The notes under the pieces were generated by a model, which saw only the letters and a program-made list of their open reading frames with translations, ran no database searches and was not told the DNA's origin. This document shows positions 1 to 64,000 of a DNA stretch of 64,000 bases, in pieces (the first letter of the stretch is position 1; the number at the start of each line of letters is the position of its first letter). This DNA comes from Streptomyces termitum (GTDB taxonomy: Bacteria; Actinomycetota; Actinomycetes; Streptomycetales; Streptomycetaceae), in the NCBI RefSeq assembly GCF_014650175.1, contig NZ_BMUL01000002.1:563150-627149 (forward strand), given 5' to 3'. A program made the translations under genes and the position numbers.

Positions 1-2
1 AG

Positions 3-569
3 AACGACTTCTGCGAGGGCGGCAGCCTCGCGGTGACCGGGGGCGCCGACGTCGCCGCCGCCATCACCGAGCTGGTCGGCGAGGCCGCCGGCGCCGCCTA
101 CCGGCACGTCGTCGCCACCCGCGACCACCATGTGGACCCCGGCGCCCACTTCGCCCCCGAGGGCGAGGCGCCCGACTACACCTCCTCCTGGCCCCGGCAC
201 TGCGTGGCCGGCACCGAGGGCGTCGGCTTCCACCCGAACTTCGCCCCCGCCGTCGCCGGCGGCGCGGTGCAGGCCGTCTTCGACAAGGGCGCGTACGCCG
301 CCGCGTACAGCGGCTTCGAGGGCCGCGACGAGAACGGCGCGACGCTGGCCGGCTGGCTGCGCGAGCGGGACGTGACGGAGGTGGACGTGGTCGGCATCGC
401 CACCGACCACTGCGTGCGGGCCACCGCCCTGGACGCGGCCCGCGAGGGCTTCCGCACCCGGGTCCTGCTGGACCTGACGGCGGGCGTGGCCGCCGCGACC
501 ACCGAGCGGGCCCTCTCGGAGCTCCGCGAGGCCGGCGTGGAGCTCACGGGCACCCCCGTGGTCGCCTGA
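3..569 (+). CDS. pncA: Nicotinamidase / isochorismatase-family amidohydrolase (5' partial)
   Basis: The cysteine hydrolase would convert nicotinamide to nicotinate in NAD salvage in the cytosol. The frame is open from the window edge, with QNDFCEGGSLAV as its first readable residues, so only about a dozen N-terminal residues are missing. Metal-site residues are visible as the Asp and His of TRDHHVDPGAHF and the His of WPRHC. The nucleophile is the Cys of GIATDHCVRATALDAA, which matches the PncA signature. The next gene is convergent, 20 bases away. The isochorismatase superfamily includes other amidases, but the N-terminal and Cys motifs fit nicotinamidase best. Confidence 0.88.
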   Translation, partial: NDFCEGGSLAVTGGADVAAAITELVGEAAGAAYRHVVATRDHHVDPGAHFAPEGEAPDYTSSWPRHCVAGTEGVGFHPNFAPAVAGGAVQAVFDKGAYAAAYSGFEGRDENGATLAGWLRERDVTEVDVVGIATDHCVRATALDAAREGFRTRVLLDLTAGVAAATTERALSELREAGVELTGTPVVA

Positions 570-588
570 GGCCCCTCCCCCGGGGCGG

Positions 589-900
589 TCAGGCCGCCGG
601 TGCCTTCGGCAGGGCGCGCGCGGAGCGCCACAGCTCCTGCGCGGCCCCCGGGGTGGACCGCCACAGCAGCCCGTCGGGATGGTGCAGGACGGCCGTGATC
701 TCGTCCGGGGTGGGCGGCTCCGCGTTCCCCCGCAGGTAGACCGCGCGCAGACCGAGGTTCCGCAGCCTGGTCAGGGCGCGGGCCCGGTTGGCCGCGTGGA
801 CGAGGAAGCGCACGGTGGCGCCGTCCCCGGCCGGGCTGGGCAGCCCTATCGCGACCACCACACTGCCTCCCGGCAACTTGCAGAATCCTCCACCAGACAT
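589..900 (-). CDS. Small conserved hypothetical protein (103 aa)
   Basis: I do not recognise a characterised family. The ATG at 900 is preferred over upstream codons because a GGGGGAG Shine-Dalgarno precedes it at good spacing. The protein begins MSGGGFCKLPGGSVVVAIGLP, then has an Arg-rich region (RARALTRLRNLGLRAVYLRGN) and a PPTPDEITAVLHHPDGLLWR segment. No membrane segment, signal peptide or metal motif is evident. It lies downstream of the secreted protease on the same strand, but a terminator hairpin separates them, so it is probably its own transcript. Similar short proteins sit beside this protease in streptomycetes as far as I recall. Confidence 0.7.
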   Translation of the reverse strand: MSGGGFCKLPGGSVVVAIGLPSPAGDGATVRFLVHAANRARALTRLRNLGLRAVYLRGNAEPPTPDEITAVLHHPDGLLWRSTPGAAQELWRSARALPKAPAA

Positions 901-961
901 GCGAAAACGCTCCCCCGTGAGTGGACTGTCAATAAGGAACTGGTCAGAGGCACCTAAACAC

Positions 962-997
962 GATCGGCCGCCGCCCGCTAGGGGGCGACGGCCGATC
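962..997 (-). terminator. Terminator after the M6 protease
   Basis: Arms 962-976 and 983-997 pair over 15 bp with one mismatch around a 6-base loop. It lies 27 bases past the protease stop codon. Confidence 0.75.
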
Positions 998-1023
998 ATG
1001 CTTTGACCTGCTACTTCACTGCT

Positions 1024-3453
1024 TTACCGCTTCGAAGGACCCACGCGGACCGTGATCGTGTCGCCGCTCTTCGGCTCCTTGACGATCTGGATCTTCGTGT
1101 TGGTGTCAGTAATCTTGACACCGGCCCGCGGGTTCTCCTCGGTCCAGTAGGTGTTCTTCCGGTCGTCGAAGACCGGGTTGCCCCGCAGCGACGGGACGAA
1201 CGTGGCGACGTCACCCTTGTGGAGCTGGAGGGCGTCGGTCCGGTAGGTGCTGAAGGTGGAGTCGTACGCCTGGACGCGGTTGCGCATCAGGGTGCCGTCC
1301 TTCCACCGCAGCTGCGCCGGGTGGGCGTCGACCGGCAGGACCAGGCCCTGGCCCGGGTGGACGGAGGTGTTGTTGTCCTTCTGGGACAGGTCCCACTTCC
1401 AGATGAGCAGACCGTTCTGGTACGGGTAGTGCTCGACCCAGTTGGCCCGGTCGCCGGTGAAGCCGAAGTTGTACGGGCCGACCTTGAGGGTCTCGTCGTA
1501 CGACACGTACTGGCGGTTCTCGGCGATGTAGTACTGCTCGTACTCGTTGCTGAAGCCCTTGCCGACCCGCGAGAAGCCCTTGGCGGTCCAGCCGTTGTCA
1601 CCGTTCTCCGCGCCGTCCGCGAAGACGGTGGCGCCGTCGGCGGTCAGCGTGATCGCGTCGGCGGTGAAGCCCTTGCCGCCCGCGCCGCCGTCCGTCTGGT
1701 AGCGGAAGCGGAGGTCGACCTTCTTGCCCGCGTAGGCCGAGAGGTCGTAGACGAGCTTCTTGTGGGCGCCGGAGACGTCGGTCAGCGCCGGGGAGCCGGC
1801 CGCGTCGCGCGGGAGGGCCACGCCGTCGGCGGTGCCGTCCACGGCGGTCCAGTTGGCGCCGCCGTCCGTCGACACCTCGGTGTAGAGGTAGTCGTACTCG
1901 GCCTCGATGTCGTACCAGCCCTTGAGCTCCAGGGAGGCGGCCGACTTGCCCGTCAGGTCGACGGAGCGGGTGAGGGTGTTCTTGAGGTCGTCGCCCATGC
2001 CGCTCCACCACTGGGTGGTGCCCTCGGCGGGCGCGACGATGTCGGTGGTGACGGCCTTCTTCGGCAGCTCGACGACGAGCGCCTGCGGGTTCTTGGTGTT
2101 GTACTCGGCGACGCCCAGCTTGTGGGTGGAGTTCCACTTGCGGGACTCGTTGCTCACCTTGGTGTAGTTGAGCCAGCCGAGCTGGAGCTTGTCCCAGGCG
2201 TTCATGTCGCCGGGCAGGTCGCCGATGGCGTCCTTGCCCTTGCCGAGCCAGGAACCGGACGACATCAGCGTCCAGAAGCCCGTGGAGTTCTCGCCGCCCG
2301 CGGTGTCGTACAGGTCCGGCAGGCCGAGGTCGTGGCCGTACTCGTGGGCGAAGACGCCGAGGCCGCCGTTCTCGGGCTGCATCGTGTAGTCGCCGACCCA
2401 GATGCCGGTGTCGCCGATCGGGGTGCCGCCGGCCTTGTTGCCGGCCGGGCCGGACTTGCCCGCGTCGGTGCCGTAGGCGTACCAGCGGTGCGCCCACAGG
2501 GCGTCGGGGCCCTGCACGCCGCCGCCGGCCGACTCGTCCTCGCCCGCGTGGACGATCTGGAAGTGGTCGATGTACCCGTCGGGCTCGTTGAAGTTGCCGT
2601 CGCCGTCGAAGTCGTAGCGGTCCCACTGGTCGTAGGTCGCCAGGTCGGCCTTGATCTGGGCGTCGGTGCGGCCCTTGGCCTTCTGGTCGGCGACCCAGGC
2701 GTTGACGCCGTCGCGGACCGTGTCCCAGACGTTGGAGCAGTTGCTCTGGCCGCAGTAGTTCGAGCCGTAGCGGGCCTCGTTGTACGGGACCTTCACCCAG
2801 TCCGAGACGGCGCCGTCGACCGAGTAGCGGCCGGACGAGGTGCGCTCGTAGTAGGTCTTCAGCGACTGCTTCTGCCGGCCCTTGGCATCCTTGCCGGTAC
2901 CGAAGTACAGGTCCTGGAAGTGCTTCTGGTTGTAGTCGGCCTGCCACGCGGTCGAGTTGTCGACCTTGCGGTTCGGCTTCGCTATCGCGTTGTGCAGCGG
3001 GCCGGGCGTGCCACCGTACTTCGGCTTGAGGTCGGTGGTGTCGTCGTCCTTGCGGTCGACCAGGGTGGTGTTGTCCACCTGGTCGCCGAACTCGACGAGG
3101 ATCGTGAAGATCTTGTCGGTCTTCTCGCGGCCGAGCTCGACGTACTTCTTCGCGCCGAGCTTGACGACCTGCGAGCCGCCGCGCTTCTCGACCTTGGCGT
3201 CGCCCTTGAGGACCTGCTCCAGGGCGGCCTTGCGCTGCTGCGCCTGCTGCTTGCTGAAGGGGCCGTCGAGGTCGTGGTCGACCTTGGTCTTCTGGGCGTC
3301 GTTGCCCGGCGCGGGGTCGTGGCGGACGTCCGCCGCGGCGATCCGGCCGTTCTCGTTGGCCCAAGCGGTGCTGAAGGTCGAGGCGGTGGCGGCGGTGGCC
3401 GCGAGCGCCACGACGACTGCGGACGCCCGAATCGCCCGTCGTCTGTTGGTCAC
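1024..3453 (-). CDS. Secreted M6-family metalloprotease (immune inhibitor A-like)
   Basis: An exported zinc endopeptidase of 809 residues. The N terminus MTNRRRAIRASAVVVALAATAATAS followed by AWA is a Sec-type signal peptide. The zinc motif HEYGHDLGLPD lies near residues 369-379, followed by the met-turn-like stretch TLMSSGSWLG, both as in immune inhibitor A proteases. A Lys/Gln-rich pro-region (about residues 50-130) precedes the catalytic domain. The C-terminal half contains beta-rich, Asp/Gly-rich domains of the kind that follow M6 domains. Length fits the family (about 750-850). A 17-bp palindrome lies about 120 bases upstream of the start. A role in extracellular protein breakdown during development is an inference. 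Confidence 0.93.
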   Translation of the reverse strand: MTNRRRAIRASAVVVALAATAATASTFSTAWANENGRIAAADVRHDPAPGNDAQKTKVDHDLDGPFSKQQAQQRKAALEQVLKGDAKVEKRGGSQVVKLGAKKYVELGREKTDKIFTILVEFGDQVDNTTLVDRKDDDTTDLKPKYGGTPGPLHNAIAKPNRKVDNSTAWQADYNQKHFQDLYFGTGKDAKGRQKQSLKTYYERTSSGRYSVDGAVSDWVKVPYNEARYGSNYCGQSNCSNVWDTVRDGVNAWVADQKAKGRTDAQIKADLATYDQWDRYDFDGDGNFNEPDGYIDHFQIVHAGEDESAGGGVQGPDALWAHRWYAYGTDAGKSGPAGNKAGGTPIGDTGIWVGDYTMQPENGGLGVFAHEYGHDLGLPDLYDTAGGENSTGFWTLMSSGSWLGKGKDAIGDLPGDMNAWDKLQLGWLNYTKVSNESRKWNSTHKLGVAEYNTKNPQALVVELPKKAVTTDIVAPAEGTTQWWSGMGDDLKNTLTRSVDLTGKSAASLELKGWYDIEAEYDYLYTEVSTDGGANWTAVDGTADGVALPRDAAGSPALTDVSGAHKKLVYDLSAYAGKKVDLRFRYQTDGGAGGKGFTADAITLTADGATVFADGAENGDNGWTAKGFSRVGKGFSNEYEQYYIAENRQYVSYDETLKVGPYNFGFTGDRANWVEHYPYQNGLLIWKWDLSQKDNNTSVHPGQGLVLPVDAHPAQLRWKDGTLMRNRVQAYDSTFSTYRTDALQLHKGDVATFVPSLRGNPVFDDRKNTYWTEENPRAGVKITDTNTKIQIVKEPKSGDTITVRVGPSKR

Positions 3454-3572
3454 TTGATGTCGTTCCTCCCCCGCGTCCGCGTGCTCGGACGAGGAGGTGG
3501 GGTGTCCGTCCGGCGCGGTCGCGCGTCACAAGTGACGACATTCGACCGGAGAGAGAGGAGAAAAGACAGATC

Positions 3573-3601
3573 TTGACTTGGACATACCAAGTGCACTATG
3601 C
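3573..3601 (+). promoter_or_regulatory. Promoter-like site overlapping a 17-bp palindrome
   Basis: The 383-bp gap between the protease and the next gene contains ACTTGG-ACATA-CCAAGT (3576-3592), a perfect 6-5-6 inverted repeat. A plus-strand TTGACT is followed after 17-18 bases by CTATGC/TATGCG, so the palindrome would cover the -35 and spacer. It could act as an operator for either divergent gene. Nothing else recognisable lies in the gap. Confidence 0.4.
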
Positions 3602-3836
3602 GGGTGTCGATATCCGGTAATCGGACGGTCAAGTCGGGTAAAGCTTGGGAAAGTTACGGTGCGGGGCGGTTCCTCACCCCCGGACGGACCGGCTCCGCGG
3701 CCGGCCGTGCTCCCCCGCGCCACCCGTGCGCCCCCCGTGCTCCGGCACCATGGGTCAGGTCACGCTTACCCGTCGTTCCGCCGGGGCATCGAGCGTCGTA
3801 GAGTCGGCCCGGAGTCCCGGAGGGGCGGTATCCGTC

Positions 3837-4127
3837 ATGCAGCGTCCGAACGCAGCGCAGTACGCCTACGGTTCGGCCGTCGTGGTCCTCGCGACCGCCG
3901 CGCTCCTGCTGCTGACCGGAGCCACCGGGCCCCCCGGCATCGTCCTGGCCTGCCTCACGGGCCTCGTGCTCGGCACCGTCGTGGCGGTGACGATGCCGCC
4001 GGGCACCCGCCGCGTCAAGACCCCGGACACCACCTCCGTCACCTCCCTCCCGGACGCCCCGTCCGGCGCCCCCGCAGGCACCTCCGCGCCGGCGGAGGTG
4101 CCGGGCCCGGTCAGTGCGGGGCGGTGA
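3837..4127 (+). CDS. Small two-helix membrane protein (96 aa)
   Basis: No characterised family recognised. The ATG at 3837 follows a GGAGGGG Shine-Dalgarno. After MQRPNAAQYAYGS come two hydrophobic segments (about residues 14-30 and 35-52) separated by GATGPPG, so a helical hairpin in the membrane is likely. The C terminus is a Pro/Ala/Ser/Thr-rich, probably disordered tail. Its last 17 bases overlap the 3' end of the convergent RDD gene, so the two mRNAs would be complementary at their ends. Confidence 0.65.
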   Translation: MQRPNAAQYAYGSAVVVLATAALLLLTGATGPPGIVLACLTGLVLGTVVAVTMPPGTRRVKTPDTTSVTSLPDAPSGAPAGTSAPAEVPGPVSAGR

Positions 4128-4830
4128 CGACGACCGTCTTCGCGGCCTTGTCGTGCAGGCCCTGCCGGTAGGGCTTGTCGACCAGGATGAGGATGAGCAG
4201 CAGCAGCGGCCACAGGCAGGCGCAGCAGATCAGCGCGGGCAGCCAGAGCACGACCGCACGCAGCAGGGACTGGCTCATGGGCGGCGTGGAGCCGTCGTTG
4301 AGCATCGCCACCCGCAGCTTCATCAGCCGCTTCCCGAGGGTCTGCCCGTGCTGCGCGGTGAGCACGGTGTCGTACGCGACGTAGGCGACGATCGAGATGA
4401 GCTGGAAGGCCAGCTGCCCGCCGCCGGTGATCGCGTCCTGGAAGTCCGTGCCGTCCTTCGACACCCGGTCGTAGATGTCGAAGGGGATGCCGATGAGGGC
4501 GAGCGGCACCGCGATGATCACCCAGTCGATGAGCCGGGCCAGGATGCGGCGCCCGGGCTCGGCCAGCGGCGGCATCCCGGAGAGCGGGTCGGCGCCGCCG
4601 TAGCCCCCGCCGGGTCCTCCGTACGGGTCCCCGCCGTGGGGGCCGCCGGGCGCGCCGCCCCCGTAGGGGTTGCCCGGCGGGGGCGGGGGCGGCGGGTAGG
4701 AGCCGTACGGGTTCCCCCCTCCCGGCGGCGGGCCGGACGGCGGCGGACCGGCCGGCGGGGGGTCCTGCGGCCTCTTGGCGAACGGATCGTCGTCGGGGGG
4801 CGGGCCGGGCGGCGGCTGGTCGGTGCTCAT
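4111..4830 (-). CDS. RDD-domain membrane protein with Pro/Gly-rich N terminus
   Basis: An inner-membrane protein of 239 residues. The first ~90 residues are Pro/Gly/Tyr-rich (repeated PPPPG and NPYG), probably a disordered cytoplasmic tail. The RDD domain follows: RRILARLIDWVIIAVPLALIG, then TLGKRLMKLRV, then WLPALICCACLWPLLLLILILV. The order R..D plus a later GK..L..RV is the family signature. The biochemical function of RDD proteins is mostly unknown; some have been linked to ion transport. It is followed upstream by a second RDD gene on the same strand, about 84 bases apart, so the pair may be co-transcribed. Confidence 0.85.
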   Translation of the reverse strand: MSTDQPPPGPPPDDDPFAKRPQDPPPAGPPPSGPPPGGGNPYGSYPPPPPPPGNPYGGGAPGGPHGGDPYGGPGGGYGGADPLSGMPPLAEPGRRILARLIDWVIIAVPLALIGIPFDIYDRVSKDGTDFQDAITGGGQLAFQLISIVAYVAYDTVLTAQHGQTLGKRLMKLRVAMLNDGSTPPMSQSLLRAVVLWLPALICCACLWPLLLLILILVDKPYRQGLHDKAAKTVVVTAPH

Positions 4831-4914
4831 GGGGGCATCGCATCCCGGGCACCGGGGCCCCGCAACGGCTGGGCGCCCGTTCGGGGGAGCCGGTCCCCCG
4901 ACGGGCGGCGGGCG

Positions 4915-6345
4915 TCAGGCGCGGGCCACGAAGGTGCCGGCCGCCTTGTCGTGCCAGCACTGGCGCCACGGGCGGTCGAAGACGCACCAGAGCGCGTTCA
5001 GGACGCCGATCAGGAGCAGGCCCAGGAGGGTGTGGAGGAACCAGCGGCGCAGCGAGCGGCCGAAGGAGGGCGGCTCGTGCGCCTCGATGTCCCGCACCTG
5101 GATCCCGCACAGCTTCTTGCCGGCCGTCCGGCCCCACCGGGCGGTGGGCAGCGCCTCGTACAGCACGCCGAGGACCAGCATCAGGCCGAGCGCGATGCCG
5201 AACTGCACCGAGGTGGTGCCGTCCACCAGCCACACCTGGACGGTGACGCCGGACCGCTTGGCGGCCTCGATCTTGGCGTCGATGTGGTCCAGGGCGGCGG
5301 TCGCGAAGGGGAAGGCGGCGGCGGCCGTCAGCGCGCCGAGGAGGACGGTGTCGACCACCCGGGCGAGGAGCCGGCGGCCGAGCCCGGCCGGGGCGGCGGA
5401 CGCCTGCTCGCGGGCGGCCTTGAGGAAGGGGTCCTCGACCGGCGGCTTCCACGGCACGACCGGCTGCCCCTGCTCCGGCCCGGCGGGCTGCGCCCACGAC
5501 GGCGCCCCGGGCGCGGGCTGCGGCTGTGCCTGTACGGGGGCGGGCTGCGGCTGTGCTTGTACGGGCGCGGGCCGGGGGTGCGGTGGTACGGGCGCGGGCC
5601 GGGGCTGTGCGGGAGCGGGCGCGGGGGCCGGGGCGTGCTGCTGCGGCACGGGGGCCGGGGTCACCGGCATGCCGCCGAGCCGGGCCGGACTGCCGAGGCC
5701 CCGGGGCTCGGCGGCGGGGGCCTGGGCGGGGGCCTGGGCCTGGGCGGGCGCGGGAGCCTGGGCCTGGGCGGGCGCCGGGACCGGGGTCTGGGCGGGGGCC
5801 TGGGCCTGGGACTGGGCGGGGGCGGTGGGCCAGGCGACCGGGCCGCGCGGGTCGGGCACGACGGGCGCGGGGGCGGGGGCGGGCCGCTGCTGCGCGGGGG
5901 CCGGGTCGCGGGGGTCGCTCCAGGCGGCCCGGGGGGCGTCGGCGGGGGCCGCCTGCCGGGCGGAGGCGGGTTCGGGGGCCGGGGACCCGGCGTCGTACCC
6001 GTCGTACGCGTCATGTCCGCCGTGTCCGTCGTACGCGTCGAGGAAGACCGGGCCGGTCTCCTCGACGGCCGGAGCGGGGGCCGGAGCGACGGCCGGGGCG
6101 GCGGGTTCGGGGGCGGGGTGCGGGGCCGGGCTCGGGTTCGGGGCGGGGCTCGGGGCGAGGACCGGGCCGGCCGGGTGGGCGGAGGCGGGCGGGGCCGGCG
6201 CGGCCTCGTCCTCCTTGGGGGCGGGCCGGCTGGTGCCGGGCACCCACGCGCCGCCGTTCCAGAACCGGATGTATCCGGGGATCGACGGGTCCGGGTAGTA
6301 CCCCGCCTGAGGTACCTCGCCGCCGCCTCCGGGAGGAGTAGCCAC
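4915..6345 (-). CDS. DUF2510 + RDD membrane protein with long Pro/Ala repeat linker
   Basis: A 476-residue protein in three parts. Residues ~12-40 (AGYYPDPSIPGYIRFWNGGAWVPGT) match the DUF2510 pattern of spaced Tyr, Arg-Trp and Gly-Trp. Residues ~45-290 are a low-complexity Pro/Ala/Gln linker with many PAPAQAQ-type repeats. The C-terminal ~170 residues are an RDD domain (GLGRRLLARVVDTVLLGAL, then GKKLCGIQVRD, then LHTLLGLLLIGVLNALWCVF). The C terminus WRQCWHDKAAGTFVARA resembles that of the neighbouring RDD protein (YRQGLHDKAAKTVVV), which suggests a gene duplication. Function is unknown; the linker looks like a tether for a small N-terminal binding module. Confidence 0.85.
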   Translation of the reverse strand: MATPPGGGGEVPQAGYYPDPSIPGYIRFWNGGAWVPGTSRPAPKEDEAAPAPPASAHPAGPVLAPSPAPNPSPAPHPAPEPAAPAVAPAPAPAVEETGPVFLDAYDGHGGHDAYDGYDAGSPAPEPASARQAAPADAPRAAWSDPRDPAPAQQRPAPAPAPVVPDPRGPVAWPTAPAQSQAQAPAQTPVPAPAQAQAPAPAQAQAPAQAPAAEPRGLGSPARLGGMPVTPAPVPQQHAPAPAPAPAQPRPAPVPPHPRPAPVQAQPQPAPVQAQPQPAPGAPSWAQPAGPEQGQPVVPWKPPVEDPFLKAAREQASAAPAGLGRRLLARVVDTVLLGALTAAAAFPFATAALDHIDAKIEAAKRSGVTVQVWLVDGTTSVQFGIALGLMLVLGVLYEALPTARWGRTAGKKLCGIQVRDIEAHEPPSFGRSLRRWFLHTLLGLLLIGVLNALWCVFDRPWRQCWHDKAAGTFVARA

Positions 6346-6667
6346 TGCCCCGACTCCGTTCAGTCACAACGCTCTGGTTCCGCGCGGCTCCGCGCCCGGT
6401 GTGCCGCGCCCAAGGAGGCACAGTAACGAAGAACGCCCCCGAGGGCGGAAAGAGACCGCGAGAAAGGCCGCCTTCGGGCGACAGGGGCCACAATCCGTCA
6501 CTCCGGGTGAGGTTCGGGCCCCCGGATCCGGGGCGGTCGGGGCCTCCTGAGCCTCCCCCGGAAATTTCCGCGAAAAACTTTCCCGAAGTCGCGTAATGAA
6601 CCGGCGGGACCGCGCTCTCTCCAGGTGAAGGCCCGCACGGGGCCCGCGGACGAGAGGCATCAGGACC
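6346..6667. other. Divergent intergenic region upstream of the RDD gene and ssgG
   Basis: It holds the start regions of both divergent genes. An inverted repeat CGCCCCCGAGGGCG lies near 6428-6441, and an A/T-rich patch (GGAAATTTCC at 6560-6569, then AAAAACTTTC) is the most promoter-like part for ssgG. I could not assign a sigma-factor consensus. Confidence 0.4.
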
Positions 6668-7159
6668 ATGCGGAACACCGAGCACACCACCGTCGAGCGC
6701 GAGCTGGAACTGAAGCTGGTGCTCTCCCCCGAGCGCGCGGTCCCGGTCCCGGCCCGGCTCGCCTACCGGACCGACGACCCGTACGCCGTGCACATCACCT
6801 TCCACATCGGCTCGGAGCACCCGGTCAACTGGACCTTCGCCCGCGAGCTCCTCGTCGAGGGCGTCTTCCGGCCGTGCGGCCACGGGGACGTGCGGATCTG
6901 GCCGACGAAGGTGGACAGCCGCAGCGTGATCCTGATGGCGCTCTCCTCCCCCGACGGCGACGCGCTCCTGGAGGCCCCGTCGGCGCAGGTGTCCGCCTGG
7001 CTGGAGCGGACCCTGCGGACCGTCCCGCCGGGCACCGAGTCCGAGCGGCTCGGCATCGACGACGGGCTGGCCGAACTCCTCGCCACCACCTCGGTCCGCG
7101 ACGACCTGTGGCTGCGCGACCCGTGGCCGTCGGACGAGTCGCAGGACGGCGAACTGTGA
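6668..7159 (+). CDS. ssgG: SsgA-like protein, probably SsgG
   Basis: SsgA-like proteins (SALPs) control septum placement and spore-wall processes in streptomycetes. The 163-residue product carries the SALP core: PVPARLAYRTDDPYAVHITFHIG, then VNWTFARELLVEGVFRPCGHGDVRIWP, then ILMALSSPDGDALLEAPSAQVSAWLERT and VPPGTESERLGIDD. It is longer than SsgB (~137 aa), with extra C-terminal residues rich in Asp/Ser. The symbol rests on synteny with the S. coelicolor ssgG locus (glycolate-oxidase and hppD genes follow), recalled from memory. In S. coelicolor SsgG affects septum-site selection. ATG 6668 follows GAGAGG. Confidence 0.85.
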   Translation: MRNTEHTTVERELELKLVLSPERAVPVPARLAYRTDDPYAVHITFHIGSEHPVNWTFARELLVEGVFRPCGHGDVRIWPTKVDSRSVILMALSSPDGDALLEAPSAQVSAWLERTLRTVPPGTESERLGIDDGLAELLATTSVRDDLWLRDPWPSDESQDGEL

Positions 7160-7196
7160 GTCCGCGCGGCACGGGTCCGTACGGACGGACGGCGGG

Positions 7197-8573
7197 TCAG
7201 AACAGCTTGCCGGGGTTGAGCAGGCCCAGCGGGTCGAAGACCGCCTTGACGCCGCGCTGCACCTCCAGGCCGACCGGGCCGAGCTCCCGGGCCAGCCACT
7301 CCTTCTTCAGGACGCCGACGCCGTGCTCGCCGGTGATGGTGCCGCCGAGGGAGAGGCCGAGCGCCATGATCTCGTCGAAGGAGGCGCGGGCGCGCCGGGA
7401 CTCGTCCTCGTCGGCGGGGTCGAAGCAGACGACGGGGTGGGTGTTGCCGTCGCCCGCGTGCGCGCAGACGCCGATGGTCAGGCCGTACTTCTCCGCGACG
7501 GCGGCGGTCCCGGCGAGCATCTCGGCGAGCCGGGTGCGGGGCACGCACACGTCGTCGATCATCGTGGCCGGTTTGACGGTCTCCAGGGCGGTGAGGGCGA
7601 GGCGGCGGGCCTGGAGGAGGAGTTCGGACTCGGCGGCGTCGGCGGCGGGCACCACCTCGGTGGCTCCGGCGGCCCGGCACAGCTCCCCCACGGCGGCGAG
7701 GTCGGCGGCCGGGTCGGGGGTGTCGAAGGCGCACAGCAGGAGCGCCTCGGTGGTCTCCGGGAGGCCCATCCGGGCCAGCCGGTTGACGGCCCGGACGGTG
7801 GTGCGGTCCATGAGTTCGAGGAGCGAGGGCGTGTGGCCGCCCGCCATGACGGCGCAGACGGCGGCGCAGGCGGCGTCCGTGGAGGGGAACTCGGCGGCGA
7901 GGACGAGCTGCGCGGGCGGCTGCGGCTTGAGCGCGAGGACGGCCTTCACGACGATGCCGAGGCTGCCCTCGGAGCCGACGAAGAGGCGGGTGAGGTCGTA
8001 TCCGGCGACGCCCTTGGCGGTGCGGCGGCCGGTGGTGAGGAGGCGGCCGTCGGCGAGGACGACGTCGAGGCCGAGGACGTACTCGGCGGTGACGCCGTAC
8101 TTGACGCAGCACAGGCCGCCGGAGGCGGTGCCGATGTTCCCGCCGATGGTGCACGACTCCCAGCTGGAGGGGTCCGGCGGGTAGTACAGGCCGTGTTCGG
8201 CGACGGCACGGGAGAGGACGGCGTTCACGACGCCCGGTTCGACGACGGCGATCCGGTCGACCGGGTCGATCTCCAGGATGCGGTCCATCTTGACGAGGGA
8301 GAGCACGACGCAGCCCTCGGAGGCGTTGGCGCCCCCGGACAGTCCGGTGCGGGCGCCCTGCGGCACGACCGGGACGCGGAGTTCCGTCGCGGTCCGCATG
8401 ACGTGCCGCACCTGCTCGACGGTGCGCGGGAGCACGACGGCCGCGGGGGTGCCGGCCGTGCAGAAGCCCGCCATGTCGTGGGCGTAGGAGGCCGTCACGT
8501 CCGGGTCGGTGAGGACGGCGTCGGCGGGGAGCCCGGCCCGCAGGGCCTCGTGGAGCGTCCGGAGATCATCCAT
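7197..8573 (-). CDS. FAD-linked oxidase of the glycolate/D-lactate oxidase (GlcD) type
   Basis: A 458-residue flavoprotein expected to oxidise a 2-hydroxy acid. The PCMH-type FAD-binding domain occupies about residues 35-215, with PAAVVLPRTVEQVRHVMRTA, VPVVPQGARTGLSGGANA and YPPDPSSWESCTIGGNIGTASGG. The C-terminal FAD-oxidase domain ends with TGEHGVGVLKKEWL and FDPLGLLNPGKLF, the usual GlcD ending. No partner subunit gene (GlcE/GlcF) is adjacent, as is common for single-gene actinobacterial versions. The substrate (glycolate, D-lactate or another hydroxy acid) cannot be decided from sequence. The gene is convergent with ssgG and divergent from the TPR gene. Confidence 0.9.
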   Translation of the reverse strand: MDDLRTLHEALRAGLPADAVLTDPDVTASYAHDMAGFCTAGTPAAVVLPRTVEQVRHVMRTATELRVPVVPQGARTGLSGGANASEGCVVLSLVKMDRILEIDPVDRIAVVEPGVVNAVLSRAVAEHGLYYPPDPSSWESCTIGGNIGTASGGLCCVKYGVTAEYVLGLDVVLADGRLLTTGRRTAKGVAGYDLTRLFVGSEGSLGIVVKAVLALKPQPPAQLVLAAEFPSTDAACAAVCAVMAGGHTPSLLELMDRTTVRAVNRLARMGLPETTEALLLCAFDTPDPAADLAAVGELCRAAGATEVVPAADAAESELLLQARRLALTALETVKPATMIDDVCVPRTRLAEMLAGTAAVAEKYGLTIGVCAHAGDGNTHPVVCFDPADEDESRRARASFDEIMALGLSLGGTITGEHGVGVLKKEWLARELGPVGLEVQRGVKAVFDPLGLLNPGKLF

Positions 8574-8662
8574 GCCCCCAGCCTGGCAGCCGGGGCCATC
8601 GGTGTGAACCCGCCGCGACCGGTGGCCGGTGCGGTCTTCGTACCGGCGGGGCCGGGCCCACA

Positions 8663-10111
8663 GTGAGGCCCATGAGGAGCCGGAAGTGGTCGCGGGCGGT
8701 GCTGGGGACCGGGGTCGGGGCGGTGCTCGCGGCGGGGGCGCTGGTGTGGCTGCCGGGGCTGGTGGGCGGGGACGGCCGGGACCGGCCGCCGGGGCCGGTG
8801 GAGCGGGCGGCGGCCGCGGCGCGCGCGGGGGCTCCGGCGGCGCTGCCGGACCTGGTCGCGCTGATCGGGGACCGGGAGGCGTGGCTGCGCGGGCATCCGG
8901 ACGACGCGCCCGCGTGGGCGGAGCTGGGCGCGGCCTACACGGAGCGGGCGGTGCGGACCGGGGCCGTACCGGATCTCGCGCGGGCCGGGGCGGCGCTGGA
9001 CCGGTCGCTGGCCGTGCTCCCGGCGGACCGGGGGAACCTGGACGCCCGGCTGGGGCTCGGGGCGCTGGCGGGGGCGCGCGGCGACTGGAAGGCCGCGAAG
9101 GCGTGGGGCGAAGGGGTCAGGAAGGCCGATCCCAAGCGCTGGGCGGCGTACCCGCTCCTCATCGACGCCTATGACGGGCTCGGGGAGTATCCGGCGGCCC
9201 GGAAGGCGATGGAGTCGCTGGAGGAGCTGCGCGGCGGGGCGGTGGTGCGGGGCCGGGCGGCGCAGGTGTACCGGGACCGGGGCTGGCGGGAGGACGCGGA
9301 CGCGACGGCGCTGGACGCGGCGGCGCTGGCGGCCACGGACGCGGAGGGGGCGGCGGCGTACGCCCGGCTGGGGCGGTTCGCGTGGGAGCGGGGCGAGCCG
9401 GCCGAGGCGCTGGAGCGGTACGGGGCGGCGCTGCGGCTCGTACCGGAGCACGGGCCCGCGCTGGCGGGCCGGGCGCGGGCGCTGGCCGCCCTGGGCCGGA
9501 CCGGCGAGGCGGCGGCACAGTGGCGGGCGGCGCTGGCCCGGCAGCCGCTGCCGGAGTACGTCCTGGAGTCCGGGGAGCTGGCCGAGTCGCTGGGCCTGGA
9601 CGGGGACGCGCGGGCGGCGTACGGGCGGCTGCGGGCGGGGAGTTGGGCCTCGCCGGCGGACGAGGTGGCGCGGGGGCTGCTGGAGGCGGACCACGGTGAT
9701 CCGGCGGTGGCGGTGGCGCGGCTGCGGGCCGCGTGGGAGCGGGGCCGCCGCTCGGTGGCGGTGGCGGACGCGCTGGGCTGGGCGCTGCACCGGTCGGGGG
9801 CGTCCCGGGAGGCGCTGGGGTATGCGCGGCGGGCCGTCGAGGAGGGGCCGCGCAGTGCCCCGTTCACGTACCACCTGGGTGAGGTGGAGCGGGCGCTGGG
9901 CCGGACGGGTCCGGCGCGCCGGCACCTGGCCGAGGCGCTGCGGATCCATCCGTCCTTCTCGCCGCTGCACGCGCCGCGCGCGCGGGAGGCGCTGGAGGCG
10001 CTGGGCGAACCGGCGGTGACGGCCGACGCGCTGCCGAAGGACGCGCTGCCCGGGGACGTACCGCCGGAGCGGTCGTCCGCACGCGGGTCCGGGGCGGGGA
10101 AGCGGACGTGA
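8663..10111 (+). CDS. Membrane-anchored or secreted tetratricopeptide-repeat protein
   Basis: A 482-residue protein. After a short basic stretch (RSRKWSR) there is one hydrophobic segment (AVLGTGVGAVLAAGALVWLPGLV), a signal anchor or signal peptide. The rest is Ala/Leu/Arg-rich helical repeats of about 34 residues with TPR spacing, e.g. AWAELGAAYTERAVRTGAVPDLARAGAALDRSLAVLPADRGNLDARLGLGAL and later YAARKAMESLEEL-type units. TPR arrays bind protein partners; which ones is unknown. GTG 8663 or ATG 8672 could start it. It ends at a strong bidirectional hairpin shared with hppD. Confidence 0.8.
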   Translation: MRPMRSRKWSRAVLGTGVGAVLAAGALVWLPGLVGGDGRDRPPGPVERAAAAARAGAPAALPDLVALIGDREAWLRGHPDDAPAWAELGAAYTERAVRTGAVPDLARAGAALDRSLAVLPADRGNLDARLGLGALAGARGDWKAAKAWGEGVRKADPKRWAAYPLLIDAYDGLGEYPAARKAMESLEELRGGAVVRGRAAQVYRDRGWREDADATALDAAALAATDAEGAAAYARLGRFAWERGEPAEALERYGAALRLVPEHGPALAGRARALAALGRTGEAAAQWRAALARQPLPEYVLESGELAESLGLDGDARAAYGRLRAGSWASPADEVARGLLEADHGDPAVAVARLRAAWERGRRSVAVADALGWALHRSGASREALGYARRAVEEGPRSAPFTYHLGEVERALGRTGPARRHLAEALRIHPSFSPLHAPRAREALEALGEPAVTADALPKDALPGDVPPERSSARGSGAGKRT

Positions 10112-10159
10112 GCGCGCGCGTCCGGGACGGGCCCCGTGCCCCGCCCCGGACGCGCGCGC
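10112..10159. terminator. Bidirectional terminator between the TPR gene and hppD
   Basis: Arms 10112-10131 and 10140-10159 pair over 20 bp with one mismatch around an 8-base loop, located between two convergent genes. Confidence 0.8.
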
Positions 10160-10179
10160 CGGTCTTCGCGCGGGTGCGG

Positions 10180-11446
<1,267 letters not shown>

Positions 11447-11923
11447 GTGGCGATCGATCATTTGGACGGGCGCCTGATCGTGCTCCTCGCGCGCGAGCCG
11501 CGGATAGGGGTCCTGGAGGCGTCCCGGCGGCTGGGGGTGGCCCGGGGCACCGTGCAGGCGCGGCTCGACCGGCTCCAGGCGAGCGGGGTGATCCGGGGGT
11601 TCGGGCCGCAGGTGGACCCGGCGGCGCTGGGCTATCCGGTGACGGCGTTCGCGACGCTGGAGATCAAGCAGGGGCAGGGCGCGGACGTGCGGGAGCACCT
11701 GGCGACCGTGCCGGAGGTGCTGGAGCTGCACACCACCACGGGCCACGGCGACATGCTGTGCCGGCTGGTGGCGCGGTCGAACGCGGACCTCCAGCGGGTG
11801 ATCGACAAGGTGGTGGCGTTCGAGGGGATCGTGCGGGCGTCGACGGCGATCGTGATGGAGAACGCGGTGCCGCTGCGGATCATCCCGCTGGTCGAACAGG
11901 CGGCGAGCGGGGAGCCGTTGTAG
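11447..11923 (+). CDS. Lrp/AsnC-family transcriptional regulator
   Basis: A 158-residue regulator. GTG 11447 is chosen because GGGAGG precedes it by 6 bases and the protein then begins VAIDHLDGRLIVLLAREPRIG, the usual AsnC-type helix-turn-helix start. The HTH continues with EASRRLGVARGTVQARLDRLQASGVIRGF. The C-terminal RAM ligand domain contains GYPVTAFATLEIKQGQ and TTTGHGDMLCRLVARSNADLQRVID. Lrp/AsnC proteins form dimers and octamers and respond to amino acids. Its divergent position points to control of hppD and of itself. Confidence 0.92.
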   Translation: MAIDHLDGRLIVLLAREPRIGVLEASRRLGVARGTVQARLDRLQASGVIRGFGPQVDPAALGYPVTAFATLEIKQGQGADVREHLATVPEVLELHTTTGHGDMLCRLVARSNADLQRVIDKVVAFEGIVRASTAIVMENAVPLRIIPLVEQAASGEPL

Positions 11924-11951
11924 CCGTCGCCGGACCGGCGGGGCGCCCGGC

Positions 11952-12007
11952 AGGTGTGCAAAGAAGACGTTGCAAAGAAACCCTTGCAACGTCTTCTTTG
12001 CACACCT
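11952..12007 (+). promoter_or_regulatory. 24-bp perfect inverted repeat (operator/promoter of the ArsR operon)
   Basis: Arms 11952-11975 and 11984-12007 are exact reverse complements, with an 8-base spacer (AGAAACCC). The right arm contains TTGCAA (11984-11989), and 17 bases further lies TACTCT (12007-12012). This pair is a plausible -35/-10 that would put the start of transcription almost on the ATG at 12019. The palindrome would then overlap the promoter, as expected for autorepression by an ArsR protein. In RNA it would form a very stable hairpin. It also contains a direct repeat, TGCAAAGAA, at 11958 and 11971. Confidence 0.7.
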
Positions 12008-12018
12008 ACTCTCGGAGC

Positions 12019-12618
12019 ATGCCCGAGCCCGAGAAGGCCGCGAAGGCCACCCCGAAGCACGACACCCGGGTGCTCGACCCGCGCTCCCTGCGCGGTCTCG
12101 CCCACCCCCTCCGCATGCGGCTCCTCCGCGCCCTGCGCCACTACGGGCCGGCCACCGCCTCCGGGCTCGCCGAACGCCTCGGCGAGTCCAGCGGCGCCAC
12201 CAGCTACCACCTGCGCCAGCTCGCCGCGCACGGCTTCGTCGAGGACGACCCGAGCCTCGGCAAGGGGCGCGAGCGCTGGTGGCGGGCCGCCCAGCAGGGC
12301 GTGCGCTGGGACGAGTCGCTGGACCGGAACTCCGACCCCGAGGTGCGCGGCGCCGCCGACCTCCTCCTGCACGAGAACGCCTCCCACCACACCCAGGAGC
12401 TGGCGACCTGGATCGCCACCCGCCACGAATGGCCCGCCTGGGTCGGCGCCTCGGACATGAGCGACTTCACCCTGCGGCTGCCGCCGTCCGCCGTGCGCGA
12501 GCTCGGCGAGCGGATGCACGCGCTGATCGACGAGTACCGGAACGTGCCCGAGGCCGGGGCTCCGGACGCCGCGCGCGTACGGCTCCACCTGCACACGTTC
12601 CCCCAGCACGAGGACTGA
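12019..12618 (+). CDS. ArsR-type winged-helix transcriptional regulator
   Basis: A 199-residue regulator. The DNA-binding part is RSLRGLAHPLRMRLLRALRHYGPATASGLAERLGESSGATSYHLRQLAAHGFVED (about residues 20-75), a classic ArsR HTH, followed by the wing GKGRERWWRAAQQG. The C-terminal half is helical and ends in HLHTFPQHED. No Cys metal site is present, so it is probably a non-metal sensor. The ATG has only GGAG one base away, consistent with a leaderless transcript from the overlapping promoter. It heads a likely operon with a small protein and an MFS exporter, so the signal may be the exported compound. Confidence 0.9.
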   Translation: MPEPEKAAKATPKHDTRVLDPRSLRGLAHPLRMRLLRALRHYGPATASGLAERLGESSGATSYHLRQLAAHGFVEDDPSLGKGRERWWRAAQQGVRWDESLDRNSDPEVRGAADLLLHENASHHTQELATWIATRHEWPAWVGASDMSDFTLRLPPSAVRELGERMHALIDEYRNVPEAGAPDAARVRLHLHTFPQHED

Positions 12619-12688
12619 GCCCGCGCCTCCGCCGCGCGGAGGCCCGCGCCCGTACCGCCGCCACCTCCACGGAAGGGACCACGAGACC

Positions 12689-12862
12689 ATGCACCCCGAC
12701 ATCCACCTCCTGCTGCACCGGACGACCGCCGCCGAAGCCCACCGGAAGGCCGCCGCACGGGTGCGGACGGCCCCGCTCCGGGAGCGGGTCGGACGGCGGC
12801 TCGTCGTCTGGGGAACCCGCCTGTCCGGCCCGACCGACCTCGCGGTCGCCCTCGCCGCGTGA
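12689..12862 (+). CDS. Small Arg-rich protein (57 aa) before the MFS gene
   Basis: It begins MHPDIHLLLHRTTAAEAHRKAA, is rich in Arg/Ala and ends PTDLAVALAA. GGAAGGG lies about 12 bases before the ATG. Its TGA overlaps the GTG of the MFS gene by 4 bases, which supports translation and coupling. No known family. It may serve mainly to couple translation into the exporter, or be a small accessory peptide. Confidence 0.6.
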   Translation: MHPDIHLLLHRTTAAEAHRKAAARVRTAPLRERVGRRLVVWGTRLSGPTDLAVALAA

Positions 12863-14247
12863 ACGCCCCGGGGGGAAAGACCGTCGCGGGGGAAGGCGCG
12901 GCAGGGGGAAAGACCATCGCGGAAGAAGGCACGGCGGGGGCCGACAAGAAGCCCCTGTTCACCGTCCTGACCGCCAACGCCGTCTCCATAGCGGGCAATT
13001 CGCTCACCCTGATCGGCGTTCCCTGGTTCGCCCTGGAGACCACCGGATCGCCCGGCAAGGCCGGCTTCGTCGCCTTCTGCGCCGCCCTGCCGGTCGTCCT
13101 CTCCGCCATCGCGGGCGGCCCCGTCGTCGACCGGATCGGCCGCCGCCGGGTCAGCATCGCCTCCGACCTGGTCTGCGGGCTCGCCCTCGCCGCGATCCCG
13201 CTGCTGCACCACGCCGGGCTGCTCTCGTACGGGCTGCTCTGCGCGCTGATGGCGGTCAACGGCCTCTTCCACGCCCCCGGCGAGACCGCCCGGCACGTCC
13301 TCGTGCCGGACCTCGCCGCGCGGGCCGGGACCTCGCTGACCCGGGCCGCGAGCCTGTACGACGCGGTCTCGCGCGGGGCCCGGATGGGCGGCGCGGCCTT
13401 CGGCGGCGTCCTCGTCGCACTGGTCGGCGCCGACACCGTGCTCTACGTCGACGCCGCCACCTTCGCCGTCTCCGCCGCGCTCGTCACCGCCGGGCTGCGC
13501 GGGATCGCCACCGCCGAGCCGCACCGCGACGGCCCGCCGCTCTCCGCCGCGCGCTACCGCGCCGACCTGCGCGAGGGATACGCCTACCTGTTCCGGGACC
13601 GGCTGATGCTCGGCATCATGCTGATGGTCATGCTCACCAACGGCCTGTCGCTGAGCTGGAGTTCGGTGCTGCTGCCGCTGCACGCCCGGGAGCACCTGGG
13701 CGGCCCGGCCGCCCAGGGCCTGCTGGTCGCCGTCTTCGCCGGCTGCGCGCTGGGCGGGGCGCTGCTCTACGGGGCGGTCGGCCACCGCTTCCCGCGCCGG
13801 GGCGTCTTCACCGCCGGGTTCCTCGTCACCGGGGCGCCGATGTTCCTCGTGGCGGCGGCGACCGGGACGGCGGCCCCGCTCCTGCTGACGGCCGTGGTCT
13901 CGGGCCTCGGCGCCGGGGTGCTCAACCCGATCCTGACGACGGTGATGTACGAGCGGGTGCCCGAGGAGCTGCGCAGCCGGGTCGCCGGCGCGAGCACCGC
14001 CGGAGTCCTGATGGCGACCCCGCTGGGCGGCCTGGTCACGGGCCTGCTCGTCGAGCGGGCCGGGCTGACCGCGACCCTGCTGACCGTCGGCGGCCTCTAC
14101 TTCCTGGTCACGCTCGCCCCGGCCGTCTTCCCCGCCTGGCGCGGCCTGGACGCCCCCGCCGCTCCGGACGGGACGGGGCCTAGCAGGACGGGACCTGCGA
14201 CGCCCGCCCCTGCTCCAGCGCCCGCAGGGAGCCCACCGCGTCGCTGA
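12859..14247 (+). CDS. MFS exporter
   Basis: A 462-residue major facilitator. After a Gly/Lys-rich cytoplasmic start there are about twelve hydrophobic segments (e.g. LFTVLTANAVSIAGNSLTLIGVPWFAL). The loop 2-3 motif GGPVVDRIGRRRVSIASDLVCG matches MFS motif A in the form seen in the MFS_3/enterobactin-exporter-like group. The second half repeats the fold (GCALGGALLYGAVGHRFPRRGVF). It overlaps the upstream small gene by 4 bases and is in the ArsR operon, so the pump is likely induced by its substrate. Its last 68 bases overlap the convergent Lon-like gene. Confidence 0.88.
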   Translation: MNAPGGKTVAGEGAAGGKTIAEEGTAGADKKPLFTVLTANAVSIAGNSLTLIGVPWFALETTGSPGKAGFVAFCAALPVVLSAIAGGPVVDRIGRRRVSIASDLVCGLALAAIPLLHHAGLLSYGLLCALMAVNGLFHAPGETARHVLVPDLAARAGTSLTRAASLYDAVSRGARMGGAAFGGVLVALVGADTVLYVDAATFAVSAALVTAGLRGIATAEPHRDGPPLSAARYRADLREGYAYLFRDRLMLGIMLMVMLTNGLSLSWSSVLLPLHAREHLGGPAAQGLLVAVFAGCALGGALLYGAVGHRFPRRGVFTAGFLVTGAPMFLVAAATGTAAPLLLTAVVSGLGAGVLNPILTTVMYERVPEELRSRVAGASTAGVLMATPLGGLVTGLLVERAGLTATLLTVGGLYFLVTLAPAVFPAWRGLDAPAAPDGTGPSRTGPATPAPAPAPAGSPPRR

Positions 14248-14983
14248 GGGTGGCGACGGGCACCAGCCTCAGCTCCTTCGGCCGCTCGGCCAGCGCGTCG
14301 GAGCACTCGTCCTTCGGCACCAGGAAGACGGTCGCCCCGTCGCGCGCGGCGGCCTGCGTCTTGAGCGCGACCCCGCCGACCGCCCCGACCGTCCCGTCCG
14401 GCGCGATCGTGCCCGTACCGGCGATCGTCCGGCCGCCGGTCAGGTCGCCGCCGTCACCGTCGCCGTCGAGCTTGTCGACGATGCCGAGGGCGAACATCAG
14501 GCCCGCGCTGGGACCGCCCACGTCGGCGAGGTGCAGCTCCACCTTCACCTGCTCCGGGTCCTTCTTCAGGAAGCCGAGGGCGGCGAGGGTCGCGTCGTCC
14601 TGGGACTCCTTCATCTGGCCCAGGTTGCGCTGCTCGATCTCGGCGTCCGACTTCCCCGGCGGGTAGACGTTGGCGTACGGGAGCACCGCCCGGTCCGTGC
14701 GGAACCAGGCGTCGGCCACGTCCGCGAGGTCCACGTCCGTGCCCGGACCGGTGGCGAGGATGGTCGTCATCCGCAGCCGGCCGGTGGTGGGGCGGACCGG
14801 GGCGCCGGTGATCGTGATGACCTCCCGCCCCTTGTCCTTCCCGAGGACGTCGGCGGTGATGCCGGGCTGGGCGAGGGCGAACGGCAGCGGCGCGAGCCCG
14901 GCCACCGCGAACAGCGCGACGACGGGCACGGCACACGCCGCCAGCACGCGGGACCGGGGCATCCGGGAGAGACGGGAGAGCAC
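14180..14983 (-). CDS. Secreted or membrane-tethered Lon-like serine protease
   Basis: A 267-residue protein starting at GTG 14983, with a basic N terminus and a hydrophobic segment (VLAACAVPVVALFAVAGLAPLPFALA) acting as signal or anchor. The C-terminal S16 (Lon) catalytic domain has the Ser in GGPSAGLMFALGIVDKL and the Lys in GTVGAVGGVALKTQAA, so the Ser-Lys dyad is intact. Family relatives (YlbL type) usually have a PDZ domain between anchor and protease and are ~340 aa; no PDZ is obvious here. It starts 9 bases after the hydrolase gene, suggesting one operon. A role in processing exported proteins is inferred. Confidence 0.87.
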   Translation of the reverse strand: MLSRLSRMPRSRVLAACAVPVVALFAVAGLAPLPFALAQPGITADVLGKDKGREVITITGAPVRPTTGRLRMTTILATGPGTDVDLADVADAWFRTDRAVLPYANVYPPGKSDAEIEQRNLGQMKESQDDATLAALGFLKKDPEQVKVELHLADVGGPSAGLMFALGIVDKLDGDGDGGDLTGGRTIAGTGTIAPDGTVGAVGGVALKTQAAARDGATVFLVPKDECSDALAERPKELRLVPVATLSDAVGSLRALEQGRASQVPSC

Positions 14984-14992
14984 GCGTCCAAT

Positions 14993-16147
14993 CTACTGGG
15001 CGGGCCCCGGGCGCCGGGCGGGACCCGTGGGGAGCGCGGCGAGGAAGTCCCGCAGTCCGCGCCCGACGGCGGCGGCGGTGGCCGCCGCGTCGCCGGGGCC
15101 GACGAGCCCGTCCCGGACCGCGCCGGTGACCAGCCCGGCCGCGTGCAGCTGCGGCACGACGGCCGCGTGGTCGGTGAAGACCCAGTGGTTCGCGGCCCGG
15201 AGGGTACGGCGCCGGGCCCGCAGCCCCGCCCAGGAGCGCTCGATCCGCTCCGCCCCCTCGAAGCCGTCCGTACGCATCAGGAGCAGCGGCCGGCGGCCGG
15301 GCCAGGGCTCCAGGTCGAGGTACCCCTCCAGATTCGCGACGGCCCTGACGCGGGGGTCGCGGGCGGCGAGCAGCGCGGCGGCGGTGCCGCCCGCCGAGTG
15401 GCCGCAGGCCAGGACCCGGGCCGGATCCGGCACCAGACCGGGCGGCAGCGCCCCCGGCCGGTCCAGGACGAGCCTCAGGTCCGCGACCCGGGTCTCCACC
15501 ATGGTCCGGAACGTCGCCGGGTCCGGCGGCCCGTACAGCACCGTCTCGCGGACCGTACCGTCCGGCAGCTCCACCTGGCTCGCCTCGCCCGGATGGTCGA
15601 CGAGGACGACGACCGCGCCGTGGCTCGCCAGATCGGCGGCGAGCCCGGTGCCGAGGGTGCGGGCGTCGCCGCCGCCCGGCGTGTACAGCACGACCGGGCG
15701 GCGGCCCGGCAGCGGCGGCGCGCCCGCGTGCGCGTGGGTCAGCGCCCCGCCCCAGTCGACCCCGGCCGCGGGCAGCCCCCGCACCGGGAACGCCAGCTCC
15801 GCGAAGACCCGCGCCTCCCCCGGGGTGAGCTGGGGCACCCGGCGGAAACCCCGCACGCTGCGGGCCGGGTACACCACGTCGACGACGACCTGACGGAGCC
15901 CGAGCGCCGGATCCCACGGATCGGTCCGCGACGGATCGGTGAACGCGCGGCGGACCGTCCCCACCGGATACGGCCCGGTCGGCGCGGGCAGCACGGGCAC
16001 GAACCCATCGGGGGCCCCGGCCGGGGCCGGGGGAACGGGGGCCGTCTCCGAGGCCGAGGCCGGGGAAGCGGCGAGGGCCGTGGAAACGGTGCCGAGCAGG
16101 GCGGCTTTGGCGAGGGTGCGGCGGGAGAACGTGTTCATGCCGTGCAT
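14993..16147 (-). CDS. Exported alpha/beta hydrolase (PAF-acetylhydrolase/lipase-like)
   Basis: A ~384-residue hydrolase. The N terminus MHGMNTFSRRTLAKAALLGTVSTALAASPASA has a twin-arginine-like SRRTLAK followed by a hydrophobic stretch and an Ala-x-Ala site, so Tat export is likely. The nucleophile elbow is LACGHSAGGTAAALLAARDP (GxSxG), and the oxyanion segment is VVLYTPGGGDA. HAAVVPQLHAAG is a candidate for the catalytic His region. ATG 16138 (three codons later) is an alternative start. It probably leads the two-gene unit with the Lon-like protease. Substrate unknown. Confidence 0.85.
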   Translation of the reverse strand: MHGMNTFSRRTLAKAALLGTVSTALAASPASASETAPVPPAPAGAPDGFVPVLPAPTGPYPVGTVRRAFTDPSRTDPWDPALGLRQVVVDVVYPARSVRGFRRVPQLTPGEARVFAELAFPVRGLPAAGVDWGGALTHAHAGAPPLPGRRPVVLYTPGGGDARTLGTGLAADLASHGAVVVLVDHPGEASQVELPDGTVRETVLYGPPDPATFRTMVETRVADLRLVLDRPGALPPGLVPDPARVLACGHSAGGTAAALLAARDPRVRAVANLEGYLDLEPWPGRRPLLLMRTDGFEGAERIERSWAGLRARRRTLRAANHWVFTDHAAVVPQLHAAGLVTGAVRDGLVGPGDAAATAAAVGRGLRDFLAALPTGPARRPGPAQ

Positions 16148-16199
16148 GCTGGCCCTGGCGCCTGGTCCACCCCGAGCCTTTCGGCGAGACCTGAAAGGG

Positions 16200-16345
16200 T
16201 CGCGTTGTGGGGGGGAGGGGTTCGGGTTCGGCGGCGGGTTTGGGCTCGGGGGCGGGCCCGGGTTCGGGGGCGGGCTCGGGCCCGGGTTCAGGTTCGGGTT
16301 CGGGTTCGGGTTCGGCGGCGGATTCGGGTTCGGCGGGTGGTGGGC
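16200..16345. repeat. Degenerate GGTTCG hexamer tract in a divergent promoter region
   Basis: The 238-bp gap between the hydrolase and the winged-helix regulator is dominated by imperfect tandem GGTTCG/GGCTCG units, with exact runs near 16290-16315. Both genes must place their promoters in or beside it. No conventional -10 element was seen. Confidence 0.7.
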
Positions 16346-16385
16346 CGGTGCCGGGAGGCGGTGCGGTGGGAGGGCGGGGGGCGTC

Positions 16386-17333
16386 ATGCGGATCCACTTC
16401 GCGGCGGAGGACTGGACGCGGCTGCGGTACGCGCCCCGGCCCTCGCCCCTGCCCGAGCTGCACGCGGCACTGCTGATGCTGGGCGCCCCGCACGAGACCG
16501 CGCTGTTCGGGCGGTGGCGGTCGCGGCTGCTGCGGGCCCTGCCCCCGGCGGCGGAACCGCTGGCGGACCTGGTGCCGGGCGGGTCCCCGCCCGCCTTCCT
16601 GGACGTCCTCGGCGAGACCCGGCAGGAGGGCTTCGAGGCGGTCCGGGCGACCCCGCGGGACCGCGTTCGGTCCGAACTGGAGCGGGTGTACGCGGGCCGG
16701 GGCCTCGCCCCCGCGTGGATCCGGGACCTGCACGCGGGCCGGGCCGACGCCTGGCGCACCCTCGCACGGGCCCAGGCGGCGGCGCACGGCGCGGTCCTCG
16801 CGCCGGTCTGGGAACAGGTGCGGGACCTCCACCGGGCGGAGTTCGCCCGGCACGCGGTCGTCCTCGCCCAGGACGGCCCGGCGGCGGCCCTGACCGCCCT
16901 GGTGCCGGGCTCGCGGCTGCGGGACGGGGTGTGGGAGGTGCCGGGCGCCGCCGGAGAGGTACGGCTCGGGGGCCGGGGCCTGGTCCTGCTGCCGACCTTC
17001 CACTGGCGGGGCGGCCCGCTGGTCCAGGACCTCCCGGGACGCGAGGTCGTCCTCGCCTGTCCCGCGGGCCCCGGCCTCCCCCTCGTACCGGAAGCCGCCG
17101 ACGATCCCGGCGGCGCCCTGGCCGGCGTCCTGGGCCCCACCCGGGCCGCCCTGCTGCGCGCCCTGGCCGAACCCCGTACCACCACCGGCCTCGCCCGCGT
17201 CCTCGACGTCTCCCCCGCCACCGTCTCGGGCCACACGTCGGCCCTGCGCGCGGCGGGCCTCCTGACCACCGAACGCGCGGGCCGCGCGGTCCGCCACCGT
17301 CTGACGCCGATGGCGGAACTGCTGCTGCGCTAG
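16386..17333 (+). CDS. ArsR-like winged-helix regulator with large N-terminal domain
   Basis: A 315-residue regulator of a layout common in Streptomyces. Residues 1-~240 form a domain of unknown function (begins MRIHFAAEDWTRLRYAPRPSPLPELHAALLML). The C-terminal ~75 residues are the ArsR HTH: LGPTRAALLRALAEPRTTTGLARVLDVSPATVSGHTSALRAAGLLTTERAGRAVRHRLTPMAELLL. The N-terminal domain probably binds a ligand. It is divergent from the exported hydrolase, which is its most likely target together with itself. The 21-bp tandem array starts immediately after its stop codon. Confidence 0.88.
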   Translation: MRIHFAAEDWTRLRYAPRPSPLPELHAALLMLGAPHETALFGRWRSRLLRALPPAAEPLADLVPGGSPPAFLDVLGETRQEGFEAVRATPRDRVRSELERVYAGRGLAPAWIRDLHAGRADAWRTLARAQAAAHGAVLAPVWEQVRDLHRAEFARHAVVLAQDGPAAALTALVPGSRLRDGVWEVPGAAGEVRLGGRGLVLLPTFHWRGGPLVQDLPGREVVLACPAGPGLPLVPEAADDPGGALAGVLGPTRAALLRALAEPRTTTGLARVLDVSPATVSGHTSALRAAGLLTTERAGRAVRHRLTPMAELLLR

Positions 17334-17337
17334 CGGA

Positions 17338-17473
17338 TCCGGGATCCCGGATCCAGAAGATTGGATCCAAGATCCCAGAGATTGGATCCAGGATCCCAGA
17401 GATTGGATCCAAGATCCCGGAGATTGGATCCAAGATCCCGGAGATTGGATCCAGGAGATTGGATCCAGGATCC
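17338..17473. repeat. 21-bp tandem repeat array built on GGATCC
   Basis: The element GATTGGATCC recurs at 17359, 17380, 17401, 17422 and 17443, exactly 21 bases apart, then once more after 14 bases (17457). Each unit also carries AAGATCCC or AGGATCCC. Units differ at one or two positions. 21 bases equal two helical turns and seven codons. A 14-base core, TGGATCCAGGATCC, at 17383 and 17460 recurs exactly inside the MFS gene at 21665-21678. Confidence 0.92.
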
Positions 17474-17480
17474 GAAAACG

Positions 17481-17518
17481 CCGGAGGGACGCCCGTGGCG
17501 ACTCGGGCGTCCCTCCGG
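17481..17518 (-). terminator. Terminator after the IclR gene
   Basis: Perfect 15-bp stem (17481-17495 with 17504-17518) and 8-base loop. On the minus strand it is followed by CGTTTTC, the expected U-run. Confidence 0.85.
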
Positions 17519-17549
17519 ACGACAGGATCGCGGGCCCGGCCCGCGGCGT

Positions 17550-18191
17550 TCAGCGCAGCGCGTCCGCGACCTCCCGGGCCGCGTCCACGACGCGCGGACC
17601 GACCCGCTCCGGCACCGCGTCCGCGAGCATGACGACGCCGACGCTGCCCTCGATGCCGGTGATGCCGACGAGGGGGGCCGCGGCGCCGCTGGCACCGGCC
17701 TCCAGCTCGCCGTGGGTGAGGGTGAAGCCCGGTTCGATCAGGCTGCCCTGGCGGGCCGCGAGGATCGCCCGGCCGGCCGCGCCCCGGTCCAGCGGGTGCC
17801 GGAACCCGGCCCGGTAGGCGACGTGGTAGTCGGTCCAGGTCGGTTCGACGACGGCGACGGCGAGCGCCTCCGCCCCGTCGACGAGGGTGAGGTGCGCGGT
17901 CGCGCCGATGTCCTCGGCGAGGGAGCGCAGCGCGGGCAGGGCCGCCTCGCGCACCAGCGGGTGGACCTGGCGGCCGAGGCGCAGCACGCCGAGGCCCACG
18001 CGCGCGCGACCGCCGAGGTCGCGGCGGACGAGGGCGTGCTGTTCCAGGGTGGCGAGCAGACGGTAGACCACGGTCCGGTTGACGCCGAGTTTGTTGGACA
18101 ACTCGGTGACGGTCAGGCCGTGGTCGGTGTCGGCGAGCAGTTTGAGGACTCTCAGTCCCCGGTCGAGCGTCTGGGAGGTCTCCGCGGTCAC
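17550..18191 (-). CDS. IclR-family transcriptional regulator
   Basis: A 213-residue regulator. GTG 18191 is chosen because AAGGAGAGG precedes it by about 5 bases; longer in-frame extensions are Arg-rich and unlike the family. The HTH is SQTLDRGLRVLKLLADTDHGLTVTELSNKLGVNRTVVYRLLATLEQHALVRRD (residues ~5-60). The IclR effector domain follows, with ALRSLAEDIGATAHLTLVDGAEALAVAVVEP, YRAGFRHPLDRGAAGRAILAA and GVTGIEGSVGVVML-type segments. No catabolic gene is adjacent, so its target and ligand are unknown. A strong terminator closes the transcript. Confidence 0.92.
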   Translation of the reverse strand: MTAETSQTLDRGLRVLKLLADTDHGLTVTELSNKLGVNRTVVYRLLATLEQHALVRRDLGGRARVGLGVLRLGRQVHPLVREAALPALRSLAEDIGATAHLTLVDGAEALAVAVVEPTWTDYHVAYRAGFRHPLDRGAAGRAILAARQGSLIEPGFTLTHGELEAGASGAAAPLVGITGIEGSVGVVMLADAVPERVGPRVVDAAREVADALR

Positions 18192-18557
18192 GACGCCCTC
18201 TCCTTCGGAAGTGAGTGACGGCGGGCTCTCACGGGGTTCGCGGCGCCGGTCCCGTCGGCGACGCACGTCAGAGGCCGCCGGCAGGAAGGGGTACACCGGC
18301 TGCGCTCCGCGGCGGCGCTGCCACGGGGCGGTTGCTTTGTGCCGGGACAGTAGCGACCCGCTCCGCTCAGCGGAAGACCTCGTCCAGAATCCGGGCGCGG
18401 GCGACCGGATGCGGACGGTTCAGGACTTTCGTCGGCCCTCCTCGGGACTTTGGCTGACAAGAACGGCTTTGTCGTGCGCCTACCGTGGAGGTGCCGGAAG
18501 GCCGTCCGTGGGGGCCGGCGTCCGGTGCCGCCCCCCCGACCCCCGCGGGGTGCGGCG
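18192..18557. other. Intergenic region between the IclR and helicase genes
   Basis: It contains the upstream region of the IclR gene; a minus-strand TACTGT near 18348 is the only -10-like element noticed. No convincing gene was found: open frames here are Arg/Pro-rich with no ribosome site. Confidence 0.4.
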
Positions 18558-18589
18558 GAGGCCCGTACGACGGTGCTCGTACGGGCCTC
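18558..18589 (-). terminator. Terminator after the helicase gene
   Basis: A 12-bp perfect stem (18558-18569 with 18578-18589) with an 8-base loop, about 35 bases past the helicase stop on the minus strand. Confidence 0.7.
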
Positions 18590-18624
18590 GCGCATGTCCG
18601 GGGGCGGGGTCGCCGCCGCGGGGG

Positions 18625-20418
18625 TCACCGCATGCGGGTGGCCCACTCCTGGACCTTCTTGATCCGCTCGCGGATCTGGCCGGCGGTGGCCTCAGCGCTC
18701 GGCGGCCCGCCGCAGACGCGGCGCAGCTCGGTGTGGATCACGCCGTGCGGCTTGCCGCTCTGGTGGACGTAGGCGCCGACCATGGTGTTCAGCTGCTTGC
18801 GCAGTTCGAGGAGCTCCTTGTGGGAGACGACCGGGCGCCGCTCGGCGGGGAGTTCCAGCAGGTCTGCCTCGGTGTCGGGCTTCTTGCGGCTGTGCGCGAT
18901 CTGCCGGGCCTGCCGCTTCTGGAGGAGCAGCTGGACCTGGTCGGGCTCCAGGAGCCCGGGGATGCCGAGGTAGTCCTGCTCCTCCTCGCTGCCGGGGTGG
19001 GCCTGCATGCCGAACTCGGCGGCGTTGTAGAGGACGCGGTCGAAGACGGCGTCGGACTCCAGCGCCTCGAAGGGCAGCATGTCCTGCTCGCCGGTGTCCT
19101 CGTCCTGCTGCTTCTCGGCCTCCGCCATCTCCTTCTCGGACTCGGCGTACGGGTCCTCGTCGTCGCCCGCCTTCTTCGGCTTGTCGAGGACGTGGTCGCG
19201 CTCGACCTCCATCTCGCTGGCGAAGCCGAGGAGGGTGGGGATGGTGGGCAGGAAGACGGACGCGGTCTCGCCGCGCCGGCGGGAGCGCACGAAGCGGCCG
19301 ACGGCCTGGGCGAAGAACAGCGGCGTGGAGATGGTGGTGGCGTACACGCCGACGGCGAGCCGGGGCACGTCGACGCCCTCGGAGACCATGCGGACGGCGA
19401 CCATCCACCGGTCGGTGTTCTCGCTGAACTCGTCGATGCGGTCGGAGGCGGCCGCCTCGTCGGAGAGGACGACGGTCGCCTTCGTGCCGGTGATCTCGCG
19501 GATCAGCTTGGCGTAGGAGCGGGCCGAGTCCTGGTCGGAGGCGATGACGAGGCCGCCGGCGTCCGGAATGGACTTGCGGACCTCGGTGAGGCGCTGGTCG
19601 GCGGCGCGGAGCACGTTCGGCATCCAGTCGCCGCGCGGGTCGAGGGCGGTGCGCCACGCCTGCGAGATCGCGTCCTTGGTCATCGGTTCGCCGAGGCGGG
19701 CGGCGATCTCGTCGCCGGCCTTGGTCCGCCAGCGCATGTTGCCGCTGTAGGAGAGGAAGATGACCGGGCGGACGACGTTGTCGTTGAGGGCGTTGCCGTA
19801 GCCGTAGGTGTAGTCGGCGGAGGACCGCCGGATGCCGTCGTTCCCCTCCTCGTACGTGACGAAGGGGATGGGGTTGGTGTCGGAGCGGAACGGGGTGCCG
19901 GTGAGGGCGAGCCGCCGCGCGGCGGGCTCGAACGCCTCCAGGCACGCCTCGCCCCACGACTTGGAGTCACCGGCGTGGTGGATCTCGTCGAGGATGACGA
20001 GGGTCTTGCGCTGTTCGCAGCGGTTGCGGTGCAGCATGGGGCGCACGCCGACGCCGGCGTAGGTCAGCGCGACCCCGTCGTACTCCTTGCTGAGCGGTCC
20101 GGCGCTGTACTCCGGGTCCAGCTTGATCCCTATCCGTGCCGCGGCGGCCGCCCACTGCTTCTTGAGGTGCTCGGTGGGGGCCACGACCGTGATCTGCTGC
20201 ACCACGTGGTGGTGCAGCAGCCAGGACGCGAGGGTCAGGGCGAAGGTGGTCTTGCCGGCGCCGGGCGTGGCGACCGCGAGGAAGTCACGGGGCTGCTCCT
20301 GGATGTACTTCTCCATCGCGCCCTGCTGCCAGGCGCGCAGCTTGTTGGCGGTGCCCCAGGGAGCACGGCCGGGGAAGGCGGGAGAGAGGTGGTGTGAGGA
20401 GGTGGCGGTGGTAGTCAC
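18625..20418 (-). CDS. DEAD/DEAH-box (DEIH) superfamily 2 helicase
   Basis: A 597-residue helicase starting at GTG 20418 behind GGAG. Motifs in order: LRAWQQGAMEKYI (Q-like), ATPGAGKTTFALTLASWLL (Walker A), VVAPTEHLKKQW (Ia), LVILDEIHHAGDSKSWGE (II, DEIH), LALTGTPFRSD (III), GLVIASDQDSA (IV), MVAVRMVSEGVDVPRLAVGVYAT (V) and QAVGRFVRSRR (VI). The layout resembles the ResIII/UvrB-type helicase core. A C-terminal ~170 residues include an acidic segment (DDEDPYAESEKEMAEAEKQQDEDTGEQ) and a helical end. It is a single-gene unit conserved in streptomycetes as far as I know. Its DNA or RNA substrate is unknown. Confidence 0.92.
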   Translation of the reverse strand: MTTTATSSHHLSPAFPGRAPWGTANKLRAWQQGAMEKYIQEQPRDFLAVATPGAGKTTFALTLASWLLHHHVVQQITVVAPTEHLKKQWAAAAARIGIKLDPEYSAGPLSKEYDGVALTYAGVGVRPMLHRNRCEQRKTLVILDEIHHAGDSKSWGEACLEAFEPAARRLALTGTPFRSDTNPIPFVTYEEGNDGIRRSSADYTYGYGNALNDNVVRPVIFLSYSGNMRWRTKAGDEIAARLGEPMTKDAISQAWRTALDPRGDWMPNVLRAADQRLTEVRKSIPDAGGLVIASDQDSARSYAKLIREITGTKATVVLSDEAAASDRIDEFSENTDRWMVAVRMVSEGVDVPRLAVGVYATTISTPLFFAQAVGRFVRSRRRGETASVFLPTIPTLLGFASEMEVERDHVLDKPKKAGDDEDPYAESEKEMAEAEKQQDEDTGEQDMLPFEALESDAVFDRVLYNAAEFGMQAHPGSEEEQDYLGIPGLLEPDQVQLLLQKRQARQIAHSRKKPDTEADLLELPAERRPVVSHKELLELRKQLNTMVGAYVHQSGKPHGVIHTELRRVCGGPPSAEATAGQIRERIKKVQEWATRMR

Positions 20419-20601
20419 GATCTCCGGTTCGATGTTCGTCCAGATATGACAACCGGGCCACCTTACCGGCGGGGCGGGCGGAACCTCGATCGGACACCTG
20501 GCGGCCGGCGCCGTGACCTCGGGGCGTGCGGCGAGCATCACATCCGCCGCACGCTCCGGGGCCGTTCCTCCGTGCCCCCTCCGGCCGGGGGTCGCGGCGG
20601 G

Positions 20602-20979
20602 TCAGCGCGCGAACCCGGGGAGCCGGGCGGCGATGGCGGGCACGTCGAGGGCGCCCTGGCAGACGTCCAGGACGAACGCCTCGGCCCGGTCGACGTCGAA
20701 GCCGGGGTCGAGCGGGTGCCCGTTGAGGTGCAGGAAGACCCAGACCGCGTACCAGGAGACCCGCTTGTTGCCGTCCACGAGGGCGTGGTTGCGGGCGAGC
20801 GACTCCATGAGGGCGGCGGCCTGGTGCCAGACGCCGGGGTAGGCGTCCTCGCCGAAGACGCTGGAGCGGGGGCGCGCCAGGGCGGAGTCCAGGAGGCCCC
20901 GGTCCCGCACCCCGGGCTCCTCCAGCCGCGCCGCGAGGTCCAGCAGCTCGGGCAGGGTGAGGTGGTCGGCCGTGCTCAC
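20602..20979 (-). CDS. Doc-type Fic toxin
   Basis: A 125-residue Fic/Doc fold protein. The active-site motif is HALVDGNKRVSW, close to the Fic HxFx(D/E)GNxxR and the Doc HxFx(D/N)ANKR; the Phe position is Leu. Doc kinases phosphorylate EF-Tu, and Fic enzymes AMPylate targets; which applies here is not decidable. The segment PELLDLAARLEEPGVRDRGLLDSALARPRSSVFGED is typical of Doc toxins. It starts at GTG 20979, overlapping the preceding 65-aa gene by 4 bases, the usual antitoxin-toxin coupling. Confidence 0.88.
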   Translation of the reverse strand: MSTADHLTLPELLDLAARLEEPGVRDRGLLDSALARPRSSVFGEDAYPGVWHQAAALMESLARNHALVDGNKRVSWYAVWVFLHLNGHPLDPGFDVDRAEAFVLDVCQGALDVPAIAARLPGFAR

Positions 20980-21173
20980 GCCAGCCTCCGGTTCAGCTCG
21001 CCGCTGGCCGCGAGGACGTGCGCGGCGGCCTCCTCGAAACGGCGGGCGCGGGCGGGCGGCGCGGCGGCCCCGGGGGTTTCCCCGGGCGCCGTCCCGGCCC
21101 CCGCCGCGGACTCGTCCCCGGGGGCCTCCCCGGGGGCTTCCCCGTCGGGGCGGGCGTGCGGGCGATCGGTCAT
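20976..21173 (-). CDS. Putative antitoxin partner of the Doc toxin (65 aa)
   Basis: Residues 1-40 are low-complexity Gly/Glu/Ala/Pro (GEAPGEAPGDES type). The last 25, RARRFEEAAAHVLAASGELNRRLA, look like one amphipathic helix. In Phd-type and CopG-type antitoxins a C-terminal helix neutralises Doc. Here that helix is recognisable but no ribbon-helix-helix or Phd DNA-binding fold is visible. The start ATG lies 31 bases after the MFS gene. If real, it would neutralise without autoregulating the operon. Position and overlap are the main evidence. Confidence 0.65.
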   Translation of the reverse strand: MTDRPHARPDGEAPGEAPGDESAAGAGTAPGETPGAAAPPARARRFEEAAAHVLAASGELNRRLA

Positions 21174-21204
21174 GCCGGACGGTACCGCGCGCCGCCGCCC
21201 GGGT

Positions 21205-22671
21205 TCAGCCGGTTTTCGCGGCCGCGGGGCCGTGCAGCCGGGTCGCCACCCAGGCCCCGGCCGCCGCGACCGCCGCCATGGGCAGGAAGACGGCGGCGAA
21301 GGCGGAGGGATGGGAGGACCCGGCGGCGGCGGCCCCGGCCTCGTGGCCGACCGTGCCGCCGCCGAGGGCGGCGAAGGCCGCGCCGCCCGCCGCGAGCAGC
21401 AGCACGTTGGACAGGCCGTCGGAGATCTGGAGGGCGGCCGAGTTCGCGCCCGCCTCCTCCGGCGGGGACAGCTTCATCAGGAGCACGCTGGTGGAGGCGA
21501 TCACGGCGCCCATGCCGAGGCAGCCGAAGGCCCAGGCGACCGCGACCGTCCAGACCGGCACCGCCGGGATCAGCACGCTCGGCGCGGTGAGGATCGAGAG
21601 GGCGACCAGGCCCATGCCGGCGACGACGAGCCGTTCGCGGTACGGCTCCGTCCACGGCCGCGACTGGATCCAGGATCCAAGCGCCCAGGTGAGGCCGCCC
21701 ATGGCCAGCGACAGGCCGGCGAACGTCGGGCTCAGCCCGCGCTGGGTGACGAGCATCAGCGGCACGAAGGACTCCGCCGCGATGAAGGAACCGGCGGCGA
21801 CACCGCGCAGCAGGATCACCGACGGCAGCCCGCGCGCGGCCCGCACCGTGCCGCGCGGCAGCAGCCCCCGGACCGCCGGCACCAGCAGCGCGGCGCCCGC
21901 GACGGCGGGCAGCAGCGACAGCCAGCGCAGCTCCTGCCCGGCGTACTGGAGCAGCCCGGCGCCCGCCGAGATCGCGAGGGCCAGCAGGATCCGGCGCCGG
22001 TCCCAGGCCGCGACGGGCGCCTCGGGGTCGGCCGGCCCGGAGGCGGTGCGGCGGATCGCGGGCAGCGCGAGGACGAGCGGCAGCACGACGAGGACCGGGA
22101 TGCCGACGAAGACCCACCGCCACCCCAGGTGCTCGGTGATCGTCCCGGAGGCGAGCGGCCCGACCACCGAGGGCACGACCCAGCTCGCCGCGAAGGCCGC
22201 CATGATCGCGGGCCGCAGGTGCTCCTCGTACGCCCGGCTGACCACCACGTACAACGCGACGATCACCAGCCCGCCGCCCAGCCCCTGCACGGCCCGCCCG
22301 AGGATGAACACCCACATCGAGGCGGCGGTCCCCGACAGCAGCAGCCCGACCGCGAAGGCGCTGATGCCCACCGTCAGCGGCGTCAGCGGCCCGTTCCGGT
22401 CGGACCACTGCCCCGCGACGACCATGCCGAAGAGACTCGTCGTGAAGTACGCCGAGAACGCGAAGGCGTACACGGATATCCCGTCCAGCTCCCGCGCCGC
22501 CACCGGCATCGCGGTCCCCACCGCCGTCGCCTCGAAGGCGATCAGCAGCACGACGGAGACGATCCCGACACTGAGCGCCCGGTGCGCGGCGTCCATGACG
22601 GAACCGCGCGGGGGCTCGGGGGGCGGCGGCACGGCGATGCTCTCGGCATCACGGGGTTCGAGGACGCTCAT
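21205..22671 (-). CDS. MFS drug exporter (14-helix DHA2-like)
   Basis: A 488-residue transporter from ATG 22671. Segments include ALSVGIVSVVLLIAFEATAVGTAMPVAARELDG, AYFTTSLFGMVVAGQWSDRNGPLTP (motif A region), ILGRAVQGLGGGLVIVALYVVVSR (the GLGGG helix typical of DHA2 pumps) and WRWVFVGIPVLVVLPLVLAL. It would export hydrophobic drugs or metabolites using the proton gradient. No adjacent regulator was found. An exact 14-base copy of the core of the intergenic tandem repeat lies within it at 21665-21678, encoding part of GSWIQSRPW. Confidence 0.88.
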   Translation of the reverse strand: MSVLEPRDAESIAVPPPPEPPRGSVMDAAHRALSVGIVSVVLLIAFEATAVGTAMPVAARELDGISVYAFAFSAYFTTSLFGMVVAGQWSDRNGPLTPLTVGISAFAVGLLLSGTAASMWVFILGRAVQGLGGGLVIVALYVVVSRAYEEHLRPAIMAAFAASWVVPSVVGPLASGTITEHLGWRWVFVGIPVLVVLPLVLALPAIRRTASGPADPEAPVAAWDRRRILLALAISAGAGLLQYAGQELRWLSLLPAVAGAALLVPAVRGLLPRGTVRAARGLPSVILLRGVAAGSFIAAESFVPLMLVTQRGLSPTFAGLSLAMGGLTWALGSWIQSRPWTEPYRERLVVAGMGLVALSILTAPSVLIPAVPVWTVAVAWAFGCLGMGAVIASTSVLLMKLSPPEEAGANSAALQISDGLSNVLLLAAGGAAFAALGGGTVGHEAGAAAAGSSHPSAFAAVFLPMAAVAAAGAWVATRLHGPAAAKTG

Positions 22672-22910
22672 GGCCCCAGGGTAAGGGTCGTCCCCACAGA
22701 TGACCCCTGTCGCGAGTCCCCTCCCCCTTCCGCCCTTGGTCGTACGCCCCCGGCTACCCGCCCCTGCTCCGGAAGACGGGCTTCCCCTCCGGCCCCGCCC
22801 GACTGTGAACGGTGTGTGGCAGGCGTATTGCAGCTCCGTGGCGCACCTCGGGAATCCCTTGAGCCCCTTCCGTCCGGCTCCTAGTGTCTTTCTTGTCGCC
22901 ACACCGACAT

Positions 22911-22982
22911 GACCGTGTGCCCGAGTGGTTCAGGGGCTCGTCTGCAAAGCGAGTGACGTCGGTTCGAATCCGACCACGGTCT
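22911..22982 (+). tRNA. tRNA-Cys (GCA)
   Basis: The cloverleaf folds by eye: acceptor GACCGTG/CACGGTC (7 bp), D arm CCC/GGG, anticodon arm CTCGT-CTGCAAA-GCGAG with anticodon GCA, T arm GTCGG-TTCGAAT-CCGAC. The discriminator base is U, the known identity base for cysteine tRNAs. CCA is not encoded (CCG follows). Total 72 nt. A hairpin terminator follows after 10 bases. The cassette downstream has lower GC, so this may be an old integration site, but no repeated 3' end was found in the window. Confidence 0.93.
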
Positions 22983-22992
22983 CCGGAGAATC

Positions 22993-23026
22993 GAGTCCCG
23001 CATCCGTCCGCACGGGTGCGGGACTC
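22993..23026 (+). terminator. Terminator of tRNA-Cys
   Basis: 15-bp stem with one mismatch (22993-23007 with 23012-23026), 4-base loop, followed by GTTCTGT. Confidence 0.8.
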
Positions 23027-23058
23027 GTTCTGTCCGGGGCCGTACCACCCATGTGACG

Positions 23059-23103
23059 ACAGGCCGGGTTTCCGAGGCGCTCGGCCTTGGAAACCTGGCC
23101 TGT
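23059..23103 (-). terminator. Terminator of the WXG100-like cassette
   Basis: Arms 23059-23078 and 23083-23103 pair over about 20 bp with two mismatches. It lies 41 bases beyond the stop codon of the lipoprotein gene. Confidence 0.75.
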
Positions 23104-23144
23104 TTCAGCCGGTGAAATCGTCTGTCACCACCCGCCGTCCAGCC

Positions 23145-23789
23145 CTACGCGGCGGGCAGCGGCTTCACCACGGGGTCCCCCTTCAGGGGGTCGCCCTCGC
23201 AGCCGAGCGCGTCGGCGGCCCGGCCCGCCAGGATGTAGAGCAGCTCGATCTGCCGCTTCCTGGCCTCGGTGTCGTTCCGCCGCTCGGAGTTGCTCAGGTT
23301 CGCGAGTTCGACGTGGAACAACATCCTTTGAGAGGCCTCCGCGAGGTCCCCTGGCAGTCGGCACGCCACGGAAAGCTGGGCAAGCCAGTAGGTCGACTCG
23401 ACGTGCACCCCGTTGACGTCGTAACGGGCAATCTTTTCCCGCGCCACTTTGCCCCACTCCAACTCGCCGGGCAAGGCCCATGCGAATTCGACATCCGCGC
23501 CCTTCGAGTTCCGGTCGGGCCGGGGGTCGTAGACACAGGTGTAAAGGGATTCGTCCTTCATCTGACGCAGATGGACGCCAAGGCTCTGCACCAACTCCTC
23601 CGTCGTCCTGTGGATGGTGGTGTAGAACCGATCGGACCGGATCGCCTGCTGTACCGCCTTCTCGCCTTTCGAACCTTTCTCCATGCTACAGAGAGATCTT
23701 GCGGCAGGCTTCGGCTCGGGCTCGGACGTGCAGGACGTGACCAGTGCGGCGAGGACGAGGAGGCCGGTGAATTGTTTGCGCATCGCCAT
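23145..23789 (-). CDS. Cassette lipoprotein of unknown function (214 aa)
   Basis: The N terminus MAMRKQFTGLLVLAALVTSCTSEPEP is a lipoprotein signal with lipobox VTSC, so the mature protein would be anchored to the outer face of the membrane by Cys20. The rest has no recognised domain; it contains three further Cys (ARSLCSMEK, YTCVYDPRP, VACRLPGD) plus LGCEGDP near the end, so disulfides are possible. It starts 2 bases after the stop of the 718-aa gene, hence is translationally linked. Base composition is visibly less GC-rich than neighbours. Probably a partner or immunity-like component of the cassette; that is inference. Confidence 0.8.
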   Translation of the reverse strand: MAMRKQFTGLLVLAALVTSCTSEPEPKPAARSLCSMEKGSKGEKAVQQAIRSDRFYTTIHRTTEELVQSLGVHLRQMKDESLYTCVYDPRPDRNSKGADVEFAWALPGELEWGKVAREKIARYDVNGVHVESTYWLAQLSVACRLPGDLAEASQRMLFHVELANLSNSERRNDTEARKRQIELLYILAGRAADALGCEGDPLKGDPVVKPLPAA

Positions 23790-23791
23790 CC

Positions 23792-25948
23792 TCACTTCGG
23801 TGACTGAAGATGCGCCCTGGCCGCATCCCTGCCACTGGTGAAAGAAGTATTTGCCTCGTTCTTCGATTCCCTGAAGGCATTTTCCTTCTCGATTTCCTCT
23901 CGCTCTCCCCAGTTGTCCATCATCTGGTTGAGACCGTCCGCTCCCCTGCCGTACCCCTCGCTTCCTTCCCGCTTCGCCGTGTCCTCGGCGTCGTCCTTGG
24001 CACTCTGCTCCCATTCGAAGCCGATCGTGTCGATGAGCGAACTGGCCGCCGAGCCCACCACCGGAAGCTCTCCGATGACCCCGTTGACACCGTTGACCGT
24101 GTAATTGGACGTCTGCTCCGCCCACTTCTCCCGGTCGTCCTGCTTGTCGGCGTAGACGTCGGCACCGATTCCGTTGAGCGCGCCCATGGCATGGCCGATG
24201 CCGCTGGCCCGGTTGTTCCAGTCGGCGCTGGAATCGTGCGGGGTCCCCGAGAACGCCAGGGCCTCGTTCAGCACCGACGCGGAGTAGGTGCGCTCCGCTT
24301 CGTGCAGGAGGGAGAAGGCGGGGGCGTCGTCCGCGATGCCCCGCATGACGCGTACGAGGCTGCCCTGCCCCACGGCGAGGTGCGCTTCCTTCCCCGAGCC
24401 GTTGATGGAGTCGCTGCCGCCGACACCGCCGTAGTCCGACTCCTGTCCCTGAAGGATCACATGGGTGTCGGAGACGTAGTCGGCCATCGCCTGCGCCATC
24501 GGCCGGCGCAGGTTCCCCAGCTGCTCCGGGAACTGGTCGCCGCCCATCTCGCTGTCGAGCAGCCGGATCGCGTGGTGCATGACGCGCGCCTGGCCCTCGG
24601 TGTGCGGGCCGGGCGGACCCAGCTTCTCGCCCGGCTCGTGCCCGGTGGCCGCGGCCTGAATGGCCGCGCCGAGACCTCCCGCCCGGGGATCGCCGTCGAG
24701 TTCCCGCAGCGGGCCGTACAGCGGCGCGCTGTAGGAGTAGTCGTCCCACTCGCGCTCGGTCAGCAGGTAGGCGAGGTGGTCGTTCTTGTTCCCCGCGGCG
24801 GCCGGGTCGAGGAAGTACTCGGCCGCCTTCGGGTCCTCGCTCATGGTCTTGAGCAGTGCGTCCAGCGGGTCGACCACGACGTTCGGGCGCTTGGGGTCGT
24901 AGGCGTGCGACCAGTTCGCGTCGCCGTCCTTCTCCGCCTCGATGATGCCGTCGCCCACGTCGTTGAGGAACTGCTTGCCGTAGCCGTCGCCGTTCTCCAT
25001 CAGCGTCGCGAGGATCTGGTATCCGTGCACCGGGAGGAGCTTGTCCAGCGATTCGCCGCCGAAGTCCTTGAGTCCTTCGAGGAACGGCTTGTAGGCGTAG
25101 CTGTTCGGGTCCTGGGTGCCCGAGGCGATCGTCGCGGCGAGGCTCGCGGTGATGGACTCGTAGAGCTTCTTGTCGGCCGCCGAGACGTCGCGGCCGTGGG
25201 CCGCCATGTTCAGCTGGTCGGCGAGCCGCATCGTGCCCTCCGCGCCCAGCGCGTCCAGGTACGCCTCGCTGAAATGCTTGTCGTCGGCGTTCCGGCTCAT
25301 CACCTGCCGGTAACTCTCAAGCTCTTCGGGCGAGGCTTTACCCGAACGGACCTTCTCCGTGAGGGCCAGGGCCTCCACCGCCTCGACGTCGCCGACCGGA
25401 TGGGAGTTGAACCCGAACGGCTGGCTCCCGTCCGCTCCCGAAGCGTTCAGAAGAGCCCGCTTCACGTCTTCGTCGTACTCGTTGACCGCCTTCACCGCGT
25501 TCATGATGGCGCGGGTGTGGGACTGCTCGACGCCGGGGAGGTCCGGGTCGTGGCGAATGGTCTTCGCCGTTTCCGCGTCGACCTTGCTGAAGTCGTAACG
25601 CGCGACGCCGCTCTCCGAGACCTTCATCCCCGCGCCGACGGCGTCCGCGACCGCCGACTTCACCGCCGCCTTGAGTTCGACGAACCTGGCGTGGGCGTCG
25701 AGGAAGAGCGACTCCATGGCGCGTGCTTCCTTCTGCGCGGAGTCGTACTCCTTTCTCGTCACCACGAAGACGTTGAGCGCCGCACCGGCGCTCTCCCCGG
25801 TCCATCCGCTTCCGGTCGAGACGCTCTGCACTTCCTTCTCGAAGATGTCCTCGAGAATCTTGAACTTGGCCGCCATGCTCTTCCAGCCCTCCGCGGCACC
25901 GGTGAGAGCGGAGAAGTCCATTTCCATGATCTGCTGATAGCTCGGCAC
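23792..25948 (-). CDS. Large WXG100-like protein (718 aa), candidate type VII-linked protein
   Basis: Residues ~1-110 form a predicted helical hairpin with a central GSGWTGESAGAA turn, similar to the W-x-G of ESX/WXG100 proteins: MPSYQQIMEMDFSALTGAAEGW, then EYDSAQKEARAMESLFLDAHARFVELKAAVKSAV. The remaining ~600 residues are mostly helical and acidic with no enzyme motif I can name. I recall similar large proteins, several per genome, in Streptomyces, annotated as unknown (possibly DUF6571-like). No signal peptide, so export would need a type VII-like route. It sits between a 143-aa gene (10 bases upstream) and a lipoprotein (2 bases downstream). GC is reduced, especially near its 3' end. Confidence 0.75.
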   Translation of the reverse strand: MPSYQQIMEMDFSALTGAAEGWKSMAAKFKILEDIFEKEVQSVSTGSGWTGESAGAALNVFVVTRKEYDSAQKEARAMESLFLDAHARFVELKAAVKSAVADAVGAGMKVSESGVARYDFSKVDAETAKTIRHDPDLPGVEQSHTRAIMNAVKAVNEYDEDVKRALLNASGADGSQPFGFNSHPVGDVEAVEALALTEKVRSGKASPEELESYRQVMSRNADDKHFSEAYLDALGAEGTMRLADQLNMAAHGRDVSAADKKLYESITASLAATIASGTQDPNSYAYKPFLEGLKDFGGESLDKLLPVHGYQILATLMENGDGYGKQFLNDVGDGIIEAEKDGDANWSHAYDPKRPNVVVDPLDALLKTMSEDPKAAEYFLDPAAAGNKNDHLAYLLTEREWDDYSYSAPLYGPLRELDGDPRAGGLGAAIQAAATGHEPGEKLGPPGPHTEGQARVMHHAIRLLDSEMGGDQFPEQLGNLRRPMAQAMADYVSDTHVILQGQESDYGGVGGSDSINGSGKEAHLAVGQGSLVRVMRGIADDAPAFSLLHEAERTYSASVLNEALAFSGTPHDSSADWNNRASGIGHAMGALNGIGADVYADKQDDREKWAEQTSNYTVNGVNGVIGELPVVGSAASSLIDTIGFEWEQSAKDDAEDTAKREGSEGYGRGADGLNQMMDNWGEREEIEKENAFRESKNEANTSFTSGRDAARAHLQSPK

Positions 25949-25958
25949 GGTTCCCTCC

Positions 25959-26390
25959 CTATCCGTCCAGGCCCGAAAGGCCGGACGGCACGGAGCGGAC
26001 CGTCAATCCCGTCGTGACATCGGCTCCCGTCAGGGTGGTGACCGCGCCACGTAAGCCGGTCTTGTGCGAACTCAGCCGCCCCATCAGCCGCTTCACCTGC
26101 TCGTCCCACTTCTCGTGGGCCTTCGTGATGCCCGTGGCCGTCTCCCAGCCCGTGAAGGCCCTGACGGCCGCGCCGGTCGGCTCGTCGGCGACGTCCGCCG
26201 CCTTCCGCGTCTCCGGTTCCAGCGTGGTCTCGATGGTGTCGGCCGCCTTCTTCTTCCTGGGCGGCACGCTGCCCAGGACACCGCCCCCGCCGGGCCCTCC
26301 GCTGCCGCCGTCCGCCTGGTTCAGCCGCATCCGTGCCGGCTGCTGCTCCGCGGCTTCGGCCTTGAGCTCTTCCCACTCACGCCAGGCCAT
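25959..26390 (-). CDS. First gene of the WXG100-like cassette (143 aa)
   Basis: ATG 26390 is chosen because GGGGG lies about 7 bases upstream. The product begins MAWREWEELKAEAAEQQPARMRLNQ, a start I associate with a recurrent Streptomyces gene placed directly before large WXG100-like proteins. It then has a Gly-rich linker, a basic patch (VPPRKKKAAD) and a helical end with HEKWDEQVKRLMGRLSSHKTGLRGAVTTLTGADV. The last part could be a second WXG100-like helix pair. Spacing of 10 bases to the next gene supports one operon. Function unknown. Confidence 0.72.
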   Translation of the reverse strand: MAWREWEELKAEAAEQQPARMRLNQADGGSGGPGGGGVLGSVPPRKKKAADTIETTLEPETRKAADVADEPTGAAVRAFTGWETATGITKAHEKWDEQVKRLMGRLSSHKTGLRGAVTTLTGADVTTGLTVRSVPSGLSGLDG

Positions 26391-26550
26391 CGCGTACCCC
26401 CGTTCGTCCGGTTCCCGTCGTGCCGTGCACCGTATGACAGCGACGGCCGCCGTGCGGCGCGCGGTTGGCCCGTTCCTTGCGGGGGCGGCGGCACGGCGGG
26501 CGGGGCACGACGAGCGGGCACACCGCACGGCGCCCGACGGGGGCACACGG

Positions 26551-26592
26551 CACGGCCCGGCCCCCGCGCACTCACGTGGGGGCCGGGCCGTG
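26551..26592 (-). terminator. Terminator of the molybdenum hydroxylase operon
   Basis: Perfect 15-bp stem (26551-26565 with 26578-26592), ten bases past the last stop codon. Confidence 0.8.
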
Positions 26593-26601
26593 TGTCCCGG
26601 G

Positions 26602-28926
26602 CTACGGGGCCGCCACCGCCGACTGCGGGCGGATCGGGAGACGGTTGACCGGGCGGCCGGTGGCGGCGCGGACGGCGGCGGCGACGGCGGCGGGCGAGGT
26701 GACGACCGGGACGGCGCTGGCGGCCTTGGCGCCGAAGGGGGCGACGACGTCGCGCTCCTCGACCAGTCTGACGATGCGGATGTCGGGGGCGTCGAGGGAG
26801 GTCGGGAGGGCGTAGCCGGTCAGGTCGGGGTGGCGGACCAGGCCGCGGGCGGTGCGGAGGTTCTCGGTGAGGGCCGCGCCGACGCCCTGCGTGACGCCCG
26901 CCTCGATGCGGGTGGCGAGCTGGGCGGGGTTGAGGATGCGGCCGACGTCCTGGGCGACGGCCATCTCCACGACCCGGATCGCGCCGAGTTCGACGTCGAC
27001 GTCGACGACCGCGCGGATCGCGCAGAAGGCGAGGCCGACGAAGGCGTCGCCCTGGCCGGTGGCGTCGAGCGGCTCGGTGGGGTGCGGGCGGCACTGGGCG
27101 GTGGCCCAGAGCTCCTTGCCCTTCATCTCCTCGGCGACGGTGGTGGAGAGGACGCCGTCGTACGAGGTGATCTTGCCGTCGCTGATCTGGAGGAGTTCGG
27201 TGGACATGCCGAACTTGTGGGCCAGCGGCTGGAGGAGCTGGGTGCGGACCATGCGGGCGGCGCGCTCGACGGCGCCGCCGGAGACCCAGGTGTGCCGGCC
27301 GTGGGTGGCGGCGCCGGCCGGGGGCTGGTCGGTGTCGACGGGGGCCACGTGGACCTCCTCGACGCCGAGGGTCTCCTGGACGACCTGGCGGGCGAGGGTG
27401 GAGAAGCCCGAACCGGTGTCGACGGCCGAGCAGATGACGGTGGCGACGCCGTCGAGGACCCGGACGGTGGCGGTGGAGACCTCGTCGGTGCCCTCGGCGC
27501 CGAGCATGTGGACCATGCCGAGCGCGTAGCCGACGCCCCGCCGCACGGCGCCGGGTTCGCCCGCGCCCTCGGGGCCGCCGGGCAGCAGCCAGTCCTCCTC
27601 CGGGGTGTCCTTGGGGAGGGCGGGCAGCGGGAAGTCCCGTACGGCGGCAAGGAGTTCGGCGACGGGCGCGGGGCAGGTGACGGTCTGGCCGGTGGGCAGC
27701 AGGTCGCCGGTGGAGAGCACGTTGCGCATCCGCAGTTCGGCCGGGTCGACGCCGATCCGGCCTGCGAGCTTGTCCATCTGCGCCTCGTAGGCGGCGCACA
27801 CCTGCATCGCGCCCTCGCCCCGGACGTGCCCGGACGGCGGGTTGTTGGTGCGGACGGCCCAGCCCTCGACGAAGGCGTGCGGGACGACGTACGGGCCGCA
27901 GGCGAAGGCGACGGCGGCGGCGAGGGACTCGCTGGAGGCGTCGGCGTAGGCGCCCGCGTCGAGGAGGATCTGCGCCTCGACCTTGACCAGCCGGCCCTCG
28001 GCGTCCGCGTGGTGGCGGTAGCGCAGCAGGGTGGGGTGGCGGTGGGCGTGGCCGAGGAAGGACTCCTCGCGGGTAGCGGTGAGCTTGACCGGGCAGCCGG
28101 TGCGCAGGGCGAGCAGGCCGAGCGGGATCTGGAAGCCGGGGTCGTCGCGGTCGCCGGTGGCGCCGGGGACGCCGGTGACGACGACCTTGACCTGTTCGGG
28201 CGTCAGGCCGAAGCAGGCGGCGGCGAGGTCGCGGTCGGTGTGCGGGTCGGTGGAGGCGGTGTACAGCTCGACGCCGCCGTCGGGCCGGGGCACGGCGAGT
28301 CCGGCCTCGGCGCCGATGGGGGCGGGGTCCTGGCGGCCGATCCGGTAGAGGCCCTCGACGACGACCTCGCCGGCGGCCTGCGGGTCGCCGAAGCTGAGCG
28401 GGATGTGCCGGATCAGGTTGCCGTCGGGGTGCAGCGGCTCGGCCTCGAACGCCTTCTCCGGGTCGGTGACGGGCTCCAGGAGCTCGTACTCGACGGTGAT
28501 GGCGGCGGTGGCGAGCCGGGCCGTGTCGGGGTGGTCGGCGGCGACGGCGGCGATGGCCTCGCCGTGGTGGCGGACCAGTCCGTCGGCGAAGACGGGCCGG
28601 TCGGCGACCCGGCGGCCGTAGGTGGCGGCGCCGGGCACGTCGGCGGCGGTGACCACGGCCCGGACGCCGGGCATCGCCTCGGCGGCGGAGGTGTCCACGG
28701 AGACGATCCGGGCGTGGGCGTGCGGGGAGCGCAGCAGCGCGGCCCACAGCAGGCCCTCGGCCCACAGGTCGGAGGCGTACGGGAAGGTGCCCTCGGCCTT
28801 GGCGCGGGCGTCGGCCTGCGGGAGGGAGGCGCCGAGGCCGAGGACGGGCGCCTCGGTCTCCGGGGCGGGGCCGGCCGCTTCCGCGAAGGGGAGCGTGGGG
28901 ATGGCGGTCGTCGCGTCGGTGCTCAC
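26602..28926 (-). CDS. Xanthine dehydrogenase-family molybdopterin-binding subunit
   Basis: A 774-residue large subunit from GTG 28926, overlapping the 2Fe-2S gene by 4 bases. The N-terminal a/b hammerhead domain is seen in RAKAEGTFPYASDLWAEGLLWAALLRSPHAHARI. Mo-cofactor regions include VRGEGAMQVCAAYEAQMDKLA, GLAFCAIRAVVDVDVELGAIRVVEMAVAQDVGRILNP and TQGVGAALTE. Near the C terminus PFGAKAASAVPVVTSPAAVAAAVRAATG occupies the place where active xanthine dehydrogenases have a GEP segment carrying the catalytic Glu; no Glu is present there. The substrate may therefore not be a purine. It lacks an adjacent XdhC-type maturation gene. Confidence 0.9.
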   Translation of the reverse strand: MSTDATTAIPTLPFAEAAGPAPETEAPVLGLGASLPQADARAKAEGTFPYASDLWAEGLLWAALLRSPHAHARIVSVDTSAAEAMPGVRAVVTAADVPGAATYGRRVADRPVFADGLVRHHGEAIAAVAADHPDTARLATAAITVEYELLEPVTDPEKAFEAEPLHPDGNLIRHIPLSFGDPQAAGEVVVEGLYRIGRQDPAPIGAEAGLAVPRPDGGVELYTASTDPHTDRDLAAACFGLTPEQVKVVVTGVPGATGDRDDPGFQIPLGLLALRTGCPVKLTATREESFLGHAHRHPTLLRYRHHADAEGRLVKVEAQILLDAGAYADASSESLAAAVAFACGPYVVPHAFVEGWAVRTNNPPSGHVRGEGAMQVCAAYEAQMDKLAGRIGVDPAELRMRNVLSTGDLLPTGQTVTCPAPVAELLAAVRDFPLPALPKDTPEEDWLLPGGPEGAGEPGAVRRGVGYALGMVHMLGAEGTDEVSTATVRVLDGVATVICSAVDTGSGFSTLARQVVQETLGVEEVHVAPVDTDQPPAGAATHGRHTWVSGGAVERAARMVRTQLLQPLAHKFGMSTELLQISDGKITSYDGVLSTTVAEEMKGKELWATAQCRPHPTEPLDATGQGDAFVGLAFCAIRAVVDVDVELGAIRVVEMAVAQDVGRILNPAQLATRIEAGVTQGVGAALTENLRTARGLVRHPDLTGYALPTSLDAPDIRIVRLVEERDVVAPFGAKAASAVPVVTSPAAVAAAVRAATGRPVNRLPIRPQSAVAAP

Positions 28927-30527
28927 GCCCTGCCTCCGTCGTGCTGGTGCGGGATCTCGTGGGCGGGGTGCGGGGCGTGGGCGGCGGCGTCCTCGCCCGC
29001 GGCGGTGTGGTCGGCGCCGCCGCCGGCGCGTTCGGCGACGACGTCCTCGACGGCCTGGAGGACGCCCCGGTAGCCGGAGCAGCGGCAGAGGTTGCCGGCC
29101 AGGGCCTGGCGGGTCTCCAGCTCGGTGGGGGCGTGGTTGCCTTCGAGCAGGTCGTGCACGGTCATGCACATGCCGGGGATGCAGAAGCCGCACTGGACGG
29201 TGCCGCAGCGGGACAGGGCGCGCTGCACGTCGGACGGTTCGCCGTCGGTCGCGAGGCCCTCGACGGTCCGCACCTCGGACCCGGCGGCGGTCGCGGCCGG
29301 CACCAGGCAGGAGGCGACGAGGCGGCCGTCCACCTGCACGTTGCAGGCGCCGCACTCGCCCTGCGAGCAGCCGTCCTTGGCCCCGGCGAGGCCGAGGCGC
29401 TCGCGGAGCACGTAGAGCAGCGACTCGCCGATCCAGGAGCCGGTGACGGGCCGGTCGGTGCCGTTGACGCGCAGGACGTAGGAGGTGTGCGGGTGCTCGT
29501 CGCTGTCGACGGAGGTGGAGGTGGGCGCGGACTCCGCCGCCGCCTCCGCCTCCTCGGGAGCCTCCGGAAGCTCTTGTACGGCTCCGATCCCCGAGGACTC
29601 CCCCACGGCCCGGCCCTCCGGCTCCCCGCCCGGCCCGGCCGTCTCCCCCCCGGCCTCCGCCTCCGCGTCGGGGACGGCCTCCGCGACCGCCTCCCCGCGC
29701 TCGGCGTGCTCGTCCCGCTCTTCCGGCCCGGCGTACTCGCCGTGCTCGGCGCGGTCGGCGTACTCGCCGTGTTCCGCGTGGTCGGTGTGCTCGCCGTGGT
29801 CGGTGTGCTCGCCGTGCTCCGCGTGCTCGGCCGGGTCGCCGTGCTCGGCGTGGTCCGCCGGTTCCTCCGCCGCCATCGCCCACGGCGCCGTCGCGCCGCC
29901 CGGCAGGGTCGGCGGGGCCTGCTCGTACGAGACCGGCTCGGGCGCGGCCTCCGCGACGGGCTCCGCGTAGGAGTCCGCGAAGGTGTCCGGGCCCGGCTCC
30001 GCGAAGGGCTCGGGGAAGGTCCGCGCGAAGGAGTCCGGGAGGGCTTCCGGCGCGGGCTCCGCCGGGACCGCCGGGTCCGGCGGGACCTGCCACTGCCCGG
30101 TCGGCGTCGCGCCGAAGTGCCACTCCGCCGTCGCGTGCGGGTCGTGCGGCGCGTGCGCGGTGTGCGGGTCCCCGTAGGGGCGGGTGGCCGCGGCGTCGTC
30201 CTCGTACCCGTGCGGCGGCGGCTCCGGGAGTCCGGTCGCGGCCTGCTCCGGGGCGAAGTACTCGGCGCCCTCGGCGGGGGCCGGGGGCCAGGCCGGGTCG
30301 GCGCCGTCCTGCGCGGTCCGCTCCAGCGGCTGGAGCGGCACGATCATGGGCGGGGTGTAGCCGTGGCCGGGCGCCTCCAGCGGCACGCCGTCCAGCATGA
30401 ACTCCGGCGGCAGGTGGACGAAGGCGGTCGCGCCCTCGTCGTACCCCTCGCTCTGCGGGATCGGCTCCCAGCCGCCCGGCGCGGCGGGGGCCGCGGTCTC
30501 GTTCGGCTCGTGGTTGTTCGTGCTCAC
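28923..30527 (-). CDS. 2Fe-2S subunit with a ~340-residue acidic/His-rich N-terminal extension
   Basis: 534 residues, against ~160-200 for usual subunits of this class. Residues ~350-500 are the electron-transfer module: SYVLRVNGTDRPV, CSQGECGACNVQVDGRLVASC (plant-type cluster, starts at residue 387), then CGTVQCGFCIPGMCM and NLCRCSGYRGVLQAV for the second cluster. Residues 1-345 are low-complexity and rich in Pro, Glu, Ala and His; 224-277 is a run of EHGEHTDH/AEHGEYADR-type repeats. A short His-rich tail ends the protein. Start GTG overlaps the FAD gene by 4 bases. The extension may bind metal or tether the enzyme; it has no recognised fold. Confidence 0.9.
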   Translation of the reverse strand: MSTNNHEPNETAAPAAPGGWEPIPQSEGYDEGATAFVHLPPEFMLDGVPLEAPGHGYTPPMIVPLQPLERTAQDGADPAWPPAPAEGAEYFAPEQAATGLPEPPPHGYEDDAAATRPYGDPHTAHAPHDPHATAEWHFGATPTGQWQVPPDPAVPAEPAPEALPDSFARTFPEPFAEPGPDTFADSYAEPVAEAAPEPVSYEQAPPTLPGGATAPWAMAAEEPADHAEHGDPAEHAEHGEHTDHGEHTDHAEHGEYADRAEHGEYAGPEERDEHAERGEAVAEAVPDAEAEAGGETAGPGGEPEGRAVGESSGIGAVQELPEAPEEAEAAAESAPTSTSVDSDEHPHTSYVLRVNGTDRPVTGSWIGESLLYVLRERLGLAGAKDGCSQGECGACNVQVDGRLVASCLVPAATAAGSEVRTVEGLATDGEPSDVQRALSRCGTVQCGFCIPGMCMTVHDLLEGNHAPTELETRQALAGNLCRCSGYRGVLQAVEDVVAERAGGGADHTAAGEDAAAHAPHPAHEIPHQHDGGRA

Positions 30528-31399
30528 GACAGGGCCCTCCCCAGTGCCCGGCGGGCGAGAGTGGCGACGGTGCGCCGAAGGTGCAGGACGGCGGGCGACG
30601 GCTGCTCGCCGCCGGGCGGGTCGGGGACGCAGGCGGCGGCCACGTACTCGCCGAAGGCGGTCAGCGCCTCCGGGGCGAGCGCCCGGTCGTTGTCCCAGTC
30701 CACCAGCGAGGCGATCCAGCGCTCGGCCTCCAGCGGCCGCAGCGGCATCGGGGCGACCGCGCCGACGGCGCAGCGGACGCCGCGCCGGGCCGGGTCGAGG
30801 ACGACGGCGACGGAGGCGGTGGCGCGGGCCGGGCCGGTGCGGCCGGTGGCCTTCAGGAAGACCTGGGGGGCGTGCAGCAGCGGCACGCGGACGAAGGCGA
30901 CGAGTTCGCCGGGGGCCAGCAGGTCGCGGCCGGCGAGCAGGTGCGAGACGGGGATCTCGCGGGTGCCGAGCGGGCCGACGACGACGAGGTCGGCCTCCAG
31001 GGCGGCGAGGACGGGCAGCGAGTCGCCGGTGGGCGCCGCGGTGACCACGTTCCCGCCGAGGGTGCCGGCGTTGCGGATCTGGGGCGGTCCGGCCGCGCGG
31101 GAGGCGGCGGCGAGGGCCGGGATGAGGGCGGAGAAGTCGGGGCGGCCCATGCGCGCGTGGGTGAGCCCGGCGCCGAGGAGGGCGTGGCCGTCCTGGTACT
31201 GCCAGCCGCGGATCTCGTTGATCCGGCCGAGGCCGACGAGCCCAGCGGGGCGGAGCTGACCGCGGTTGACGGCGGCCATCAGGTCGGTTCCGCCGGCGAC
31301 GGGCACGGCCGCCGGCATGGCGGTGAGCGCTGCCACGGCCTCGTCGAGCGAGGCGGGCAGCGTCACGGACTGCGCCGTCTGTGGTGCGTGCGTGGTCAA
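30524..31399 (-). CDS. FAD-binding subunit of the molybdenum hydroxylase
   Basis: A 291-residue CoxM/XdhB-type medium subunit. FAD contacts are seen in AAVPVAGGTDLMAAVNRGQLRPAGLVGLGRINEI and in QIRNAGTLGGNVVTAAPTGDSLPVLAALEADL. The CO-dehydrogenase flavoprotein C-terminal domain covers the last ~100 residues. The start codon is TTG at 31399, chosen for the GGAAGGGG ribosome site 8-9 bases upstream and the family-typical start (VTLPASLDEAVAALTAM). It is first in the operon order FAD, 2Fe-2S, Mo, each joined by a 4-base overlap. Confidence 0.92.
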   Translation of the reverse strand: MTTHAPQTAQSVTLPASLDEAVAALTAMPAAVPVAGGTDLMAAVNRGQLRPAGLVGLGRINEIRGWQYQDGHALLGAGLTHARMGRPDFSALIPALAAASRAAGPPQIRNAGTLGGNVVTAAPTGDSLPVLAALEADLVVVGPLGTREIPVSHLLAGRDLLAPGELVAFVRVPLLHAPQVFLKATGRTGPARATASVAVVLDPARRGVRCAVGAVAPMPLRPLEAERWIASLVDWDNDRALAPEALTAFGEYVAAACVPDPPGGEQPSPAVLHLRRTVATLARRALGRALS

Positions 31400-31625
31400 C
31401 CCGCTGCCCCTTCCCGGTCTTCCCGGTGGTCCCCGACTGTGCCCGGCTGTCGCGCCTGTGCGTGGGCGTACCGTACGTGCTCACAGGCTGGACGTGGCAA
31501 CTCTGGCACATCTTCCGAGCCGTCCGGAGCGAGGGTCCGCGAAGGACTGTTCCGCCCCGGACGTCCCAGGAGGGAAGGTAACTCCCGTTTCGCCGCTCTT
31601 GGGTGACGCGGGAGCGCGAGCTGTC

Positions 31626-33254
31626 TCACACGTTCGGGGGCGCCCCCTCGATCGGGCGGCCGAGGAGCCCGGGGCGGCGCTGCCAGGGCGTGGGGCCGGT
31701 GGGCGGGCGGTAGGCGACGCCGAGGGCGTCGAGGCGCCGGTAGTGGGTCTCCATGCGGCGCAGGAAGCCCTCGGTGTCGCGCGCGTCGGGGGCGGGCAGC
31801 GCGGACCAGGCGACCTCGGCGAAGGCGACGAGGCGCGGGAAGACCTGGTAGTCGACGCGGCCGCGGTTCTCCATGACCTCGGTCCACACGTTGGCCTGGG
31901 TGCCCAGGACGTGCCGGGCGGCCTCCTCGGAGAGGCCGGGCGGGACGGGCTCGAAGCGGTGGACGTCGGCCAGGGTGCGGACGAAGCCGATCGGCACCGG
32001 CTCGTCCTCGCCGCCGTCCTGCCGGTGGTCGAGGTAGACCTGCTGCTCGGGGCACATGACGACGTCGTGGCCGGCCTCGGCGGCGGCGATCCCGCCGCCG
32101 TAGCCGCGCCAGGAGGAGACGGCGGCGCCGTCGGCGAGGCCGCCCTCCAGGATCTCGTCCCAGCCGATGAGGCGGCGGCCCCGGTCGGCGAGCCAGCGGT
32201 CGAAGTGGCGGATGAACCAGGACTGGAGGCCGTCCTCGTCGCCGACGCCGAGCTCCTGGATGCGGGCCTGGGCGGCCGGGGACGCCTTCCACTGGTCCTT
32301 GGGGCACTCGTCGCCGCCGACGTGCACGAAGGTGGACGGGAAGATCTCCAGCACCTCTTCGAGGACGTGCTCGTAGAAGCGGAGGACCTCCTCCGTGGGG
32401 GCGAGGACGTTCGGGTTGACGCCCCAGGTGTCCCAGACGGTGAGGGCCCCGGTGTCGACGGCGTCGGTGTTGCCGAGCCAGGGGTAGGCGGCGATCGCGG
32501 CCTGGGAGTGGCCGGGGATGTCGATCTCGGGGACGACGGTGATGTGCCGGTCGGCGGCGTAGGCGACGATCTCGCGGAGGTCGTCCTGGGTGTAGTAGCC
32601 GCCGTGCGGGGTGTCGTCCCAGAGCGGGGAGGCCCGGTGGCCCCACTTGGAGCGGGCCCGCCAGGCGCCGTCCTCGGTGAGCTTGGGGTAGCGGCGGATC
32701 TGGACGCGCCAGCCCTGGTCGTCGGTGAGGTGGAAGTGGAAGACGTTCAGCTTGTGCGCGGCCATCAGGTCGAGGTAGCGCAGGACGTCCTCCTTCGGCA
32801 TGAAGTGCCGGGAGACGTCGAGGAGGAGGCCGCGCCAGCCGAAGCGGGGCCGGTCGGTGACGGTCGTGTACGGCAGTTCCCAGTCCGCGCCGGGCCGCAG
32901 GGGCGCCCGGCGGTACGCGTCGGGGCCGAGGAGCTGGCGGAGGGTCTGGGCGCCCCAGAAGAGGCCGGCGGGGCCGCCGCCGTCGATCAGGACGCCGTCG
33001 CCGTCGACCGTCAGGCGGTAGCCCTCGGGGCCGTACTCCTCCTCCGTCCCGGGGGAGGTCCGCAGCCGGATCGCGCCGGGGCCGGTGCCGTCGGGCAGGG
33101 ACAGGCCGGTGGCGGCGCCGAGGACGGCGCGCAGCCAGCGGGCGGTGCCCTCGGTGCCGGGCCCGGCGTCGAGGGCGGTGCGCGCGTCGAGCGTCAGCGT
33201 CCCCTCCGGGTGGTCGGCCGTCAGGGGTACGGGGATCAGGTCCGGTTCTGTCAT
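31626..33254 (-). CDS. GH20 beta-N-acetylhexosaminidase
   Basis: A 542-residue glycoside hydrolase that releases N-acetylglucosamine from chito-oligosaccharides or glycans. The catalytic Asp-Glu pair is in FPSTFVHVGGDECPKDQW (about residue 315). The barrel start DRPRFGWRGLLLDVSRHFMPKEDVLRYLDLMAAHKLNVFHFHLTDDQGWRVQI and the active-site IGWDEIL are all intact. No signal peptide is present, so it acts in the cytoplasm on imported sugars. It follows the ABC permease gene by 4 bases, which fits import of N-acetylated oligosaccharides followed by internal hydrolysis. Confidence 0.96.
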   Translation of the reverse strand: MTEPDLIPVPLTADHPEGTLTLDARTALDAGPGTEGTARWLRAVLGAATGLSLPDGTGPGAIRLRTSPGTEEEYGPEGYRLTVDGDGVLIDGGGPAGLFWGAQTLRQLLGPDAYRRAPLRPGADWELPYTTVTDRPRFGWRGLLLDVSRHFMPKEDVLRYLDLMAAHKLNVFHFHLTDDQGWRVQIRRYPKLTEDGAWRARSKWGHRASPLWDDTPHGGYYTQDDLREIVAYAADRHITVVPEIDIPGHSQAAIAAYPWLGNTDAVDTGALTVWDTWGVNPNVLAPTEEVLRFYEHVLEEVLEIFPSTFVHVGGDECPKDQWKASPAAQARIQELGVGDEDGLQSWFIRHFDRWLADRGRRLIGWDEILEGGLADGAAVSSWRGYGGGIAAAEAGHDVVMCPEQQVYLDHRQDGGEDEPVPIGFVRTLADVHRFEPVPPGLSEEAARHVLGTQANVWTEVMENRGRVDYQVFPRLVAFAEVAWSALPAPDARDTEGFLRRMETHYRRLDALGVAYRPPTGPTPWQRRPGLLGRPIEGAPPNV

Positions 33255-33258
33255 CGCG

Positions 33259-34107
33259 TCAGTCCTTCACCGCCCCGCCCAGTCCGGAGACCAGGCGGCG
33301 CTGTACGAGTACGAAGAAGACGAGCACCGGGATCGTCATCACGGTCGATCCGGCCATGATCCCTCCCCAGTCGTTCTCGTCCGGCTTGAAGAAGACCAGC
33401 AACGCCATCGGCAGGGTCGACTGCGAGGTGTCGCTGATGATGAACGACTTCGCGAAGAGGAAGTCGTTCCAGGTGGAGATGAACGAGAAGACGCTGGTCG
33501 CCACGAGTCCGGGGAGGACCAGCGGGAAGAGGATCGTCCACAGGAAGCGGGCGTGGCTGGCGCCGTCGATGCGGGCCTGCTCCTCCAGGGCCTCGGGCAC
33601 GGCGCGGACGAAGCCGCGCAGCATCCAGATCGCGAACGGCAGCGAGAAGGCCAGGTGGGGCAGGACGAGCGAGCCGAGGGTGTTGAGGAGCCCGGCGTCC
33701 CGCATGAGGAAGAAGAGGGGGATGGTGAGGGCCTCGACCGGCACCATCTGGGCGACGAGGAACATCACCAGGAGGGTGGTGCGGAACTTGAAGCGGAAGC
33801 GGGTGACGGCGGTCGCGGCGAGGAAGGCGATGACGGCGGAGGCCAGCACGACCGCCCCGGCGACGAGCAGGCTGTTGAGGAAGTAGCGGCCGAAGTCCTG
33901 CTGCTCGAAGACGCGCCGGAAGGAGTCGAGGGACGGGGAGAGCGTCCACGGCCGGGGTTCGGACGACTGGATCTCGCCGGCCGGTTTGAAGGCCGAGAGG
34001 ACCATCCAGTAGAGCGGGAAGGCGACGACGACCGCGGTGAGCAGGGCGGCGGCCTCGGCGAGGAGCCGGCCGGGGCGGCGGACGCCGGGGATGCGCAAGG
34101 TGGTCAC
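33259..34107 (-). CDS. Carbohydrate ABC transporter permease (MalG type)
   Basis: 282 residues with six hydrophobic segments. The cytoplasmic EAA loop reads EALEEQARIDGASHARFLWTILFPLVLPG, matching the EAAxxDGA...G signature that docks the ATPase. GTG 34107 overlaps the upstream permease stop by 4 bases. The final residues are LVSGLGGAVKD, a typical MalG end. No ATPase gene is in the operon, so a shared MsiK-type ATPase elsewhere is likely, as known for Streptomyces sugar importers. Confidence 0.93.
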   Translation of the reverse strand: MTTLRIPGVRRPGRLLAEAAALLTAVVVAFPLYWMVLSAFKPAGEIQSSEPRPWTLSPSLDSFRRVFEQQDFGRYFLNSLLVAGAVVLASAVIAFLAATAVTRFRFKFRTTLLVMFLVAQMVPVEALTIPLFFLMRDAGLLNTLGSLVLPHLAFSLPFAIWMLRGFVRAVPEALEEQARIDGASHARFLWTILFPLVLPGLVATSVFSFISTWNDFLFAKSFIISDTSQSTLPMALLVFFKPDENDWGGIMAGSTVMTIPVLVFFVLVQRRLVSGLGGAVKD

Positions 34108-35063
34108 AGTTCCTCCCCCTGGCGGCGCAGGATGCGCAGGTAGACGAGGGTGACGGCGAGCAGGAGCAGCAGCATGACGACGCCGATGGCGGCGCCCAGG
34201 CTGTACTGGGAGGAGGCGAACGCCTTCTGGTAGGCGTACACGTTGAGGACCAGGTTCTGGCCGGCGATGCCGCCGCCGTTGGTCATGACGTAGATCTGGG
34301 TGAAGACCTTGAAGTCCCAGATGACGGACTGGATGGTGACGACGGCGAGGATCGGGCGGAGCAGTGGCGCGGTCACGGAGCGCCAGATCCGCCACTGGGA
34401 GGCGCCGTCGAGGGCGGCGGCCTCCAGGACCTCGGTGGGGACGGCCCTGATCCCGGCGTAGACGGTGACCATCACGAACGGGAACGAGCACCAGACGACT
34501 TCGAGGAGGACGAGCGCGAAGGCGCTGTAGCGCCCGTACGTCCAGGAGAAGTCGCCGAGGCCGAGGAGCCGGTTGACGGGTCCGAAGTCGGCGTCGAAGA
34601 GGAAGACCCAGACGGTGGAGCCGGTGACGGCGGGGGTGGCCCAGGCGCCGAGGGCGGCCAGCATCAGGGCGAGCCGGGGCAGTGCCCGGACCCGGGTGAG
34701 CAGGACGGCGAGGGTGCAGCCGACGACGAGGGTGCCGGCGACGCAGGCGGCGGCGAAGACGACGGTGGCCAGCAGGACCTGGCGGAACTGCGGGTCGGTG
34801 AAGAGGGCCGTGTAGTTGCCCAGGCCCTGGAAGGAGGTGGGTTCGCCGCCGCTGACCTGGGCCTGGGTGTACTCCAGGAAGGAGATCAGGCCGAGCTGGT
34901 AGACGGGGTAGACGAGGAGGGCGCCGAGGACGGCGAGGGCGGGCAGGAGGTAGAGCCAGGGGGTCCAGCCGGAGGCGCCGGTACGGCTCCGGGGGCGCCG
35001 CCCGGCGGGCGGCGCCTTTCCGGCGGGCGGTGCGGGCGGTGCGGGGGCGGTGGTGGCGGTCAT
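34104..35063 (-). CDS. Carbohydrate ABC transporter permease (MalF type)
   Basis: 319 residues. A Pro/Gly/Arg-rich cytoplasmic N terminus (~40 residues) precedes six membrane segments beginning WLYLLPALAVLGALLVYPVYQLGLISF. The EAA loop is TEVLEAAALDGASQWRIWRSVTAPLLRP. It starts 5 bases after the binding-protein gene and overlaps the next permease by 4 bases, so the transporter is made as one translational unit. Confidence 0.93.
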   Translation of the reverse strand: MTATTAPAPPAPPAGKAPPAGRRPRSRTGASGWTPWLYLLPALAVLGALLVYPVYQLGLISFLEYTQAQVSGGEPTSFQGLGNYTALFTDPQFRQVLLATVVFAAACVAGTLVVGCTLAVLLTRVRALPRLALMLAALGAWATPAVTGSTVWVFLFDADFGPVNRLLGLGDFSWTYGRYSAFALVLLEVVWCSFPFVMVTVYAGIRAVPTEVLEAAALDGASQWRIWRSVTAPLLRPILAVVTIQSVIWDFKVFTQIYVMTNGGGIAGQNLVLNVYAYQKAFASSQYSLGAAIGVVMLLLLLAVTLVYLRILRRQGEEL

Positions 35064-35068
35064 CGGGG

Positions 35069-36373
35069 TCAGCCCGCCGCGGCGAAGGCCGCGTCCATCT
35101 TCTTCGCCGCGTCGGCGGCGGCGGTCTTCGCGTCCTTACGGCCGCTGGCGATCTCCTGGAGCATCGTGGGGACGACGAGCGAGGAGTCGATCTGGCCCCA
35201 GGCGGCGGTGGCGGGGACGAACTTGGTGCCGGCGGCGAGGGTGTCGATGAAGGGCTTCACGAAGGGGCGGCGTTCGGCGGCGGCGGTGCGGACGTCGGTG
35301 AAGGTGGGCAGGAAGCCCATCGCGTCGAACAGCTTGCCCTGGGTGTCCTTGCCGCTGAGGCCCTTCATGAGCTCGACGGCCAGGGTGCGGTGCGAGGTGG
35401 ACTTGAGGACGCCGAGGTTGTTGCCGCCGGCGAAGGCGGGGGCGATGGAGCCGGGGGCGGTGCCGGGCAGCGGGACGACGGCGTACTTGCCCTTGACCTG
35501 GCCGGCCTCGACGGCGGCGTGGCTGAAGTCGCCGCCGATGGCCATGCCGGCCTTGCCCGCGGCGAAGGCGGTGACGGTGGCGTTGCCGCCCATCTGGGCG
35601 CAGGTGGCGGCGGGGCAGTTGTCGTCGCCGAGGAGCGAGGTGTAGGTGGTGAGGCCCTTGACGGCGGCGTCGTCGCCGATGGTGGCCTTGTAGGCGCCGG
35701 AGCCGTCCTTGGCGGCGAGGTCGCCGCCCGCGGCCCAGACGAAGGGCATGGCGCCGTAGGTGTAGGCGCCGCCGACGGCGATGCCGTACATCTCGGGCTT
35801 GGCCTTGCGTATCTTCTTCGCGGTCGCGACGAGTTCGTCCTGGCTCTTGGGGGCGGTGAGGCCGAGCTCGGTGAAGACGTCGGTGCGGTAGTAGAGGGCG
35901 CGCAGGCCGACGAAGAGGGGGGCGCCGTAGACCTTGCCGCCGACGGTGACGGACTCCCGGGCGGTGGGGTCGGTGTCCTTGGCCTCGTCCCAGGCGGCGA
36001 ATTCGGCGGTGACGTCGGCGAGTCCGCCGTCCTTGACGTAGCCGGCGGTGTCGGTGTTGCCGTACTCGATCAGGTCGGGGGCGGACTTGGGGTCGTTGAA
36101 GGCCGCCTTGACGCGCTGGGCGCGGGTCTCGACGGGGATGTACTCGACCTCGACCTTCGCGCCGGGGTTCTTCTTCTCGAAGGCGGCGACGGCGGCGTCG
36201 ACGACCTTCTCCTTGGGCTGGTTGGCGACCTCCTGGAAGAGCCAGACGCGCAGGGTGCCGGTCTTCTCGTCGCCGCCGGCGGCGGGGGCCGAGGTCTGCG
36301 GCGCGCAGGCGGCGAGGACGAGCGCGGCGAGCGGCAGGGCGACGGGGGCGGTGATCCGGGCAGGAAGCTTCAT
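35069..36373 (-). CDS. Extracellular sugar-binding lipoprotein
   Basis: 434 residues, ABC-importer solute-binding protein of cluster CUT1. The N terminus MKLPARITAPVALPLAALVLAACAPQ carries a lipobox (LAAC), so it is tethered outside the membrane. Family features include TLRVWLFQEVANQPKEKVVDAAVAAFEKKNPGAKVEVEYIP at the start and AFAGGNNLGVLKSTSHR later. It leads the operon with two permeases and a GH20 enzyme. Upstream lie a 25-bp palindrome and a DasR-like site. The ligand is probably chitobiose or another N-acetylhexosamine oligomer (inference from the GH20 gene). Confidence 0.93.
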   Translation of the reverse strand: MKLPARITAPVALPLAALVLAACAPQTSAPAAGGDEKTGTLRVWLFQEVANQPKEKVVDAAVAAFEKKNPGAKVEVEYIPVETRAQRVKAAFNDPKSAPDLIEYGNTDTAGYVKDGGLADVTAEFAAWDEAKDTDPTARESVTVGGKVYGAPLFVGLRALYYRTDVFTELGLTAPKSQDELVATAKKIRKAKPEMYGIAVGGAYTYGAMPFVWAAGGDLAAKDGSGAYKATIGDDAAVKGLTTYTSLLGDDNCPAATCAQMGGNATVTAFAAGKAGMAIGGDFSHAAVEAGQVKGKYAVVPLPGTAPGSIAPAFAGGNNLGVLKSTSHRTLAVELMKGLSGKDTQGKLFDAMGFLPTFTDVRTAAAERRPFVKPFIDTLAAGTKFVPATAAWGQIDSSLVVPTMLQEIASGRKDAKTAAADAAKKMDAAFAAAG

Positions 36374-36390
36374 TGCGGTTCCCCTCCGAT

Positions 36391-36415
36391 GCCCGTTGCA
36401 GCATGCGCAACGGGC
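36391..36415 (-). promoter_or_regulatory. 25-bp palindrome just upstream of the sugar ABC operon
   Basis: GCCCGTTGC (36391-36399) and GCAACGGGC (36407-36415) are exact inverted arms around AGCATGC. It ends 18 bases before the start codon of the binding protein. The size, symmetry and CG-rich TTGC/GCAA arms resemble LacI-family operators. No LacI gene is in the window. Confidence 0.6.
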
Positions 36416-36470
36416 GTTTCGTATTGCACAACAACTGCGGTGAGGTTAGGCGCGGGCGGCGATCACGACA

Positions 36471-36486
36471 AGAGGTCTCGACCACT
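36471..36486 (-). promoter_or_regulatory. Putative DasR-responsive element (dre)
   Basis: AGAGGTCTCGACCACT matches 14 of 16 positions of the dre pattern AGTGGTCTAGACCACT, known for the GntR regulator DasR, which senses glucosamine-6-phosphate. It lies about 98 bases before the ABC operon start. The same stretch belongs to a perfect 23-bp inverted repeat (36473-36481 with 36487-36495). The operon content (GH20 plus importer) fits the DasR regulon. Confidence 0.6.
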
Positions 36487-36521
36487 TCGAGACCTAGAAA
36501 AAAGGACAAGGGCATGAAAAA

Positions 36522-36575
36522 GGGGCGGCCCCCGTCGGAGAAGACACGCTGGTCTTCTCCGACGGGGGCCGCCCC
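36522..36575 (-). terminator. Terminator of the DUF3039 gene (24-bp perfect stem)
   Basis: Arms 36522-36545 and 36552-36575 are exactly complementary over 24 bp, loop of 6, followed on the minus strand by TTTTT. An intrinsic terminator of unusual length. Confidence 0.93.
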
Positions 36576-36592
36576 CGGCGGGTGCGGAGGGG

Positions 36593-36883
36593 TTACTTCC
36601 CCTTGCCGTCCTTGCCCTTGTCCTTGTCGCCGCCCGCGCCCATGGAGTCGTAGATCTCCTTGCACATCGGACAGACCGGGTACTTCTTGGGGTCGCGCCC
36701 CGGGACCCAGACCTTCCCGCAGAGCGCGACGACGGGAGTGCCCTCCAGGGCGCTCGCCATGATCTTGTCCTTCTGGACGTAGTGGGCGTAGCGCTCGTGG
36801 TCGCCGTCACCATGGGACACCTGCGGCGTCGGCTCCACGAGGGTTCCCGTACCTGTCCCGCGATCGGGCTCAAGAGTGCTCAT
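36593..36883 (-). CDS. DUF3039 protein with zinc-ribbon-like Cys motif
   Basis: A 96-residue actinobacterial protein. The conserved core ERYAHYVQKDKIMASALEGTPVVALCGKVWVPGRDPKKYPVCPMCKEIYDSM contains CxxC plus an earlier Cys, a likely metal site. The C terminus is a Lys/Asp/Gly tail. ATG 36883 begins MSTLEPDRG. Function unknown; the family is widespread and single-copy in actinomycetes. It is 29 bases downstream of yqgE on the same strand and ends at a strong terminator. Confidence 0.9.
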   Translation of the reverse strand: MSTLEPDRGTGTGTLVEPTPQVSHGDGDHERYAHYVQKDKIMASALEGTPVVALCGKVWVPGRDPKKYPVCPMCKEIYDSMGAGGDKDKGKDGKGK

Positions 36884-36912
36884 GGCCCCCAGGGTACTGA
36901 AAGCGGCCCCGG

Positions 36913-37524
36913 TCAGTTCAGGGAAGGGTCGTCCGGACACGTGGCGACCAGGGCGAGCTCCCCGCGCTGGCGGCGCAGCACCTGGCGCCAGAGCTCCTCG
37001 GGGCGCGGGGAGGAGACGTCGCCGGGCTCCGACTCGACGACGTACCAGGCCCCTTCGGCGACCTCGGCCTCCAGCTGGCCGGGGCCCCAGCCCGCGTAGC
37101 CGGCGAAGATCCGCAGGGCGCTGAGGGCGGGTCCGAGCAGCTCGGGCGGGGCCTCCAGGTCGACCAGGCCGATGGCCCCGAAGACCCGGCGCCAGCCGAG
37201 GGGACCGCCGCCGGCGGCCGGGGACGGCTCCCCCTCGCCGGGGCGCGCGCAGGGGCCCTCCTCGCCGGGGACGACGGCGAGGCCGAGGGCGGCGTCGAGG
37301 GAGACGGGCCCGCCCTGGAAGACGACGCCGGGCTCCCCCGCGAGCGGCGCCCAGGCGGCGAGCACGTCACCGACGGTGACGGGGGTGGGCCGGTTGAGGA
37401 CCACGCCGAGGGAGCCCTCGTCGTCGTGGTCGAGCAGCAGCACCACCGCGCGGTCGAAGTTCGGGTCCGCGAGGGCGGGGGTGGCCACGAGCAGCCGTCC
37501 TGTGAGCGAGGACACCTCGGTCAT
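36913..37524 (-). CDS. yqgE: YqgE/AlgH family protein
   Basis: 203 residues. Signature segments: SLTGRLLVATPALADPNFDRAVVLLLDHDDEGSLGVVLNRPTPVTVGDVL, VVFQGGPVSLDAALGL and FAGYAGWGPGQLEAEVAEGAWYVV, all as in the UPF0301 family. Biochemical role is unresolved. An alternative start is three codons earlier (37533). It is divergent from murA and is followed by the DUF3039 gene. Confidence 0.93.
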   Translation of the reverse strand: MTEVSSLTGRLLVATPALADPNFDRAVVLLLDHDDEGSLGVVLNRPTPVTVGDVLAAWAPLAGEPGVVFQGGPVSLDAALGLAVVPGEEGPCARPGEGEPSPAAGGGPLGWRRVFGAIGLVDLEAPPELLGPALSALRIFAGYAGWGPGQLEAEVAEGAWYVVESEPGDVSSPRPEELWRQVLRRQRGELALVATCPDDPSLN

Positions 37525-37669
37525 GCGACACATGATCCCGCATCTTCGGCGCGGAGGGGGGTTCTCGGCCGCGTGCGCGGGGAAGGCGGCCGGGCACGGA
37601 GGAGTCCCGCAGGTCGGGAGGGGAGGAGCGGGAGGGGGCGCGCGGCCGGAAACAGCCCTCCGGGGCAAC

Positions 37670-37686
37670 CGGACGGTGACCGTCCG
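37670..37686. promoter_or_regulatory. 17-bp palindrome in the murA/yqgE divergent region
   Basis: CGGACGGT-G-ACCGTCCG is a perfect inverted repeat with a single central base. It lies 136 bases before murA and 146 before yqgE. Candidate operator; no regulator known to me matches it. The rest of the ~297-bp gap shows a C/T-rich stretch before murA but no clear -10. Confidence 0.4.
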
Positions 37687-37821
37687 CAAGATCGCGGAAA
37701 CGGAGGGTGTTGTGCCGAATTCATTACGTCTGCCAGGCCCCCCGGGGGGCCCGATCGGGGTGCAATGGCCCCTTACCCTTTTCTCTGGCCACCCGACCGA
37801 CGACTCCGGAACGCGAGATTC

Positions 37822-39168
37822 ATGACCGGCACAGACAGCCAAGACGTACTGCTTGTCCACGGCGGAACCCCGCTGGAGGGCGAGATCCGCGTCCGCGGCG
37901 CGAAGAACCTCGTGCCCAAGGCGATGGTCGCCGCCCTGCTCGGCAGTGGCCCCAGCCGCCTGCGCAACGTGCCCGACATCCGTGACGTCCGCGTCGTGCG
38001 GGGGCTGCTCCAGCTGCACGGGGTGACGGTCCGCCCCGGTGACGAGCCCGGCGAGCTAGTCCTCGACCCGACGCACGTCGAGTCCGCCAACGTCTCCGAC
38101 ATCGACGCCCACGCCGGTTCCTCGCGCATCCCGATCCTCTTCTGCGGCCCGCTGCTGCACCGTCTGGGCCACGCCTTCATCCCGGGCCTGGGCGGCTGCG
38201 ACATCGGCGGCCGGCCGATCGACTTCCACTTCGACGTGCTCCGCCAGTTCGGCGCGACCATCGAGAAGCGGGCCGACGGCCAGTACCTGGAGGCCCCGCA
38301 GCGCCTTCGCGGCTGCAAGATCCGCCTCCCGTACCCCTCGGTCGGCTCGACCGAGCAGGTGCTGCTCACCGCCGTCCTCGCCGAGGGCGTCACCGAGCTG
38401 TCGAACGCGGCCGTGGAGCCGGAGATCGAGGACCTCATCTGCGTGCTGCAGAAGATGGGCGCCATCATCTCCATGGACACCGACCGGACCATCCGGATCA
38501 CCGGTGTCGACCGCCTCGACGGCTACACCCACCGGGCGCTCCCGGACCGCCTGGAGGCGGCCTCCTGGGCGTCGGCGGCGCTGGCCACCGAGGGCGACAT
38601 CTACGTGCGCGGCGCCCAGCAGCGCTCGATGATGACCTTCCTCAACACCTACCGGAAGGTCGGCGGCGCCTTCGAGATCGACGACGAGGGCATCCGCTTC
38701 TGGCACCCGGGCGGCTCGCTGAACGCGATCCACCTGGAGACCGACGTCCACCCCGGCTTCCAGACCGACTGGCAGCAGCCGCTGGTCGTCGCCCTGACGC
38801 AGGCGTCCGGCCTCTCCATCGTCCACGAGACGGTGTACGAGTCCCGGCTGGGCTTCACCTCGGCGCTGAACCAGATGGGTGCCCACATCCAGCTCTACCG
38901 CGAGTGCCTGGGCGGCTCCGACTGCCGCTTCGGCCAGCGGAACTTCCTCCACTCGGCGGTCGTCAGCGGCCCCACCCGCCTCCAGGGCGCCGACCTGGTC
39001 ATCCCGGACCTGCGCGGCGGCTTCTCGTACCTGATCGCGGCCCTGGCCGCGCAGGGCACTTCGCGGGTGCACGGCATCGACCTGATCAACCGCGGCTACG
39101 AGAACTTCATGGAGAAGCTGATCGAGCTGGGCGCCAAGGTCGAGCTGCCGGGCGGCGCGCTCGTGTAG
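37822..39168 (+). CDS. murA: UDP-N-acetylglucosamine 1-carboxyvinyltransferase
   Basis: MurA transfers enolpyruvate from PEP to UDP-GlcNAc, the first committed step of peptidoglycan synthesis. 448 residues. The catalytic Cys (fosfomycin target) is Cys126 in LGGCDIGGRPIDFHFDVL, corresponding to E. coli Cys115. Also seen: GEIRVRGAKNLVPKAMVAALL at the start, SVGSTEQVLLTAVLAEGVTELSNAAVEPEIEDL, and RGGFSYLIAALAAQGTSRVHGIDLINRGYENFMEKL at the end. The motif sequence diverges somewhat from the canonical MurA (e.g. GGCDIGGRP for GGCTIGARP), and streptomycetes carry more than one murA copy. It is convergent with the HU gene and shares a terminator with it. Confidence 0.93.
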   Translation: MTGTDSQDVLLVHGGTPLEGEIRVRGAKNLVPKAMVAALLGSGPSRLRNVPDIRDVRVVRGLLQLHGVTVRPGDEPGELVLDPTHVESANVSDIDAHAGSSRIPILFCGPLLHRLGHAFIPGLGGCDIGGRPIDFHFDVLRQFGATIEKRADGQYLEAPQRLRGCKIRLPYPSVGSTEQVLLTAVLAEGVTELSNAAVEPEIEDLICVLQKMGAIISMDTDRTIRITGVDRLDGYTHRALPDRLEAASWASAALATEGDIYVRGAQQRSMMTFLNTYRKVGGAFEIDDEGIRFWHPGGSLNAIHLETDVHPGFQTDWQQPLVVALTQASGLSIVHETVYESRLGFTSALNQMGAHIQLYRECLGGSDCRFGQRNFLHSAVVSGPTRLQGADLVIPDLRGGFSYLIAALAAQGTSRVHGIDLINRGYENFMEKLIELGAKVELPGGALV

Positions 39169-39189
39169 GGCCCTCTGCGCCACGAACGG

Positions 39190-39223
39190 AAGGGCGGCCA
39201 CCCCCGAGGGGGTGGCCGCCCTT
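39190..39223. terminator. Bidirectional terminator between murA and HU
   Basis: Arms 39190-39205 and 39208-39223 pair over about 15 bp (AAGGGCGGCCACCC core), with a TTTT run on the plus strand. Confidence 0.85.
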
Positions 39224-39243
39224 TTCGCGCGCCTGGGGGCCGC

Positions 39244-39525
39244 TTACTTGCCCTTGGCGGCTTCCTTGAGCTTCGAGCCCGCGGAGACCTTCACGCTGTA
39301 GCCGGCCGGGATGTTGATCGGGTCGCCGGTCTGCGGGTTGCGAGCGGTGCGAGCGGCACGGTGGGTGCGCTCGAAGGTCAGGAAGCCGGGGATGGTGACC
39401 TTCTCGTCGCCCTTGGCGACGACCTCGCCGACGGTCTCGGCGAGGGCGGCCAGCACGGCGTCGGCGTCCTTGCGGGTCACCTCGGCGCGGTCGGCCAGCG
39501 CGGCCACCAGCTCACTGCGGTTCAT
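39244..39525 (-). CDS. hup: HU-family DNA-binding protein (HupA type)
   Basis: 93 residues. MNRSELVAALADRAEVTRKDADAVLAALAETVGEVVAKGDEKVTIPGFLTFERTHRAARTARNPQTGDPI carries the HU dimerisation helices and the DNA-intercalating beta-arm with the conserved RNPQTG. It lacks the long Lys/Ala C-terminal tail of the sporulation homologue HupS, so it is the vegetative HupA type. The start ATG has GGGAG at 8 bases. It bends and compacts nucleoid DNA. Confidence 0.96.
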   Translation of the reverse strand: MNRSELVAALADRAEVTRKDADAVLAALAETVGEVVAKGDEKVTIPGFLTFERTHRAARTARNPQTGDPINIPAGYSVKVSAGSKLKEAAKGK

Positions 39526-39861
39526 GTTGTTACTCCCGTGTTCTTCTTGCCTGTGAGGCGTGAGATCGAAGCCGATGCTGCCAGGGGCCTCGGACAGTGC
39601 CCGTTGCCGGGTCCGTCCTCTCCGTGATCCCTCGCGCCCTGGGGGTTCCCCCCTGGACGAAGTCCTCGGGGGAGCATCCTGCCCCCACCACCGGCGGGAA
39701 CGCCAATCCGGCACCCCCTCGGGTCACCCGGAAGGCACCGGAGTCCCCTGGCGGTGACGGAGCGTCGACTCCCCGCAAACGGTGCGGAGCCGAAAAGCCA
39801 CCCTAAAGGCGGGTTTACGGCTCCGCGAATCCGACACACCCGGGCGGGTGCGCCGGGAGGG
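39526..39861. other. Region between HU and malic enzyme genes
   Basis: It holds the hup promoter and the end of the malic-enzyme transcript. A long imperfect hairpin with outer arms GCGGAGCCG (39784-39792) and CGGCTCCGC (39818-39826) lies 36 bases past the malic enzyme stop and could act as its terminator. No additional gene was recognised. Confidence 0.5.
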
Positions 39862-41277
39862 TCAGGCGCCCGCTCCGGCCGCCTTCGCGGCGGTGCGCAC
39901 GGCGCCCGCGACGGCGCCCGCGACCTTGTCGTTGAAGACCGACGGGATGATGTAGTTCGGGTTCAGCTCGTCCTCGGTGACGACGTCCGCGAGGGCGGTG
40001 GCGGCGGCCAGCATCATCTCGGTGTTGACCGTGCGGGACTGCGCGTCGAGCAGGCCGCGGAAGACGCCGGGGAAGACCAGCACGTTGTTGATCTGGTTCG
40101 GGAAGTCCGAGCGGCCGGTGGCCACGACGGCGGCGGTCTGCCGGGCGGCGGCCGGGTCGACCTCCGGGTCGGGGTTCGCGAGCGCGAAGACGATGGAGCC
40201 CTCGGCCATGGCGGCGACGTCCTCGGCGCCCAGCAGGTTCGGGGCGGAGACGCCGATGAAGACGTCGGCGCCGACGACGGCCTGCTTGAGGGTGCCGGTG
40301 ACGCCCTCCGGGTTGGTGTTGTCCGCGATCCAGCGCAGCGGCGAGTCGGCGGGCGCCTCGACCAGGTCCGCGCGGTCGGCGTGCACGACGCCGTGGATGT
40401 CGGCCACCACCGCGTGCTTCACGCCGGCCGCGAGCAGCAGCTTGAGGATGGCGGTGCCGGCCGCGCCGGCGCCGGACATGACGACCTTGACGTCCCCGAT
40501 GCCCTTGCCGACCACGCGCAGCGCGTTGGTGAGCGCGGCGAGGACGACGATGGCGGTGCCGTGCTGGTCGTCGTGGAAGACCGGGATGTCGAGCGCCTCG
40601 CGCAGGCGGGCCTCGATCTCGAAGCAGCGCGGGGCGGAGATGTCCTCCAGGTTGATGCCCGCGAAGCCGGGGGCGATCGCCTTGACGATCTCGACGATGG
40701 CGTCGGTGTCCTGGGTGTCCAGGCAGATCGGCCAGGCGTCGATGCCGGCGAAGCGCTTGAAGAGGGCGGCCTTGCCCTCCATGACGGGCAGCGCGGCCTT
40801 GGGGCCGATGTTGCCGAGGCCGAGGACGGCGGAGCCGTCGGTGACGACCGCGACCGAGTTGCGCTTGATGGTGAGGCGGCGGGCGTCCTCGGGGTTCTCG
40901 GCGATGGCCATGCACACGCGGGCGACGCCCGGGGTGTAGATCATCGAGAGGTCGTCGCGGTTGCGGATGGGGTGCTTGGACGCCATCTCGATCTTGCCGC
41001 CGAGGTGCATCAGGAAGGTGCGGTCCGAGACCTTGCCGAGGACGACGCCCTCGATCTCCCGGAGCCGTTCGACGATCTCGTCCGCGTGCGCCGTGGAGGT
41101 CGCGGCGACGGTGACGTCGATCCGGAGCTTCTCGTGGCCGGAGGCGGTGACGTCGAGGCCCGTGACCGAGCCGCCGTGCGACTCGACCGCCGCGGTGAGC
41201 TGCGAGACCGCGGTGCCGCTCGCGGGCACCTCCAGCCGGACCGTCATCGAGTACGAGACGCTGGGCGCCGTTGCCAT
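39862..41277 (-). CDS. Malic enzyme with N-terminal ACT domain
   Basis: 471 residues; oxidative decarboxylation of malate to pyruvate with NAD(P). Residues ~8-80 are an ACT-type domain (SMTVRLEVPASGTAVSQLTAAVESHGGSVTGLDV). The malic core includes MIYTPGVARVCMAIAENP, VTDGSAVLGLGNIGPKAALPVMEGKAALFKRFAGIDAWPICLDTQD, INLEDISAPRCFEIE and FHDDQHGTA, with the nucleotide fold VVMSGAGAAGTAILKLLLAAG. The ACT domain suggests allosteric control by an amino acid. The upstream region has several inverted repeats that may be operators. Cofactor preference cannot be fixed by eye. Confidence 0.96.
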   Translation of the reverse strand: MATAPSVSYSMTVRLEVPASGTAVSQLTAAVESHGGSVTGLDVTASGHEKLRIDVTVAATSTAHADEIVERLREIEGVVLGKVSDRTFLMHLGGKIEMASKHPIRNRDDLSMIYTPGVARVCMAIAENPEDARRLTIKRNSVAVVTDGSAVLGLGNIGPKAALPVMEGKAALFKRFAGIDAWPICLDTQDTDAIVEIVKAIAPGFAGINLEDISAPRCFEIEARLREALDIPVFHDDQHGTAIVVLAALTNALRVVGKGIGDVKVVMSGAGAAGTAILKLLLAAGVKHAVVADIHGVVHADRADLVEAPADSPLRWIADNTNPEGVTGTLKQAVVGADVFIGVSAPNLLGAEDVAAMAEGSIVFALANPDPEVDPAAARQTAAVVATGRSDFPNQINNVLVFPGVFRGLLDAQSRTVNTEMMLAAATALADVVTEDELNPNYIIPSVFNDKVAGAVAGAVRTAAKAAGAGA

Positions 41278-41360
41278 GGCCGGGTTCCTCTGCTTTCCCT
41301 AGCTTCGTTGCTACGCCGCCCCGGCTGGTCGCCCGGCTTGCGCCCTCCGATGGTCGCACC

Positions 41361-41433
41361 TACCTGCCGGTAGCAGGTAATGCGGTCATTTTGTTTTCGG
41401 AAAGTAGTTTCCACCATACGAGAGATGTGGAAA
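41361..41433 (-). promoter_or_regulatory. Cluster of inverted repeats before the malic enzyme gene
   Basis: TACCTGC-CGGTA-GCAGGTA (41361-41379), GGAAA-GTAG-TTTCC (41399-41412) and TTTCCAC-12 nt-GTGGAAA (41408-41433) lie 84-156 bases upstream of the start. The three GGAAA/TTTCC half-sites resemble IclR-type operators. No regulator is adjacent. Confidence 0.45.
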
Positions 41434-41435
41434 CA

Positions 41436-41585
41436 ACAGAAGGGGCCCCGGTCATCGGAAGACGACCGGGGCCCCAACTTCGTATGTACGTCTAAGCGAC
41501 ACCGGCCCGCCATGCTCGCCTCGCGGCAAGTGGTCCCTCTGAGGGACGAAGGTTGGGCCCGGGGGCTTGGATCGAGCCGGTGTCA
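41436..41585 (-). ncRNA. Predicted structured small RNA between malic enzyme and helD-like genes
   Basis: In a 400-bp gap, GACACCGGC (41498-41506) pairs exactly with GCCGGTGTC (41576-41584), closing a ~90-base domain. Inside are a hairpin with a GCGA-type tetraloop (41515-41530) and another with a 6-bp stem (41533-41547). On the minus strand TAGCCT (41592-41597), a good Streptomyces -10, sits 7 bases before the closing stem. A terminator hairpin follows at 41442-41475. It matches no riboswitch or sRNA family I could recall. It lies in the malic enzyme direction but seems to end before that promoter. Confidence 0.5.
41442..41475 (-). terminator. Terminator of the predicted small RNA
   Basis: 12-bp perfect stem (41442-41453 with 41464-41475), followed on the minus strand by TTCTGTTGTTT. 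Confidence 0.8.
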
Positions 41586-41677
41586 CGAACCAGGCTAACA
41601 AACCATCCCCGAAGGTGATTCCCCCGACGCGTGTTGACCTGAGAACGCCGCCGCGCGCGGGGGAACCGGGGCCGGGC

Positions 41678-43957
41678 TCAGTCCCGCAGCAGGTCCGGCA
41701 CGCCCGCCGCGTCCGGCAGGTCCCGCTCCCCCGACAGCACCGTCAGCGCCTGCGTCGAGCGGGTCAGCGCCACGTACAGCACCCGCAGTCCGGCCGGGGA
41801 CTCGTCGGCGATCTCCGCCGGGGAGACCACCAGCGTGGCGTCGTACTCCAGGCCCTTCGCCTCCAGCGAGCCCAGCGCGACCACCCGGTCGCCGAGCCCG
41901 GCCAGCCAGCGGGCCGCCTCCGCCCGCCGGTCCATGGCCACCACCACGCCCACCGTGCCCTCCACCGAGGCCAGCAGCCGCTCCGCCTCCGACCGCACGG
42001 CGGCGGCCAGGTCGGCGCCCTCGCCCAGGGCCGTGAAGCGGGGCTCGACGCCCGTCGAGCGGACCGCGCGCGGCGCCTCCTTCCCCGGCATCGCCAGGGC
42101 CAGCACCTTGGCCGCCAGCTCGGCGATCTCGGCCGGGTTGCGGTAGTTGACGGTCAGTTCGAAGCGGCGGCGCGGCCGGGAGCCCAGCGCCTCGTCCCGG
42201 GCCGCCGCCGCCTCGTCCGGGTCCGACCAGGACGACTGCGCCGGGTCCCCGACGACCGTCCAGGTGGCGTGCCGGCCCCGGCGGCCGACCATCCGCCACT
42301 GCATGGGCGTCAGGTCCTGCGCCTCGTCGACGATGACGTGGGCGTACTCGGTGCGCTCGGCCGCGAGCCGCTCGGCCCGCTCGCGCTGGGTCTCCTCCCG
42401 TACCGGCATCAGCTCCTCCAGGCCGGTGAGCTGGTCCAGCGGGTCGTACTCCCGCTTCCGCTTCGGCCGGGCCGGGGCGCCGAGCAGGGTGTGCAGCTCG
42501 TCCAGGAGGGCCACGTCGTGGACGGAGAGGCCGGGGCGGCGCAGCGAGCGGGCCAGCCGCCGGGTCTCGCCGGGGTTGAGGACCCGGCGGGCCCAGCGGC
42601 CCAGCCGCCGCTCGTCGGCCATGGCGTCGAGCACGCCGCGCGGGGTGAGCTCCGGCCACCAGGCGTCGAGGAAGCCGAGGAAGGCGTCCTCGGTGGAGAC
42701 GTCCTCGTCGAAGGAGGAGCGCAGCTCGGCGGCGAGTTCCGGGTCGCTGTGCCGGCCGACCGCGCCCGACTTGGCGTACAGCGCGTCGAGGAGGAGCCGG
42801 CGGGCGCGGGGGCGCAGCAGGTTGACGGGCGCGGTGCCGGAGAGCACGTTCTGCCGGATGCGGCGCAGCTCCGGCTCCTCCAGCTCCAGGCGGCGGCCGA
42901 AGGCGACGACCCGCAGCAGCCTGGGCGCCGCCGGGCCCTCCAGGGCGCCGCGCGCGGCCTTGCGGAGCACGGCGAGCATCCGGGAGGAGCCCTTGATCCG
43001 GGAGACGGCGGGCTCGTCGTACACGTCCGCCTCCGCCCCGTCGACGAGGCCGCCCAGGGCCCGGATCGCGACCTGGCCCTCCTCGCCCAGCGAGGGCAGC
43101 ACGCCCTCGGTGTACGAGACGAGGAGCGGGGTCGGCGAGACGATCAGGATGCCGCCGGAGTAGCGCCGCCGGTCCTGGTAGAGCAGGTACGCGGCCCGGT
43201 GCAGCGCCACCGCCGTCTTGCCCGTGCCGGGACCGCCCTCGACATAGGTGACGGAGGCGGCGGGGGCGCGGATGACGAGGTCCTGCTCGGCCTGGATGGA
43301 GGAGACGATGTCCCGCATCGAGTGCGAGCGGGCCTGGCCGAGCGCGGCCATCAGGGCGCCGTCGCCGATGACGGGCAGTTCGGCGCCGCCGAGGGTGGCC
43401 CGCAGCTCGGGGCGCATCAGGTCGTCCTCGACGCCGAGGACCCGGCGGCCCTTGGAGCGGATGACGCGCCGGCGCACCACCCGGCCGGGCTCGACCGGGG
43501 TGGACCGGTAGAAGGGCGCGGCGGCCGGGGCCCGCCAGTCGATGACGAGCGGGGAGTAGTCGGCGTCGAGGACGCCGATGCGGCCGATGTGCAGGGTCTC
43601 GCCGATCTCGGCGGTGTTGTCGGGCCGGATCGCGTCGTCGGCGGGCTCGACGGAGGTGTAGGCGCCGTCCGGGCCCCGCACCCCGTCCTTGCCGTACAGC
43701 AGGTCGATCCGCCCGAAGAGGAAGTCCTCGAACTCGTTGTTGAGCCGGTTGAGGTGGATGCCGGCGCGGAAGACCTGCGCGTCGCGCTCGGCGAGGGCGC
43801 CCGGCGTGCCGACGTGCCCCTTCTGGGCGGCGTCGTTCATCAGGAACTCCGCCTCGTGGATCTTCTCCTCCAGCCGGCGGTAGACCTGGTCCAGATGTTC
43901 CTGCTCGACACCGATCTCACGGTCCGCGACCGTGTCGACGGCTTCCTGCGCGGCCAC
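41678..43957 (-). CDS. helD: HelD-like UvrD-family helicase
   Basis: 759 residues; actinobacterial HelD proteins recycle stalled RNA polymerase. The N-terminal coiled segment (HLDQVYRRLEEKIHEAEFLMNDAAQKG) would enter the polymerase. Walker A is EGGPGTGKTAVALHRAAYL (residues 241-248). Other helicase motifs are VIVDEAQDLTPMQWRMVGRR, VVGDPAQSSW, LTVNYRNPAEIAELA and a C-terminal LRVLYVALTRSTQALTVL. The conserved LVIDWRAPAAAPFYRSTP is typical of HelD. The start region shows no inverted repeat like the rifamycin-associated element. Some Streptomyces relatives (HelR) give rifamycin tolerance; whether this is one is unknown. Confidence 0.9.
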   Translation of the reverse strand: MAAQEAVDTVADREIGVEQEHLDQVYRRLEEKIHEAEFLMNDAAQKGHVGTPGALAERDAQVFRAGIHLNRLNNEFEDFLFGRIDLLYGKDGVRGPDGAYTSVEPADDAIRPDNTAEIGETLHIGRIGVLDADYSPLVIDWRAPAAAPFYRSTPVEPGRVVRRRVIRSKGRRVLGVEDDLMRPELRATLGGAELPVIGDGALMAALGQARSHSMRDIVSSIQAEQDLVIRAPAASVTYVEGGPGTGKTAVALHRAAYLLYQDRRRYSGGILIVSPTPLLVSYTEGVLPSLGEEGQVAIRALGGLVDGAEADVYDEPAVSRIKGSSRMLAVLRKAARGALEGPAAPRLLRVVAFGRRLELEEPELRRIRQNVLSGTAPVNLLRPRARRLLLDALYAKSGAVGRHSDPELAAELRSSFDEDVSTEDAFLGFLDAWWPELTPRGVLDAMADERRLGRWARRVLNPGETRRLARSLRRPGLSVHDVALLDELHTLLGAPARPKRKREYDPLDQLTGLEELMPVREETQRERAERLAAERTEYAHVIVDEAQDLTPMQWRMVGRRGRHATWTVVGDPAQSSWSDPDEAAAARDEALGSRPRRRFELTVNYRNPAEIAELAAKVLALAMPGKEAPRAVRSTGVEPRFTALGEGADLAAAVRSEAERLLASVEGTVGVVVAMDRRAEAARWLAGLGDRVVALGSLEAKGLEYDATLVVSPAEIADESPAGLRVLYVALTRSTQALTVLSGERDLPDAAGVPDLLRD

Positions 43958-44019
43958 TGAGGCCCCCTTCTGACGTGCACTGGGCAGCCGTCAAAGGTAC
44001 GCCACCGAAGGCCGCCGTG

Positions 44020-44538
44020 TCAGGCGCGGGGCGGGTCCTCGTCGTGCAGGATCAGCTGGAAGAGGTGGTGGTCGCGCCACGCCCCGTCGATGTGGAGGTA
44101 GCGGGGGGCGGTGCCGATCCGCTCGAAGCCGCTCTTGGCCAGGACGCGCTGCGAGGCGTGGTTGTCCAGGAGGGTGCCGGCGGCCAGCCGGTGCAGGCCC
44201 ATGTCGTCCCGGGCGGCATCGGTCACGACGCGGACGAGGGCGGTCGCCAGGCCCCGGCCGCCGTGCGCCGGATCGACCCAGTAGCCGAGGGAGGCGCCGC
44301 GGAGCGGGCCCATGACGATGCCCGACAGGGTCGCGTTGGCGACGATCTCGCCGCCCGCCCAGGCGAACCACCGGCGGCCGCCGTCGGCCAGCCGCTCGGC
44401 CTGCCCCTCGGCCGTGTAGTAGTGCTCGGTGCGGTACGGCTCCCAGGGCCGCATGTGCGCGCGGGTGCGGAGCACCGCGCGGGCGAGCGCCGCCGCGTCC
44501 TCGGGCCGGGCTTCCCTGATCTCCGTCTCGGTGTCCAT
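44020..44538 (-). CDS. GNAT acetyltransferase (RimJ/RimL type)
   Basis: 172 residues. GNAT motif A is YWVDPAHGGRGLATALVRVVTDAARDDMGLHRL, with the acetyl-CoA P-loop GGRGLA. Motif B is AGTLLDNHASQRVLAKSGFERIGTAPRYLHIDGAWRDHHLFQLI, as in RimJ/RimL N-terminal acetyltransferases. Target unknown. It is on the same strand as the HelD-like gene, 62 bases downstream, and 28 bases upstream of the nnaR stop. Confidence 0.92.
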   Translation of the reverse strand: MDTETEIREARPEDAAALARAVLRTRAHMRPWEPYRTEHYYTAEGQAERLADGGRRWFAWAGGEIVANATLSGIVMGPLRGASLGYWVDPAHGGRGLATALVRVVTDAARDDMGLHRLAAGTLLDNHASQRVLAKSGFERIGTAPRYLHIDGAWRDHHLFQLILHDEDPPRA

Positions 44539-44566
44539 CCCGGCACGCTACCGCGCGCGTCCGGGG

Positions 44567-45745
44567 TCACGGCGCGGCGGGCGCCCCGGCCCGGGGGTCG
44601 ACGGAGAGGCGGTAGCCGCGTTTGACGACGGTCTGGACGAGGTGCGGGGTGCCGAGGGCGGTGCGCAGCCGTGCCACGGCCGTCTCGACGGCGTGCTCGT
44701 CGCGGCCCGCGCCGGGCAGCGCCCGCAGGAGTTCGGCGCGGGGCACGACCCAGCCGGGGCGGCGGGCGAGGGCGCGCAGGAGGGCCATGCCGGCGGGCGG
44801 GACGGGCCGCAGGGCGCCGTCGACGAGGACGGCGTGGCCGCGCAGTTCGACCCGGTGCCCGGCGACGGGCAGCACCGGGGCGCGGGCGGGCAGTTCGGTG
44901 CACAGGACCTGGACCAGGGGGCCGAGGCGGAAGCGTTCGGGCTGGTGGACGGGGATCTCCTCGGCGAGCAGGGGCAGTGCGGTGACGGGGCCGACGCCCG
45001 CCACGAGGACGTCGCGGCGGAGCGCGGCGACGGCCTCCTCGCGCAGGCCCCGTCCGGCGGCGCGGGCGAGGAGCGAGGCGGCGGCGGGGGCGCTGGTGAA
45101 GGCGAGCGCGTCGACGGTGCGGGCGAGGACCGCGTCGAGGAGCCGGTCGAGGGGGGCGGGGTCCTCGGGCGGCATCCAGCGGTAGACGGGGACGGCGAGG
45201 ACGGTCGCCCCGGCGGCGGTGAGGGCCTCGGCGAAGCCGGGGAGGGGTTCGCCGTGGAGCTGGACGGCGACGCGGCGGCCGGCGACGCCCTCGGCGAGGA
45301 GCCGGTCGAGGACCTCGGCCATGGACTCGGAGGAGGGCGACCAGCTCTCGGTGAGTCCGGCGGCCCGGACGGCGCCCTTCACCTTCGGGCCGCGGGCGAG
45401 GAGGGAGGTGCCGCGCAGGGCGTCGAGGAGGGCGGTGCCGTGGCCCCAGCCCTCGGCGGCCTCGATCCAGCCGCGGAAGCCGATGGCGGTGGTGGCGACG
45501 ACGGTGTCGGGGGCGGCGGCGATGATCTCCCGGGTGGCGGCGAGGAGTTCGGTGTCGTCGGCGAGGGGGACGATCCGCAGGGCGGGCCCGTGGACGACGG
45601 CCGCGCCGCGCCGGCGGAGCAGGGCGACGAGTTCGTCCGCGCGCCGGGCGGCGGTGACGCCGACGGTGAAGCCGGCCAGGGGGCCGTGTGCGTGCTGGTC
45701 CATGGTCGTCGAGGGTGGCGCGGGCGCGTGTCGGTCTCGGTTCAC
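44567..45745 (-). CDS. nnaR: NnaR-type regulator (HemD-like domain + winged helix)
   Basis: 392 residues from GTG 45745 (AGGAAA about 7 bases upstream); ATG 45703 is an alternative. Residues ~20-280 form a uroporphyrinogen-III synthase-like domain (FTVGVTAARRADELVALLRRRGAAVVHGPAL). The C-terminal ~95 residues are an OmpR-type winged helix: HRVELRGHAVLVDGALRPVPPAGMALLRALARRPGWVVPRAELL and AVETAVARLRTALGTPHLVQTVVKRGYRL. In S. coelicolor this protein acts with GlnR to activate nitrate/nitrite assimilation. It lies 41 bases after narK on the same strand. Confidence 0.93.
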   Translation of the reverse strand: MNRDRHAPAPPSTTMDQHAHGPLAGFTVGVTAARRADELVALLRRRGAAVVHGPALRIVPLADDTELLAATREIIAAAPDTVVATTAIGFRGWIEAAEGWGHGTALLDALRGTSLLARGPKVKGAVRAAGLTESWSPSSESMAEVLDRLLAEGVAGRRVAVQLHGEPLPGFAEALTAAGATVLAVPVYRWMPPEDPAPLDRLLDAVLARTVDALAFTSAPAAASLLARAAGRGLREEAVAALRRDVLVAGVGPVTALPLLAEEIPVHQPERFRLGPLVQVLCTELPARAPVLPVAGHRVELRGHAVLVDGALRPVPPAGMALLRALARRPGWVVPRAELLRALPGAGRDEHAVETAVARLRTALGTPHLVQTVVKRGYRLSVDPRAGAPAAP

Positions 45746-45786
45746 GCGTATTTCCTGCCCGTTACGGTCGGCGTGCGGCATCCGGG

Positions 45787-47142
45787 TCACACCCGCGCGG
45801 GTCCGGGCCGGTGCTCCGGCTCCTCGGCTCCGGCGGCGGTGTCGGGGACGGCGGCGGGCCGGCGAAGGTATACCGCCCAGGTGACGGCGATGCAGGCGGC
45901 GTAGAAGGCGAGGAAGGCGAGGAAGGCCCCGGTGCCGGTGCCGACGGTCTGGAAGGACTGGCGGAAGGCGAGGTTGATGCCGAGGCCGCCGAGCGCGCCG
46001 ACGGCTCCGATGAGGCCCATGGAGGCGCCGGAGAGGCGCCGTCCGTAGGCTTCGGCGGCCTCGCCGGCCAGGCCCCGGCGGTGGCCCTGGGCGAGGAAGA
46101 TCGCCGGGATCATCTTGTAGGTGGAGCCGTTGCCGAGGCCGCTGAGGGCGAAGAGGGCGGTGAAGCCGGCGAGGAAGACGGTGAGGGACGCGGTCACCGA
46201 GGCGTAGACGACCACGCCGGTGGCGGCGGACATGGCGGCGAAGGCGGCGAGGGTGACGCGGGCACCGCCGTGCTTGTCGGCGAGGGCGCCGCCCCAGGGG
46301 CGGACGAGGGAGCCGAGCAGCGGGCCGAGGAAGGTGAGGGAGGCGGCCTGGAGGGGGGTGCGGCCGAACTGGGTCTGGAGGACGAGGCCGAAGGCGAAGC
46401 CGTAGCCGATGAAGGACCCGAAGGTGCCGACGTACAGGAAGGCCATGATCCAGGTGTGGCGGGCGCGTACGGCTTCGAGAACGGCCCCGGTGTCGTTCCG
46501 CACCGGCGTGAGGTTGTCCATGAAGAGCGCGGCGCAGACCGCGGCGACCACGATGAGCGGCAGGTAGACGCCGAGGACGATCCTCGGGTGGGCGGCGCCG
46601 GCGGTGCCGATGACGAGGAGGCCGGCGAGCTGGACGGCGGGGACGCCGATGTTGCCGCCGCCGGCGTTGAGGCCGAGGGCCCAGCCCTTCTTCCGCAGCG
46701 GGAAGAAGGCGTTGATGTTGGTCATGGAGGAGGCGAAGTTGCCGCCGCCGACGCCGGTGAGGGCGGCCACCAGGACGAAGGTCGGGTAGGAGGTGCCGGG
46801 TTCCATGACGGCGTGGGCGAGGCCGGTGGGCAGGAGGAGCGCGAGGGAGCTGAGGACGGTCCAGTTCCGGCCGCCGAAGCGGGCGACGGCGAAGGTGTAC
46901 GGGACGCGGACGAGGGCGCCGGTGAGGGTCGCGGTGGCGATGAGGAAGAACTTCCCGGCCGCGTCGACGCCGTACTCGGGTCCCATGAAGAGGACCATCA
47001 CGGACCACAGGCTCCAGACGGAGAAGCCGATGTGTTCGGAGAGGACGGAGAAGGCGAGGTTGCGCCGGGCGATCCGCTCGCCCTTCTCGCGCCAGAAGGT
47101 CTCGTCCTCCGGCTCCCACACGTCGATCCAGCGCCCGCCCAT
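45787..47142 (-). CDS. narK: Nitrate/nitrite transporter, NarK family
   Basis: 451 residues, MFS. ATG 47142 follows GGAGG by 7 bases. The cytoplasmic N terminus MGGRWIDVWEPEDETFWREKGERIARRN is typical of actinobacterial NarK. Family motifs: GGGNFASSMTNINAFFPLRKKGWALGLNAGGGNIG (first nitrate signature) and FALSGLGNGSTYKMIPAIF (second). The conserved Arg of VRVPYTFAVARFGGRNW is present. It moves nitrate in or nitrite out. A GlnR-like box lies 67-92 bases upstream. Gene order narK-nnaR fits nitrogen control. Confidence 0.94.
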   Translation of the reverse strand: MGGRWIDVWEPEDETFWREKGERIARRNLAFSVLSEHIGFSVWSLWSVMVLFMGPEYGVDAAGKFFLIATATLTGALVRVPYTFAVARFGGRNWTVLSSLALLLPTGLAHAVMEPGTSYPTFVLVAALTGVGGGNFASSMTNINAFFPLRKKGWALGLNAGGGNIGVPAVQLAGLLVIGTAGAAHPRIVLGVYLPLIVVAAVCAALFMDNLTPVRNDTGAVLEAVRARHTWIMAFLYVGTFGSFIGYGFAFGLVLQTQFGRTPLQAASLTFLGPLLGSLVRPWGGALADKHGGARVTLAAFAAMSAATGVVVYASVTASLTVFLAGFTALFALSGLGNGSTYKMIPAIFLAQGHRRGLAGEAAEAYGRRLSGASMGLIGAVGALGGLGINLAFRQSFQTVGTGTGAFLAFLAFYAACIAVTWAVYLRRPAAVPDTAAGAEEPEHRPGPARV

Positions 47143-47208
47143 GTCGCACCTCCGCCGGTGTCGGACCCGGTTTTCGGGTCCTGGTGGCGACGACGCTAGG
47201 GAGGGCGC

Positions 47209-47234
47209 GTTTCGGGGCGGTGCCGTGAGGTGAC
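47209..47234 (-). promoter_or_regulatory. Putative GlnR box before narK
   Basis: On the minus strand GGCAC-6 nt-GAAAC (47209-47224) differs by one base from the GlnR half-site pattern GTnAC-n6-GAAAC, and a GTCAC (47230-47234) lies just upstream as in tandem boxes. GlnR control of nitrate transport is known in Streptomyces. Confidence 0.5.
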
Positions 47235-47252
47235 GGCGGCGGAACCTTGCTC

Positions 47253-48233
47253 TCACCCGGCCGGGCCGGGCCGTGTGAGCGGCAGTCCCGGCTCGTCCTC
47301 GGGGAGCCAGGAGCCGGGCGGCCGGTCGAGCCAGCCCTCGCGGCGGCCGATCTCGCCGGCGGCGGCGCGCAGGGCGTCGAGGCCGGGGTGGCGCAGTCCG
47401 GCGCGCCAGACGAGGCTGACGGGCGAGAGCGGCACGGGGTCGGTGAGGGGCCGCAGGACGCAGCCGGGCATGGGCGGGAAGCCGGTGACGGCGAGGACGG
47501 GGGTGCGGTGCTTGGCCATGATCCGCTGGAACTCCTCCTTGCCGACGGCGAGCGGCGCGGGCGGTGCGAGGCGGATGCCGTGGCCGGCGAAGAGGCGGGC
47601 GGCGAGGTCGGTCCACTCGGGGGTGCGGTCGTTCCCGGCGCCCGCGTAGACCTCCGTGCCGGCGAGGCGGGCGAGCGGTACCTCGGGCAGGGCGGCCAGC
47701 TCGTGGTCGTCGGGCAGGATGACGGCCATCGGCTCGTGGCGGACGAAGTGGGAGTCGAGCCGGGCCCGCACGCCGGCCGGGAGGCCGCCGTACCGGCCGA
47801 AGGAGACGTCGAGCCGGCCGGCCAGGATCTCCCGGGCGGCGCCGGTGAGCCCGGACTCGTAGCGGGCCATCAGCTCCTGTTCGGGGGCGAGTTCGCGGGC
47901 CCGGGCCAGGACGCGGTCGTGGACGAGGCCGGGGCTGTTGAGGTCGACGAGGAGGGGCCGGGGCGCGGCGCGGAAGGCGTCGTGGAGGGCCTCGTGGGCG
48001 TCGAGGACGCGGCGGGCGTGCGGGAGGAGCCGTTCGCCGTCGGGGGTGAGGGCGACCTGCCGGGTGGTGCGGGTGAGGAGCTGGACGCCGAGGGCGCGCT
48101 CCAGGCGGGCGATGTCGCGGCTGAGGGCCTGCTGGGCGGTGTAGAGGCGGGCGGCGGCGCGGGTGAAGTGGAGTTCTTCGGCGACGGCGGTGAAGGCGCG
48201 CAGCAGGCGGGGGTCGAGGTCGGAGGAGGCCAC
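47253..48233 (-). CDS. LysR-family transcriptional regulator
   Basis: 326 residues from GTG 48233. The HTH is LRAFTAVAEELHFTRAAARLYTAQQALSRDIARLERALGVQLLTRTTRQVALTPDGE (residues ~9-65). The effector domain follows, with SFGRYGGLPAGVRARLDSHFVRHEPMAVILPDDHELA. It is divergent from an MFS exporter across 82 bp and is therefore its likely regulator. The 3' end approaches narK but is separated from it by the GlnR-like region. Confidence 0.92.
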   Translation of the reverse strand: MASSDLDPRLLRAFTAVAEELHFTRAAARLYTAQQALSRDIARLERALGVQLLTRTTRQVALTPDGERLLPHARRVLDAHEALHDAFRAAPRPLLVDLNSPGLVHDRVLARARELAPEQELMARYESGLTGAAREILAGRLDVSFGRYGGLPAGVRARLDSHFVRHEPMAVILPDDHELAALPEVPLARLAGTEVYAGAGNDRTPEWTDLAARLFAGHGIRLAPPAPLAVGKEEFQRIMAKHRTPVLAVTGFPPMPGCVLRPLTDPVPLSPVSLVWRAGLRHPGLDALRAAAGEIGRREGWLDRPPGSWLPEDEPGLPLTRPGPAG

Positions 48234-48315
48234 CCCGCATCTAACAACAGAAGTGCGTGAATTGCCACCGAACAGGTGTTGGACGGTCCGGGGGCGGCGG
48301 CCGGAGCCTTGGTCC

Positions 48316-49560
48316 ATGCCGCATTCCCTCCTCGCCCCGACCCCGGCCGGTCCCGGTCTGGCCCCCCGCTACCGCGAACCGGCCGCCCGCCGGCCCTCCG
48401 CCAACCCGTACGTCCGGCTGTTCGCCCTCCCCGGCACCCGCGCGTTCACCGCGGGCAACCTGGTCGCCCGGCTGCCCATGGGCATGTTCAGCGTCTCCGC
48501 GGTGATCATGATCGCCGGGGGGTACGGCTCGTACGCGCTGGCCGGCGCGGTCACCGCGACCGGGCTCGCGGCGACGGCGGTGGTCGCGCCGTGGACCGCC
48601 CGCCTGGTCGACCGGTACGGGCAGGCCCGGGTCGCCGTCCCGGCCGCCCTCCTGGCGGTCCTCGGCCAGCTGGCCCTGGTGCTGTGCGTGCGGGCGGGGG
48701 CACCGGCCTGGACCCTGTTCGCCTGCTACGCCGCGACCGCGACCGCGCCGAACACCGGCGGCATGTCCCGGGCCCGCTGGGCGCACCTGTACCGGGACGA
48801 CCCGGCGGCCCGGCACACCGCGAACGCCTTCGAGCAGGCGGCGGACGAGTTGTGCTTCATGCTCGGGCCGGTGCTGGCCGCGTTCCTGTGCGCGGCGCTG
48901 TTCCCGGAGGCGGGCAGCCTGGCGGGCGCGGCGCTGTTCCTGGGCGGGGTGCTGGTCTTCGCGGCGCAGCGCTCGACGGAGCCGCCGCCGTCGCCCCGCG
49001 TGTCGGCGGGTTCGCCGCTGCGCGCGCCGGGGATGGCGCCGCTGCTGGGCGTGTTCCTCGCGCTGGGGGCGGTGTTCGGCGCGATGGAGGTGGTGACGCT
49101 GGCGTACGTGGACGGCCCGGCGGCCGGTCCGGTCCTGGCGCTCCAGGCGGCGGGCTCGTGCGCGGCCGGCCTGCTCTACGGCCGGGTGCGGCGCACGGTG
49201 GGCCTGGTGCCGTGCCTGGTGGCGATGACGGCCCTGATGGCGCTGCCGCTCCTGGCCGCCTCGGGCGGGGCGCTGCCGGCCCTGGCGGGCGCGCTCCTGG
49301 TGGCGGGCATGGCGACGGCGCCGACGCTGGTCACGGGCATGTCCCGGGTCCAGTCGCTGACCCCGCCGTCCCGGCTGAACGAGGGCATGACCCTGGCGGT
49401 GACGGCCCTCCTGGGCGGCATCGCGGCGGGTTCGGCGGCGGGCGGCTGGACGGTGGAGCACGTGGGCGCCGTGTACGGCTACGTCCTGCCGGTCGCGGCG
49501 GCGGGGACCGCCCTGCTGCCGGCGGCCCTGCCGGGGCACGCGGCGTCCCGGCGGCCGTAG
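48316..49560 (+). CDS. MFS transporter under LysR control
   Basis: 414 residues, about 12 membrane segments. After MPHSLLAPTPAGPGLAPRYREPAARRPSANPYVRLFALPGTRAFTAGNLVARLPMGM comes TARLVDRYGQARVAVPAALLAVLGQLAL (motif A variant DRYGQAR). Substrate unknown; the family includes sugar and drug exporters. GGAG lies 11 bases before the ATG. Its stop codon is embedded in a hairpin that also serves the convergent secreted-protein gene. Confidence 0.88.
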   Translation: MPHSLLAPTPAGPGLAPRYREPAARRPSANPYVRLFALPGTRAFTAGNLVARLPMGMFSVSAVIMIAGGYGSYALAGAVTATGLAATAVVAPWTARLVDRYGQARVAVPAALLAVLGQLALVLCVRAGAPAWTLFACYAATATAPNTGGMSRARWAHLYRDDPAARHTANAFEQAADELCFMLGPVLAAFLCAALFPEAGSLAGAALFLGGVLVFAAQRSTEPPPSPRVSAGSPLRAPGMAPLLGVFLALGAVFGAMEVVTLAYVDGPAAGPVLALQAAGSCAAGLLYGRVRRTVGLVPCLVAMTALMALPLLAASGGALPALAGALLVAGMATAPTLVTGMSRVQSLTPPSRLNEGMTLAVTALLGGIAAGSAAGGWTVEHVGAVYGYVLPVAAAGTALLPAALPGHAASRRP

Positions 49561-49577
49561 GTCCGGCCGCCGGGACG
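49544..49577. terminator. Terminator between MFS and secreted-protein genes
   Basis: 13-bp perfect stem (49544-49556 with 49565-49577); the loop holds the TAG stop of the MFS gene. Confidence 0.7.
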
Positions 49578-49583
49578 GGCGGG

Positions 49584-51218
49584 TCAGCCGGTGACGGCCA
49601 CGTGGTCCTCGCGGCTGCGGCTCGCGAAGTGGGTGGCGCCGTTGTCGTAGAACTTGGCCTGCCAGGTGCCGGACGCCTTGGCGGTGAACCGGCGGTTGAT
49701 GGTGCCGTCGGCGGCGGTCGTGGTGGAGCCCATGTAGGCGTACGCGGTGCTGCCGTCGGCCTTGAAGTAGAAGCGGACGGTCTGGCCGCCGTACGGCTTC
49801 CAGGTGGTGCTGGACGCGGCCCGCTGCTTGAGGGTGCCGGTGAGGGTGAGGGCCTTGCCCTTGACGGCGGGCTCCGGGTTCACGTTGAACCCGGCGACGG
49901 TGGTGACGGTCTTGGTCAGCCGGAAGCGGGCGGAGACCGACCCGGCGAGGTCGGCCCGGCCCGCGTACCGCAGCCGCCAGTAGCCGTCGACGGGCGCGTT
50001 CGCCACGTTCGGCAGGTTGAAGAACCGGCCGGTCGGGCTGACGACGGTGACCACGCTCGCGCGGGTGGTCCAGCCGGTGCGGCCGTCGGCGGAGTACTGG
50101 AGCTCGACCGTGGCGGGGGCCTCGGCGGCCGTGGTGGCGCGCTGGACCAGCAGGCCCTGGGCGTACACCACGCGGTTCTTGTCGATGCCCGTCCACACGT
50201 TGGTGAAGGCGGTGCCCGCCGTCGCGGTGGCCTTGACGGCGGCGGTCGTGGAGTAGTCGAGCCACGGCTGCTGGTGGGCGGCGCCGACCTGCCAGGTCGT
50301 GGACTTCAGGATCCGCGCCGACTTCGCGAACCGGCCGGCGGCGTCGCTGCTGAAGCCGGACACGGTGGTGTTGGGGATCGCCAGGCGCATCGCGGTGGCG
50401 ACCGGCTTCTCGGTGCCGTCCTTGGCGACGCGGTGGATGCTGCCGCGGACGGTGACGGAAGAGCCGTAGGGGGCCGTGACCTCGCGGGAGCCCTCGTCCA
50501 GGGCGACCTTCACCTTCTGGGTCTCGACCACGGGGGTGACGGAGCCCTGGGTGCCGATGTAGTCGCCGGGGGCGGGCAGGAGGGCGATCCGGCCGGAGGG
50601 CTCGGTGCCGGTGTACTCCACCGGGACGGAGAGGTGGCCGGCGGCGTCGGTGGTGGCCGTCCGGGTCCGGCCGGAGACGTCGAGGGTCACCTGCCGGCCG
50701 GCGAGCGGGGTGAGCTTCCCGTCGCGGGGGTCGCGGGCGGCCAGGTCCGCGGAGACGGTGGTGCCCAGGCTGTCGAGGGAGACCGCCCGGGAGGCGGCGG
50801 CGTTCTGGAAGACGGCGACCGGACGGTAGTCGAGCTCCCCCGCGTCCTTGTGGAGGACCGTCTCGCCCTCGGTGCCCTTGTACTCGATGTCCACGCTGTA
50901 GACGCCGAGGTCGGCGAGGGCCAGCGGGCCGGAGCGGTAGTAGTCCTCCATGCAGGAGGGCTCGCAGTCGTTGGTGTAGGTCCACGACGTGATGGTCTTG
51001 ACCCGGGTCTCGCTGCCCTTCTTGCGGAGGTGGGCGGCGAAGTCGGGCAGGGCGCCCAGCGACATGACCGTGATGCCCTGGGGGGAGGCGTGGACGGTCT
51101 GGAGGTTGCCGGGGTCCGCGGCCTGTGCGACGCCGGGCGCGCACAGGGTGCCGAGCACGGCGGTGGCGGCGACGAGCGCCGCCGAGGTGAATCGTCTCAA
51201 GGAGTTCTCCCGGGCCAT
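49584..51218 (-). CDS. Large secreted protein with Ig-like repeats, unknown function
   Basis: 544 residues. Signal peptide MARENSLRRFTSAALVAATAVLGTLCAPGVAQA, cleaved at AQA-AD. The first ~110 mature residues include a Cys pair (YTNDCEPSCMEDYYRSG). Then come beta-rich, Thr/Val-rich modules: one with LAGRQVTLDVSGRTRTATTDAAGHLSVPV, one with VELQYSADGRTGWTTRASVVTV and YWRLRYAGRADLAGSVS, and a last with VKGKALTLTGTLKQRAASSTTWKPYGGQTVRFYFKADGST, all resembling Ig-fold or surface-adhesion repeats. No catalytic motif. It lies directly downstream of ssrA, a common site for acquired genes. Function is open. Confidence 0.8.
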   Translation of the reverse strand: MARENSLRRFTSAALVAATAVLGTLCAPGVAQAADPGNLQTVHASPQGITVMSLGALPDFAAHLRKKGSETRVKTITSWTYTNDCEPSCMEDYYRSGPLALADLGVYSVDIEYKGTEGETVLHKDAGELDYRPVAVFQNAAASRAVSLDSLGTTVSADLAARDPRDGKLTPLAGRQVTLDVSGRTRTATTDAAGHLSVPVEYTGTEPSGRIALLPAPGDYIGTQGSVTPVVETQKVKVALDEGSREVTAPYGSSVTVRGSIHRVAKDGTEKPVATAMRLAIPNTTVSGFSSDAAGRFAKSARILKSTTWQVGAAHQQPWLDYSTTAAVKATATAGTAFTNVWTGIDKNRVVYAQGLLVQRATTAAEAPATVELQYSADGRTGWTTRASVVTVVSPTGRFFNLPNVANAPVDGYWRLRYAGRADLAGSVSARFRLTKTVTTVAGFNVNPEPAVKGKALTLTGTLKQRAASSTTWKPYGGQTVRFYFKADGSTAYAYMGSTTTAADGTINRRFTAKASGTWQAKFYDNGATHFASRSREDHVAVTG

Positions 51219-51330
51219 CGGTGAGGATCACCTGTGTGACACCCCGGGCGGGATCTTGGTTGTACGCCCGCTCGAACGAAGGTGCGGCCGGGCATGGCGG
51301 TGGCCGGGCGGAGGTCCGGCCGGGCATGAC

Positions 51331-51364
51331 GAAGGCCCGGCGGTCGGGTGACCACCGGGCCTTC
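51331..51364 (-). terminator. Terminator of ssrA
   Basis: 15-bp stem with one mismatch (51331-51345 with 51350-51364), 4-base loop, 17 bases past the tmRNA 3' end. Confidence 0.8.
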
Positions 51365-51380
51365 GCCCACATGGGATGAG

Positions 51381-51746
51381 TGGAGATGGCGGGAATCGAA
51401 CCCGCGTCCAACGGTGCGGAACCAGGGCTTCTCCGTGCGCAGTCTGGTACGAGTTTCTCAGCCCTCCGGATCACCCAGACAAGTCCGGAACGGGCTCAGT
51501 CACTGTTTGATTTCCCTCTTCACCCCGTGACCGGGATCAAGGTTTAGTCCCCTTCATGATGCCAGGATCCGGGTCGGGAACAGCCCCGGGCTGACACTTC
51601 GCAAGTCGCTACTTAGGCAGCGAGGGCGAAGGAATCGCGCTTGGTGTTGGCGATTATTGGTTTCGGCGCGTGGTTAACGAGATCATTGCCGCTTCCTCGA
51701 CACGCTTCCCCTGCTTCGACATCCGCTGTCGAAACCGATCATCCCC
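51381..51746 (-). ncRNA. ssrA: tmRNA
   Basis: The 5' end GGGGATGATCGGTTTCGACA (from 51746) and the 3' T-arm TTCGATTCCCGCCATCTCCA (ending 51381) are standard tmRNA ends; GGGGAT pairs with ATCTCC. The tag reading frame (51651 down to 51613) encodes ANTKRDSFALAA followed by TAA, with the AA end recognised by ClpXP-type proteases. CCA is not encoded. tmRNA rescues ribosomes stalled on broken mRNA with SmpB, whose gene is 81 bases upstream. Length about 366 nt. Confidence 0.97.
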
Positions 51747-51827
51747 ATGTTGATTTTTCAATAAGGTGCGCCCTCGGTGGGGTGCGTGGCCCATGGTACG
51801 TGACCGGCGGGCCCGGTTGCCAGCGTA

Positions 51828-52367
51828 TTAACGCTCCTGGGCGCGCTGGCGCCGCTTCGCCGCCGCGATGGCGCGGGCGGTCTCGCGGGTGTCCTGCTGC
51901 TCCCGGAGCGTCTGCCGCTTGTCGTACTCCTTCTTGCCCTTGGCGAGCGCGATCTCGCACTTCACCCGGCCGTTCAGGAAGTACAGCGCGAGGGGCACGA
52001 TCGTGTGACCGGTCTCCTGCGACTTCGACTCCAGCTTGTCGATCTCGGCCCGGTGCAGCAGCAGCTTCCGCTTCCGCTTGGCCGAGTGGTTGGTCCAGCT
52101 GCCCTGCGTGTACTCGGGCACGTGGATGTTGTGGAGCCACGCCTCGTGGCCGTCGATCTGGACGAAGCCGTCCACCAGCGACGCCCGCCCCATCCGGAGC
52201 GACTTCACCTCGGTCCCCATGAGCACCACGCCGCACTCGTAGGTGTCGATGATGTGGTAGTCGTGGCGCGCCTTCTTGTTCTGCGCGATGAGCTTGCGCT
52301 CGGGCCCCTTCTCCGGGGTCTTCTTCTTGGCAGGCTTTCCCTGCACGTTGACGAGTCCCTTTGCCAT
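51828..52367 (-). CDS. smpB: SsrA-binding protein
   Basis: 179 residues. [21 protein letters not shown] is a basic N-terminal extension found in actinobacteria. The core has [43 protein letters not shown] and [31 protein letters not shown], which binds the tRNA-like domain. The C-terminal tail ([25 protein letters not shown]) enters the mRNA channel. It lies 18 bases downstream of ctpA and just upstream of ssrA. The arrangement makes both rescue partners available together. Confidence 0.98.
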
Positions 52368-52385
52368 AGTGCGGTCATCTTCGCA

Positions 52386-53573
52386 CTAGGCACCCCCTCC
52401 GAGGCCACTCAATACCGTCCGGGCCCGCTCCTCGGCCCGATCCCCGGCCGGCAGGTCGGGGACGATGCCCCGGCCGTCCACCTCGTGACCGGCCGGCGTG
52501 CGGTAGTGGCCGACGGTCAGCTCGGCGACCGAGCCGTCCGGCAGCGCGCTCGGCATCTGCACCGAGCCCTTGCCGAAGGTGCGGGCGCCGACGGTGACCG
52601 CCCGGCCCCGGTCCTGGAGGGCGCCCGTCAGCAGTTCGGCCGCGCTCATGGTGCCGCCGTCGACCAGCGCGACCAGCGGCCGGCCGGTGTCGCCGCCCCG
52701 CTCCGCGTACACCGCCCGCTGCTCGCCCTCGACGTCGTACGTGGCGACCAGCCCGCCGTCGAGGAAGGCGGAGGCCGCGGCGGCGGCCTCGTCCACCAGG
52801 CCGCCGGAGTTCCCCCGCAGGTCGAGCAGGACGCCCGCGCCGGGCGGGGCGGCCCGGACCGCCTCCCGCACCTTCGCCCCCGCGCCCTTGCTGAAGGCCG
52901 AGACCCGGATGACGACCGTACGGGGATCGGGGCGGCTGACCGAGACGGGGTCGGTGACGAGCCGCTCGCGGCGCAGGACCTGGGTCCAGGTCATGCCGTC
53001 GCGCCGGATCCGCAGCGCCACCGCCGAACCCGCCACGCCGTCGCCGCGCAGCAGCGAGACGACCTCGGAGACCGACAGGCCCTCGGCGGACCGCCCGCCG
53101 ACCGAGAGCAGCAGGTCGCCGACCCGCACCCCGGCCCGCTCGGCGGGTCCCCCGGGCCGCACCCGGGTGACCCGGACGGCCCCGGTCCCCTCGGCCCGGC
53201 TCCCGGGCGCCGCCCCGGCGGAAAGGCCGACGCCCGTGTAGGCGCCGTCCAGGGACTCCTCGAACTCGGCGTACTCCCGCCGGTCGTAGACCGCGCCCCA
53301 GCGGTCGCCGCTGCGGCTGACGAACTCCTCGGCCGCCTGCTTGCCCGACTTGCCGTCGGCCACCGCCTCGGCGGCGACCCGGTGCAGGGCCGCCCGGTCG
53401 AAGACCGTCCGGTCGCCGGTGCCGGCCCGGGGCTCCCGCCCCTCCCCGTCCTCCCGGGGCAGGACGCCGGTCGCGGCGGCGGTGGCCAGGACCCCGGCGA
53501 AGACCAGCGTGAGAACGGCCCCGCGGACGATGCCACGGGGCCGGGGACAGAGGGGATCGGGGTCGGCCGACAT
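52386..53573 (-). CDS. ctpA: S41 carboxy-terminal processing protease
   Basis: 395 residues from ATG 53573. One N-terminal hydrophobic segment (GAVLTLVFAGVLATAAATG) anchors or exports it. The PDZ domain is VTRVRPGGPAERAGVRVGDLLLSVGGRSAEGLSVSEVVSLLRG. The protease domain has GVLLDLRGNSGG, the catalytic Ser in LVDGGTMSAAELL and the Lys in TFGKGSVQMP. It acts outside the membrane on C termini. In the ftsEX-smpB cluster it is 78 bases after ftsX. Substrate unknown. Confidence 0.95.
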   Translation of the reverse strand: MSADPDPLCPRPRGIVRGAVLTLVFAGVLATAAATGVLPREDGEGREPRAGTGDRTVFDRAALHRVAAEAVADGKSGKQAAEEFVSRSGDRWGAVYDRREYAEFEESLDGAYTGVGLSAGAAPGSRAEGTGAVRVTRVRPGGPAERAGVRVGDLLLSVGGRSAEGLSVSEVVSLLRGDGVAGSAVALRIRRDGMTWTQVLRRERLVTDPVSVSRPDPRTVVIRVSAFSKGAGAKVREAVRAAPPGAGVLLDLRGNSGGLVDEAAAAASAFLDGGLVATYDVEGEQRAVYAERGGDTGRPLVALVDGGTMSAAELLTGALQDRGRAVTVGARTFGKGSVQMPSALPDGSVAELTVGHYRTPAGHEVDGRGIVPDLPAGDRAEERARTVLSGLGGGA

Positions 53574-53651
53574 GCGGCCCACTCTAGGACAGCACGAGGG
53601 CGCCGCACGGTCTTTGGCCGCACGACGCCATCCGCCGACAGGGGGCTCTTC

Positions 53652-54569
53652 TCACACCTTCAGGTACTTGCGCAGCGCGATGAACGCTGCCACCGAGGGC
53701 ATCAGCAGTCCGATGACGATCACCAGCGGGAGCTGGGCGAGGACCACGTCCCAGCCGATGAAGTTCACCAGCGGCATCTGCTCGGCGAGGTTGAGGCCGT
53801 GGTCCACCAGGAAGTACCGGCCCGCCACCAGGAGCACGCAGGCGAAGGCGCCGCCGACCAGGCCGGAAAAGGCCGCCTCCATGATGAACGGCATCTGGAT
53901 GTAGAAGCTGGAGGCGCCGACGAGCCGCATGATGCCGGTCTCGCGGCGGCGGCTGAAGGCGGAGACGCGGACCGTGTTGATGATCAGCATCAGCGCGATG
54001 ACCAGCATCAGGAGCATGAGCGCGACGGCCGCGTAGTTGACGCTGCGCATCATGTTGAAGAGGGTCTCCAGGATGGAGCGCTGGTCCTGGACCGACTCCA
54101 CGCCGTCCCGGCCCGCGAAGGCGGTCGCGACCACCTTGTACTTCTCCGGGTCCTTCAGCTTCACCCGGACCGACTCCTGCATCTGGTCCGGGGTGATGAC
54201 GGAGGCGATGGCGGTGTCGCCGTACTGCTCCTTGTAGTGCTTGAAGGCCTCCTCGGCCGTCTCGTGGATGACGTTCTCCACGATGTCCATCTTCTTCAGA
54301 TCCGCCTGGATCTGCTCGCGCTGCTGCGTGGTGACGGCGCCCTTGGCGCACTTCGACGAGGCCGAGGCGTCCGTCTTGTTGCAGAGGAAGATGGAGACGT
54401 TGACCTTGTCGTACCAGTAGTCCTTCATCGTGGAGACCTGCTCGCGCATGAGCAGGGCACCGCCGAAGAGGGCCAGCGACAGGGCCACGGAGACGATCAC
54501 CGCGAAGGTCATCGTCAGGTTGCGCCGGAGGCCGACGCCGATCTCGGAGAGCACGAACTGAGCGCGCAT
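53652..54569 (-). CDS. ftsX: Cell division ABC permease FtsX
   Basis: 305 residues, four membrane segments in the FtsX order: one near the N terminus (TMTFAVIVSVALSLALFGGALLM), then a ~130-residue external loop, then three at the C terminus. The external loop has Cys residues (IFLCNKTDASASSKCAKG). Segments such as SAFSRRRETGIMRLVGASSFYIQMPFIMEAAFSGLVGG are diagnostic. FtsEX controls peptidoglycan hydrolases at the septum. It starts 21 bases after ftsE. Confidence 0.97.
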   Translation of the reverse strand: MRAQFVLSEIGVGLRRNLTMTFAVIVSVALSLALFGGALLMREQVSTMKDYWYDKVNVSIFLCNKTDASASSKCAKGAVTTQQREQIQADLKKMDIVENVIHETAEEAFKHYKEQYGDTAIASVITPDQMQESVRVKLKDPEKYKVVATAFAGRDGVESVQDQRSILETLFNMMRSVNYAAVALMLLMLVIALMLIINTVRVSAFSRRRETGIMRLVGASSFYIQMPFIMEAAFSGLVGGAFACVLLVAGRYFLVDHGLNLAEQMPLVNFIGWDVVLAQLPLVIVIGLLMPSVAAFIALRKYLKV

Positions 54570-54590
54570 GGTGTTCTGGATCCCCCGCCG

Positions 54591-55280
54591 TCAGTGCTGG
54601 TAGCCGTAGACGCCGCGCGCCTGGTCGCGGACGAGGCGGCCCTTCTCCAGCTCGATGACGCGCTTGCGCATCTGGTCGACGATGTTCTGGTCGTGGGTCG
54701 CCATGACGACGGTGGTCCCTGTCCTGTTGATGCGGTCGAGCAGCTTCATGATGCCGACGGAGGTCTGCGGGTCGAGGTTGCCGGTCGGCTCGTCGGCGAT
54801 CAGCAGCATCGGCCGGTTGACGAACGCGCGGGCGATCGCGACGCGCTGCTGCTCACCGCCGGACAGCTCGCCCGGCATGCGGTCCTCCTTGCCGCCGAGG
54901 CCGACCAGGTCGAGCACCTGGGGCACGGCCTTGCGGATCTCGCCGCGCGGCTTGCCGATGACCTCCTGGGCGAAGGCCACGTTCTGCGCGACGGTCTTGT
55001 TGGGCAGCAGGCGGAAGTCCTGGAAGACGGTGCCGAGCTGGCGCCGCATGTGCGGCACCTTCCAGTTGGACAGCCGGGCGAGGTCCTTGCCGAGGACGTG
55101 CACCTGCCCCTGGCTGGCGCGCTCCTCCCGCAGGATCAGGCGGAGGAAGGTCGACTTTCCGGAGCCGGACGAACCGACGAGGAAGACGAACTCCCCCTTC
55201 TCGATCTCCAGGGAGACATCCCGGAGCGCGGGGCGGTTCTGCTTCGGATAGGACTTGGAGACGTTGTCGAATCGGATCAC
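54591..55280 (-). CDS. ftsE: Cell division ATP-binding protein FtsE
   Basis: 229 residues from GTG 55280. Walker A is GSSGSGKST, signature [19 protein letters not shown], Walker [14 protein letters not shown] and the H-loop VVMATHD. The opening [36 protein letters not shown] is typical of FtsE. It energises FtsX. It is first in the ftsE-ftsX-ctpA-smpB run and divergent from the small zinc-ribbon gene. Confidence 0.98.
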
Positions 55281-55517
55281 GAATGCACCACGGTCGGCCG
55301 GGAGTAGGTGTGCGTGACCTTACGCGAACCGGGAAGCCCCGCGCAGTCGCGCTCCGGGCTTGCGTGCTTTATCCTCTTTCGCCCCGGGGCGCGGGACCGC
55401 GCCGTCGCGCACCGGGGCGCGCCGGAACCCCGCGAAGCTGGCACAGTGGTAGGGGGAACGTCCGGAACGCGTCGGGCGTTGTCCTGGTGTGAGCCCTGTG
55501 CGGGAGGAGGAGAGCGC

Positions 55518-55703
55518 ATGACCTACGACCGACTGGTGTGCGCCAACTGCGCGGCCCCGGTCGCCGAGGGTCGCTGTCCCGTGTGCCGGGCCAACCGCGA
55601 GCGCCTGACGCCGCAGGGCGGGCTGTCCCCCGCGATGGTCCTGACACTCGTGATCGCCCTGCTGGCGACGATGGCGCTGCTCGCGGCGGTCCGCACGGTG
55701 TAG
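55518..55703 (+). CDS. Small zinc-ribbon membrane protein (61 aa)
   Basis: MTYDRLVCANCAAPVAEGRCPVCRANRERL holds two CxxC pairs, a zinc ribbon. Then one membrane helix (SPAMVLTLVIALLATMALLAAV). GGAGGAGG lies about 7 bases before the ATG. Such mini-proteins next to ftsE are common in streptomycetes; function unknown. A cytoplasmic N terminus with a C-terminal membrane anchor is likely. Confidence 0.85.
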   Translation: MTYDRLVCANCAAPVAEGRCPVCRANRERLTPQGGLSPAMVLTLVIALLATMALLAAVRTV

Positions 55704-55748
55704 CCGGCGGACACGGGCCGCGCGTGACCGCGCACGAGCCGGAACGGC

Positions 55749-55784
55749 CGAAGGGCCGGGGAGGACGTCCTCCCCGGCCCTTCG
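55749..55784. terminator. Bidirectional terminator, 36-bp perfect palindrome
   Basis: 55749-55766 and 55767-55784 are exact reverse complements with no spacer, giving a ~16-bp stem with a 4-base loop between convergent genes. Confidence 0.9.
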
Positions 55785-55825
55785 CCTTCCCGCCCGGACG
55801 GTGCGCCGGGCGGTCAGGGGGTCGT

Positions 55826-56809
55826 TCAGGCGGCGGCGCGCCCGCCGGCGACCAGGCGCGGCAGGAAGCGGAAGCCCACGCCACCGGCGATCATGGTGGC
55901 GGCGCCGATGATCAGGAACGAGGTCTCGGCCGCACCGGTCTCGGCGAGCTCCTCCTTGGCCTGGCCCTGCTGCACCGGCTGCGAGCCGGCCTGCTGGGTG
56001 TCGGTGTTGCTGCCCGTCGTGCCGGTCGAACCGGTGGATCCGGTCGAACCGCCGCACTCGACGCCGTCGGCGTTGACGACGCAGTCGTCGGGGTTGCCGC
56101 CGTTGGTCGAGGAACCGGTGGTGCCGGTCGTGCCCGTGGTACCGGTGGTACCCGTGGTACCCGTGGTACCCGTGGTACCCGTGGTACCCGTGGTGCCGGT
56201 GGTACCCGTGGTGCCGGTCGTGCCCGTGGTACCGGTCGTGCCGGTGGAGCCGGAGCCGTTGCCGTTCCCGTTGGAACCGTTCCCGTTGCCGGTCTCACCG
56301 GTCGTCGGGCCACCGTTACCGGTCTCACCCGTGGTCGGACCGCCGTTACCGGTCTCACCGGTCGTCGGGCCACCATTGCCGGTCTCACCCGTGGTCGGAC
56401 CGCCATTGCCGGTCTCGCCCGTGGTCGGGCCACCGTTGCCGGTCTCACCGGTCGTCGGGCCACCGTTACCGGTCTCGCCCGTGGTCGGACCGCCGTTACC
56501 AGTCTCACCGGTCGTCGGGCCACCATTGCCGGTCTCGCCCGTGGTCGGACCGCCGTTGCCGGTCTCACCGGTCGTCGGACCGCCGTTGCCGGTCTCACCC
56601 GTGGTCGGGTTGCAGCCCAGCGGGTCGGTCTCGCAGGGGTCCTCCTCGCCCGGACCCTCTTCGCCCGGCAGTTCCCCGCTCAGGGTGCCGATCGTGGGCT
56701 CGCCCGCGTTGACCGCCTGGGCGGCGCCGGCCGCGGTCAGGGACGCACCGGCGATGATCACGGCGCCGGCCGCGACTCGCGCCAGACGGACTCGCGTCTT
56801 CTTCGTCAT
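55826..56809 (-). CDS. Cell-wall-anchored (LAETG) repeat protein
   Basis: 327 residues. Signal peptide [32 protein letters not shown]. Residues ~68-177 are eleven tandem copies of [10 protein letters not shown]. Then a Gly/Asn/Ser linker and about 14-15 TTG units (~191-235). Two Cys pairs flank the repeats ([10 protein letters not shown] and [12 protein letters not shown]). The C terminus is a sortase signal: LAETGA, one hydrophobic helix ([16 protein letters not shown]) and a basic end. LAxTG is the class E sortase motif of actinobacteria. The repeats probably project a stalk through the wall; no binding domain is seen. Confidence 0.88.
56114..56610. repeat. 30-bp and 9-bp tandem repeats inside the LAETG gene
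   Basis: Eleven 30-bp units (56289-56610) alternate between two synonymous versions (CACCGGTCGTCGG and CCCGTGGTCGG cores), so the higher-order period is mostly 60 bp. A separate 9-bp tract of GGTACCCGT-type units covers about 56114-56250. Such arrays change copy number easily. Confidence 0.95.
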
Positions 56810-57118
56810 CTGGTTGCTACCCCCAGTAGCTTCATCTCGTCATGGGGCAGCGCCAGGGGCTTCGGGCACGGAGGCGTCTGTCTCACTGGATGCGCCCCCG
56901 TTCACACGCGCCCCAGAAATGCGCATGCCATCAAGTCACCCTTCCGAGTTTCGGATGCAACGTCAAGGCCGTTGCGCGTGCGATGCCCGAAAGGTCCAAC
57001 GGTGCCCGCCATATGACGATGCAACTGTGACGTAAACCCGGAACTACGGCCTCGACACCGGCAGTTCCCTTGTCGACAAAGCACCCGATCCACCGTCACA
57101 CCGCTTGCAGCGGCGAAC
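56810..57118. other. Region between the LAETG gene and prfB
   Basis: It is less GC-rich than average near 56930-57070 and should hold the promoter of the LAETG gene. No gene or clear operator was recognised. Confidence 0.4.
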
Positions 57119-57155
57119 GGAACGGGCCCCGCACCGAGGGTGCGGGGCCCGTTCC
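57119..57155 (-). terminator. Terminator of prfB
   Basis: 17-bp perfect stem (57119-57135 with 57139-57155), 3-base loop, 17 bases past the prfB stop. Confidence 0.88.
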
Positions 57156-57171
57156 AGGACGTCGGGAGCGG

Positions 57172-58281
57172 TTACTTCGTCTGCTCCTGCTGCTTGCGCC
57201 AGCGGATCCCGGCCTCCAGGAAGCCGTCGATCTCGCCGTCCAGGACGGACTGCGGGTTGCCGACCTCGAACTCCGTCCGGAGGTCCTTGACCATCTGGTA
57301 CGGGTGCAGGACGTAGGAGCGCATCTGGTTGCCCCAGGAGCTGCCGCTGTCCTTGAGGGCGTCCATCTTGGCCCGCTCCTCCTGGCGCTGGCGCTCGAGG
57401 AGCTTGGCCTGGAGGACGTTCATGGCGCTCGCCTTGTTCTGGATCTGGGAGCGCTCGTTCTGGCAGGAGACCACGATGCCGGTCGGAAGGTGCGTGATGC
57501 GCACGGCCGAGTCGGTGGTGTTGACGCCCTGGCCGCCGGGACCGGAGGCGCGGTACACGTCGACGCGCAGGTCGGACTCCTCGATCTCGACGTGGTCCGA
57601 GGACTCGACGACGGGGAGGATCTCGACGCCCGCGAAGGAGGTCTGGCGGCGGCCCTGGTTGTCGAAGGGCGAGATGCGGACCAGGCGGTGGGTGCCCTGC
57701 TCCACGGAGAGGGTGCCGTAGGCGTACGGCGCCTTGACGACGAAGGTGGTCGACTTGATGCCGGCCTCTTCCGCGTACGAGGTCTCGTACACCTCGGTCG
57801 AGTAGCCGTGGCGCTCGGCCCAGCGCAGGTACATGCGCTGGAGGCGCTCGGCGAAGTCGGAGGCGTCGACGCCGCCGGCCTCGGCGCGGATGTTCACCAG
57901 CGCCTCGCGCTCGTCGTACTCGCCGGAGAGGAGGGTGCGGACCTCCATCTCGTCCAGCGCCTTGCGCACGGAGACCAGCTCGGTCTCCGCCTCGGCGCGG
58001 GTGTCCGCGTCGTCCATCTCCTCGGCGAGGTCGAAGAGGACCCCGAGGTCGTCGATGCGGCCGCGCAGGGCCTCGGCCTTGCGGACCTCGGCCTGGAGGT
58101 GGGAAAGCTTGCTCGTGATCTTCTGCGCCGCCTCCGGGTCGTCCCAGAGGGACGGGGCCGCGGCCTGCTCTTCGAGCACGGCGATGTCGGCCCTCAGCTT
58201 GTCGAGGTCCAGGACGGCCTCGATCGACCCCATGGTCGAGGAGAGGGACTTCAGCTCTTCGGATACATCGACGACTGCCAC
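57172..58281 (-). CDS. prfB: Peptide chain release factor 2
   Basis: 369 residues from GTG 58281. It reads UGA and UAA stop codons. The codon-recognition SPF motif is [20 protein letters not shown], and the catalytic GGQ is [19 protein letters not shown]. The frame is continuous: there is no in-frame stop near codon 26 and so no programmed frameshift, unlike E. coli. UGA is the usual stop codon in this window, so its role is central. It lies between the LAETG gene and pkaB, all on the same strand. Confidence 0.98.
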
Positions 58282-58333
58282 GCGTCCAGCGTAACGGCTC
58301 CGGGCCGGGAGCCGAACCCGCGGCGACCCGGCC

Positions 58334-58342
58334 TGTGGACAA
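58334..58342 (-). other. DnaA-box match between prfB and pkaB
   Basis: The minus strand reads TTGTCCACA, the preferred Streptomyces DnaA box. It lies 53 bases upstream of the prfB start. Confidence 0.45.
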
Positions 58343-58364
58343 CCCCTCTTCCCGGAGTCCTCCC

Positions 58365-58397
58365 GGGGCCTGTCCGGGGCCTGTCCGGGGCCTGTCC
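58365..58397. repeat. Three tandem 11-bp units after pkaB
   Basis: GGGGCCTGTCC is repeated exactly at 58365, 58376 and 58387, directly downstream of the pkaB stop. Confidence 0.85.
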
Positions 58398-58409
58398 GGC
58401 GGACGGGCC

Positions 58410-59669
58410 CTAGGGCTGTTCGGCGGGCTGGGAGGAGGAGGGGCGGGAGTCCTGGGGCGGGGTGGTGTCGTCACCGGCGAGGGCCAGGTAGCCGCCGACG
58501 CCGAGCGCGCCCGCCGCGACCACGGCCGCGAGGCCGAGGGTGATGCGGCGCTTGCGGACCGCGCCCGCCTTGTTGCGGGCCGAGCCGGGCCGCCGGGCGC
58601 CGGCCGGGCGCGGGGCGCGGGCGGTGCCGTGCGGGCCGCCGGACAGCTCGTCCGGGCCGGGCACCCGCATGGAGGTGTGGGTGTCGCGGTGCGAGTCGGC
58701 GGAGGCGCCGGGGACCAGCGGCACCGCGGCCCGGCGGCGGCCGGCCTCCGGCGCGGTCCCGGCGGTGGCGGCGTGCGCGGTGTCCTCGTACGGCTCCGGG
58801 GCCGCGGGTTCGGCGTCGGGCTCGTCCACGTCCAGCGGCGGGATGCCCTTGAGCAGCGGCAGGACGTCGGCGAGGCGGGCGGCCAGTTCGGAGGCGCGCA
58901 GCCGGGAGGCGGGGGCCTTGGCGAGGCACTGGACCATCAGCTGCCACAGCTCCTCGGGGATGCCGGGGAGCGGGACGACGGTCTCGGTGACGTGGCGGCG
59001 CAGCACGGCGCCGGGGTGGCCGCCGCCGAACGGGGTGAAGCCGGCGAGCAGCTCGTACAGGACGGTCGCCAGGGCGTAGATGTCGACGGCGGCGCGCGGC
59101 GGCAGGCCCTCGACGATCTCGGGGGCGAGGTAGTCGGGGGTGCCGATGATGCGGGTGGCCTTGGTGCGGCCGGGGGTGTCGATGAGCTTGGCGACGCCGA
59201 AGTCGGTGAGGAGCGCCGGGTGGGCGCCGCCGGGGCCGAGCGGGCCCTCCATGTCGAGGAGGATGTTCTCCGGCTTCACGTCCCGGTGGACGACGCCGGC
59301 GGCGTGCGCGGCGGCGAGGCCCTCGGCGACGTCGCGGATGATCGCGACGGCGGCCTCGGGGGCGAGCCGGCGCTCGCGGTCGAGGCGGGTGCGCAGGTCG
59401 GTGCCGCGGACGAGGTCCATGACGAGGGCCAGGTCGTTGCCGTCGACGACGAGGTCGCGGACCTTGACCACGCGCGGGTGGTCGAGCCCGAGCAGGGCGG
59501 TGCGCTCGCGGACGAAGCGGCCGACGAGTTCCTGGTCGGAGGCCAGGTCCTCGCGCAGCAGTTTGACGGCGACGGGGCCTTCGGGCCCCTCGCCGAGCCA
59601 CACCGTTCCGGCGCTGCCCCGCCCGAGGATCTGGTGGGCGGTGTAGCGGCTGCCGATGTTCCGTGCCAA
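58410..59669 (-). CDS. pkaB: Ser/Thr protein kinase PkaB
   Basis: 419 residues. TTG 59669 is chosen: GAGGGAG is 6 bases upstream and the kinase then begins [26 protein letters not shown]. Catalytic features: VAVKLLRED (Lys), [16 protein letters not shown] (loop), [10 protein letters not shown] (DFG), GTPDYLAPE. After the ~265-residue kinase domain comes a Pro/Ala/Arg linker, one membrane helix ([22 protein letters not shown]) and a short external Ser/Pro/Gln tail. No PASTA domains. The symbol is by synteny with the S. coelicolor pkaA-pkaB pair. It is separated from pkaA by a terminator. Confidence 0.92.
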
Positions 59670-59768
59670 GACTGCTCCCTCAGCGGCTGCGGTTCGCGTC
59701 AAAGTTACGCGTCCCGGGCCGCCGGACGTCACTCCCGGAGGGAAATCACCCTTCGGAAGTCGATAAAT

Positions 59769-59803
59769 CGGCTGGACGACCGCCCTGAGGGGTCGTCCAG
59801 CCG
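59769..59803 (-). terminator. Terminator of pkaA
   Basis: 13-bp perfect stem (59769-59781 with 59791-59803), followed on the minus strand by ATTTAT, 22 bases past the pkaA stop. Confidence 0.82.
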
Positions 59804-59824
59804 TCGGGCGCGGCGTGCGGCGGC

Positions 59825-61636
59825 CTACTGGCCGGTGCCCGTGCCGCCGCTCGTGCCGGTGCTCTCGCCGATGCTGGACACCCAGTCGGTCACGGTGCTG
59901 ATGCCGTCGCCGATGGCCTCCCAGTAGCCCTTGCCCTGGGCGATCCAGTCCTGGAGCGGGGTGAGCTCCCAGATCAGCCAGCCGGCCACCACGAAGAGGA
60001 CGATCATGACCAGGCAGCCCTTGAGGCAGCCGAGGCCGGGGATCCGGACCGGGTTGGCCCCGCGCCGGCGCGGCTCGCGGGGCTCGCGCGGGGCCGGGGC
60101 GGGCCGCTGGGGCTGCGGCTGCTGCGGCGGCGCGTACTGCTGCTGCGGCGGGGGCGCGTACGGCTGCGGGGCCGGGGCGGGCGGCCTCGGCTGCTGGTAC
60201 GGCGGCGGAGCGGGCTGCGGGGCCGGGCGCGGCTGCTGGTACGGGGGCTGCTGCGGCTGCTGGTAGGGCGGCTGCTGCGGGCGGTACGCCTGCGGGGGCT
60301 GCTGCTGGTACGGCGGGGCCTGCGGCGGCTGCTGGGCCGGGGGCTGCTGCGGGCGGCGCTGGGGACGGCGGCGCAGCGGGTCCTCGACGGGGTCGAGGTA
60401 CTGCATCTGGGTCTGCTCGTTGCGGTCGCGGGCCGCGCGGAGCTGGCTCTGCCAGGGGTGCGGCTCCTCGGACGGCGGGTTCGGCGGCATGGCGGGCATG
60501 ACGGCCGTCGGCCCGGCGGGGCCGCCCGGGGCACCGGGACCGCTCGTCGGCAGCATGGCGGTGGGGTCGGCGGCACCGGCCGGACCGCCGGTGGGCAGCA
60601 CGCTGGTGGGAGCGGCCGGGTCGAAGCCGCCGGGCGCGGCGGAGCCGGCCGGCAGCACCTGGGTCGCGTCGGCGGCGCCGGGGGCCTGCGGGACCCGCGC
60701 CGGGTCCGGGTCGGGGGCGAGGAGCGCGCCGACGCCGTCGGCGGCCTCGATCTCGGCGGGTGAGGCGTGCACGCCGATGCCGGCGGCGACCGCGCGCAGG
60801 CCGCGCGCCAGGTTCACCGCGCTGGGGCGCCGGTCCGGGTCCTTGCTGAGGCAGCGCTCGATGACCGTCCACAGCGGTCCGGGGACCGTGGAGGGGCGGC
60901 GGGGCTCCTCGCTGAGGTGCCGGTGGAGGACTTCGAGGGCGGTGCCGCCGCCGAACGGCGGGCGGCCGGTCACCAGCTCGTAGAGCAGGATGCCGGCGCC
61001 GTAGATGTCGACGGCGGAGGTCTGCGGGCGGCCCTCGGCGGACTCCGGCGCCACGTACGCGGGCGTGCCGACAAACTCGTGGGTGCGGGTGAGGCCCGGG
61101 GAGTCGGCGAGGCGGGCGATGCCGAAGTCGGTGAGCATCGGGCGCATGGCGCCGTCCCGCTCGTCCAGCAGCACGTTGGCCGGCTTGAGGTCGCGGTGGA
61201 CGACGCCGTCGGCGTGGCTGGCGGCGAGCGCGTCGGCGATCTGCGCGGTGAGCAGGGAGGCGGCGACCGGGGTCAGCGGGCCGTTCTCCCGCAGGTAGCG
61301 GTGCAGGTCGGGGCCCTCGACGAGGTCCATGACGAGGGCCAGGACGTCGCCCTCGACGACCAGGTCGCGGGTGCGGACGATGTTGGGGTGGGTGAGCCGC
61401 AGGAGGACGGACCGCTCGCGCAGGAAGCGCATGACGATGTCCGCGTCGTTGGCCAGCTCCTCCTTGAGGACCTTGATCGCGACGGTCTCGCCCGGCTGGC
61501 CGGGAACGGCCGCCTCGGCCCCCGCCGTCTCCCGCTGGCGGGCTCGCCAGACGGTGCCCGTGGCGCCGCGGCCGAGCGGCTCCTCGAGCAGGTACTTGCT
61601 GCCGATTGGCCGCACGTCACGCGCTCCCTGCTGCAT
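59825..61636 (-). CDS. pkaA: Ser/Thr protein kinase PkaA
   Basis: 603 residues. Kinase domain ~10-275: YLLEEPLGRGATGTVWRARQ, VAIKVLKEEL, DGVVHRDLKPANVLLDE, LTDFGIARL, VGTPAYVAPES. An insert GAEAAVPGQPGE sits before the Lys. Residues ~300-530 are Pro/Gln/Tyr-rich with many PPYQQP units, then a basic patch (EPREPRRRGANPVRIPG), one membrane helix (GCLVMIVLFVVAGWLIW) and an external Trp/Gly/Thr end. Adjacent kinases and an FHA protein gene suggest a phospho-Thr relay. In S. coelicolor PkaA autophosphorylates on Thr (known from the literature). Confidence 0.94.
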   Translation of the reverse strand: MQQGARDVRPIGSKYLLEEPLGRGATGTVWRARQRETAGAEAAVPGQPGETVAIKVLKEELANDADIVMRFLRERSVLLRLTHPNIVRTRDLVVEGDVLALVMDLVEGPDLHRYLRENGPLTPVAASLLTAQIADALAASHADGVVHRDLKPANVLLDERDGAMRPMLTDFGIARLADSPGLTRTHEFVGTPAYVAPESAEGRPQTSAVDIYGAGILLYELVTGRPPFGGGTALEVLHRHLSEEPRRPSTVPGPLWTVIERCLSKDPDRRPSAVNLARGLRAVAAGIGVHASPAEIEAADGVGALLAPDPDPARVPQAPGAADATQVLPAGSAAPGGFDPAAPTSVLPTGGPAGAADPTAMLPTSGPGAPGGPAGPTAVMPAMPPNPPSEEPHPWQSQLRAARDRNEQTQMQYLDPVEDPLRRRPQRRPQQPPAQQPPQAPPYQQQPPQAYRPQQPPYQQPQQPPYQQPRPAPQPAPPPYQQPRPPAPAPQPYAPPPQQQYAPPQQPQPQRPAPAPREPREPRRRGANPVRIPGLGCLKGCLVMIVLFVVAGWLIWELTPLQDWIAQGKGYWEAIGDGISTVTDWVSSIGESTGTSGGTGTGQ

Positions 61637-62330
61637 CGTGGTCCTGGGGTGGCCGGTGTGCTGAACCCCGGAATCCCGTCGTCCTTCTTCTTGATGACCC
61701 GTCCGGGTGTCCGACCCACTCTAGTGCCGCCGAACGGGTCCCAGCCGGTTGTCCACAGGCGGATCTTCGGAGACCCGTTCGACTCCGGAGGGGTGTCGCC
61801 GGGGGCGGTGCGCGGCCCGGGGGACGGGCTCCGGGCCCCGCCCGAACTTGTCCGGAAGAAGACGCTCCCCCGGCCGGGATGGTTGCCGCGCCGGGCCCGC
61901 GCACCCGCCCGGACCGGCCCCGCGCCCGGCCCTCCCTACCGCCCGGACCGGCCCCGCAGCCGGTCCGCCCGCCCGTCGGGACCGGCCCCGCGCCTGCCCC
62001 GCTCCCCCGTCCGGCCGGGCGCCGCACCGGCCCCGCCGCCCGCCGGGCCCCTGCCCCCGTGCTCGTGCGGGCCCGGCGCCCGGCCCGCGCGGGGCCCGGC
62101 CTTTTCGCGTCACGCGCGGCGGCACCGGAGGACCGTTCAAGATCACTTCGGGGTGACCCGGCGGCGGGCTGTCGGCGGCAGGTGCGAGGATGCCTCCAGC
62201 ACGTCGCACCGGTGGGGTCGGGAGCCCCCCGCGCCGTGCCGACCTGTACCGGACGACGCGTCCGTGCCGGGTGGGGGGAAACGGGCGGTCCCCCGCCGGG
62301 CACGTCGCGCAGAAGGGACCGCTGACGGCG
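61637..62330. other. 694-bp divergent region between pkaA and the FHA-FtsK gene
   Basis: It carries the promoters of both genes. The middle (61880-62110) is very GC-rich with repeated GGACCGGCCCCGC-type words (near 61913, 61947 and 61979). Open frames here are Pro/Arg/Ala low-complexity with no ribosome site; I see no convincing gene. A DnaA-box match is at 61749-61757. Confidence 0.5.
61749..61757 (+). other. DnaA-box match upstream of pkaA
   Basis: Exact TTGTCCACA on the plus strand, 113 bases from the pkaA start. Confidence 0.45.
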
Positions 62331-64000
62331 ATGCAGATCCGGCTGACCGTCCTCGCGCCGCACGCCGGCCACGGCGCCGCGCGCGCCTGCGACGTGCTCG
62401 TCACCGCCCCCGCCGGCACGGCGCTGTCCGCCGTGGCGTCGAACCTCGCCGCCGCCGTCACCGGCCCGGACGCGGCCGGCACCGGCGCGCCCGTGCTGTA
62501 CGCGGGCGCGGAGCGGCTGGACGCCCGCCGGTGCGTGCTGGGCGAACCGCCGCTGGTCGACGGGGCGGTCCTCGCGCTCCAGGCGCCCGACCCGGACGGC
62601 CGGGACGGCACCGCGCCCGCCGCCGCCCGGCTGCACGTCGTCGCCGGCCCCGACGCGGGCGGCGTGCACCTGCTGCACGGCGGGACGGTCCGGATCGGCC
62701 GCTCCGACGAGGCGGACGTGCCGCTGGACGACCCGGACGTCTCCCGCTCCCACTGCCGGGTGACCGTCGCCGACGACGGCCGGATCACCGTCGCCGACCT
62801 CGGCTCCACGAACGGCACGACACTCGACGGCGCCCCCGTGGCCGACCGCCCGGTCCGGCTGCGCCCCGGCTCGCTGCTCCGGCTCGGCGAGTCCACCCTC
62901 CGCCTCGGCGGCCCCGGCGACGGCGCGGACGGGGCGGTGCCCACCGCCCCCGACGGCGAGGGACACCTCAGGGTCCGCGCCCCGGAGGACGCCGCCGACT
63001 GGACCGCCCGCGCCCTGGAGCCCGGTGCGGACCGCACCGCGCCCCCGTGGTCCGGCGGGCCGGACGCGGACCGGGAGACCCACGGCGGCGGGGTGCCGCT
63101 CGCCGAGCCGTGGCCGCCCGCCGGGCACGCGCGCGCGGCCGACCTCGCGGACGGCGCCGGGGACGGCGGCGAGCCGCACGGCCGGATCCGTACGACCTCA
63201 GAGGGCGCCGATCCGGCCACCCGCAGGACCGGCCGGCGCGGGCTCGGCGCCTGGGCCCGGCGCCTCGCCGGAAGCCGCGAGGCGGAGCCCGCCGACGACG
63301 GCACGGGCACCGCCCCGGCCGCCCCCGAGACCTCCGGCGCGCCGGGCGCCGCCCCGGCCCCCGGCACCTGGCCCGATCCGGCCGCCGTGCTGCTCACCGC
63401 GCTCGGCCCCGGCCCCCGCCTGTGGGAGCGGGGCCCGCGCCATCCGGAGGCCCTGGCCGTCCGGCTGGGCACCGCCGACCGGGCCGAGCTGTCCGGGGTG
63501 CCCGTCACCGTCGGCCTGCGCGAGGCCGGTTCGCTGGGTCTCGCCGGTCCGGCCGGGCGGCTCGCCGGGCTGGCCCGGTCCGTGGTGGCCCAGCTCGCCG
63601 CCCTGCACTCCCCCGCCGACCTGGAGATCGTCCTCCTCAGCGCCGACCGGAACCGCCCCCTGGAGGAGCGGCGGCGGGACTGGGGCTGGCTGGGCTGGCT
63701 CCCGCACGCGCGGCCCGCGCACGGCCAGGACTGCCGGCTGCTCCTCGCCTACGACCGCGAGCAGGCCCAGGCGCGGACGGCGGAGCTGACCCGGCGACTG
63801 GACGACGGCCCGCTGGGGCCCGGCTGGGCCAGCGCGGACCGGGCCGCGATCGCCGAGGCCGCCGCGCGGTACGCGGGCCCGGCGACGGTCGTCGTCGTGG
63901 ACGGCGACCCGGGGACGGCGGCACTGCGCGAGACGGTGGCCCGGCTCGCCGGGGCCGGCGCGGCGGCCGGCATCCACCTGCTGTGCCTCGCCGAGGCCCC
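62331..64000 (+). CDS. FHA-domain FtsK/SpoIIIE (EccC-like) ATPase, 3' partial
   Basis: The frame runs from ATG 62331 (AAGGGA 13 bases upstream) through the window edge, over 556 codons. Residues ~1-95 resemble a ubiquitin-like YukD/EsxD-type N terminus (MQIRLTVLAPHAGHGAARACDVLVTAPAGTALSAVASNLA). The FHA domain follows: TVRIGRSDEADVPLDDPDVSRSHCRVTVADDGRITVADLGSTNGT. After a Pro/Asp linker, PDPAAVLLTALGPGPRLWERGPRHPEALAVRLGT and GLAGPAGRLAGLARSVVAQLAALHSPADLEIVLLS match the start of EccC-type FtsK/SpoIIIE ATPases. Walker motifs must lie beyond the edge. It is divergent from pkaA. Confidence 0.9.
   Translation, partial: MQIRLTVLAPHAGHGAARACDVLVTAPAGTALSAVASNLAAAVTGPDAAGTGAPVLYAGAERLDARRCVLGEPPLVDGAVLALQAPDPDGRDGTAPAAARLHVVAGPDAGGVHLLHGGTVRIGRSDEADVPLDDPDVSRSHCRVTVADDGRITVADLGSTNGTTLDGAPVADRPVRLRPGSLLRLGESTLRLGGPGDGADGAVPTAPDGEGHLRVRAPEDAADWTARALEPGADRTAPPWSGGPDADRETHGGGVPLAEPWPPAGHARAADLADGAGDGGEPHGRIRTTSEGADPATRRTGRRGLGAWARRLAGSREAEPADDGTGTAPAAPETSGAPGAAPAPGTWPDPAAVLLTALGPGPRLWERGPRHPEALAVRLGTADRAELSGVPVTVGLREAGSLGLAGPAGRLAGLARSVVAQLAALHSPADLEIVLLSADRNRPLEERRRDWGWLGWLPHARPAHGQDCRLLLAYDREQAQARTAELTRRLDDGPLGPGWASADRAAIAEAAARYAGPATVVVVDGDPGTAALRETVARLAGAGAAAGIHLLCLAEA

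What the first reader, a model, noticed from the sequence alone, without database searches (positions are those of the whole stretch)
22911..26390. Three-gene WXG100-like / lipoprotein cassette beside tRNA-Cys
Seen: three tightly spaced minus-strand genes (gaps 10 and 2 bases) encode a 143-aa protein beginning MAWREWEELK, a 718-aa protein with a WXG-like helical hairpin at its N terminus, and a lipoprotein. They are less GC-rich than their neighbours and start right after a tRNA. Known: WXG100 proteins are exported by type VII systems. I recall similar cassettes recurring in Streptomyces without a function. Inference: an exported effector or surface protein with a chaperone-like partner and a membrane partner, possibly a self/non-self or immunity module.
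Basis: partly seen in the sequence, partly recalled or inferred. Interest (0 to 1): 0.68.

Follow-up and report, generated by a model that had tools for sequence, protein, structure and literature searches.

The report
Streptomyces type VII toxin-immunity cassette
Three neighbouring Streptomyces genes look like a weapon kit: a toxin exported through the type VII secretion machine, a small escort that helps address it there, and a surface lipoprotein that protects the producer; this would give a function to a protein family that has none so far.

Summary
The cassette is real: g1 (143 aa), g2 (718 aa) and g3 (lipoprotein, 214 aa), minus strand, 23145-26390, gaps of 10 and 2 bases, GC 66.7% against 73.6% for the window.

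Best reading: a type VII secretion (T7SS) effector, its escort and its surface immunity protein. g2 starts with a WxG helical hairpin (model pLDDT 82.9), continues as a helical, solenoid-like body (DUF6571 relative) and ends in a hypervariable tip. g1 keeps an export-arm-like [LFYIH]xxx[DE] in 28 of 30 relatives. Paralogues lie beside EccC/EccD. In plasmid homologues the same g1 and g2 N-terminus precede a known toxin domain (Ntox44).

g3 behaves like immunity: it evolves fastest; it diverges together with the g2 tip, in one genome pair between 97-99% identical neighbours; it is duplicated in two genomes and kept without an intact neighbouring g2 in three places.

Shown: anatomy, linkage, polymorphism. 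Inferred: export, toxicity, neutralisation. How it kills (perhaps membrane insertion of the tip) is a guess. Polymorphic T7SS toxins are known in kind; I found no paper on this cassette in the searches made.

The parts
25959..26390 (-). g1: 143-aa partner protein; leader (W6, then MRLN at 21-24), Gly-rich linker, helical-hairpin-like part
   Evidence: relatives aligned (30 sequences; L23, A75, W95 invariant)
26019..26033 (-). g1 L120-T-G-A-D124: export-arm-like [LFYIH]xxx[DE] site
   Evidence: D/E in 30 of 30, full motif in 28 of 30 (misses L037, L063); background 0.035 over all positions
23792..25948 (-). g2: 718-aa effector, DUF6571 relative
   Evidence: DUF6571 29.3 bits, cut-off 27, in the genome search, although hmmscan of the protein did not list it; relatives
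25439..25948 (-). g2 aa 1-170: T7SS targeting module (hairpin 13-45 / 52-105 and helix 137-170)
   Evidence: Model; shared with proteins that have other C-termini
25796..25804 (-). g2 W49-T-G51 (WxG) between the two hairpin helices
   Evidence: W.G at aa 41-60 in 39 of 40 long and 14 of 14 short relatives
24149..25390 (-). g2 aa 187-600: helical, solenoid-like body
   Evidence: best Z 9.4, within the range helical models reach by chance
23795..24148 (-). g2 aa 601-718: hypervariable tip, putative toxic and specificity part
24032..24088 (-). g2 aa 621-639: most hydrophobic stretch (VNGVIGELPVVGSAASSLI)
   Evidence: maximum lies in the last 150 aa in 34 of 40 long relatives; mean hydropathy 1.31; low model confidence here
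23145..23789 (-). g3: 214-aa lipoprotein, putative surface immunity protein
   Evidence: model (pLDDT 87.9, pTM 0.81)
23730..23741 (-). g3 lipobox, VTSC (Cys20)
   Evidence: Cys20 and Cys34, 85, 143, 197 invariant in 22 of 22
22911..22984 (+). tRNA-Cys beside the cassette; landmark, not part of the system

Best explanation
The cassette encodes a type VII secretion effector (g2), its co-targeting partner (g1) and a surface immunity lipoprotein (g3). Proposed working: g1 and the g2 N-terminal WxG hairpin pair as an elongated helical bundle carrying a two-part T7SS signal (WxG on g2, [L/F/Y]xxx[D/E] on g1) that the ATPase EccC recognises. g2 leaves the cell; its helical body acts as a stalk; its last ~120 residues (a hydrophobic Gly-rich stretch and a variable end) attack a neighbouring cell, most likely at the outer face of the membrane. 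g3, anchored outside, binds that tip and protects the producer and its kin. Shown by computation: gene structure, motifs, models of g2 and g3, T7SS linkage, fusion of the same N-terminus to Ntox44 and Abhydrolase_8, tip and g3 hypervariability, g3 found without g2. Inferred: g1-g2 pairing, export, toxicity, neutralisation. Sub-probabilities: T7SS targeting 0.88; antibacterial toxin with g3 as immunity 0.75; membrane insertion by the tip 0.35.
For: Order g1-g2-g3 in 18 of 21 genomes with g3. WxG 53 of 54, export-arm-like motif 28 of 30. EccC domains beside four paralogous cassettes; g2-family matches 4.5-5.7 kb from EccD in at least 14 of 61 same-genus genomes (read by hand; G003, G030 and G056 are fragments); g2-family match in 48 of 55 genomes with EccD, 1 of 6 without (p 7e-4, kinship not corrected). 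Same g1 and N-terminus with Ntox44 on plasmids (74.5 and 72.8 bits, cut-off 24; g1 profile 1.5e-36 and 5e-37). Abhydrolase_8 in 8 of 10 further proteins. g3: mean identity 0.35 against 0.59 for g1 and 0.64-0.71 for the g2 bins before aa 601; L101/L102 and window/L120 pairs; tandem copies in G266 and G379; g3 alone in G317 and G424 and after a g2 remnant in G379.
Against: No assay. The g2 body and tip match no known toxin. The tip is modelled with low confidence and its hydropathy is moderate. Over 18 loci the tip-g3 partial correlation is modest (0.24; 25 of 2000 permutations as high) and the rest-g3 one is larger (0.51), so descent explains much. g1 matches no WXG100/EspC model above cut-off in 30 scanned relatives; only a distant plasmid homologue reaches EspC (27.2, cut-off 23.5). 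g1 and g1-g2 were not modelled. 7 of 55 genomes with EccD have no g2-family match.
Confidence: 0.72

Rival explanations
1. A T7SS-exported surface or developmental protein that is not a toxin: g2 is a stalk-like structural protein and g3 the lipoprotein that holds it at the surface; the tip varies because it is exposed.
For: T7SS linkage; g3 is surface-anchored in type; the long forms carry no recognised toxin domain.
Against: The same g1 and N-terminus carry Ntox44; g3 is kept without g2, which an anchor would not explain; g3 is rare and variable (21 of 392 genomes), unlike a developmental part.
Confidence: 0.17
2. An exported enzyme: the g2 body itself is catalytic (on cell wall or lipid), g3 its inhibitor; the tip is only the contact site of g3.
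For: Near-invariant polar residues in the body (D360, H449, D494, D541); related effectors carry Abhydrolase_8.
Against: No catalytic motif or enzyme fold found; the aligned body looks like a helical repeat arrangement.
Confidence: 0.15
3. Three unrelated genes brought together by chance beside a tRNA insertion site.
For: Atypical GC and GC3; the interval by tRNA-Cys holds different genes in different genomes.
Against: The order recurs in 18 of 21 genomes, many at other sites; g1 identity follows that of g2 aa 1-100, r 0.94.
Confidence: 0.02

Closest known systems
LXG polymorphic toxins of the Firmicutes T7SSb with Lap1/Lap2 targeting factors (PMC9600955, PMC5555719; passages read)
   Same: N-terminal helical targeting module of ~180-200 aa, a small adjacent partner with an FxxxD-type motif, variable C-termini, cognate immunity gene downstream.
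   Different: Here a Streptomyces system with EccC/EccD (T7SSa parts), one small partner gene instead of two, a long helical body between module and tip, and a surface lipoprotein as putative immunity.
TspA-TsaI of Staphylococcus aureus (PMC7456083; passages read)
   Same: T7SS substrate with a polymorphic C-terminus that depolarises the membrane when sent outside, membrane-bound immunity, several immunity copies.
   Different: No sequence relation was tested; the g2 tip has no shown activity; g3 is a lipoprotein.
PE-PPE and EspC-type substrates of actinobacterial T7SS
   Same: Pairs of helical hairpins; weak PPE rows for 8 of 21 g2 relatives, best 9.1e-5; EspC over cut-off for one distant g1 homologue.
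   Different: The window proteins are under the cut-offs.
T7SS-linked exported alarmone synthetase AaEAS of Amycolatopsis azurea (PMC12691689; passages read)
   Same: Actinobacterial LXG-type toxin between a targeting-factor gene and a small putative immunity gene; its C-terminus inhibits growth.
   Different: Different toxin domain; no solenoid body; no lipoprotein partner described in the passages read.
Mog1/PsbP-like proteins (Mog1p, TiME, LpqN, SciW)
   Same: The g3 model aligns: Mog1p Z 6.3 (rmsd 4.8, 132 aligned), TiME 5.9 (4.5, 127), SciW 5.6 (3.5, 105), LpqN 4.8 (3.6, 109).
   Different: All Z under 8, which may mean only a common arrangement; no sequence match.

Membership tests
Type VII secretion substrate pair | WxG between the helices of an N-terminal hairpin (g2) | tested here: met
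   (53 of 54)
Type VII secretion substrate pair | YxxxD/E-type export arm on the partner (g1) | tested here: inconclusive
   D/E 30 of 30, but the first residue is Y or F in 9 of 30, otherwise L, H, I (28 of 30 in the wider sense); LxxxD in the window
Type VII secretion substrate pair | Export depends on EccC | not testable with these tools
   Only genomic linkage:
Polymorphic toxin system | One trafficking N-terminus joined to different C-terminal toxin domains | tested here: met
   For the family: Ntox44, Abhydrolase_8, unnamed C-termini
Polymorphic toxin system | Recognised toxin domain in the window protein itself | tested here: not met
Polymorphic toxin system | Cognate immunity gene directly downstream, diversifying with the toxin end, duplicated or orphaned | tested here: met
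   Genomic signature only:
Polymorphic toxin system | Toxicity and neutralisation | not testable with these tools
   No experiment
DUF6571 (PF20211) | Profile score over the curated cut-off | tested here: inconclusive
   Window 29.3 bits against 27 in the genome search, not listed by hmmscan of the protein; 5 of 21 relatives match, best 6.9e-11
Firmicutes LXG family | LXG profile and Lap1/Lap2 (DUF3130/DUF3958) partners | tested here: not met
   No such Pfam row for g2, or for 30 g1 relatives
WXG100 / PPE / EspC families | Profile score over cut-off for the window proteins | tested here: not met
   PPE 14.6 against 26; g1 none
Mog1/PsbP-like fold (g3) | Clear structural match | tested here: inconclusive
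   best Z 6.3; Foldseek E 0.077 at best, to another fold
Bacterial lipoprotein (g3) | Hydrophobic N-terminus and lipobox Cys | tested here: met
   (Cys20 in 22 of 22); lipidation itself not testable

The most novel reading that the evidence does not exclude
DUF6571 proteins are a common class of Streptomyces weapons: very long, helical T7SS toxins that act from outside through a hydrophobic, hypervariable tip of ~120 residues, each matched by a surface lipoprotein (possibly Mog1/PsbP-like, the fold of SciW, which is solved bound to an effector transmembrane segment) that recognises only that tip. They would let Streptomyces mycelia tell kin from non-kin through T7SS, with orphan lipoproteins as records of past conflicts.
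Probability: 0.4. Interest if true: 0.75.

Novelty: new variant of a known kind. Interest (0 to 1): 0.62.

Why it matters
It gives a testable function to a family that no held paper names (DUF6571: 0 papers). g2-family matches occur in 49 of 61 same-genus genomes and EccD in 55 of 61, yet the searches listed no paper that I could recognise, from titles and abstract starts, as describing this cassette; the nearest seen is the alarmone synthetase work (PMC12691689). If true, Streptomyces, known for small-molecule warfare, also fight with T7SS protein toxins, and the tip/g3 pair is a compact case for studying how toxin and immunity specificities change together.

Tried and rejected
Family searches of the window proteins gave nothing above cut-off. 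Profile searches against solved structures gave nothing useful (A5 has weak rows to EsxA, E 0.54-0.59). Foldseek found no match with E <= 0.001 for either model. A phage-defence reading (PADLOC) was dropped: one row of 12.6 bits. Ten downstream genes of paralogous cassettes had no Pfam match.

The tRNA as an integration site: no integrase was looked for; the cassette lies on either side of the tRNA in different genomes (window against L099 and L115). I treat the interval MFS / tRNA-Cys / XDH (names recalled from the sequences) as a variable site. Of 38 genomes with the MFS gene I fetched 30 others; a g2-family match lies within 8 kb upstream of it in 4 of 30 (L121, L127, L140, L146) plus a fragment in L132; L129 and L135 have tRNA and XDH with no gene called between.

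Covariation: the first run had L101 g3 in a wrong frame and gave partial r 0.18; corrected. Of the 21 genomes with g3, 17 were used, plus L120; left out were L109 and L113 (no g2), L114 (broken g2, genome 55% complete) and L115 (distant, E 8.8e-4). Second g3 copies were used only in variant b. L119 is the same contig as L099 by its length and was not counted.

Downstream survey is rough: among 40 long cassettes 23 called genes have a hydrophobic N-terminus (15-residue mean 1.5 or more), 10 more window-type g3 were called with a late start but have the lipobox in A4, 7 are unclear; among 14 short forms 4 have one. Gene calls come from my own codon-usage caller; it found no g2 in 5 of 20 stretches, and a g1 hit lies beside 5 of the 8 Abhydrolase_8 proteins. 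Part of the output was cut.
Full report
WHAT IS THERE. Three minus-strand genes at 23145-26390: g1 (143 aa), g2 (718 aa), g3 (214 aa, lipoprotein), gaps 10 and 2 bases. Cassette GC is 0.667 against 0.736 for the window; GC3 of g3, g2 and g1 ranks 1st, 3rd and 4th lowest of 46 genes. The tRNA-Cys is on the other strand, 160 bp from the 3' end of g3.

DISTRIBUTION. The own genome has g2-family members on contigs C3, C8, C14 and C4 besides the window's and one more distant on C3. With the g2 profile A3, 53 of 100 related genomes match at E <= 1e-6, 49 of them among the 61 of the same genus; with the single protein at E <= 1e-5, 41 of 100. g3 of the window type is rarer: 21 of 392 genomes of the genus. 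In 18 of these 21, g1 and g2 lie next to g3 in the same order; in one (G414) g2 is broken; in two (G317, G424) g3 stands without them. The two named relatives found are Streptomyces, and 19 of 20 plasmid records with a match are Streptomyces, 9 of 20 covering at least 80% of g2 in one place.

T7SS LINK. The g2 model begins with a long hairpin with WTG between the helices and a third long helix. W.G occurs at residues 41-60 in 53 of 54 relatives; the miss is L044. In g1, near the end of what reads as the second helix of a hairpin, D or E stands in 30 of 30 and [LFYIH]xxx[DE] in 28 of 30, the misses being L037 and L063 (background 0.035 over all positions). In known T7SS substrates a WxG on one member and YxxxD/E, or FxxxD in Lap1, on the other serve as a two-part signal (PMC9600955, passages read). 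Four paralogous cassettes lie beside a gene with both EccC domains (L038, L043, L044, L046); in L038, the own genome, a WXG100 gene (66.1 bits, cut-off 44.85), a second under its cut-off, and a mycosin-like protease (270.9, cut-off 278.75) follow. Read by hand, g2-family matches lie 4.5-5.7 kb from EccD in at least 14 of 61 genomes (G000, G003, G006, G013, G019, G020, G029, G030, G034, G035, G045, G052, G055, G056; those of G003, G030 and G056 are fragments). A g2-family match is present in 48 of 55 genomes with EccD and in 1 of 6 without (Fisher p 7e-4; kinship not corrected). In the three genomes without EccD that do match (G010, G091, G093; the last two of other genera) every match begins at profile position 180 or later, that is, without the hairpin module.

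POLYMORPHIC C-TERMINUS. The shared N-terminus is followed by the DUF6571-type body, by C-termini without a name, by Abhydrolase_8 (L072; 8 of 10 proteins) and, in four plasmid records, by what is annotated as polymorphic toxin type 44. In the two of the four that I read, Ntox44 scores 74.5 and 72.8 bits (cut-off 24), a g1 homologue lies directly upstream (profile A5, 1.5e-36 and 5e-37, with F-x-x-x-D) and a small hydrophobic protein downstream.

g3 AS IMMUNITY. g3 has a lipobox Cys and four more invariant Cys in 22 of 22, as fits a place outside the cytoplasm (inference). It evolves fastest: mean pairwise identity 0.35, against 0.59 for g1, 0.55 for g2 aa 601-718 and 0.64-0.71 for the six bins before (18 loci). 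Pairs show it best (8 compared). L101 and L102 share 98% in the upstream gene, 97% in g1, 98/93/84% along g2 to aa 540, then 67/75/54%, 38% in g3 (48% for the second copy) and again 99% in the downstream gene. The window against L120 falls from 80/84/81% to 60/47/35%, with g3 at 31%, but against L099 stays at 82/76/83/77/78/67% with g3 at 64%. Other pairs are less sharp (L107/L110: 86/86/79/92/88/58, g3 54). Over all 18 loci the tip-g3 partial correlation given the rest is 0.24 (25 of 2000 permutations as high; 38 of 2000 with the other copies); the rest-g3 one given the tip is larger (0.51; 0 of 2000), so common descent explains much. g1 follows g2 aa 1-100 (r 0.94) and not the tip given the rest (-0.17). 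Two genomes carry two g3 (54% and 39% alike). G317 has g3 without g1 or g2 between the same neighbours that enclose g1-g2-g3 in L101 and L102, and six-frame profile searches of the 13-kb stretches L113 and L109 find g3 but no g1 or g2; whether these genomes have g2 elsewhere was not looked at. In G379 the second g3 follows the second half of a g1 and about the first 50 residues of a g2, the bulk of which is gone. Toxin lost, protection kept is a usual mark of immunity genes (recalled).

HOW IT MAY ACT. The g2 body is helical and solenoid-like (best Z 9.4, a level that helical models reach without kinship). The most hydrophobic stretch lies in the last 150 residues in 34 of 40 long relatives, but it is only moderately hydrophobic (1.31 in the window) and modelled with low confidence. 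With a surface-anchored partner, action at the outer face of the membrane is the simplest guess, comparable to TspA, whose C-terminus depolarises the membrane when sent outside and is countered by membrane-bound TsaI (PMC7456083, passages read). The g3 model (pLDDT 87.9) aligns with Mog1p, TiME, SciW and LpqN at Z 4.8-6.3, too low to be sure; SciW is of interest since it is solved bound to an effector transmembrane domain. An enzyme activity of the g2 body is not excluded.

KNOWN OR NEW. Polymorphic T7SS toxins with WXG/LXG N-termini are known and listed for actinobacteria too (PMC3482391, passages read); an LXG-type alarmone synthetase of Amycolatopsis inhibits growth (PMC12691689, passages read). 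DUF6571 is named in no held paper; the listings showed no paper recognisable as being on this cassette (most subscription papers and preprints are not held). I file it as a new variant of a known kind.

WHERE IT STANDS. Shown: anatomy, composition, conserved order, motifs, models, T7SS linkage, toxin-domain relatives, variable tip and g3, g3 without g2. Inferred: g1-g2 pairing, export, toxicity, immunity. Guess: membrane insertion.

Noticed in passing
window 26247-26390 and alignment A5: g1 relatives share a leader before the hairpin (W6 nearly invariant, L23 invariant, N24 nearly invariant: the 'MRLN' element) and a Gly-rich linker; its role is unknown, and some relatives lack the leader in my gene calls.
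   Followed up: partly
window 21205-28926; loci L121-L150: The interval between the MFS gene, tRNA-Cys and the XDH-like gene (names recalled) has different contents in different genomes, with no gene called in L129 and L135.
   Followed up: partly
L156:2470-4703 (own genome, contig C3): A further cassette in the own genome: g1-like gene and a 597-aa g2-like protein with Abhydrolase_8.
   Followed up: partly
L039, L052, L059, L066, L068, L069, L162: A short g2 form with a shared C-terminus around 'VYDRYNWD/VWDRYNWD' that matches no Pfam family above cut-off where scanned; in some a membrane-anchored or lipoprotein-like gene follows.
   Followed up: no
L055:7115-8091 and L056:3765-4771: Short g2 forms with Gly-rich C-termini are followed by small, apparently soluble genes, two of them similar to each other in L055 ('MGLFDKLTG', 'MGRLVDKYMG'); possible cytoplasmic immunity.
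   Followed up: no
L041:6830-7464: Two small genes beside the cassette in G046 that look like a VapBC-type toxin-antitoxin pair (recalled, not searched).
   Followed up: no
window 51380-51746: tmRNA gene, tag ANTKRDSFALAA.
   Followed up: no
window 55826-56809: A gene with GC3 0.851, second lowest of 46 in the window and outside the cassette.
   Followed up: no
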